NCBI GenBank assembly: GCA_002084355.1 | Contig: NBLL01000058.1 | Coordinates: 1 to 39,642 of the forward strand | Direction of reading: 5' to 3' | Length of the DNA stretch: 39,642 nucleotides | Origin: Bacteroidetes bacterium 4572_128 | GTDB lineage: Bacteria; Bacteroidota; Bacteroidia; Bacteroidales; 4572-128 | Part shown: one piece after another, positions 1 to 39,642 of the stretch | Position numbering within the stretch: the first letter of the stretch is position 1 | How the letters are laid out: every line of letters starts with the position of its first letter | Translations under genes and position numbers: made by a program | The notes under the pieces: generated by a model | Databases searched by the model: none | Told to the model about the DNA's origin: nothing | What the model saw: only the letters and a program-made list of their open reading frames with translations

Positions 1-7
1 AAAAAAA

Positions 8-34
8 AAATCACAAAAATAATTTTTGTGATTT
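8..34 (-). terminator. Hairpin downstream of tRNA-Arg
   Basis: Inverted repeat aaatcacaaaaat / atttttgtgattt directly 3' of the minus-strand tRNA. Confidence 0.6.
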
Positions 35-40
35 AAAAAG

Positions 41-114
41 CGAACTTGAAGGGAGTCGAACCCCTAACCTCCTGATCCGTAGTCAGGTGCACTATCCAAT
101 TATGCTACAAGTCC
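41..114 (-). tRNA. tRNA-Arg (anticodon ACG)
   Basis: Minus strand GGACTTG...CCTGA-CTACGGA-TCAGG...GGTTCGACTCC...CAAGTTC-G; 7-bp acceptor stem, T-loop TTCGACT, anticodon loop CTACGGA; CCA not encoded. Confidence 0.93.
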
Positions 115-203
115 ATAATAATTTTTGCAAAGATAAATAAAAAATTTTAAATAACAAATTTTTTATGTTTTTTTTCAAAAATTTTATTAAAAAAAAAAAT
201 TAT

Positions 204-211
204 TATTTTTG
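204..211 (+). promoter_or_regulatory. Bacteroidota-type -7 element TATTTTTG (TAnnTTTG) upstream of leuCD
   Basis: TATTTTTG ~30 nt before ATG at 242. Confidence 0.5.
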
Positions 212-241
212 GAAAAATTTTAAATTTCATAATTTATGAAA

Positions 242-1917
242 ATGACTTTAATAGAGAAAATTTTAGCAAAACACTCAAAATTTCAAAGTGTAAAAGCAAA
301 TGAAATAATTGATATTTCTCTTGATGTTAGAGCAGCAAGAGATTTTGGCGGAGCTAATGTTATCAAACATTTAGAAGAAAATAATAGAAATATGCAGTAA
401 ATCAACAGATTTGTAGGAAGTTTGCAAGAGAAAAAGGTTTTAAAGTTTTTGACATTAATAGAGGTATTGGAACGCATACTTTCATAGAAGAAGGAATTGC
501 ATATCCTTATACAACTTCTGTAACAACTGATTCGCATGCAAATATACTTGGAGCAATAGGTGCTTTCGGACAAGGTATGGGTGATAATTTAAATGGAAAG
601 CGTCCGAAAAATATCACTTCTAAAGATATTATTTTAAATTTATTAAATATTTTTGGGGCAAATGAATTACTTGGATATTCTATAGAAATTCTTGGTGAAG
701 AAGTTGAGAAATTAACTTTAGATGAGAGAATAACTATTTCCTCTATGGCTACAGAAATGGGAGCGATTATTATTTTATTTACTCCAAATCAAGAGGTTAT
801 AGATTTTTGCGAAACAAGAAGCAAAAGAAAAATAGAAATAATAAAAAGTGATGAAAACGCTATTTATAAGAAAATTTATAATATTGATATTTCAAGTTTT
901 GTTCCTATGATTTCGCTTCCGGGTAAACCGCATGATACAATAGATATTTTGAAATTAAAAAAGATTAAAATAGATTCTGCATTTATTGGAAGTTGTACCA
1001 ATGGAAGAATGGAAGATTTGAGAGAAATTTCAAAAGTTCTACAAAATAAAAAAGTTGCTCCAGGTGTTGTTTTAAAAATTGTTCCTGCGACAGATGAAGT
1101 ATGGATAGAAGCATTAGATGAAGGTTTGATAAAAATTTTCAAAGATGCGGGAGCATTAGTTTCTAATGCTGGTTGCGCTGGTTGTGCTGCCGGACAAGTT
1201 GGACAAAATGGAGAAGGCGAAATTACTATCAGTACAGGAAATAGAAATTTTCCAGGAAAACAAGGAAAAGGCGAAGTTTTTCTTGCTTCACCGATAAATG
1301 TTGTTTCTTCTGCTGTTTCTGGATATATTACAAATTTTGAAAATATTCCAGCAAAGCCAAAAGTTTTTATGCCAAAAAATTCATTTGAAAATCTTGAAAA
1401 TTATAAGAAAAAAAATGAAAATTATGAGAAAAAAATTACAAAAATAAAAGGAAGAGTTTGGGTAATTAACGAAGACAATATTGACACAGATATGATTTTT
1501 CATAATCGTTATCTTGCAATTACAAAAATTTCTGAAATGGGACAATACACTTTTGATAATTTGAAAAATTATGAAGATTTTTCTAAGAAAGCAAAAAAAG
1601 GTGATATTATAATTACAAAAAAGAATTTTGGAAGTGGAAGTTCAAGACAGCAAGCAGTAGACTGTTTTAAAGCACTAGGAATTCAAGCTATTTTAGCAGA
1701 ATCTTTCGGAGCAATTTATGAAAGAAATGCTATCAATGCTGCTTTTCCAATTTTGACGTATAAAAATATTAATAAATTATTAATTGAAAATGGAGAAAAA
1801 ATAAGTTTAGATTTTGAAAGTGGTGAGCTAAAAAATTTAAATAAAAATTTAAGTATTTTCATAGGGAAATTCTCAGAAGTTCAATTGGAAATTTATAAAA
1901 ATGGAGGTTTATTTTAA
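242..1917 (+). CDS. Fused 3-isopropylmalate dehydratase/homoaconitase-family large + small subunit, with N-terminal frameshift and two apparent internal gaps
   Basis: MTLIEKILAKHS...LDVRAARDFGGANVIKHLEENN (frame 2), then YAVNQQICRKFAREKGFKVFDINRGIGTHTF.. TTDSHANILGAIGAFGQGMGD (frame 1), then LNGKRPKN..SMATEMGAIIILF.. IGSCTNGR, GCAGC, and C-terminal swivel domain NIDTDMIFHNRYL..FGSGSSRQQA. Confidence 0.85.
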
Positions 1918-1944
1918 AAATTATTTTTATGAATTTTATAATTA

Positions 1945-2035
1945 AAAAAAATTTTTTCAAAATTCATCCAAAATTTTATGATTTTTTCAAAAAAAAAATT
2001 TTTCAAAATTCATCCAAAATTTTATGATTTTTAAA
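1945..2035. repeat. Two-unit intergenic repeat (ttttttcaaaattcatccaaaattttatgattttt)
   Basis: Two consecutive copies of TTCAAAATTCATCCAAAATTTTATGATTTTT. Confidence 0.8.
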
Positions 2036-2060
2036 ATGTGTTTTTTTTAATAACGACCAA

Positions 2061-2107
2061 AATTTTAATTACAAAAAGGTTCCAAGAACCTTTTTGTAAT
2101 TAAAATT
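2061..2107. terminator. 22-bp perfect hairpin, bidirectional terminator
   Basis: aattttaattacaaaaaggttc-caa-gaacctttttgtaattaaaatt followed by T-run, between convergent genes. Confidence 0.85.
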
Positions 2108-2317
2108 TTTTTATTAAAAATAAAATTATTATAATTCATTGTTCACGATGATTTCGTTACATATCCTATATAATTGAATTTAATGTTTTAATGACGATTT
2201 GGAATAAAAATTTTTAAAAAATATTTTGAAAAAAACAACAATTTCCCACAATTTTATTGTGAAAAAATTCATACCACAAAAAGGTTTATATCCAAAAAAA
2301 TTTAAATATGTAAAATT

Positions 2318-2647
2318 TCAATTTTTTTCAACAATTATAAAAATATCTTCGTTCTTTTTTTTCATAAAATATTGCTCTCTGGCAAATTTTTCTAAATTTT
2401 CTTTGCTTGTTTTTAATTCTTCTAATTTTTTTTTATCTTTTTTAATTCGTTCATTATAAAATTTTTCTTGTTTTTTTAAAATACTTATTTCTTCTAAACT
2501 ATTTATCCTTTCTAATAAGTTGTTTTGGTCGAAAAATAATATCCATATCAAAAAAATAATAAACGTAATAATATATTTATTTTTTAATAAGTAAAGATTT
2601 TTTACAATTTCAAGTGTTTTTTTTATTTTGAAAAAAATATTTTTCAT
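2318..2647 (-). CDS. Septum formation initiator (DivIC/FtsB family)
   Basis: Short protein with N-terminal TM, coiled coil, and FAREQYFMKKKNEDIFIIVE motif typical of Bacteroidota DivIC/FtsB. Confidence 0.8.
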   Translation of the reverse strand: MKNIFFKIKKTLEIVKNLYLLKNKYIITFIIFLIWILFFDQNNLLERINSLEEISILKKQEKFYNERIKKDKKKLEELKTSKENLEKFAREQYFMKKKNEDIFIIVEKN

Positions 2648-2701
2648 ATAAAATATTTTTTGAAATAATTTTCTGTAAAAAATTATTTCAAATAATTAAA
2701 A

Positions 2702-3895
2702 TTATTTTCTAATAGCTTTAATTGTAGCTAATTCATTTCCTTTTACATATTCTAAAAGTGCTCCTCCTCCGGAAGAAATATAACTAATTTTGTTTTGCAA
2801 TTTATATTTATTTATCGCAGCAACAGAATCGCCTCCACCAATTAATGAAAAACCACCTCTTTCTTTAACTTTTGCAACAGATTTAGCAATTTGCAAAGTT
2901 CCATTTTGAAAATTATTCATCTCAAAAACTCCCATAGGTCCGTTCCATAAAACAGTTTTTGATTTTTCTATTATTTTAGAAAACCTATTTATGCTTTTCA
3001 ATCCTATATCAAGACTCATGCAATTATCTTTTATTTTATTTATATCACTATAAGTGATATTTGCTGAATTGCTAAATCTATCAGCATTAACACTATCAAT
3101 TGGAAGATAAAATTTTACTTTTTTTTCTATAGCTTTTTGAAGAATTTCTGAAGCTATTTCTATTTTATCACTTTCAAAAATAGAATTTCCTATGCTTCCG
3201 CCTATTGATTTTATGAAAGTAAAAGCCATACCACCACCAACAATAATATTATCTACTCTTTCTAAAAGAGAACTTATAACTTCTATTTTCGAAGAAATTT
3301 TTGCTCCGCCAATAATTGCTGTAAAAGGTCTTTCACCTTTTTCTAAAAGCATTTCTAAATTTTTCAATTCATTTTCAATAACATAAGCAAACATTTTATC
3401 TTTTGGAAAAAACTCACTCACTATAGATGTAGAACAGTGATTTCTATGTGCTGTACCAAAAGCATCATTTACATAAACCTCAGCAAGTTTTGATAATTTT
3501 TTAGCAAAGTTTTTATCTCCTTCTTTTTCTCCCTTATGAAAACGTACATTTTCTAAGAGAATAACTTCTCCAGCTTTTAAACTTTTTACTTTTACTGATG
3601 TATTTTTGCCAATACAACTATTTGCAAATAAAACTTTAATACCCAAAAGTTTAGATAAATGTTCTAAAATATGTTTATTAGAAAATCTTTCTTCGAAAAT
3701 ATTTCTTTTTGGTCTTCCAAGATGTGATAATAAAATAAGTTTTCCTTTTTCTTTTAGAATTTTTTTTATCGTAGGAATAGCAACTCTCATTCTTGAGTCA
3801 TCTGTTATTTCAAATTTATCATTCAAAGGTAAATTAAAATCAACTCTTAGCAAAACCCTTTTGTTTGCGAAATTGTAATCAGAAAATAATTGCAT
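2702..3895 (-). CDS. pgk: Phosphoglycerate kinase
   Basis: RVDFNLPL, LLSHLGRP, VNDAFGTAHR, VLWNGPMGVFE, SLIGGGDSVAAI, SSGGGALLEY; appears full length. Confidence 0.97.
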   Translation of the reverse strand: MQLFSDYNFANKRVLLRVDFNLPLNDKFEITDDSRMRVAIPTIKKILKEKGKLILLSHLGRPKRNIFEERFSNKHILEHLSKLLGIKVLFANSCIGKNTSVKVKSLKAGEVILLENVRFHKGEKEGDKNFAKKLSKLAEVYVNDAFGTAHRNHCSTSIVSEFFPKDKMFAYVIENELKNLEMLLEKGERPFTAIIGGAKISSKIEVISSLLERVDNIIVGGGMAFTFIKSIGGSIGNSIFESDKIEIASEILQKAIEKKVKFYLPIDSVNADRFSNSANITYSDINKIKDNCMSLDIGLKSINRFSKIIEKSKTVLWNGPMGVFEMNNFQNGTLQIAKSVAKVKERGGFSLIGGGDSVAAINKYKLQNKISYISSGGGALLEYVKGNELATIKAIRK

Positions 3896-4003
3896 AGTTT
3901 TATAAAAAAAAATAATTACAAAAAAAATAAATTTTTTTAAAAAAAATGTGTTTTTTTGAAAAAAATTTTTTTTTAATTTATATTAAAATTTTTATTAAAA
4001 ATT

Positions 4004-4690
4004 ATGATTCCAAAAAACGAATTTAATAAATATGCGACTAAGCATCTTGGCATAAGTAGTTTAAATTTAAGTAAATTTAATTCTATTTATAACGATTATA
4101 TTTCTCCAACAATAATAGAAGAACGTCAATTAAATATTGCTTCTATGGATGTTTTTTCTCGTTTGATGATGGACAGAATTATTTTTCTTGGAATGCCGAT
4201 AAATGATTATGTTGCAAATATTGTTCAGGCACAATTATTATTTTTAGAATCCAGCGACCCAAATAAAGATATTCAAATTTATTTGAACACTCCCGGAGGT
4301 TCGGTTTATGCAGGTCTTGGAATTTATGACACTATGCAATATATTAGTTCTGATGTTGCTACCATTTGTACTGGTATGGCTGCTTCTATGGGAGCAATTT
4401 TGTTAGCTGCCGGACAAGAAGGAAAACGTTCTGCTTTGAAGCATTCGAGAGTTATGATACATCAACCTATGGGAGGTGTTCAAGGACAAGCGTCTGATAT
4501 AGAAATCACTGCAAAAGAAATTAAAAAATTAAAAAATGAACTTTATAAAATTATTTCTGTTCATTCTAAGCAAGATATTAAAAAAGTAGAATTAGATTCT
4601 GATAGAGATTTCTGGATGACTTCAGAAGAAGCAAAAAAGTACGGAATGATAGATGAAATTCTTGTAAGAAATAATTTAAAAAATAAATAA
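4004..4690 (+). CDS. clpP: ATP-dependent Clp protease proteolytic subunit
   Basis: YLNTPGGSVYAGLGIYD, TGMAASMGAILL, RVMIHQPMGG. Confidence 0.97.
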   Translation: MIPKNEFNKYATKHLGISSLNLSKFNSIYNDYISPTIIEERQLNIASMDVFSRLMMDRIIFLGMPINDYVANIVQAQLLFLESSDPNKDIQIYLNTPGGSVYAGLGIYDTMQYISSDVATICTGMAASMGAILLAAGQEGKRSALKHSRVMIHQPMGGVQGQASDIEITAKEIKKLKNELYKIISVHSKQDIKKVELDSDRDFWMTSEEAKKYGMIDEILVRNNLKNK

Positions 4691-4693
4691 AAT

Positions 4694-5938
4694 ATGAAAA
4701 AATGTTCTTTTTGTCATCGTTCTGAGCAGGATGTTGAAATTTTAATAGATGGAATAGACGGTCATATTTGTAATAATTGCGTAGAAATTGCTTATGAAAT
4801 TATTCAAAGAGAAGACGAAGTTAAAAGCAAGAGTAAAACAGATAACAAATCTTTTTTAGATAAAAAACTTTTAAAACCTAAGGAAATAAAAGTTTTCCTT
4901 GATGAATATCTTATCGGACAAGATGATGCAAAAAAGATTTTATCTGTGGCGGTTTATAATCATTATAAACGTTTGTCGCAAGATAAAATTAAAGTTAAAA
5001 AAGATGAAGTTGAGATAGAAAAATCTAACATTATTCTTGTTGGAGAAACTGGTACAGGCAAAACTTTATTTGCTCGTACCATTGCAAAAATGTTGAAAGT
5101 TCCATTTGCAATAGTTGATGCAACAGTTTTAACAGAAGCAGGTTATGTCGGTGAAGACGTTGAAAGTTTACTTGTTCGTTTGTTGCAATCTGCCAATTAT
5201 GATATTGAATTGGCAGAGAAAGGTATAGTTTTTATAGATGAAATAGATAAAATAGCAAGAAAAAGTGATAATCCATCTATCACCAGAGATGTTGCTGGCG
5301 AAGGAGTTCAACAGGGTTTATTAAAATTATTAGAAGGTTCAGTTGTTAATGTTCCGCCACAAGGCGGTAGAAAACATCCAGACCAGAAATATATTTCTAT
5401 AAATACTAAACATATTTTATTTATTTGCGGAGGAGCTTTCGACGGTATAGAAAGGAAAATTGCAAATCGTTTGAATACGAAACTTGTTGGTTATAGTGCG
5501 GTAAAAAATTCTGACCAAATTGACACGAAAAATTTATTGCAATATATTGCTCCTCAGGATTTAAAGTCTTTTGGTTTAATTCCAGAAATTGTTGGTCGTT
5601 TACCAATTTTGGGTTTTTTAAATCCTCTTGATAAAGAAATTTTAAAGAAGATTTTATATGAGCCAAAAAATTCTATTATAAAACAGTATGAATATCTTTT
5701 CAAAATGGACAAAATTAATTTGTCTTTTGATGCAAATGTTTATGATTTTATAGTTAATAAGGCTATGGAATTTAAACTTGGTGCGAGGGGTTTACGTTCT
5801 ATTTGTGAAGCAATTATGCTTGATGCGATGTTTGAATTACCTTCTAAAACAAAAAAAGTTACAGATTTTACCGTAACTTTGGAATATGCAAAAGAAAAAG
5901 TTTTAAAAACAAATAAAAGCAGATTAAAAGCTGTATAA
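4694..5938 (+). CDS. clpX: ATP-dependent Clp protease ATP-binding subunit ClpX
   Basis: N-terminal Cys4 zinc motif, GETGTGKT Walker [29 protein letters not shown]. Confidence 0.97.
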
Positions 5939-5947
5939 AAAAATTTT

Positions 5948-6880
5948 ATGAAAATAATTATTCCTATGGCAGGAATGGGAAAACGTATGCGTCCACATAC
6001 TTTGACCGTTCCCAAACCATTAATTTCAATAGCAGGAAAAAGTATAGTTGAGCGTTTAGTTACAGAGATTTCAAAAATTGTTAAAGAAGAAATAGAAGAA
6101 ATTGCTTATATTATCAGGGAAGATTTTGGCGAAGAAGTTGAGAAAAATTTAAAAGAAATTTCTAATAAATTATCTGCAAAATCTTCAATTTATTATCAAA
6201 AAGAAGCAAAAGGAACTGCTCACGCTGTTTTTTGTGCTGAGAATTCCTTAGATGGAAATGTAATTATTGCTTTTGCTGACACTTTATTTAAGGCAGATTT
6301 TAATTTGAATAAAGAAAATGATGCTACTATTTTTGTGAAAAAAGTGAAAAATCCTAATGATTTTGGAGTTGTAAAAACTAATAAAGAAAATTTAATTACA
6401 GATTTTATTGAAAAACCTAAGGAATTTATTTCTGACCTTGCAATTATCGGAATTTATTTTTTTAAAGATGGTAAAAATTTAAAAAAAGAAATAAAATATC
6501 TGATAGATAATAAAATAATTGTTAATAATGAATACCAATTAACAGATGTTCTTGAAAATATGAAAGAAAAAAATATTTCTTTTAAAGCTGAAGTTGTTAA
6601 TGAATGGTTGGAAATTTCTAAATCTGCAGAAATTATAAATTCTGTGATTTTAGAACCGTCTTTTATAGATTGTAATGTTAAAATAGAAAATTCTGTAATT
6701 GCAAAACATGTTTCCATTGGAAAGTATACAAAAATAAAAAATTCTATAATTGAAAATTCTATAATTCAAGAAAATTCTATAATTGAAAATGCAAATATTA
6801 CAAACTCAATGATAGGAAATTTTGTAGAAATAAGAAATAAAAAAGTTGAAATGAGTGTAGGAGATTTTAATTCTTTTTAA
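5948..6880 (+). CDS. Nucleotidyltransferase (sugar-phosphate nucleotidyltransferase family) with apparent in-frame internal gap
   Basis: MKIIIPMAGMGKRMRPHTLTVPKPLI, AFADTLFKADF, NEYQLTDVLENM, C-terminal left-handed beta-helix repeats; expected W-(M/L)DCGNK block absent after NEW. Confidence 0.85.
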   Translation: MKIIIPMAGMGKRMRPHTLTVPKPLISIAGKSIVERLVTEISKIVKEEIEEIAYIIREDFGEEVEKNLKEISNKLSAKSSIYYQKEAKGTAHAVFCAENSLDGNVIIAFADTLFKADFNLNKENDATIFVKKVKNPNDFGVVKTNKENLITDFIEKPKEFISDLAIIGIYFFKDGKNLKKEIKYLIDNKIIVNNEYQLTDVLENMKEKNISFKAEVVNEWLEISKSAEIINSVILEPSFIDCNVKIENSVIAKHVSIGKYTKIKNSIIENSIIQENSIIENANITNSMIGNFVEIRNKKVEMSVGDFNSF

Positions 6881-7540
6881 ATTCATAAAAAATTGGCGAT
6901 TTTTGGAAAAAAAATTTTTTTTTAATATTTAAAATTCATAAAAAATTGGCGATTTTTGGAAAAAAATTTTTTTTTAATATTTAAAGTTCATAAAAAATTG
7001 GCGATTTTTGGAAAAAAATTTTTTTTTAATATTTAAAGTTCATAAAAAATTGGCGATTTTTGAAAAAATTTTTTTTTTTAATATTTAAAATTCATAAAAA
7101 ATTGGCGATTTTTTAAAAAAATTTTTTTTTTTTATATTTAAAATTCATAAAAAATTGGCGATTTTTAAAAAAATTTTTTTTTTTAATATTTAAAGTTCAT
7201 AAAAAATTGGCGATTTTTGGAAAAAATTTTTTTTTTAATATTTAAAGTTCATAAAAAATTGGCGATTTTTGAAAAAATTTTTTTTTTTAATATTTAAAGT
7301 TCATAAAAAATTGGCAATTTTTGAAAAAAAAATTTTTTTTTAATATTTAAAGTTCATAAAAAATTGGCGATTTTTGAAAATTTTTTTTTTTTTAATATTT
7401 AAAGTTCATAAAAAATTGGCGATTTTTGAAAAAAATTTTTTTTTTTTAATATTTAAAGTTCATAAAAAATTGGCGATTTTTGAAAAAATTTTTTTTATTT
7501 TGATATTTAAAATTCATAAAATAATTGGTTTTTTTTCAAA
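6881..7540. repeat. Tandem array, ~13 units of ~52-53 nt (ataaaaaattggcgatttttgAnTn taatattta)
   Basis: GG of core ggcgat at 6895, 6948, 7000, 7052, 7104, 7157, 7209, 7261, 7313 (ggcaat), 7366, 7418, 7472, 7527 (degenerate). Confidence 0.97.
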
Positions 7541-7596
7541 AAAAAATTTTTATGATTTTAAATCATAAAAATTTTCCCGTTTTTTTATTGAAAATA

Positions 7597-8655
7597 TTAG
7601 TTAGCAAGAAAAATACTTCCTCCAATATTATTTTTTGTTGCTCCTGTAACCGATGAAAGACAATTATTAGTTTTTTCATATCTTAGCACTCCAAGAAAAG
7701 CAAAAATAATTGCTTCTTTAAAATCCACAATTTGTTTTTTAGGTATAAAAATATTATGATTTGTTTTTTCTTTTAATAATTCAAGAAGAAATTTATTATG
7801 TGCTCCTCCTCCAGTTAAAAGAATTTTTTTACTTTTTTTATCTTTTATAGAATCATTAATTTGAATAACTATATGCTCATAAACAGTTCTTAATGAATCT
7901 TCTATTTTTAAATTTTCTTTTTCTAAAATTGATAAAAATGATTTTTCAAAATATTCTCTGGATAAAGATTTTGGATGCTCTTTTTGATAAAAAGAAACAT
8001 CATTTAATTTTTTTAACATAAAATTATTTATTTTGCCATTTTTTGAAATTAAACCATCTTTATCAAAATCTTTACCGATTTTTTTCGAAAGAAAATTTAT
8101 TGCAATATTTACTGGACAAATGTCAAAAGCTATTCTTTTTTTATTTTTTTCAAAAGATAAATTTGCAAAACCACCGAGATTTATACAAATATCGTAATCA
8201 GAGAATAAATATTTATCTCCAATTGGAACAAGTGGCGCACCTTGTCCGCCAAGAGCAACATCTAAATTTCTAAAATCAGAAATTGTTGTTTTCTTAGTTT
8301 TTGCACAAATATTCGCACCGTCACCCAGCTGAAAAGTAATTTTTTTATCTGTTTGATGAAAAACAGTATGACCATGAGAAGAAATAAAATCTATTTTTTC
8401 TGTAATATCTTTTAAAAAAATATTAACATTTTCACCTATAAAATTCCCATAATCTTTATGTAGTTTTATCAACTCAAAAGCAGATAATCTATGTGAATAG
8501 CTTAATTTATTCTTCCAAATTTTATTATAAACAACAGTATGAGATTTTTTTATCTCAAAATTCCAATTTCCATTATTGTTTTTAAAACTACAAAAAACAA
8601 TATCTAAACCATCAATAGATGTTCCAGACATTAAACCAATAACATTATATCGCAT
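7597..8655 (-). CDS. anmK: Anhydro-N-acetylmuramic acid kinase
   Basis: IGLMSGTSIDGLD, SHGHTVFHQ, FQLGDGANI, GGQGAPLVPIGD, LTGGGAHN, GATKNNIGGS. Confidence 0.93.
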   Translation of the reverse strand: MRYNVIGLMSGTSIDGLDIVFCSFKNNNGNWNFEIKKSHTVVYNKIWKNKLSYSHRLSAFELIKLHKDYGNFIGENVNIFLKDITEKIDFISSHGHTVFHQTDKKITFQLGDGANICAKTKKTTISDFRNLDVALGGQGAPLVPIGDKYLFSDYDICINLGGFANLSFEKNKKRIAFDICPVNIAINFLSKKIGKDFDKDGLISKNGKINNFMLKKLNDVSFYQKEHPKSLSREYFEKSFLSILEKENLKIEDSLRTVYEHIVIQINDSIKDKKSKKILLTGGGAHNKFLLELLKEKTNHNIFIPKKQIVDFKEAIIFAFLGVLRYEKTNNCLSSVTGATKNNIGGSIFLAN

Positions 8656-8734
8656 TATAATTCATATAAATTTATTATGAATAAATATTTATATATTAAA
8701 AAAAACAAAATTAAAATTTTTTTATAAAAAAAAC

Positions 8735-8742
8735 TATTTTTG
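8735..8742 (+). promoter_or_regulatory. -7 element TATTTTTG upstream of era
   Basis: TAnnTTTG motif ~28 nt before ATG at 8770; overlaps the ORF-track start at 8740, arguing for the downstream start. Confidence 0.45.
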
Positions 8743-8769
8743 AAAAATTTTTTTTATAAATTTAAAAAA

Positions 8770-9654
8770 ATGTTACATAAATCAGGTTTTGTAAATATAG
8801 TTGGAAATCCAAATGTTGGAAAATCTACTTTGATGAATATTATGGTAGGAGATAAAATTTCCATAATTACCAATAAATCTCAAACAACACGCCATAGAAT
8901 TATGGGAATTGTAAACGAAGAAAATTATCAAATCGTTTATTCTGATACTCCGGGAGTTATTAAACCAAATTATAAGTTGCAAGAAAATATGTTAAATTTC
9001 TCGCTTTCAGCACTTTCTGATGCTGATATAATTTTGTATGTTACAGATATTTACGAAAAAATTGATAAAAATCAAGATTTTTTACAAAAAATACAAAAAT
9101 TAAAAGTTCCAATTTTAATCTTAATTAATAAAATTGATTTATCTAATCAAGAAAAAATTAACGAACAATTTGAAATTTGGGAAAAAATCCTGCCAAATTC
9201 AGAGATTTTTCCAATTTCTGCATTAGAAAAATTTAATTTAGAAAACCTTTTTAATCGTATTTTGGAACTTTTGCCAGAATCGCCTCCTTATTTTGATAAA
9301 GATGTTTTTACAGATAAATCGGAGCGCTTTTTTGTGTCGGAAATTATCAGAGAAAAAATCTTATTAAATTATAAAAAAGAAATTCCATATTCTGTAGAAA
9401 TTGAAATAGAAGAATTTAAAAGGCAAATTAAACCGAAAAAAATCCTTAAAATTAAGGCAGTCATTCATGTGGAACGAGAAACACAAAAAGGAATAATTAT
9501 TGGGAATAAGGGTAAATCGATAAAAAAATTCGGTACACAAGCAAGAATAGATATAGAAAAATTTTTTGGAGAAAAAGTTTTTCTAGAGTTCTTTGTAAAA
9601 TTAAATAAAAATTGGAAAGATAAAGAATTCCAAATAAAAAATTTTGGTTATTAA
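8770..9654 (+). CDS. era: GTPase Era
   Basis: GNPNVGKST, DTPG, NKID, C-terminal KH domain GIIIGNKGKSIKKFGTQARIDIEKFF. Confidence 0.95.
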   Translation: MLHKSGFVNIVGNPNVGKSTLMNIMVGDKISIITNKSQTTRHRIMGIVNEENYQIVYSDTPGVIKPNYKLQENMLNFSLSALSDADIILYVTDIYEKIDKNQDFLQKIQKLKVPILILINKIDLSNQEKINEQFEIWEKILPNSEIFPISALEKFNLENLFNRILELLPESPPYFDKDVFTDKSERFFVSEIIREKILLNYKKEIPYSVEIEIEEFKRQIKPKKILKIKAVIHVERETQKGIIIGNKGKSIKKFGTQARIDIEKFFGEKVFLEFFVKLNKNWKDKEFQIKNFGY

Positions 9655-9667
9655 AAATCATTTAAAA

Positions 9668-10708
9668 ATGAAAAAAATTTTTATTATTATTTTGACCTTT
9701 TTTTTAATGTTTTTTTCGAAAGAAATCCTTTCGCAAGAGAAAAAAGTTATTATAAAAGGTAAAATTGAAAATTGCGAAGATTATAAAAATATATCTTTAA
9801 AAGAAATTATTACCGGTGATGAAATAATTTCTGCTCCTTTGAATAAAAGAGGAAAATTTAAAATAAAGACAGAAATAGAAAATGGAAACTTTTATAGGCT
9901 TTGTTTAGATGAAGATAATTACATTTTGTTAATTTTGCTTGGCGGAGAAAAAGTGAAAATCAAAGCAGATTTTATGAATTTATTTATTCCAGAAATTTCC
10001 GGTTCTGAACCAACAGAATTAATGTATAAAACTTTTCGTAAGATAGAAAAATTTAATGCTAAATTAGATAGTGTTGCTTATACAATAGAGAATGAAAAAA
10101 AAGAATTTATTAGACAAACAATTTTAAAAAATCCATCTTCTCTTAGCAATTTATTCTTTTTAGATAATTTAGATATAAATTCTAATTTAGAAATTTTCAC
10201 AAAATTAGATAGCTCTTTGTATGAAAAATATCCTCAAAATTTACTCGTACAACGACTTCACGAGGATTTGAAAAATACAGAATCTCTTGCTATTGGAAGT
10301 CAAGCTCCGGAGATAAAACTTCCAAATTTAGAAAATAAAGAAATCGCTTTATCGTCTTTACAAGGAAAATATGTTTTAATTGATTTTTGGGCTGCATGGT
10401 GTGCGCCTTGTAGAAAGAAAAACAAAGATTTAGTTTATATACATAATAAGTTTAAAAATAGTAATTTTCAAATTTATTCTGTTTCCTTAGACCAGAGCAA
10501 AGAAACTTGGGGAAAAGCAATTAAAGATGATAATTTAGAAGATTTTATTCATGTTAGTGATTTAAAATATTGGCAATCTATAGTCACAGAAACTTATAAA
10601 ATAGAAGCAATACCGTTTAATGTTTTTATAGATAAAAATGGGAAAATTTTAGCAAAAAATATAGAGATTGAAGAATTAGAAAAAATGTTAAACGAAATTC
10701 TTGATTAA
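9668..10708 (+). CDS. TlpA-like thioredoxin-fold protein with DUF4369-like N-terminal domain, secreted
   Basis: Signal peptide, VLIDFWAAWCAPCRKKN CxxC motif, HVSDLKYWQ, IPFNVFIDKNGKI. Confidence 0.9.
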   Translation: MKKIFIIILTFFLMFFSKEILSQEKKVIIKGKIENCEDYKNISLKEIITGDEIISAPLNKRGKFKIKTEIENGNFYRLCLDEDNYILLILLGGEKVKIKADFMNLFIPEISGSEPTELMYKTFRKIEKFNAKLDSVAYTIENEKKEFIRQTILKNPSSLSNLFFLDNLDINSNLEIFTKLDSSLYEKYPQNLLVQRLHEDLKNTESLAIGSQAPEIKLPNLENKEIALSSLQGKYVLIDFWAAWCAPCRKKNKDLVYIHNKFKNSNFQIYSVSLDQSKETWGKAIKDDNLEDFIHVSDLKYWQSIVTETYKIEAIPFNVFIDKNGKILAKNIEIEELEKMLNEILD

Positions 10709-10768
10709 AATAAAAAAAAAAAAATAGAATATTATTAAAAAAATTTCATTTTTTTTAATTTATCATCT

Positions 10769-10802
10769 TGTGCTTAAGCGGTGTTTTCACCGCACAGGCG
10801 CA
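10769..10802. other. GC-rich two-tier stem-loop (terminator or structured RNA) in the 3' intergenic region
   Basis: TGTGC-TTAA-GCGGTG-TTTT-CACCGC-ACAG-GCGCA: 6-bp inner and 5-bp outer stems (one G:U) with 4x4 internal loop. Confidence 0.6.
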
Positions 10803-10937
10803 AAATTTTAATTTTTTTTAATTGCAATTAAAAAAAATTTTTTTCAAAAAAAACGGCAAAATTTTATGATTTTATTCTAATTTAATTAATTTTTTATAAT
10901 TAAAAAAAATGAAAATTTTGCCAATTTGAAAAAAAAT

Positions 10938-11818
10938 TTAATATGTTGTTGTCATATTATTAGGAACAACAATAATAAAATCTGCCAAATTCTCATTTTC
11001 TTTATTCCATTCATTAATATTTTCTTCCATTACCGTTGCTATGGTAATTATTTTTGATTTTGGTTTTTCTTCTTTTATAAAATAACATTAAAATGAAGAA
11101 AAGTTTTTTTCTTTTTCCAATATTCCAAAATAAAATATGACATAGAAGCATCTTTTGATGCCTGAGCTTCAGCGATGTGTATTTTTTGAGACTTTTTTTT
11201 TATCATCATTTTTTTGGGCATTTTACTTTTTTTCTTCTTCATTCCCATATTCATACTTTCCATTTTTTTGTAGCTTTCTAATTCCATGTTTGCTTTTATT
11301 GGCAAATCAGGTAAAAATTTTTTCGCTTCTTTGCTTAAATTTTTCAAACTTTTTAAGCCATTTTTTGCTACATAAGAAGCATAACGTCTCGGAATATTTG
11401 TCGCAACAAACTTTAATTTTTTTTCTTTTGCAAATTCGAAAAAAGGCTTGTAATCTGTAGAATAGTTTGGCCAAAGTTTTGCTTCGGTTTCAAAACTTCT
11501 TTGCTTTATTAAACCAGCAAAATATTCGTCTATTTTTAATTGGTCGTCTGTTTCAAACATTTCTGCACCAAGAATTAATTTGTCTTTTTTCTTTTCGTAC
11601 AGTTTTTTTGTCAGCTCAAGCTCCAACCAATGACAAATTGGATTATTATGCAATTCTCCAAAAAAAACAAAATCGCTTTCTGCAGACGATTTTATTACAT
11701 CTTCGAAATCAACTTTTTTACCTGTTTTTGTGTAAATTTGATAAGCCTTATAATCGCTTGATGAAAAAATCAAAATTACAAAAAACAATATTGAAATTAT
11801 TTTTAACTTATAAACCAT
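10938..11818 (-). CDS. ChaN-like/DUF399 lipoprotein-type protein, frameshifted near C-terminus by an internal gap
   Basis: FVFFGELHNNPICHWLELEL, AEMFETDDQ, YFAG, NIPRRYASYVAKNGL, AEAQASKDASMSYFIL; out-of-frame continuation YFIKEEKPKSKIITIATVMEENINEWNKENENLADFIIVVPNNMTTTY*. Confidence 0.82.
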
Positions 11819-11857
11819 ATTATCTTTTTAAAAATTTATTAAAAGTAATAATTTTTT

Positions 11858-12985
11858 TTATTTTTTAATTTTAATTTTTTTTATTACCGTAAAAGCAGCT
11901 TGATTATTTTTTCTAAAAAATTCTTTTTCTAAATTTACAGGATTTTTTCTTCCGGTAACTCTATCATCGTCGTGTATGACAAAAATCGTATTTTTGTCAA
12001 TAATTGCAATTCCTTCGCTTTTATGAGCAAAATGTATCGCTTTATTATTTTCATCTTTTACAATTTTAAAATCCTTTTTTTCATTGAAATCAGACATAGA
12101 AATTTCCAATAAATATCCTCCCATAGCAATATCAATTTCTGCTAATTCATAAGAAACAAGCAAATAAATTTTATCATTATATTTATCATATTCTAATGAA
12201 GAAACACCAATTTCTTCATTTATTTCTGGAAAATTATTTTTTGTAAATTTATATAATAATTCAAAATTATTTTTTAATTTAATTGTTTCATTTTCAATAA
12301 AATAATCTACAGCAATTAAAGTTATTGTATATTCAAAATCTGTGTAATTTTTTCCAATTTCTCTTATTCCAAAAAGCAATTTATTTTCCGGCAAAACAGC
12401 TAAACCTTCTATTTTAAAATAATTTATTCCATTTGGAAAATTTTTGCTTTCCAAGAGTTTTAAAAAATGCTCTCTTAAATTCACAGAACTAATAATTTTA
12501 TTATTTTCAATAGGTGAAATAATTTTCACATTATTTTCAAAATTATTTTCCCAATAAATTAAATTATTATAATTATCCCAAGAATTATTTTTTTTTCTTA
12601 CTCTGTCAAATCCAGAAATAGCAATAATAAATTTTTCATCTATTGTGCAGCTTAAATCTTCTATTTTTTTTGTATTTAAAATTGTTTTATTTTCTATAAA
12701 AAAAATACTATCCAATTGAAAATCATTATTATATGGGATTTTGAAAATTGGTGATGCATTTGGAATAGATTTATCATTTCCAATAAATAAATTTCCATTC
12801 ACAAAAGTAACTCCAGAAGCTTCAGCATTGAAAATAATTTCCTTTTTGTTTAAATTCTCCGGAATAACATTAATTACACCTCTTTTTAAAATTTTTGCAA
12901 AATAAATAGTATCTTTTTTTTGAGATTTTGCAAAACAAAAAAATGTAAAAAAAAACGTCAAAATGAGAAAAAAATTTTTTTTCAT
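11858..12985 (-). CDS. Secreted protein, probable beta-propeller (esterase-like/phytase-like domain)
   Basis: Signal peptide; FKIEGLAVLPENKLLFGIRE, KSEGIAIIDKNTIFVIHDDD motifs. Confidence 0.6.
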   Translation of the reverse strand: MKKNFFLILTFFFTFFCFAKSQKKDTIYFAKILKRGVINVIPENLNKKEIIFNAEASGVTFVNGNLFIGNDKSIPNASPIFKIPYNNDFQLDSIFFIENKTILNTKKIEDLSCTIDEKFIIAISGFDRVRKKNNSWDNYNNLIYWENNFENNVKIISPIENNKIISSVNLREHFLKLLESKNFPNGINYFKIEGLAVLPENKLLFGIREIGKNYTDFEYTITLIAVDYFIENETIKLKNNFELLYKFTKNNFPEINEEIGVSSLEYDKYNDKIYLLVSYELAEIDIAMGGYLLEISMSDFNEKKDFKIVKDENNKAIHFAHKSEGIAIIDKNTIFVIHDDDRVTGRKNPVNLEKEFFRKNNQAAFTVIKKIKIKK

Positions 12986-13040
12986 AAATATTAAAAATTT
13001 AAAATATTTATAAAAGTAAATTTTTTATTAAAAAAAAATA

Positions 13041-13048
13041 TATTTTTG
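13041..13048 (+). promoter_or_regulatory. -7 element TATTTTTG upstream of gltX
   Basis: TAnnTTTG motif ~17 nt before ATG at 13065. Confidence 0.5.
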
Positions 13049-13064
13049 TAAAAAATTATTTAAA

Positions 13065-14488
13065 ATGGAAAAAAAAGTAAGATTACGTTTTGCTCCAAGT
13101 CCAACTGGAGCTTTACATATTGGTGGTGTACGCACCGCTTTATTTAATTATTTATTTGCAAAAAAACATAATGGAGATTTTATTTTGAGAATAGAAGACA
13201 CTGACCAAAATCGTTATGTTGAAGGAGCGGAAAAATATATTATAGAATCTTTAAAATGGTGTAATATAAATTTCGATGAAGGAGTTGGAATAGGTGGCGA
13301 TTTTGCTCCTTACCGACAGTCAGAACGAAAAAAAAATTATAAAAAATATGCCGATAAATTATTAAAAGAAAATTTTGCTTACTACGCTTTCGACACATCT
13401 GAAGAATTGGAAAAAATGCGTGCGGATTTGAAAAAGGCAAAAGTAAAAACACCACAATATAATGGAATTACTAGAGTAAATATGCGAAATTCTTTGACTT
13501 TGTCTGCGGATGAAGTAAAAAAATTACTTGATAATAATGTTCCTTATGTTATTAGAATAAAAAGACTTATCATCTTGCAAATGTCGTAGATGATCATTTA
13601 ATGAAAATTTCGCACGTTATTAGAGGCGAGGAATGGTTACCTTCTTTGCCAACGCATAAACTTTTATATCAATATCTTGGATGGGAAAAAGATATGCCAG
13701 AATTTGCTCATCTTCCTCTTCTTTTAAAACCAAATGGAAAGGGAAAATTAAGTAAAAGAGATGGAGATAAAATGGGTTTTCCAGTTTTTCCTTTGCGCTG
13801 GGAAGATCCAAAAACAAAAGAAATTTCATCGGGTTACAGAGAAGATGGTTATTTTTCTGATGCTTTTGTAAATATGCTTGCTTTTCTTGGTTGGAATCCT
13901 GGAACGACAAAAGAACTTTTTTCTATGGAAGAGCTAATTAAAGAATTTTCTCTTGAGAGAGTTGGAAAATCTGGTTCTAAATTTGACCATAAAAAAGCTG
14001 AGTGGTTCAATCAAAATTATTTAAAAAGAAAGTCTAATGAAGAATTAACAAATTTATTTCAAGTTATTTTGAAAGAAAAAAATCATAATTTTTCTGATGA
14101 ATATGTTTCTAAGGTTTGTAATTCTATGAAAGATAGAGCAGTTTTCATAAAAGATTTCTGGGAACAAGCAAGCTACTTTTTTAAGTCTCCAACAGAATAT
14201 GATAAAAAAGTTATAAAAAAGAAATGGAAAAAAGAAACTCCGGAAATTTTAAATGAATTGAAAATTAAAATTCAGAAAATAGAAAATTTCAATAAAAATG
14301 AAATAGAAAAAGTTTTTAAAATTTATTTAGAAGAAAAAAGTTTAAAAATGGGACAAGTTTTAAATGTTTTTCGTTTAGCTTTAACTGGACTTTCTTTTGG
14401 ACCTTCTATTTTTGAAATTTGCGAGTTAATTAAAAAAGAAGAAGTTATCAATCGTATTGAAAAAAGTATAGAAATTATAGAAAAATAA
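13065..14488 (+). CDS. gltX: Glutamyl-tRNA synthetase, split by a frame-breaking internal gap
   Basis: [23 protein letters not shown] ... VPYVIRIK | [40 protein letters not shown] ... [10 protein letters not shown]; the block ending DDKVLMKSDGMP is missing at ~13565. Confidence 0.93.
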
Positions 14489-14514
14489 TTATTAAAAAAA
14501 ATTTTTTTAAAAAA

Positions 14515-15450
14515 CGTCATTTTTTTTTAATAATTTAAAAATTAAAATTTTGACGTTTTTTGAAAAAAAATTTTTTTTTAATTATAAAATTCATTAAAAA
14601 ATTGACGTTTTTTTGAAAAAAATTTTTTTTTTTTTAATTATAAAATTCATTAAAAAATTGACGTTTTTTTGAAAAAAAATTTTTTTTTAATTATAAAAAA
14701 ACATTAAAAAATTGACGTTTTTTTGAAAAAAAAAATTTTTTTTAATTATAAAATTCATTAAAAAATTGACGTTTTTTTGAAAAAAAAAAAATTTTTTAAT
14801 TATAAAAAACATTAAAAAATTGACGTTTTTTTGAAAAAAAAAATTTTTTTTTAATTATAAAAAACATTAAAAAATTAACGTTTTTTTGAAAAAAAATTTT
14901 TTTTTTAATTATAAAATTCATTAAAAAATTGACGTTTTTTAATTATAAAATTCATTAAAAAATTAACGTTTTTTTGAAAAAAAAAAATTTTTTTTTAATT
15001 ATAAAATTCATTAAAAAATTGACGTTTTTTTGAAAAAAAATTTTTTTTTAATTATAAAATTCATTAAAAAATTGACGTTTTTTTGAAAAAAAATTTTTTT
15101 TTAATTATAAAAAACATTAAAAAATTAACGTTTTTTTGAAAAAAAATTTTTTTTTTAATTATAAAATTCATTAAAAAATTAAAAAATTTTTTTTTTAATT
15201 ATAAAAAACATTAAAAAATTACGTTTTTTTGAAAAAAAAATTTTTTTTTAATTATAAAATTCATTAAAAAATTAACGTTTTTTTGAAAAAAATTTTTTTT
15301 TTAATTATAAAATTCATTAAAAAATTAACGTTTTTTTGAAAAAAAAATTTTTTTTTAAATTATAAAATCATTAAAAAATTGACGTTTTTTTGAAAAAAAT
15401 TTTTTTTTTAAATTATAAAATCATTAAAAAATTGACGTTTTTTTGAAAAA
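14515..15450. repeat. Tandem array, ~18 units of ~53-54 nt (aattataaaattcattaaaaaattgacgtttttttgAnTn)
   Basis: (g/a)acgttttttt core at 14552, 14604, 14660, 14714, 14768, 14822, 14877, 14931, 14965 (short unit), 15021, 15074, 15127, ~15220, 15274, 15327, 15381, 15434. Confidence 0.97.
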
Positions 15451-15454
15451 TTTT

Positions 15455-16438
15455 TTATATTATTTTTTTTGCAAAATTTGCTATTTGATTTTCATCAATT
15501 TTTTTTATACAAAAAAAGTGTTTTTTAGGACATTCTTTAAAACCAATTTTTGAACAAGGACGACATTTTAAATTTTTCACTTCTATAATTTTAGAATTTT
15601 TATCAGGTAAATATGGATACATTCCAAAATCGATGACAGTATTCCCCCAAATAGAAATAATTTTTTTATGAAAAGCTGCCGCTATGTGCATTAAACCAGT
15701 GTCGTGTGTAATTACCAAAGCAGATTTTTCTATAATTGAAGCCGATTGATTTATATTAAAATCTCCGCAAGTATTAAAAATTTCATTATTCCTTATAGAG
15801 GAAATTATTTTTTTTGATTTTTCTTTTTCTTCTTTTCCTCCAATTAAAACTATAGGGAAATCTATTTTTTCACAAATTGAAATAATTTTTTCTGTTGTTA
15901 ATTGTTTAGTTTTATGTTTTGCTCCAATTACAAAAGCGATATATTTTTTTGGAAAATTATCAAAATAATCAGATAAATTAACTTCATTCTTTTTACCAAT
16001 AAAATAATCTAAGCCTTTTTTATCTATTTGAATATCAAACTTTTGTAAAGTTTTTACATATCTATCAACTATATGTAAATTTGGCATTTTATTTATTTTG
16101 AAATTCACAAGCAAATATTTTTTTAAATTTAATTTTTCAAAAGAAAAAGACTTTTTTTTCAAAAATTTTTTTAAAATTGTACTTCTTAAATTATTGTGTA
16201 AATCTATAATATAATCAAAATTTTCTTTTTTTAAAATCTTAATAATTTCAAAAAGATTTTTATCAAAAAGATGAAATTTATCTACATAAATATTATTTTC
16301 CAAAACAGGAAAAAATGATTTTTTCGTCAAAAAATGAACTTCTGAATTTGAAATTTGTGTTTTCAAATAGCGAATTACCGGAGTTGTTAAAACAATATCT
16401 CCTATAGAACTAAAACGAATAATTAAAAATTTTTTCAT
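15455..16438 (-). CDS. Glycosyltransferase family 9 (heptosyltransferase-like)
   Basis: IRFSSIGDIVLTTPVIRYLK, DLHNNLRS, THDTGLMHIAAAFHKKIISIWGNT, LKCRPCSKIGFKECPKKHF. Confidence 0.9.
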   Translation of the reverse strand: MKKFLIIRFSSIGDIVLTTPVIRYLKTQISNSEVHFLTKKSFFPVLENNIYVDKFHLFDKNLFEIIKILKKENFDYIIDLHNNLRSTILKKFLKKKSFSFEKLNLKKYLLVNFKINKMPNLHIVDRYVKTLQKFDIQIDKKGLDYFIGKKNEVNLSDYFDNFPKKYIAFVIGAKHKTKQLTTEKIISICEKIDFPIVLIGGKEEKEKSKKIISSIRNNEIFNTCGDFNINQSASIIEKSALVITHDTGLMHIAAAFHKKIISIWGNTVIDFGMYPYLPDKNSKIIEVKNLKCRPCSKIGFKECPKKHFFCIKKIDENQIANFAKKII

Positions 16439-16540
16439 AATTTAAAATTATAATAAAAAATTAAAAAATTCATTAAAAAAAAAATTAAATAAATTATAAA
16501 AATTTATATATTGCGGTAATTTCTTTAATTTAATTTTTTT

Positions 16541-16776
16541 ATGCCTATAATATCATTTTTTAATGGAATAAAAATAAATATATATACGAATGATCATCCT
16601 CCACCTCATTTTCATGCTATTTATGGTAAAGATGAGGCAATGATAGCTATTTCCAATTTAGAATTTATTAAAGGAAATTTAAAAAATTACAATATAAAAA
16701 AATTAGAAATTGGGCAATTAATTATCAAAATGCTTTATTAAAAATTTTTATAGAATTAAATCCAAATTTAAAATGA
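16541..16776 (+). CDS. DUF4160-like protein, one-nucleotide frameshift near 16707
   Basis: MPIISFFNGIKINIYTNDHPPPHFHAIYGKDEAMIAI..KGNLK..NIKKLEI then +frame WAINYQNALLKIFIELNPNLK*; stop overlaps next ATG (ATGA). Confidence 0.75.
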
Positions 16777-17095
16777 AAAATTCTTTTAAAATTACATGTA
16801 GGTGGACAACAGGAGAAATCAAAGTGATAGATTTTGAAACAGAATTTCCAAAATGGAAAACTGATAATCAAAAATTTTTTTATTAAAATTAAAAGATTTT
16901 AATAAATTTAAAAATGTTGGTATTAAAGATGGTACTTTGCAATGGTATTCTATCAAAGTATGTTTTACCTCTTTGGGAGGTAAAAAAATCAATAATTTTT
17001 TAGATTTAGAGCCTGATATGCTTTATAAAAAAAGCAACTCTCTTGATAAATATCAATTAATTTTTCAAAAAAAATATAATAAAGTTTTGTATTAA
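16773..17095 (+). CDS. DUF2442-like protein, frameshifted at a T7 tract
   Basis: MKNSFKITCRWTTGEIKVIDFETEFPKWKTDNQKF then alternate frame LKLKDFNKFKNVGIKDGTLQWYSIKV..LDLEPDMLYKKS; paired with DUF4160-like gene. Confidence 0.6.
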
Positions 17096-17170
17096 AAATT
17101 ACAAATTTTTGAGTTATTACTAATAATTTAAAATTCATAAAAAATTATATTTATTATAAATAAAGCATTT

Positions 17171-18154
17171 CTAATTCTTCATTTTAAAAATATGCTCTGC
17201 AATTTGAACAGCATTTGTTGCTGCGCCTTTTCTTAAATTATCTGAAACTATCCATAAATTCAAAGTGTTTTTTTGAGAAAAATCTCTTCTAATTCTACCG
17301 ACAAAAACATCATCTTTATTTTTTGATAAAATTGGCATAGGATAAATATTTTTAGAAATATCATCTAAAACAGTAACTCCTTTTGTATCTTTTAAAATTT
17401 CAAATATCTTTTTTAAATCAAAATTTTTATGAAATTCTATGTTTACACTTTCTGAATGACCTCCTTCTACCGGAACTCTAACAGCAGTTGCTGTAATTTT
17501 AATTTCTTTATCATCTAAAATTTTTTGTGTTTCTCTAATAAGTTTTATTTCTTCTGTAGTATAATTATCTTCTTGAAAATCACCGCAATGTGGAATACAA
17601 TTTTTATCTATAAAATATGGGTAAACTTTTTTTGAAAAAATATTTTCTCTTTCATATTTTAACTGTTCTACAGCTTTTTGACCTGTTCCGGTTACAGATT
17701 GATAAGTAGAAATAACTAACCTTTTTATTTTAAAATGTTTGTGTAAATCTGAAATCGCAATTAACATTTGTATAGTAGAACAATTTGGATTAGAAATAAT
17801 TTTATCTTTTTTTGATAAAATATTTGCATTAATTTCTGGAATAATTAATTTAATGTCTTTATCCATACGCCAAGCATTCGAATTATCTATAACAAAAATA
17901 TTCTTTTTTGCAAACTTCTTAGCAAATTTTTTAGAAACTGTACTTCCAGCAGAAAATAAAATTATATCTAATTTTTTATTTAAAGCTTCTTCAATAGGTA
18001 TTAAAAAATATTCCTTTTTTTTAAAGAAAAATTTTTTTCCAACAGATCTCTCTGATGCCACTAAATAAAGTTTTTCAATTGAAATTTTTCTTTCTTCTAA
18101 AATTTCTAAAATTTTCTTACCAACTAAACCAATACCAACAATAGCAATTTTCAT
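17171..18154 (-). CDS. asd: Aspartate-semialdehyde dehydrogenase
   Basis: IVGIGLVGKKILEIL, SAGSTVSKKFA, IDNSNAWRMD, SNPNCSTIQML, VTGTGQKAVEQL, RVPVEGGHSESV. Confidence 0.96.
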   Translation of the reverse strand: MKIAIVGIGLVGKKILEILEERKISIEKLYLVASERSVGKKFFFKKKEYFLIPIEEALNKKLDIILFSAGSTVSKKFAKKFAKKNIFVIDNSNAWRMDKDIKLIIPEINANILSKKDKIISNPNCSTIQMLIAISDLHKHFKIKRLVISTYQSVTGTGQKAVEQLKYERENIFSKKVYPYFIDKNCIPHCGDFQEDNYTTEEIKLIRETQKILDDKEIKITATAVRVPVEGGHSESVNIEFHKNFDLKKIFEILKDTKGVTVLDDISKNIYPMPILSKNKDDVFVGRIRRDFSQKNTLNLWIVSDNLRKGAATNAVQIAEHIFKMKN

Positions 18155-18200
18155 TTTTTATAATTTTTTCAAAAATTTTTAATTTTTAATTTATCAAAAT

Positions 18201-18554
18201 TTAAAATACTTTATTTTCTTCGAAAGTTTTTTTTGCTATTTTTAGTTTTAATTCTAAATCTTTTGATAATTTTTTCGCAATATCAATTTTTTTATTCTCT
18301 AAACTTTTACCTAAATTTAAAGATATAAAAAAAGCATTTTTAATTGCTAAATTCCCTAAAACCCCTAATAATTTATGATTTATCTTTTTTGCTAAAACAA
18401 AATTATCTTTTTCTAAAAAATCATTTAATAATTTTATGTTTTCTTTGTAGGAAGAAAAAAAACTAAATAACATACGTTTTGCAAGATCTTTGTTTCCAGA
18501 AATCCTAATAAATAATTCTTGAAAATCAATATCTTTAGACTTTAAATTATTCAT
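18201..18554 (-). CDS. Stand-alone HPt-domain phosphotransfer-like protein
   Basis: INHKLLGVLGNLAIKNA matches HPt H-x-LKG-x-(S/A)-x-N-x-G pattern; four-helix-like composition. Confidence 0.65.
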   Translation of the reverse strand: MNNLKSKDIDFQELFIRISGNKDLAKRMLFSFFSSYKENIKLLNDFLEKDNFVLAKKINHKLLGVLGNLAIKNAFFISLNLGKSLENKKIDIAKKLSKDLELKLKIAKKTFEENKVF

Positions 18555-18573
18555 TTTTTTTTATTTTTTAATT

Positions 18574-21537
18574 TTATAAATTTCCAATAATTTTTAAGAA
18601 CTTTGTAAGAAGTTTAAAATAAAGTGTAATATATAAGATTATTGCCATTAGCCATAAAACTAATAAATTAACCCAAAAAGTATCTAAAAAAACACCAAAT
18701 AATTTTTTTCTCGGAGCATAAAAATGAGATTTTAAAAAATTAGATTCTGGGTCATAAAAAATAGGTTCACTTTTCCTATGCAAATGTCCATCATATTCAA
18801 AAATCTTATTAGATTCATTTTTATTTTTTAATAAATCAGATAAACTTTCATTATAGTAATTTTTCTTCTTTTTTATAAATGCATCAATTTCTGTAGTATT
18901 TTTTTGCAAATTTCTAATTAATTTATCTTTTTTTTCATTTGCCCTATTATAACGTTTCATATAATAATTTTTTAAAATATTAAAAAAATTATTAACTTGT
19001 CTAAAAATATTCTTATTAATAGATTCTATCTCTAAATTATCTAAATCATCAAATTTTAATTTTTTATGATAAGATAATTCCTTAGAAATTTCATTTCTTA
19101 AAAGATTTAAATTAGAAATAACTTCTTCTTTTTTTTCTTTTATTTTTAAATTTCTTTCGCAAAAGCTTAATTTATTTTCTAATTTTTTTATCCAGTAATT
19201 TTTTTTAAATTCTGCATTACTCATTACTTTATCATAAAAAAAGAAATTTTTTTCATATTCATTATCTTTAAATTGTAAAACAGCAAGCGCCTCATAAGCC
19301 CAACGAGAAACCATCATTTCACCATAAAAAGGAATACTATTCGGCGAAGAAATTGTCGGATTAAGTTTATCGAATTTCACTATAATACCACTTAAAATAA
19401 TTTGTGGAATAATTAAAAATGGTATTAAAATATAAACAGTTACAGGTTTTTCAAAAGAATCTGAAATATTTAAACCGAGCATATTTGCAACAGAAAACGT
19501 AGAAAAAACAATTAAAAAATATTCTAAAAAAAGACCTCTTATTTCCATAATAAGATTTCCAACAATTACAAAACTCAAAGCTTGAAAAGCAGAAAGAGCA
19601 AATAAAATAGCAACCTTAGAAAACAAATAACTTGTTCTGCTGAGATTTAAGAATGCTTCTCTTTTTATATTTTCGCTGAAAACATAATCAGAAACATTTT
19701 TATCTATATCGAAATATCTTATTATAAAAGAAAGTAAAAAAGCTAAAAAAGCCGATTGCAAAAAATTAATAAACATATATTGTTTATTGGATAATTTTGA
19801 CAACACATCTCGTTTCAAAAAAACGAGAAATTGATTAAATTTATTTGGAATTTTAAAAGATATTTCTGGAAGTTCTAAAGTATTTGTCTCTTTTTTTTCT
19901 TTTAATGTTTCGGAAAATTCTTCAAAATGCTCAAACCATTCTATCGGAGTAGTTTTTCTTGTTTTTGTAAGATTTCCATATTCATCTAAAACTTGTGATT
20001 CAACAATATTAAAAATTTGCTCAGAATTTACATTCCCACAAACATGACAAACGCTTTCGTTCCAATCTGCTTGTAATATCCTTGATTTAAAATACATAAT
20101 TGAATCTATAGGATCACCCTTAAAAATCAAATAACCTCCAGTATCTAATATCATTAACTTATCAAACATTTTAAAAATGTCGGATGAAGGCTGATGAATT
20201 ACTATAAAAACTAATTTTCCTTTCAAAGATAATTCTTTTAAAAGGTCTAATATATTTTCAGAATCTCTTGACGAAAGTCCAGAAGTAGGTTCATCAAGAA
20301 ATAATACTGATGGTTCTCTTAATAATTCTAATGAAATATTCAAACGTTTTCTTTGTCCACCGCTAATTTTTTTATTCAGTGGATTTCCAACTTTCATATT
20401 TCTAATGTCATAAAGTCCAAGATTTAAAAGTAATTTTAAAACTATTCTTATGATTTTATATTGATTATAATCCTCGAAGCATAATTTTGCATTAAAAAAT
20501 AAATTTTGAAAAACTGTCAAGTCTTCCATCAATAAATCATCTTGCGAAACATAACCAATTACACCTTCTATTTTTTCTTTTTCTTTATGGATATCTACTC
20601 CATTAATTAAAACTGCTCCTTCAGTTGGTGGAAAAGTTCCATTTAAAACATTTAATAATGTGGATTTTCCCGCTCCACTTGCTCCCATTATTCCTACCAT
20701 TTTTCCAGACTCGCCAGAAAAACTTAAATTATGAAGTCCCTTAAAACCGTTTTTAAATTTATATTCTATATTATTTATATCAAAATTAATTTTAACTTTA
20801 GAATCATCTATTATAAACGCTCCAACAATATCACTAAAATAAATAGGTTTGATTTTAGGTGTTCTTATTGATGCACCAAAAGTTAAAACATAAATTTTAT
20901 TTTGTCTAACTAATTGACTACTAATTGATAATTCACTTTCTCCAGAATATTGCATTATATGAAGATCTGAAGGTTGAATATGAAGTATTTTTATTTCACC
21001 GAATAAATTTTCAGAAAAAATATGTTTTACTTCTTTATACTTATGTTTTTCAACATTATTTATTAATAAAACTTCTGGAATATCAGATACTTCTAAAGTA
21101 TTTATAATAAAATCGCTAATTTTTTTAAATTCATCTAATGGGATTAAAAAAGTATCCGCAACAGTACTAACAAATTCCATTTCTTGTTCGGAGATTTCTT
21201 CCTCTTTATCTGATTTTATAAATTCTAATAAAAGAATTACTAGTATATATTTTTGTCTTTGTGCTAATTCTTGGTTAATTTCTGTACAAATTTTTAAAAC
21301 TCTAACAGAGCTAAAAGCAAGTTGTTTTCTTACTTTACTAGTTTTTTTATTTCTTCTTCTTTTCTGGAACTTGTCTAAATATTCTCTAAAAACTTGGAGG
21401 TATTCTTTTACAAGTTCTTTATTTAATTGTTGTTCTAAAAAAGATTTAACAACAGAAATACGTTCTAAAATATCACTCTCTGGGCGAGCTATAATTGCAA
21501 ATAATTGCATTAATGCTCTTAAAATCTTCTGACTCAT
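18574..21537 (-). CDS. ABC transporter (ATPase fused to ABC-2-type membrane domain), with N-terminal TerB-like/accessory region and apparent in-frame internal gap
   Basis: GASGAGKSTLLNVL, ISGGQRKRLNISLELLREPSVLFLDEPTSGLSS, VFIVIHQPSSDIFK, multiple C-terminal TM segments; SDYVFSENIKREAFLNLSR lacks the expected TM-containing block. Confidence 0.92.
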   Translation of the reverse strand: MSQKILRALMQLFAIIARPESDILERISVVKSFLEQQLNKELVKEYLQVFREYLDKFQKRRRNKKTSKVRKQLAFSSVRVLKICTEINQELAQRQKYILVILLLEFIKSDKEEEISEQEMEFVSTVADTFLIPLDEFKKISDFIINTLEVSDIPEVLLINNVEKHKYKEVKHIFSENLFGEIKILHIQPSDLHIMQYSGESELSISSQLVRQNKIYVLTFGASIRTPKIKPIYFSDIVGAFIIDDSKVKINFDINNIEYKFKNGFKGLHNLSFSGESGKMVGIMGASGAGKSTLLNVLNGTFPPTEGAVLINGVDIHKEKEKIEGVIGYVSQDDLLMEDLTVFQNLFFNAKLCFEDYNQYKIIRIVLKLLLNLGLYDIRNMKVGNPLNKKISGGQRKRLNISLELLREPSVLFLDEPTSGLSSRDSENILDLLKELSLKGKLVFIVIHQPSSDIFKMFDKLMILDTGGYLIFKGDPIDSIMYFKSRILQADWNESVCHVCGNVNSEQIFNIVESQVLDEYGNLTKTRKTTPIEWFEHFEEFSETLKEKKETNTLELPEISFKIPNKFNQFLVFLKRDVLSKLSNKQYMFINFLQSAFLAFLLSFIIRYFDIDKNVSDYVFSENIKREAFLNLSRTSYLFSKVAILFALSAFQALSFVIVGNLIMEIRGLFLEYFLIVFSTFSVANMLGLNISDSFEKPVTVYILIPFLIIPQIILSGIIVKFDKLNPTISSPNSIPFYGEMMVSRWAYEALAVLQFKDNEYEKNFFFYDKVMSNAEFKKNYWIKKLENKLSFCERNLKIKEKKEEVISNLNLLRNEISKELSYHKKLKFDDLDNLEIESINKNIFRQVNNFFNILKNYYMKRYNRANEKKDKLIRNLQKNTTEIDAFIKKKKNYYNESLSDLLKNKNESNKIFEYDGHLHRKSEPIFYDPESNFLKSHFYAPRKKLFGVFLDTFWVNLLVLWLMAIILYITLYFKLLTKFLKIIGNL

Positions 21538-21641
21538 TTTTCAAAAATTTTTACAAATTAAAAAAAAAAATTTTTTTTTTTTAATTTTTTTTTAGAAATT
21601 TAAAATTGTTCTTTTATCATTCACAAAATTTTAATATTAAA

Positions 21642-21671
21642 AAAAATTCCAATTATGATAATTGGAATTTT
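21642..21671. terminator. Hairpin terminator downstream of C69 peptidase gene
   Basis: aaaaattccaatta-tga-taattggaattttt followed by T-rich tract. Confidence 0.75.
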
Positions 21672-21689
21672 TTATATTTTTTATATTTT

Positions 21690-23412
21690 TCATTTTTTAA
21701 AAAATAAAAATATCAAATATCCAATGGAAATTCCAACAATTAAAGTAATTAAATATGTTGCTATTGCTTTTTTATCATGTGAACAAGTATCTTCTTTTTT
21801 TGAAATAATAATTTTTTTATCAATACTTTTTTTATTCTCTAAAACAATATGTTTTTTATTATCTTTTGCTTTTTGTTTTATTCTTGATATAATAGTTTCT
21901 TTTCCATAATCTTTCATTCTTAATTCTTCACCTCTTTTTGCTACTACATCACGATAAAAATCTTCGCTATATCCACAATATTGTGGCACACCTTTTTCAT
22001 CTTTTTTATAACCGTCAAGATATTTAGTAAATAATTCCTGTCCAAATTTTATCCATCTTTGATGAGTTTCTATAGATTGTTTTTTAGAAAAAGAAGTAAT
22101 ATATCCAAGAGCAGCATTTTTATCTTTTTCAAATAATTTAGTAGCTTCTTCATCTACTTTTATAATTTCTTTTAAAAAAGAAAATTCTAATTCTCTTTGC
22201 ACTTTTTTTAAATCTATAATCATTTCATTATAACGAGTATAAACGTAATTAGAAACAAAATTAAATGCCCAAAATGATGCGTCCCAGGTAAAATTTTTTA
22301 AACTTCCATTGCCTTTTCTTAAATTATCTGGTACACTTTTTATACCGCAATACATAGGTACATAAACTGTCATATCAGTATCATCAACACCAAACACTTA
22401 CACTATCAACTTTCCAAACTAAAGGTCGCCATCTATAAGGTAGTCCAAAAGGTCCAGCATCTTTTCCCTTAGTCATATCCATTGGTGTTCCTTCAAAATG
22501 ATCTCTCATTAGTTCCATTAAATCGTGAGTACTAATTTTTTTATCTGGTTTTATCCAAAGTGGCATTCTTTCTGCACCGGTTACTCCATCTACATAATCA
22601 AAATATTTTTTGCAATTCTTATTTACTCTATTAAACATTGCCCAAACTCTCGCTTCGCAAAAACGTAAAGCACCATAATCTAAGGGAGCATAAGCATCAG
22701 CAAAACTAAAATCTTTATCTTTTCCATTAAAATATCCTTTTTTTCTTGCGAAAGAAATAACATCTTTTGCATATAAACAGTTTTCTTTGTCATTTAGAGG
22801 AAAAGTTGTTATTCTTGCTTGATTTGCGTGTCCAGAAATATAACCGTCAGGAATTCTACGTGCAACCCAAACTGCACCTTTATTTCCAACACCTTTGCCA
22901 ATAAAATCCATTATCCATGCTTCGTTTTTATCAATTATAGAAAATGATTCTCCAGTGCTGTAATAACCATATTCATTAACTAATTCGTTCATTACTTTTA
23001 TTGCTTCTCGTGCTGTTTTTGCACGTTGTAAAGTAATGTAAATCAAACTACCATAATCAATTAAACCTGTTGTGTCTTGCAGTTCTTTTCGTCCTGTGTA
23101 AGTCGTTTCGCCTATTGCAAGTTGGTACTCGTTCATATTTCCAACCACAGAATAAGTGTGCAAAACTTGTTTTATTGCACCTAAGTATTTTCCTGTGTCC
23201 CACTCAAAAACTTTAAGCAAAGCTCCTTCGGGAAAATCTCTCGATGGAAAATAATATAATTCTCCATACATATGCTGAGAATCTGCGGCATAAGTTATCA
23301 TATTAGAACCGTCAGCAGAAGCACCACTTGTAATAATGAAATTAGTACAAGCAAAATTATTTCCTATAAGTAATAGGAAAAAAATAAATAAACTAAAATT
23401 TTTTTTTTTCAT
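21690..23412 (-). CDS. C69-family dipeptidase, secreted, C-terminal TM anchor, split by frame-breaking gap at ~22393
   Basis: CTNFIITSGASADGSNMITYAADSH-like N-terminus, YGELYYFPSRDFPEGALLKVFEWDTGKYLG, DAGPFGLPYRWRPLVWKVDSV | FGVDDTDMTVYVPMYCGIKSVP. Confidence 0.92.
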
Positions 23413-23471
23413 TTTTCAAATAATTTTTTTACAAAACTAAAAAAAAAATAATATTTTTCATAAAAAAAAAA

Positions 23472-23479
23472 TAATTTTG
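23472..23479 (+). promoter_or_regulatory. -7 element TAATTTTG upstream of ruvX
   Basis: TAnnTTTG motif ~14 nt before ATG at 23493. Confidence 0.5.
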
Positions 23480-23492
23480 CAAAAAGAATAAA

Positions 23493-23921
23493 ATGAGTAG
23501 AATTATTGCATTTGATGTTGGTAAAAAAAGAATTGGAATTGCGGTTACTGATCCATTAAAAATAATTGCAAATAGATTGACAACTGTTCAAAATAGAGAT
23601 ATTTTTGAATTTTTAAAAGATTATTTAAAAAAAGAAAATGTTTGTTGTTTTGTTGTTGGTTTAGCAAAACAGATGAATAATAAAGCATCAGAATCTACTA
23701 TTTATATTAATCTTTTTGTGAAAAAGTTAAAAAAGATTTTCCCAAATATTCCTATAGAATGGGAAGACGAAAGATTTACATCTAAGATTGCTTTTCAAAC
23801 AATGATAGATGGAGGTTTGAAAAGAAAAAGAAGACAAGATAAGAAATTAATTGACGGTATTAGTGCAACAATTATTTTGCAATCTTATCTAGAAAGAAAA
23901 AGTTTTAAATTAAAAAATTAA
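23493..23921 (+). CDS. ruvX: Putative pre-16S rRNA nuclease YqgF/RuvX
   Basis: AFDVGKKRIGIAVTDP, WEDERFTSKIA, DKKLIDGISATIILQSYLE. Confidence 0.93.
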   Translation: MSRIIAFDVGKKRIGIAVTDPLKIIANRLTTVQNRDIFEFLKDYLKKENVCCFVVGLAKQMNNKASESTIYINLFVKKLKKIFPNIPIEWEDERFTSKIAFQTMIDGGLKRKRRQDKKLIDGISATIILQSYLERKSFKLKN

Positions 23922-23932
23922 AAATAATAAAA

Positions 23933-24484
23933 ATGAAATTATCTGTTATTCCTTATGGCTCATTTATTTTGAGAAAAAACAATTCAGAAATTAATGAAAA
24001 TTATAAAGATCTTGATAAACTTATAAAAGATATGTTTGAAACTATGTATTTTGCAAATGGAGTTGGTCTTGCTGGTCCCCAAGTTAATAAAAATATTCGT
24101 TTATTTGTTATAGATGCTTCGGTTATGGAGGAAGATGACCCAAAAGCAAAAGATTTTAAACAAGTTTTCATAAATCCAAAAATTATTAAAGAAGAAGGAA
24201 AATTATGGAAATATAAAGAAGGATGTCTGAGTGTTCCAGAGATAAGAGAACACGTTAAGAGAAAATCCATTATTCATATAGAATATTTTGATGAAAATTT
24301 TTATTTTCACAAAAAAACTTATGACGGAGTAATTGCAAGAATTATTCAACATGAATGTGATCATTTAGATGGTATTGTTTTTGTAGACAAAATTTCACCT
24401 ATAAAAAAGCGATTATTAAAAAGTAAATTAAAAGCCATTTCAAAAGGTAAAATTTCAACAGATTATAAAATGAAATATAATTAA
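23933..24484 (+). CDS. def: Peptide deformylase
   Basis: GVGLAGPQV, EGCLSVPEI, QHECDHLDGIVFVD. Confidence 0.97.
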   Translation: MKLSVIPYGSFILRKNNSEINENYKDLDKLIKDMFETMYFANGVGLAGPQVNKNIRLFVIDASVMEEDDPKAKDFKQVFINPKIIKEEGKLWKYKEGCLSVPEIREHVKRKSIIHIEYFDENFYFHKKTYDGVIARIIQHECDHLDGIVFVDKISPIKKRLLKSKLKAISKGKISTDYKMKYN

Positions 24485-24990
24485 AAAAAATTTTTTCAAA
24501 AATCGTCCAAAATTTTAATGTTTTTTATTTTGAAAAATAAAAAAAATTTTTCAAAAATCGTCCAAAATTTTAATGTTTTTTATTTTGAAAATAAAAAAAT
24601 TTTTTCAAAAAATGTCCAAAATTTTAATGTTTTTTATTTTGAAAATAAAAAAAAATTTTTTCAAAAATCGTCCAAAATTTTAACCTTTTTATTGAAAACA
24701 ACATTGGAGTTTTTTTTTAAACTCCAATGTTTGATGTAATGTTATGTTAAATTTTTTTCGAAAATTGTCCAAAATTTTAATAATTTTTAATAATTTTTAA
24801 TTTCAAAATAAATTTTTTTTCAAAAAACGACGAAATTTTAATGATTTTAAATATTAAAAAAAAATTTTTTCCAAAATCACCAATTTTTTTATAATTATTA
24901 TTAAAAAAAATTTTTCTTCAAAATCACCAATTTTTTTATGAATTTAAATATTTAAAAAAAAATTTCCAAAATTCGGCAAAATTTTTATAT
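24484..24990. repeat. Intergenic repeat array, ~4 near-identical then diverging units (ttttttcaaaaatcgtccaaaattttaatgttttttattttgaaaataaaa)
   Basis: Repeated tcaaaaatcgtccaaaattttaatgttttttattttgaaaa. Confidence 0.9.
24700..24731. terminator. Hairpin aacattggagtt/aactccaatgtt
   Basis: 12-bp inverted repeat with T-rich loop, embedded in the repeat region. Confidence 0.7.
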
Positions 24991-25094
24991 TTTTTAAATT
25001 TCAAAAAATTGTATAAAAAAATAATAATAAAAAGCAACTTTTTTTTAATTTTTACGTCATTAAATTATAAAACAAATTTTAATTTAAAAAAATT

Positions 25095-25916
25095 ATGAAA
25101 TTTAATTTATTAAGAATATTCTTAGTTTCCATTTTTGCAATTCCTTTCTTTATTATTTCTTAAAATTTAGCTTCAGGAGAAAATGACATTTTCTTTTTAG
25201 TCTCTTCGAGGGGAATAACAGAAGATTTAGAAGGCGATAAAAAAGATGGAGAATGTCCAAATGTAACATTTCAAGGAAATGCTTATCCAGCGGAAATGAT
25301 AATTGATTTTGGTGATGGATGTCAATTCAGAGAAAAAGAAAGAAAAGGAATTGTTAGAGCTAATTTTTCTCAAACTTGGGATGGAACTGTAGGAATGAGT
25401 GTAGTAATTACAATGGAAAATTATTTTGTTGATAATGTTAAGCATCAAGGAACTATGACTCTTACTTACAATGGAGATGAAGGAAATCCTTCTTTTACTA
25501 TGGTTGCCACAGATAATAAGTTGATATATCCTGCTGACACTTCTGGAAATAATCCTGAAGTATCTTGGTCGTCTGCAAAAACATTTACTTGGTTAAATGG
25601 TTTTGACGGTTTTACGGGAATAGAAAGTGATAATGTTTTTAATGACGATATTTTTACTATCAGTGGAACAACTAACGGAGTAAACAGAAATTCTAATGAT
25701 TTTTCTGTAATAATTGCAGATGATAATCCTTTATATTATGATATTAGTTGTGAATACATAAAATCTGGAATAATAACAATTACTGAAACTAGTGATACAG
25801 TGAGTGTTACGACTATAGATTTTTCGCCAAGCGAAGGTGAAACAACTGGAGATTGTGATAATCTTGTTACTATCACAACAGATAATCTTCCAAGCATAAC
25901 TACTAATTTAGAGTAA
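25095..25916 (+). CDS. Bacteroidota secreted/lipoprotein-like hypothetical protein, in-frame TAA at 25161
   Basis: MKFNLLRIFLVSIFAIPFFIIS* then same frame NLASGENDIFFLVSSRGITEDLEGDKKDGECPNVTF..IIDFGDGC..RKGIVRANFSQTWD..NYFVDNVKHQGTMT..GNPSFTMVATDNKL; recalled as a recurrent Bacteroidota family. Confidence 0.65.
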
Positions 25917-25922
25917 TATTAA

Positions 25923-25988
25923 AAATCATAAAAAAAATTGATTTTCATAAAAAAATTTTTTTATGAAAATCAATTTTTTTTATGATTT
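25923..25988. terminator. 33-bp perfect palindrome, bidirectional terminator
   Basis: aaatcataaaaaaaattgattttcataaaaaaa|tttttttatgaaaatcaattttttttatgattt between convergent genes. Confidence 0.9.
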
Positions 25989-25994
25989 ATTTTT

Positions 25995-27416
25995 TTAGTG
26001 TTTAAAATGTCTTGTTCCTGTGAAAACCATAGACATTTTTTTTTCGTCGCAAAATTTTATAACAGACTTATCTCTTATAGAACCACCCGGCTGAATTACA
26101 AAACGAATACCAGAATTATAAGCAATTTCTACAGAATCAGAAAATGGAAAAAAAGCGTCAGATGCCATTACAGAATTTTCTAAATCAAAATTAAAATGTT
26201 TTGCTTTTGCTATCGCTTGTTTCAATGCATCTACACGAGAAGTTTGCCCTACTCCACTACTTAAAAGTTGCTTATTTTTTGCAAGAACTATAGCATTAGA
26301 TTTTGTATGTTTTACAATTTTATTAGCAAAAAGTAAATCAGAAACTTCTTTAGATTCTGGAAAAATTTTTGTTACCGTTTTTAAATCTATTTTTTCTTCT
26401 GTTTTTAAATCTTTTTCTTGATAAAGAAAACCATTAAGAATAGTCCTAAATTGTTCTTTTTTGAAATTTTTATTCCCTTTTAAAACAAGAATAATTCTAT
26501 TCTTTTTTTGTTTTAAAATTTCTAAAGCATCTTCTTCGTAAGACGGTGCAATAATTACTTCAAAAAATATTTTATTAATTTCTTCAGCGGTTTTTTTATC
26601 TAAATTTTTATTACAAACCAAAACTCCACCAAAAGCAGAAATATTGTGTTTCAAAATTGCAAAAGTTGTTTCTTCAAATTCGGAAATTAAATTTAATGCA
26701 GCATCGATATCCAATAAATTATTGTAAGAAATTTTCTTTCCATTTAATTTATTAAAAATTTTTTCTAAATTTCCAGAAAAATAAGCCTCTTGATGAGGAT
26801 TTTCACCATATCTTAAAATGTTTTTTTTAGAAAAATAATTTAAAATATTTCTATCATAATCAGATGAGATAGAAAAAGATTTTCTTGCAAACTCTTTTCT
26901 CTCTTCTATACTTGTAATTCCATTATTTTTATCAAGAATTTTTATAAATTCTAAATATTGATTTTGAGAGGAAACAACAAAAACATCTTTATAATTTTTT
27001 GCAGAAGCACGTATCAAAGAAATTCCTCCGATATCAATTTTTTCTATAATTTCATCTTCACTTTTAGAATTTCTTACAGTTTCCTCGAAAGGATATAAAT
27101 CAACAATAACAAGATCTATATTTGGAATATTAAATTTTTCCAATTGTTTTTTGTCATTTTTATTTTCATTTCTTGCAAGTATTCCTCCGAAAATTTTCGG
27201 GTGTAAAGTTTTTACTCTACCATCCATTATCTCTGGAAAAGAAGTAATATTTTCAACAGAAGTAACTTTTACTCCTAAATTTTTTATAAATTTCTCAGTT
27301 CCACCTGTAGAAATAATTTGAACGTTTAAGTCATTTAATTTTCTAACTATTTTTTCCAAATTTTTCTTATAAAAAACAGAAATTAAAGCACTCTTAATTT
27401 TTTTTAAATTTTTCAT
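25995..27416 (-). CDS. purH: Bifunctional IMP cyclohydrolase/AICAR transformylase, with apparent in-frame internal gap
   Basis: ALISVFYKKNLE, STGGTEKFI, FPEIMDGRVKTLHPKIFGGIL, GGISLIRASAKN, RYGENPHQEA, SVMASDAFFPFSDSVE; AILKHN-ISAFGGVLVC lacks the usual NACG...AGDP block. Confidence 0.95.
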   Translation of the reverse strand: MKNLKKIKSALISVFYKKNLEKIVRKLNDLNVQIISTGGTEKFIKNLGVKVTSVENITSFPEIMDGRVKTLHPKIFGGILARNENKNDKKQLEKFNIPNIDLVIVDLYPFEETVRNSKSEDEIIEKIDIGGISLIRASAKNYKDVFVVSSQNQYLEFIKILDKNNGITSIEERKEFARKSFSISSDYDRNILNYFSKKNILRYGENPHQEAYFSGNLEKIFNKLNGKKISYNNLLDIDAALNLISEFEETTFAILKHNISAFGGVLVCNKNLDKKTAEEINKIFFEVIIAPSYEEDALEILKQKKNRIILVLKGNKNFKKEQFRTILNGFLYQEKDLKTEEKIDLKTVTKIFPESKEVSDLLFANKIVKHTKSNAIVLAKNKQLLSSGVGQTSRVDALKQAIAKAKHFNFDLENSVMASDAFFPFSDSVEIAYNSGIRFVIQPGGSIRDKSVIKFCDEKKMSMVFTGTRHFKH

Positions 27417-27467
27417 TAAATTTTTTTAACAAAAATAATATTTTTATTATTTTTAAAAAAAAATTAT

Positions 27468-27475
27468 TATTTTTG
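27468..27475 (+). promoter_or_regulatory. -7 element TATTTTTG upstream of 3-hydroxyacyl-CoA dehydrogenase gene
   Basis: TAnnTTTG motif ~20 nt before ATG at 27495. Confidence 0.5.
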
Positions 27476-27494
27476 TAAAAAAATTATAAAAATA

Positions 27495-28430
27495 ATGGAA
27501 AATATAGAAAAATATGCTCTAAGTAAATCGTCTAAGCCAAAAACACTTTTTGGAAAAGTTGGTTTAATTGGTTGTGGAGAAGTTGGAAGAAGTATTGCAA
27601 GAATGGTCAGTGCTCGTGGTATGGATGTTGTTTTTGTAGAAGTTTCTGAAGAACAAATAGAAAAATCTTTAAATAGTTTATCTCTCGATATAGATGCAAT
27701 TATAGAAAGATGGGGAATGGTAAAAAGTGAAAAGCGTGCAATTTTATCACGAATAAAAGGTTCTACAAATTATGAAATTTTAAAAGAATGTGATATTGTT
27801 ATAGAAGCAATTATTTCTAAAAATAGGGAAAAATTAATCAATGAAAGGAAAGAAATATTCGAAAAATTAGAAAAATATGTTCCTAAAGATACTGTAATTG
27901 CAACAAATTCTACAACAGTTGTAATTACAGAGTTGTCTTCAGGTTTAAAATATCCTGAAAGATGTGTTAGTTTTCATTTTATTTCTCCCGCTCCGGATGC
28001 ACGTATAGTTGAAGTTGTTAGAGGAATTTATACTTCTGATGCAACTTATGAAAAAGTTAAAAATTTTTCTAAACTTTTAGGAAAAAAATTTATTGGTGCG
28101 ACAGAATCTCCGGGAATAATAAGTACAAGATTGGTCGTTCCTCTTATTAATGAGGCTTGTGAAATTCTTATGGAAGGCGTAGGAAGTATGGAAGATATAG
28201 ATTGTACTATGAGTGCAGGTTTTGGAATTCCATTTGGACCATTTGCAATGGCAGATAAAATTGGTTTAGATAAATTATTAAAATGGTGTGAAAATTTATA
28301 TCAAGAATTCGGAGATTTAAAATATAAAGCTTCGCCAGTAATAAAAAAATATGTCAGAGCAAATTTGCTTGGTAGAAAAACTGGAAAAGGTTTTTACGAA
28401 TATGATAAATATGGAAATAGAGTAAAATAA
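27495..28430 (+). CDS. 3-hydroxybutyryl-CoA/3-hydroxyacyl-CoA dehydrogenase
   Basis: VGLIGCGEVGRSIARM Rossmann motif, ATNSTTVVITEL, FHFISPAPDARIVEVVRG, GRKTGKGFYEYD. Confidence 0.92.
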   Translation: MENIEKYALSKSSKPKTLFGKVGLIGCGEVGRSIARMVSARGMDVVFVEVSEEQIEKSLNSLSLDIDAIIERWGMVKSEKRAILSRIKGSTNYEILKECDIVIEAIISKNREKLINERKEIFEKLEKYVPKDTVIATNSTTVVITELSSGLKYPERCVSFHFISPAPDARIVEVVRGIYTSDATYEKVKNFSKLLGKKFIGATESPGIISTRLVVPLINEACEILMEGVGSMEDIDCTMSAGFGIPFGPFAMADKIGLDKLLKWCENLYQEFGDLKYKASPVIKKYVRANLLGRKTGKGFYEYDKYGNRVK

Positions 28431-28802
28431 TTTTTTTATTATCATGGTACTTTTTTAAAATTCTTTTCGTTTTAAAAAAATATTATTTATATAAATAATA
28501 AAAATATTATGATATTTTCTCTTAAAAAAAGAAAAATAGAAAAATTTGTAATAAAATTGCATTTTTATTGATATATTTGAATGACGATTTTAGGGATTTT
28601 GGCAATAGTATTAAATTTGATAATTAATTTTTTTAATTTTTATTTTTTAGAATCTATTACAAAATTTTCAAAAATAAAATAAATGAAAAATGATAAAGAA
28701 AGTTACTGTTCTAAAATAGGAGTTTGTAAACTTTTTATAATTGGTATTTTAATAAAAAATAAGAACTCTAAAAGAGTTTATAAAAATTTGTATTGTAAGA
28801 CA

Positions 28803-28838
28803 AAAAGATAACATTCTTGCAAAAGAATGTTATCTTTT
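28803..28838. terminator. 16-bp perfect hairpin
   Basis: aaaagataacattctt-gcaa-aagaatgttatctttt. Confidence 0.75.
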
Positions 28839-29031
28839 AACAAAATTAGTAAATGTGCCAATTTTGTTATCCAAATTCTTATATAAATTAGGAGAAATTA
28901 AAGAAAAAATTGATTTTATAGAAAATATAAATTTAAAAATATAAAACTTTTGTTTTTCATTTTTTATGGAATTATTTTTGATTGAATAAATAGAAATATA
29001 ATTTATAATTAAACTTGACCTTTGATTTAAA

Positions 29032-29954
29032 ATGAAAAACATTATTCTTATTATTTTTATCTTCTTATTTACTTTAGGTGTTAAAGGTCAAAGCATTCGT
29101 TTTTCACAATTTTATTCTTCTCCTTTATTACTTAATCCTGCCCTTACAGGCAGTAGTAGTTGTTTATTTAGAGGAGGTTTGAATTACAGAAATCAATGGG
29201 CAGATATTTCTCCTTATGTAACAACTTCAATATTTGCTGACGGAAAAATTCCTTCGAGACATCCAAAACGTCAATGGATGGGAGCTGGAATTATGGTTTT
29301 AAACGATGAAGTTGGAGACGGAAGTTTAACAACAACTCGCGGTTCTTTACTTTTTTCATATACTAAAGGTTTAAGCAGAAATAATTCTTTATATTTTAGT
29401 CTGGGAACAGGAATTACTGTTGTAAATAAAAGCGTAAATTATTCTCTACTCTTATTTGATGAGCAACTTATTATTACGGTAAATTTAAATATACTCTTGG
29501 TATTAGTATGGACCATTTAAATATTCCTCAGGCTTCTTTTTATTTTGAAGGAGGAGAAAGAATAGGAATTGCAACTGTTGTTCACGGTGGAGCTTCTGGA
29601 ACTATAACTCGTTATTTTGGAATACGTCCAGAATTTATGATTTTATCTAGAAATGGAGCAATAGAAATTGATTATGGTGCAAATGCTTTTTTTAAAATGA
29701 ATAGAGATCTTCGTTTATATTTTGGTCTGTGGAATAGATGGAATAGAGATTTAATAGAAGTAATAGGTTTTGATTATGAAGGAGTTACATTTCTTTTAAG
29801 TTATGATGTTAATTTTGTAAAAGGTTTGAGGAGTGCAAATAATTTCAAAGGAGGAGCAGAAATTTACATTACTCGTAAATTTGGTTGTAATTTAAGAAAA
29901 TGGGCTAAATCAGTCCAATGTCCAAAATTTGGTGATGATTTTTATCTATATTAA
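29032..29954 (+). CDS. PorP/SprF-family type IX secretion-associated outer membrane protein, split by frame-breaking gap
   Basis: FSQFYSSPLLLNPALTGS, YRNQWADISPYVTTSIFADGKIP, GAGIMVLNDEVGDGSL, FSLGTGITVVNKSVNYS.. | GKFKYTLGISMDHLNIPQASFYF. Confidence 0.88.
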
Positions 29955-29989
29955 TTTAAAAAATTCAAAATAAAATTATAATTTTATTT

Positions 29990-30190
29990 CAAAAAAAGCA
30001 ATTATTTTAATGTTTTTAAAAAAAAATTTTTTTGAAAAAATCCAATTTTTTTAATGTTTTTTAAAATTTAAAAAAAAATTTTTTTGAAAAAATCCAATTT
30101 TTTTAATGTTTTTTAAAATTTAAAAAAAAAATTTTCAAAAAAATCCAATTTTTTTAATGTTTTTTAAAATTTAAAAAAATATTGGATATT
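29990..30190. repeat. Intergenic repeat array, 3-4 units (tttgaaaaaatccaatttttttaatgttttttaaaatttaaaaaaaaa)
   Basis: Repeated aaaaatccaatttttttaatgttttttaaaattt. Confidence 0.9.
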
Positions 30191-30522
30191 GAAAAAAAAC
30201 GAAAAAAATATTACGTTTATACTACTACCTTTTGTTTACACAATTACATAAATATATTTATTAAAAATAATTTTTTTTTCACAAATTAAAAAAATTTAAA
30301 TACAAAAAATATTTTTATTTAATTTTGAAATATTTTTTTATTTCATTTCGAAAGCATCATTATTATTGCTTTATATTTATTTTTTATTTTTATTCATTTT
30401 TAAAAAAATGATATGGAATTTGTTAAAAAACATTAAAAAAAATCTGCATTTTATTGAAAAATTTTTTTTTTGAAAAAATCAATTATTTTAATAGTTTTGT
30501 ATAATACAAATATTTTATTTTT

Positions 30523-32919
30523 CTATTTATCAAAACCATTTAAAAAGAAATTACCTTTTTGTTTTTTCTTTTTTTGTTCTTTTTTATTTATATTATAAAT
30601 AAAACTAAATATGAAATAACGAGATTCGTTTTTTCTTCTATTTTTTTGAAAATACCTGTAATTATTATTATCAATGGCATCAAGATCCAGTCCAAAAAGA
30701 TAAGTATTAAAAACGTCAGAAATTTTGAAAATTAATTGTCCATTTTTATTCATTATTTTTTTACTTATAGCAATATCCATATAATATCTTTCTAAATAAG
30801 TTCCCATTACAGATGGCAATTTAGACCTGTAATAATATGACAAATGTAATCCAAAATCTTTCGAAAACTTAAACTTATTTAAAACATTTGCATTCCAAGC
30901 AATTTTACTATTATTGATATTATTATTTTCATATTCTCCATTTAAATTACTATAAAATATATTAGAACTAATATTAATGCTCCACCAATTATAAGGTTTA
31001 TAAGATATTGCAAGTTCTCCTCCGAGTAATTTTGCTTTATCCAAATTAATAAAAGACACAAAAAGCGCACTATCATTTGAAGCCGATTTTATCCTTGAAA
31101 TGGCTTTTTTAATATCTCGAAAATAAACAGAATAAAAACCCGAAAATTTATTGAAAATAAAACGATTTCCTATTTCATAAGAGTTTACATATTCAGAATT
31201 TAAATCAGGGTTTCCTTTATGCATATTTAAAATATCAGCATATTCGTCAGTAAATGGATTTAGCATTTTTATTGTAGGACGATTTATTCTACGGTTATAA
31301 GATGAAAAAATAGTAAAATTGTTATTTAGTTTACGAGACAAATTTACTGATGGAAAAAAATCTATATATTCTTTATTATTCTTGTTGTTTTGTGAATTAT
31401 TAGTGTGTTCTGTTCTAATTCCAGCTTGAATTTCAAAAAATTTTAATTTAGAATTCATATTTAAATAGATAGAATTTATTTGTTGAATGTAATTAAATTT
31501 ATTTGCTAAATCTTTATCATCTGTCCAATTTATTGAATTGTAATTATAACTTTTTGAATAAAAATCATTTAATAAATCTTTTATATTAAAATTATACCCT
31601 GTTTCAAATAAAATAGAATCATTTATTGGATACGAATAATTTAGTGAAAAATTTGTTTTATTATTTAATTGCTCAGAAAAAGTGTTTTGTAATTCAGGTT
31701 TATTATTTTCATAAAAAAATTCATTTTCCATTTTATTTAATTGGTCTAATAATGAATAATTAAAATTTATTTTCAAAAATTGCCCCTTATTTTTAAAATT
31801 GTAACGATAATTTACATTTCCGTCAATTATGAAATTATCTAAAAAAATATCAATTTCTTTTAATGAAAATGTTTCTGTATTTCCAATTTCATTTTGGGTC
31901 TTATAATTTATTTTTCTATATGCAGAATTAAATTTTTTCGAAGATATAAGAGAAAAACCGAAATTATGTTTTTTATTAATTGCATATTTGAAACTTGTAT
32001 TTACAAATATGTTATTAAGATTTTTATCTTGCCTATCGAATTGGTAATAATTAAAAGCATTTGGATTTTCATAATTTTTTCTTAAATGCTCTTTTGTTTG
32101 ATATTTAGTTTTATGATTAAAACCTGCATTAACAAAAATTGTTGTTTTTTTTGAAATTTTTGAATAACCAACACTAAATCCTAATGTTTTGGGATAAGCA
32201 ATATTTAATACTAAACTTGTTCTATTTTTTTTTGTATTTCCTGATTTTAATACAATATTTATAATACCTGACATTCCTTCGGCTTCATATTTAGAGGACG
32301 GATTATTAATCAATTCTATTTTTTCAATCATATCTGCAGGAATTTGGTCAAGAGATTTTATTAATTCTGACTTTTCGCCGTTTAATAAAATTATTACTTT
32401 ATCACTGCCTCTATAATTAATATTTCCTTCAATATCTACATCTACTGAAGGTAATGTTTGCATAAGATCAATAGCAGTTCCTCCTGTAAGTGTTGTATTT
32501 TTGGAAACATTTACGGTTGTTTTTTCAATATTTTTTTCAATAAAATTTCTTTCTGAAATAACCTCTATTCCTGATAAAGAAAAATTTTTTTGAGTAAGAA
32601 GAAAGTCATACTTATTTTTTTTTGTCTGAATATCTATTGTTATCACATTTTTATTGTAGCCCATATATGAAGCTATTAATTTATATTTCCCATATTTAAC
32701 ATTATTAATTCTATAATTTCCATTTACATCCGCAAGAATTCCATGCAAAATATTTGAATCTTTTTGAGAAAATAATTGAACAGTAGCAAAAGGTAAATTT
32801 TCTCCTGTGATACTATCTTTTACTGTTCCGTTTATTATACAATTATTAATAACTGGAATAGAAAATAATTCTCCAATTAACAAAATTGTAATATTTATTA
32901 CAATAAATATTCTCTTCAT
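30523..32919 (-). CDS. TonB-dependent receptor-like outer membrane beta-barrel protein with carboxypeptidase-regulatory-like N-terminal domain
   Basis: GTVKDSITGENLPFATVQLFSQKDSNILHGILADVNGNYRI, GGTAIDLMQTLPSVDVDIEGNINYRGSDKVIILLNGEKS, IEKIELINNPSSKYEAEGMSGIINIVLK; C-terminal barrel RRINRPTIKMLNPFTDEY. Confidence 0.92.
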   Translation of the reverse strand: MKRIFIVINITILLIGELFSIPVINNCIINGTVKDSITGENLPFATVQLFSQKDSNILHGILADVNGNYRINNVKYGKYKLIASYMGYNKNVITIDIQTKKNKYDFLLTQKNFSLSGIEVISERNFIEKNIEKTTVNVSKNTTLTGGTAIDLMQTLPSVDVDIEGNINYRGSDKVIILLNGEKSELIKSLDQIPADMIEKIELINNPSSKYEAEGMSGIINIVLKSGNTKKNRTSLVLNIAYPKTLGFSVGYSKISKKTTIFVNAGFNHKTKYQTKEHLRKNYENPNAFNYYQFDRQDKNLNNIFVNTSFKYAINKKHNFGFSLISSKKFNSAYRKINYKTQNEIGNTETFSLKEIDIFLDNFIIDGNVNYRYNFKNKGQFLKINFNYSLLDQLNKMENEFFYENNKPELQNTFSEQLNNKTNFSLNYSYPINDSILFETGYNFNIKDLLNDFYSKSYNYNSINWTDDKDLANKFNYIQQINSIYLNMNSKLKFFEIQAGIRTEHTNNSQNNKNNKEYIDFFPSVNLSRKLNNNFTIFSSYNRRINRPTIKMLNPFTDEYADILNMHKGNPDLNSEYVNSYEIGNRFIFNKFSGFYSVYFRDIKKAISRIKSASNDSALFVSFINLDKAKLLGGELAISYKPYNWWSINISSNIFYSNLNGEYENNNINNSKIAWNANVLNKFKFSKDFGLHLSYYYRSKLPSVMGTYLERYYMDIAISKKIMNKNGQLIFKISDVFNTYLFGLDLDAIDNNNYRYFQKNRRKNESRYFIFSFIYNINKKEQKKKKQKGNFFLNGFDK

Positions 32920-32984
32920 ATAAAAACTTTGAATTAACATTTTTTATATTATTTTAATTTAAAATTTTACAAAAATATTTAAAT

Positions 32985-33590
32985 TTTAAAATTTTGACGT
33001 TTTTTTGAAAAAATTTTTTTTAACATTAGAGATTTTGTTTTTAACAAATGTTTGTTTTATAATTTTTGAAAAACATTAAAATTTTGGACGAATTTTGAAA
33101 AAAATTTCAACAGATACAAACCTAAATTTTTTCAAAAAAATGAATTCTTTGAGTTTGTATATTGGAAAAAATTTATTAAAAATAAATTTTTTCCAAAAAA
33201 CGCTAAAATTTTACGAATTTATAAAAAAAAAAAATTCAAAAACGTCAATTTTTTACGAATTTTATAATTTATAAAAAAAATTTTCAAAAAAACAGGTAAT
33301 TTTTTGGGTTTGTATCTGTTGAAAAAATTTTTCAAAAAAACCAATGATTTTATTTGAAATTAAAAAAAAAATTTTTTTCAAAAATCGTCTAAATATTTTA
33401 ATATTTTTATTTTGAAATTAAAAAAAAATTTTTTCAAAAATCACTCAAAATTTTAATGTTTTTTATTTTGAAATTAAAAAAAAATTTTTTCAAAAATCAC
33501 TCAAAATAAATTAAAAAAAAATTTTTTCAAAAATCACTCAAAATTTTAATATTTTTTATTTTGAAAAAATTTTTTAATAATTCGTTCAAA
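32985..33590. repeat. Long intergenic region of degenerate repeat units (ttttttcaaaaatcactcaaaattttaatgttttttattttgaaattaaaa and relatives)
   Basis: Several copies of ttttttcaaaaatcactcaaaa between 33420 and 33550, plus looser gacgtttttttgaaaaaattttttt-type units upstream. Confidence 0.85.
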
Positions 33591-33593
33591 ATT

Positions 33594-34347
33594 TTAATAT
33601 TTGCAATATAAATGTTTTACAGCTTGCAAATAAATATAAATTTTTTTCAAGTTAATAAAATTCAAAGCATCAAGTCCGTCCTAACTTTTCAAGAATCATA
33701 AATTTCCAGTAAGCCCCAATTATGTATCCTCCTTTTATTGTATTTGTGTTGTTTTTTTCAATTGCCGCAAGCATAGCCGCCAGAACTTGATATTCTGGAT
33801 TACCAGTTGGATTTACAGATTTTTTATATTCCTGTAGGAAAAAATAAGGTTTTTTAGGTTCATTTATGCCAGTTGCAACAAAAAAGTCTGGATATCCTTT
33901 CAGTGTCCAATTATTTAATTTACAGCTTATAGAATATTCATACCAATCTTTTATTTTTTTATTCCTAAACTTCACTTTATTTAAAATAAAACCTATAAAT
34001 TTTACCGTTAAAGTTTGTTCATTATAACTGTTCAAATAAAATTTATTTTCTTTTATTAATTCTTTTAAAAAACTTTTTTCTTCCTCATAGAGTTCATATT
34101 TATACGAAAACCATTCTTCGAATTTAGTTTCATTATCTACCTGTTGAATATTTACAATCTCCATTAATTTCTCTAAAGTTGCCTCTCTAAAATTTAAACT
34201 TTTTTCAAGTTTTTCATATAAATTATATTCTTCTTCAAATAATTCATAAATTTCGGATTTACTTATTAAGTTATTATCTGTTTTATTAATTAATTTTTCT
34301 AATAGATTTCTCAGTAAATTTGTTACTTTTTTAGACTCTTTTTCCAT
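33594..34347 (-). CDS. PD-(D/E)XK nuclease-like protein, paralog 1, frameshifted by a 29-nt gap near C-terminus
   Basis: GYPDFFVATG..PYFFLQEYKKSVNPTGNPEYQVLAAMLAAIE; alternate-frame tail DGLDALNFINLKKIYIYLQAVKHLYCKY* matches paralog 2. Confidence 0.75.
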
Positions 34348-34389
34348 GAAAAAATTTTTTTTTCAAAAATATAAATAAAATTTTAAATT

Positions 34390-35181
34390 TTAATATTTGC
34401 AATATAAATATTTTACAGCCTGCAAATAAATATAAATTTTTTTCAAATGTTCAAAATTCAAAGCTTCAAATCCATCGGAAACAAAATATTCATAATTCCC
34501 ATTTTCTAATTTTTCCAGTATCATAAACTTCCAGTAAGCACCAATTATATATCCTCCTTTTATTGTATTTGTTTTGTTTTTTTCAATTGCTGCAAGCATA
34601 GCCGCCAGAACTTGATATTCTGGATTACCACTTGGATTTACAGATTTTTTGTATTCTTGAAGAAAAAAATAAGGTGTTTCGGGAACTTCTATTCCTGTTG
34701 CGACAGCAAAATCAGGTTCACCATTAAAAGTGTAACCGTTTAATTTACAAGTCATTTTATGTCCATACCAATCTGTAAAATATTCAGTATCAAAATCAAT
34801 TTTATTTAAAATCTGTCCTATAAATTTTACCACCAATTTTGTTTCGTTGTAATTTACAATAGATAAACGATGTTTTTTTATTAGAGATAAAAGGAAATTA
34901 TTTTCATCGTCAGAAAGTTTATATTTGTAGGAAAACCATTCTTTAAATTTTTCATTATTATCTATTTGTTTAATATTTACAACTTTTTTCAAATCTGATA
35001 AATTTGCATATCTAAAAGTTATTGTTTTTTTCTTATCTATGAATTCTAACAATTTATATTCATTTGCCAACCACGTTTCAAATTTCACTTTATCGCTTTC
35101 CTTATCTAAATTAACAATTTTTATTAATCTTTCTAAGGTCTCAATACTAAATTCTAATTTTGTTTTTAAGTATTTTTTCAT
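34390..35181 (-). CDS. PD-(D/E)XK nuclease-like protein, paralog 2 (intact)
   Basis: GEPDFAVATG..PYFFLQEYKKSVNPSGNPEYQVLAAMLAAIEKN; tail ENGNYEYFVSDGFEALNFEHLKKIYIYLQAVKYLYCKY. Confidence 0.75.
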   Translation of the reverse strand: MKKYLKTKLEFSIETLERLIKIVNLDKESDKVKFETWLANEYKLLEFIDKKKTITFRYANLSDLKKVVNIKQIDNNEKFKEWFSYKYKLSDDENNFLLSLIKKHRLSIVNYNETKLVVKFIGQILNKIDFDTEYFTDWYGHKMTCKLNGYTFNGEPDFAVATGIEVPETPYFFLQEYKKSVNPSGNPEYQVLAAMLAAIEKNKTNTIKGGYIIGAYWKFMILEKLENGNYEYFVSDGFEALNFEHLKKIYIYLQAVKYLYCKY

Positions 35182-35285
35182 AATTTAAAAAATTATTTAT
35201 TTATATAAAAAAAATTTTTTCAAAAAAAGCATTTTTTTTTAATTTTTTTAAAAAATGTTTTTTTTATTTGCAAAAAAAATTTTAT

Positions 35286-37738
35286 ATGCAAAAAAATTTA
35301 GTAATTGTTGAATCTCCTGCGAAAGCAAAAACTATAGAAAAATTTTTAGGAAAAGATTTTATTGTAAAGTCTAGTTTTGGACATATTAGAGATTTGTCGA
35401 AAAAGAATTTTGGAATAGATATAAAAAATAATTTTAAACCAAATTATGAAATTTCTCCTGATAAGAAAAATGTTGTTTCTGATTTAAGAAAAATATCAAA
35501 AAAGACAGAAATTGTTTGGCTTGCTTCTGATGAGGATAGAGAGGGAGAAGCAATTGCTTGGCATTTATCGGAAGTTTTAAAATTAAAAAAAGAAAAAACC
35601 AGACGAATTGTTTTTAATGAAATTACAAAAAATGCCATTTTAAAAGCAATTAAAAATCCTCGTTCTATAAATCAAGACCTTGTTGATGCTCAGCAGGCAA
35701 GACGAGTTCTTGACAGATTAGTTGGTTTTGAAATTTCGCCAATTCTTTGGAAAAAAGTTAAACCTTCGCTTTCTGCTGGACGAGTTCAATCTGTTGCGGT
35801 TCGTATTATAGTTGAAAGAGAAAGGGAAATAATAAATTTTAAATCTGTTTCTTCTTATAAAATCATTGGATTTTTTAAAATTTTCAATAAAAATGAGAAA
35901 AAAAATTTTTCTTTCAAAGCAGAAATTTTAAAAAATATAGATACAAAAAAAGCATCTTTTGAATTTTTGCAAATTTGTAAAAATTCAACTTTTAAAGTTG
36001 GTGATATTGAAAAAAAACCATCAAAAAAATCTCCATCTCCTCCTTTTACCACTTCTACTTTACAACAGGAAGCAAGTAAAAAATTAAATTTTTCCGTAAA
36101 ACAAACTATGGTTGTTGCTCAGAAACTTTATGAAAAAGGGAAAATTACTTACATGAGAACTGATTCTGTAAATCTTTCTGAACAAGCAATTCAAAATGCA
36201 AGTGATGAAATTATAAAGAAATTTGGGGAAAATTATTCACAAATTAGAAATTATAAATCTAAAATAAAGGGCGCACAAGAAGCTCACGAAGCAATACGTC
36301 CAACGTATTTTGAAAATATAAATGTTTCGGCAAATTATCAAGAACAATCTTTGTATAATTTAATTTGGAAGCGAACAATTGCATCTCAGATGTCTGATGC
36401 GAAATTGGAAAAAACAAAAATAATTATAGAGATTTCCAAATCTGATAAAAATTTCGTCGCAAAAGGAGAAGTAATTTTATTCGATGGATTTTTGAAAATT
36501 TATAGTGATTCTATAAATAATGATAAAAAAGAGGAAAAAAATATCCTTCCAATTATGAATTTGAATGACAATTTAATTATGGAAGAAATTAATGCTACAC
36601 AAAAATTTTCTAATCATCTGCCTCGTTTTACTGAAGCACGTCTTGTGAAATGGATGGCAAAAAACGAGATATTTTTCAATTGGTTTTAAAAAATAATGAA
36701 ATTAATGAAATAAAAAAAGAAGAAAATTTTGGAAAGGAAAAATCAAAATTATTTCCTACAGATATTGGAATGCTTGTAAATGATTTTCTCATAGAAAATT
36801 TCACTGATATTATGAACTATAATTTTACAGCAAGTGTTGAAAAAAACTTTGATAAAATAGCAAAGGGGAAAATTTTATGGAGTAAAATGTTAAAAGAATT
36901 TTATGAGCCATTTCATACGAAAGTTGAAGAAATTGATAATATTTCCGAAAGAAAAATCTCTGAAAGATTCTTAGGTATAGATGAAAAAACGAATAGAAAA
37001 ATTTTTGTACGAATTGGTCGCTATGGAACAATAGTGCAGCTTGGCGAAAAAAGTGATGAAGAAAAGCCTGTTTTTGCAAATTTAAAAATGGACCAACATT
37101 TAGAAACTATAACTTTTGAAGAAGCAAAAAAGTTATTAAAAGATGGAAATGAAGGTAGAAAACTTGGTATAGACCCAAAAACGAAAAAAAATATTTCTGT
37201 TCGTATGGGACCTTATGGAGCAATGGTTCAAATGGGTGAAAAGATAAAAGATGAAAAACCGCAATATGCGAGTTTGAAAAAAGGACAAAATATAAATACA
37301 ATAAGTTTAGAAGAAGCGCTGGATCTATTGAAATTGCCAAGAACATTGGGAGATTTTGAAGATGAAAAAGTTGTAATTGGAATTGGTCGTTTTGGTGCTT
37401 ATGTTAAACATAATAATCAGTTTGTTTCTTTGAAAAAAACCGATGATCCTCTTAAAATTAATTTAGTTCATGCAATTGAATTGATTAAAGAAAAAAGAGA
37501 AAAAGAGAAAAAGAAAATTATAAAAACTTTTGAAAACGAGGATTTAAAAATAATTTATGACAGATGGAAAAACCCTTGTATTTTGTATAAAAAGAAATAT
37601 TTTCGTTTGCAAAAAGATTCTGATTTTAAAAATTTAAGTTTAGACGAATGTTTAAAAATTGTTGGTGCTGATAAAAAACTTGCAAAAAATAATAAAAAGA
37701 AAGTTGTTAAAAAAAGAAAAACAAGGAAAAAATCGTAA
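35286..37738 (+). CDS. topA: DNA topoisomerase I, split by a frame-breaking internal gap at ~36650
   Basis: LVIVESPAKAKTIEKFLG, WLASDEDREGEAIAWHL, SAGRVQSVAVRIIVEREREI, ITYMRTDSVNLS, AHEAIRPT, FTEARLVK | DGKKRDIFQLVLKNNEI..LFPTDIGMLVNDFL; C-terminal repeated domains. Confidence 0.95.
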
Positions 37739-37768
37739 TTTTTTTTTTATAATTTAAATTATAAATTT

Positions 37769-38742
37769 ATGTTGCAAAGAGAGTTATATTCTGAAAACAT
37801 TGCTATGGAAGATAAAGATTTTAATTTTCATAAATTATATTTTTTGAAATCTTTGCGTACTTCCCCAAAAAGCAAAAATAAATATAAAAGGTCTTTATTA
37901 TCTCCTTTGCGTTATGCCGGAGGTAAAAGTCTTGCTGTAGGAATAATTTTAGAATTAATTCCAAATGATGTAAAAAAATTATTTCACCTTTTTTTGGCGG
38001 TGGTTCTTTGGAAATTGCTTGCTCCAGTGGAGCAAAAATTAAAGTTATTGGTTTTGATATTTTTGATATTCTTGTAAATTATTGGAAGATTCAAATTTCA
38101 AAACCAGAAGAATTAGCAAAAATTTTATCAAATTTTACAGCAACAAAAGAAAGTTTTAAAGAGATAAAAGAAGTTTTAAAGAACCACTGGAAAAAAATTA
38201 AAATGATTGAAAATAAAATAGAATTAGCTGCTCATTATTATTTCAATCATAATACGTCTTACGGTCCTGGTTTTTTAAGTTGGCCATCATCTGTTTATGT
38301 ACAAGAAAAAAGATATAAATCTATGGTTGAAAAAGTTAGGAAAACTAAATTAGAAAATTTAGAAGTTAATTGTGATTCTTTTGAAAATGTATTTCCAAAA
38401 TATGAAAACGATTTTTTTTATTGCGACCCACCGTATTTTTTAGAAGGAGACAGCAAAATGTTCAAAGGAATTTATCCACAAAGAAATTTTCCAATTCATC
38501 ATAACAATTTCAATCATAAAAAACTAAGAAATTTACTTTTAAATCATAAAGGAAAATTTATATTATCTTATAATGATTGCTCGACAATTAGAGAATGGTA
38601 CAAAGATTTTAATTTTATAGATGTTTCTTGGCAATATACTATGGGACAAGGAGAAACACGAATTGGAAAAAATAGGATAAATAATAATGTTAATCATGTT
38701 AAAAAATCTCACGAAATTTTAATTTTAAATTATAAATTATGA
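37769..38742 (+). CDS. Dam-like adenine-specific DNA methyltransferase, one-nucleotide frameshift at an A7 tract
   Basis: LLSPLRYAGGKSLAVGIILELIPNDVKK then alternate frame IISPFFGGGSLEIACSSGAKIKVIGFDIFD.., catalytic DPPY (FFYCDPPYFLEGDSKMF). Confidence 0.88.
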
Positions 38743-38755
38743 GAAAAAAAAATCG

Positions 38756-39177
38756 ATGTCCAGTGAAAAAGCAAAAAATGTAAGAGCAAAAGGACATCTT
38801 AGAACATTTCTAAACAAAGCTATGTTTAACGGTGGAGAAGTTGATTATTTAACAGTAAAACATAATAATTTATTTCATATTTTTTATTGTAAAGATGTGA
38901 TAAATGTATTTGGAGATAATCTTGAAATTTGTAATTCGAAAGCAAGAAAGGGACGAACAAATGAAACTTCAGAACAAAAAGTTTTGTTCAAATATAATGG
39001 AAAAATTTAGGAGAGCTTGAAATAAGAAATAGCAATTATAATCATTTCAGAGAGGTTTTATTTGTTATGAATAAAATTAAGGTTTTGGAATTGTTATTTG
39101 AAAAAATTAAAATTGTGGAAAATTTTAATGATAAAGTTTTACTTTATGGAGCAAGCAATAAAAGATTTAAAAAATAA
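38756..39177 (+). CDS. Hypothetical protein, possible partner (restriction?) of the methylase, one-nucleotide frameshift near 39005
   Basis: MSSEKAKNVRAKGHLRTFLNKAMFNGGEVDYLTVKHNNLFHIFYCKDVINVFGDNLEICNSK..KYNGK then alternate frame NLGELEIRNSNYNHFREVLFVMNKIKVLELLFEKIK..ASNKRFKK*; start is 14 nt after methylase stop. Confidence 0.5.
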
Positions 39178-39194
39178 AAATTATATATTTTTTG

Positions 39195-39540
39195 ACATCA
39201 AATATTGGTGTTGAAAAAAAAACCTCCAATGTTAAAATATTAAAAAAATTTTTTTTCAAAAAAACGCCGAAACTTTAATATTTTTTAATTTCAATTAAAA
39301 AAAATTTTTTTCAAAAATCGTCCAAAATTTTAATATTTTTCGACAAAACAACATTGGAGGTTTTTTTTTTAACCTCCAATGTTTCGACATCAAACATTGG
39401 TGTTCAAAAAAAAACCTCCAATGTTAAAAAAATTTTTTTTTTCAAAAATCGTCCAAAATTTTAACATTTTATAATTTCAAAATAAAAAAAATTTTTTCAA
39501 AAAATGACCAAAATTTTAATATTTCTTATAATTAAAAACC
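39195..39540. repeat. Intergenic repeat units plus interspersed ACATTGGAGG hairpins
   Basis: ttttttcaaaaatcgtccaaaattttaatattt units, same type as 24484-24990; cctccaatgtt at 39220s, 39373 and 39415s. Confidence 0.85.
39350..39383. terminator. Hairpin aacattggagg/cctccaatgtt
   Basis: 11-bp perfect inverted repeat with T-rich loop. Confidence 0.75.
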
Positions 39541-39642
39541 ATATGCGTCAAGCGTCCACGCCATAGCCGTCAGTCTAAGGAATAAATTATTGATTTTAAG
39601 GCAATTATAATTCTTTTTTTTGATATAAAAAATAATATTTTA

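Follow-up and report, generated by a model that had tools for sequence, protein, structure and literature searches.

An undocumented assembly gap as the best explanation for 29 nt missing from one of two tandem PD-(D/E)XK-like paralogs in a Bacteroidales draft genome

Assembly errors account for many purported bacterial pseudogenes, and these vary with the assembler, the platform and the coverage (PMC11017572). The closest described cases are those of Cooley and Wright 2024 (PMC11017572), in which conserved genes are broken in one assembly and intact in a nearly identical genome, with coverage and the choice of assembler implicated. The locus described here resembles these cases in that respect. 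However, while the earlier cases are mainly single-base frameshifts or internal stops, here blocks of 29–106 nt are missing from the genes of a fragmented draft genome. The window, i.e., the whole stretch of 39,642 nt analyzed here, is an entire contig of that genome, which comprises 2.6 Mb in 151 contigs and is 73% complete. Its nearest relative, hereinafter G001, is apparently the Bacteroidales MAG GMC9.metabat2.18 (contig JAOZVH010000073.1), a congener from a different sample and the sole same-genus genome among the relatives searched. This identification is based on a protein search of named genomes, in which that MAG had a protein identical to paralog 2 (described below), and on agreeing contig coordinates.

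Two nuclease-like paralogs and the junction in one of them

The features at the center of this analysis are:

33594..34347, minus strand: paralog 1, a PD-(D/E)XK-like gene broken by the loss of 29 nt (sequence read, open reading frame, comparison with G001, profile match)
33680..33681, minus strand: the junction in paralog 1 at which the 29 nt are missing (gap comparison with G001)
34390..35181, minus strand: paralog 2, intact, 263 aa (open frame; 100% identical protein in G001)

Both paralogs match the PADLOC profile PDLC01472 (PD-(D/E)XK nuclease-like) with moderate E-values of 1.6e-6 and 7.7e-8. The match covers their PDF...QEYK region and fits a predicted D...ExK active site. From this match across the catalytic region we treat them as putative members of the PD-(D/E)XK nuclease-like family. 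They retrieved no Pfam or NCBIfam family above the cut-off, and their own family is strongly amplified in the genus: it occupies about 35 places in this AT-rich genome, many of them with stops, and is multi-copy in G001 too.

The reading frame of paralog 1 (33670..34347, minus strand) is open up to ...FMILEKLGRT and its stop, giving 225 aa. The original prediction had placed the absence of 29 nt at 33680/33681 and had proposed a frame break with the downstream tail conserved in the shifted frame. Both points hold: the absence is read directly from the sequence, the G001 orthologue contains the bases, and the conserved tail DGLDALNFINLKKIYIYLQAVKHLYCKY continues past the junction in another frame. 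Exactly 29 nt are missing, and their placement is ambiguous by one base (33680-33682). Within this contig the absent 29-mer is present only in paralog 2 (34478-34506); in the rest of the genome it recurs in less exact copies in other family members. It lies inside a 32-nt exact repeat common to both paralogs. This repeat could have helped break the assembly at paralog 1 but offers no account of the single-copy gene losses described below.

The paralog pair had also been taken to demonstrate the gap without recourse to homologs from beyond the window. This was too strong, since with so many family copies bearing stops a single broken copy could be a real pseudogene, and the pair cannot decide the matter. 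Under such a reading, a real 29-bp deletion would have turned paralog 1 into a pseudogene, as with other copies of the multi-copy family that have decayed, and the stops at several of the family's places indicate that copy decay occurs or appears to. Against this, some of those stops may come from the same assembly artefact, to which a part of the broken family copies may be owed. The choice between artefact and decay is settled by the outside orthologue in G001.

Comparison with the congener across the window

Up to the junction, the window and the G001 locus share 99.66% identity over 2,970 bp; beyond it, the alignment resumes past an extra 28-29 nt in G001. An exact gap comparison places 29 additional nucleotides in G001, with 59 of the 60 flanking bases identical. 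Both paralogs are intact there, with 264 and 265 codons from stop to stop. Leaving the gap aside, only two nonsynonymous changes separate paralog 1 from its intact orthologue, and the gene has no second indel; the copy is nearly invariant, with too few differences around the junction for pN/pS to be scored. This record lacks the further lesions and the relaxed selection expected of a pseudogene.

More broadly, comparison with G001 recovers 12 clean losses in the window, each of 29–106 nt, and every gene broken in this way is a single intact frame in the congener. Besides the junction in paralog 1, they are:

385..386: 64 nt missing from an aconitase gene (G001 comparison)
587..588: 66 nt missing from the aconitase gene (G001 comparison)
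6612..6613: 69 nt missing from a nucleotidyl transferase gene (G001 comparison)
11085..11086: 34 nt missing from a ChaN-like haem-binding gene (G001 comparison)
13563..13564: 106 nt missing from gltX, glutamyl-tRNA synthetase (G001 comparison and Pfam)
19667..19668: 96 nt missing from an ABC-2 type transporter gene (G001 comparison)
22395..22396: 98 nt missing from a peptidase C69 gene (G001 comparison and Pfam)
25161..25162: 69 nt missing from an unnamed 300-codon gene (G001 comparison)
26642..26643: 69 nt missing from purH (G001 comparison)
29465..29466: 97 nt missing from a PorP/SprF gene (G001 comparison and Pfam)
36650..36651: 91 nt missing from topA (G001 comparison and Pfam)

The Pfam matches to the window fragments of gltX, peptidase C69, PorP/SprF and topA skip the corresponding profile positions, and at the topA joint the aligned topA genes of other families of the order (e.g., that of G005) are longer by roughly 91 bases. 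Among the affected genes, topA, gltX and purH are essential or core genes. The junction in paralog 1 is thus one of 12 losses of identical appearance that extend to core genes, which, together with the near-invariance of the copy, makes its origin by pseudogenization very unlikely.

Two further features of the window were noted. A very AT-rich dispersed repeat, with units near 50 nt and many matches across the two genomes of the genus, forms intergenic arrays at about 6890-7570, 14500-15460, 24480-25000, 33000-33600 and 39240-39540. Separately, the region of about 33700-39192 shares 99-99.7% identity with G001, against mostly 92-96% for the remainder of the window, a step that suggests either recent exchange or a mixed-strain contig.

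Genome-wide losses and the character of the joints

Alignment of 68 kb of this genome to G001 revealed 28 losses, or about one per 2.4 kb, and a second contig displays the same pattern as judged from the search table alone. The losses are one-sided: the reverse events, with bases missing in G001, are restricted to repeat arrays or one intergenic site and spare unique coding sequence. Relative to G001, 11 broken genes have no indels other than these losses. The codons flanking most losses are still under purifying selection, with pN/pS on either side of about 0.03-0.2, the exceptions being one 26-codon stretch at 0.40 and the unscorable paralog 1.

The joints themselves look random. Microhomology averages 0.68 nt as against 1.05 nt expected at random placements, which further argues against a deletion origin for the break in paralog 1. 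The lost lengths range from 29 to 106 nt and are divisible by three in 9 of 28 cases, as by chance; a minimum of 29 nt would have P = 0.0002 were the lengths uniform from 1 to 106. Mismatch clustering at the joints, a sign of strain mixing, was tested for and is absent.

That the losses are frequent, clean and within otherwise conserved genes might recall a biological process of segment removal or bypass, such as programmed excision, translational bypassing or recoding, whereby the genes look gapped yet work. Bypassing cannot restore the 29 nt, as they are absent from the DNA of the locus rather than skipped. The G001 genes are ordinary and ungapped, the joints have no microhomology beyond chance, and the lengths ignore the reading frame. 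Excision with storage of the segments, or their relocation to another contig, is countered by a search of the genome for the lost pieces of single-copy genes, which returned no convincing copy; hence, we rejected relocation and regard segment removal or bypass as exceedingly improbable. We accord no better a chance to the source population truly carrying about a thousand recent, clean deletions of 29–106 bp across its genes. If that were true, it would point to a genome-wide segment-removal process of a new kind.

A very probable silent assembly gap and its consequences

We therefore conclude with high confidence that the missing 29 nt reflect an undocumented assembly gap, an artefact rather than biology: the near-identical G001 locus has the bases, the losses occur throughout the genome and in one direction, the joints are random-looking, and selection still acts on the frame to either side. 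That portions of topA, gltX and purH should all have been truly lost, in many recent events with neither signature nor frame preference and in only one of two close genomes, is not credible. As for the original prediction that the 29 nt exemplify a window-wide gap phenomenon, the phenomenon is real and indeed extends genome-wide; its best explanation is an assembly artefact. As G001 is a congener from a different sample, a few of the losses could still be real strain deletions.

Mechanistically, we posit that contig ends separated by 29–106 bases were fused without an N placeholder, so that the bases between them would have been lost and the frame broken wherever the lost length was not a multiple of three. 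The responsible step would probably be the joining of contigs on the evidence of read pairs, or a join whose N run was lost; the placeholder would accordingly have been either lost or never written. That the sizes are bounded may reflect a limit imposed by the read library, whereas their lower bound of about 29 nt counts against this account. Wholesale stripping of Ns by the database was also weighed. About 390 kb of this genome contains a single N run (42 nt, at L060:10582-10623, inside an AT-rich tandem array), and its survival indicates that placeholders are not universally absent from the genome. A scan of 20 contigs from 17 other genomes of the order, 323 kb in all, revealed no N run.

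With a loss roughly every 2.4 kb, neither the gene calls nor the completeness estimates of this draft genome are reliable, and its congener G001 serves better as a reference. We consider the gap question for this window closed: the broken genes in this assembly are not to be taken as pseudogenes, split genes or recoding.
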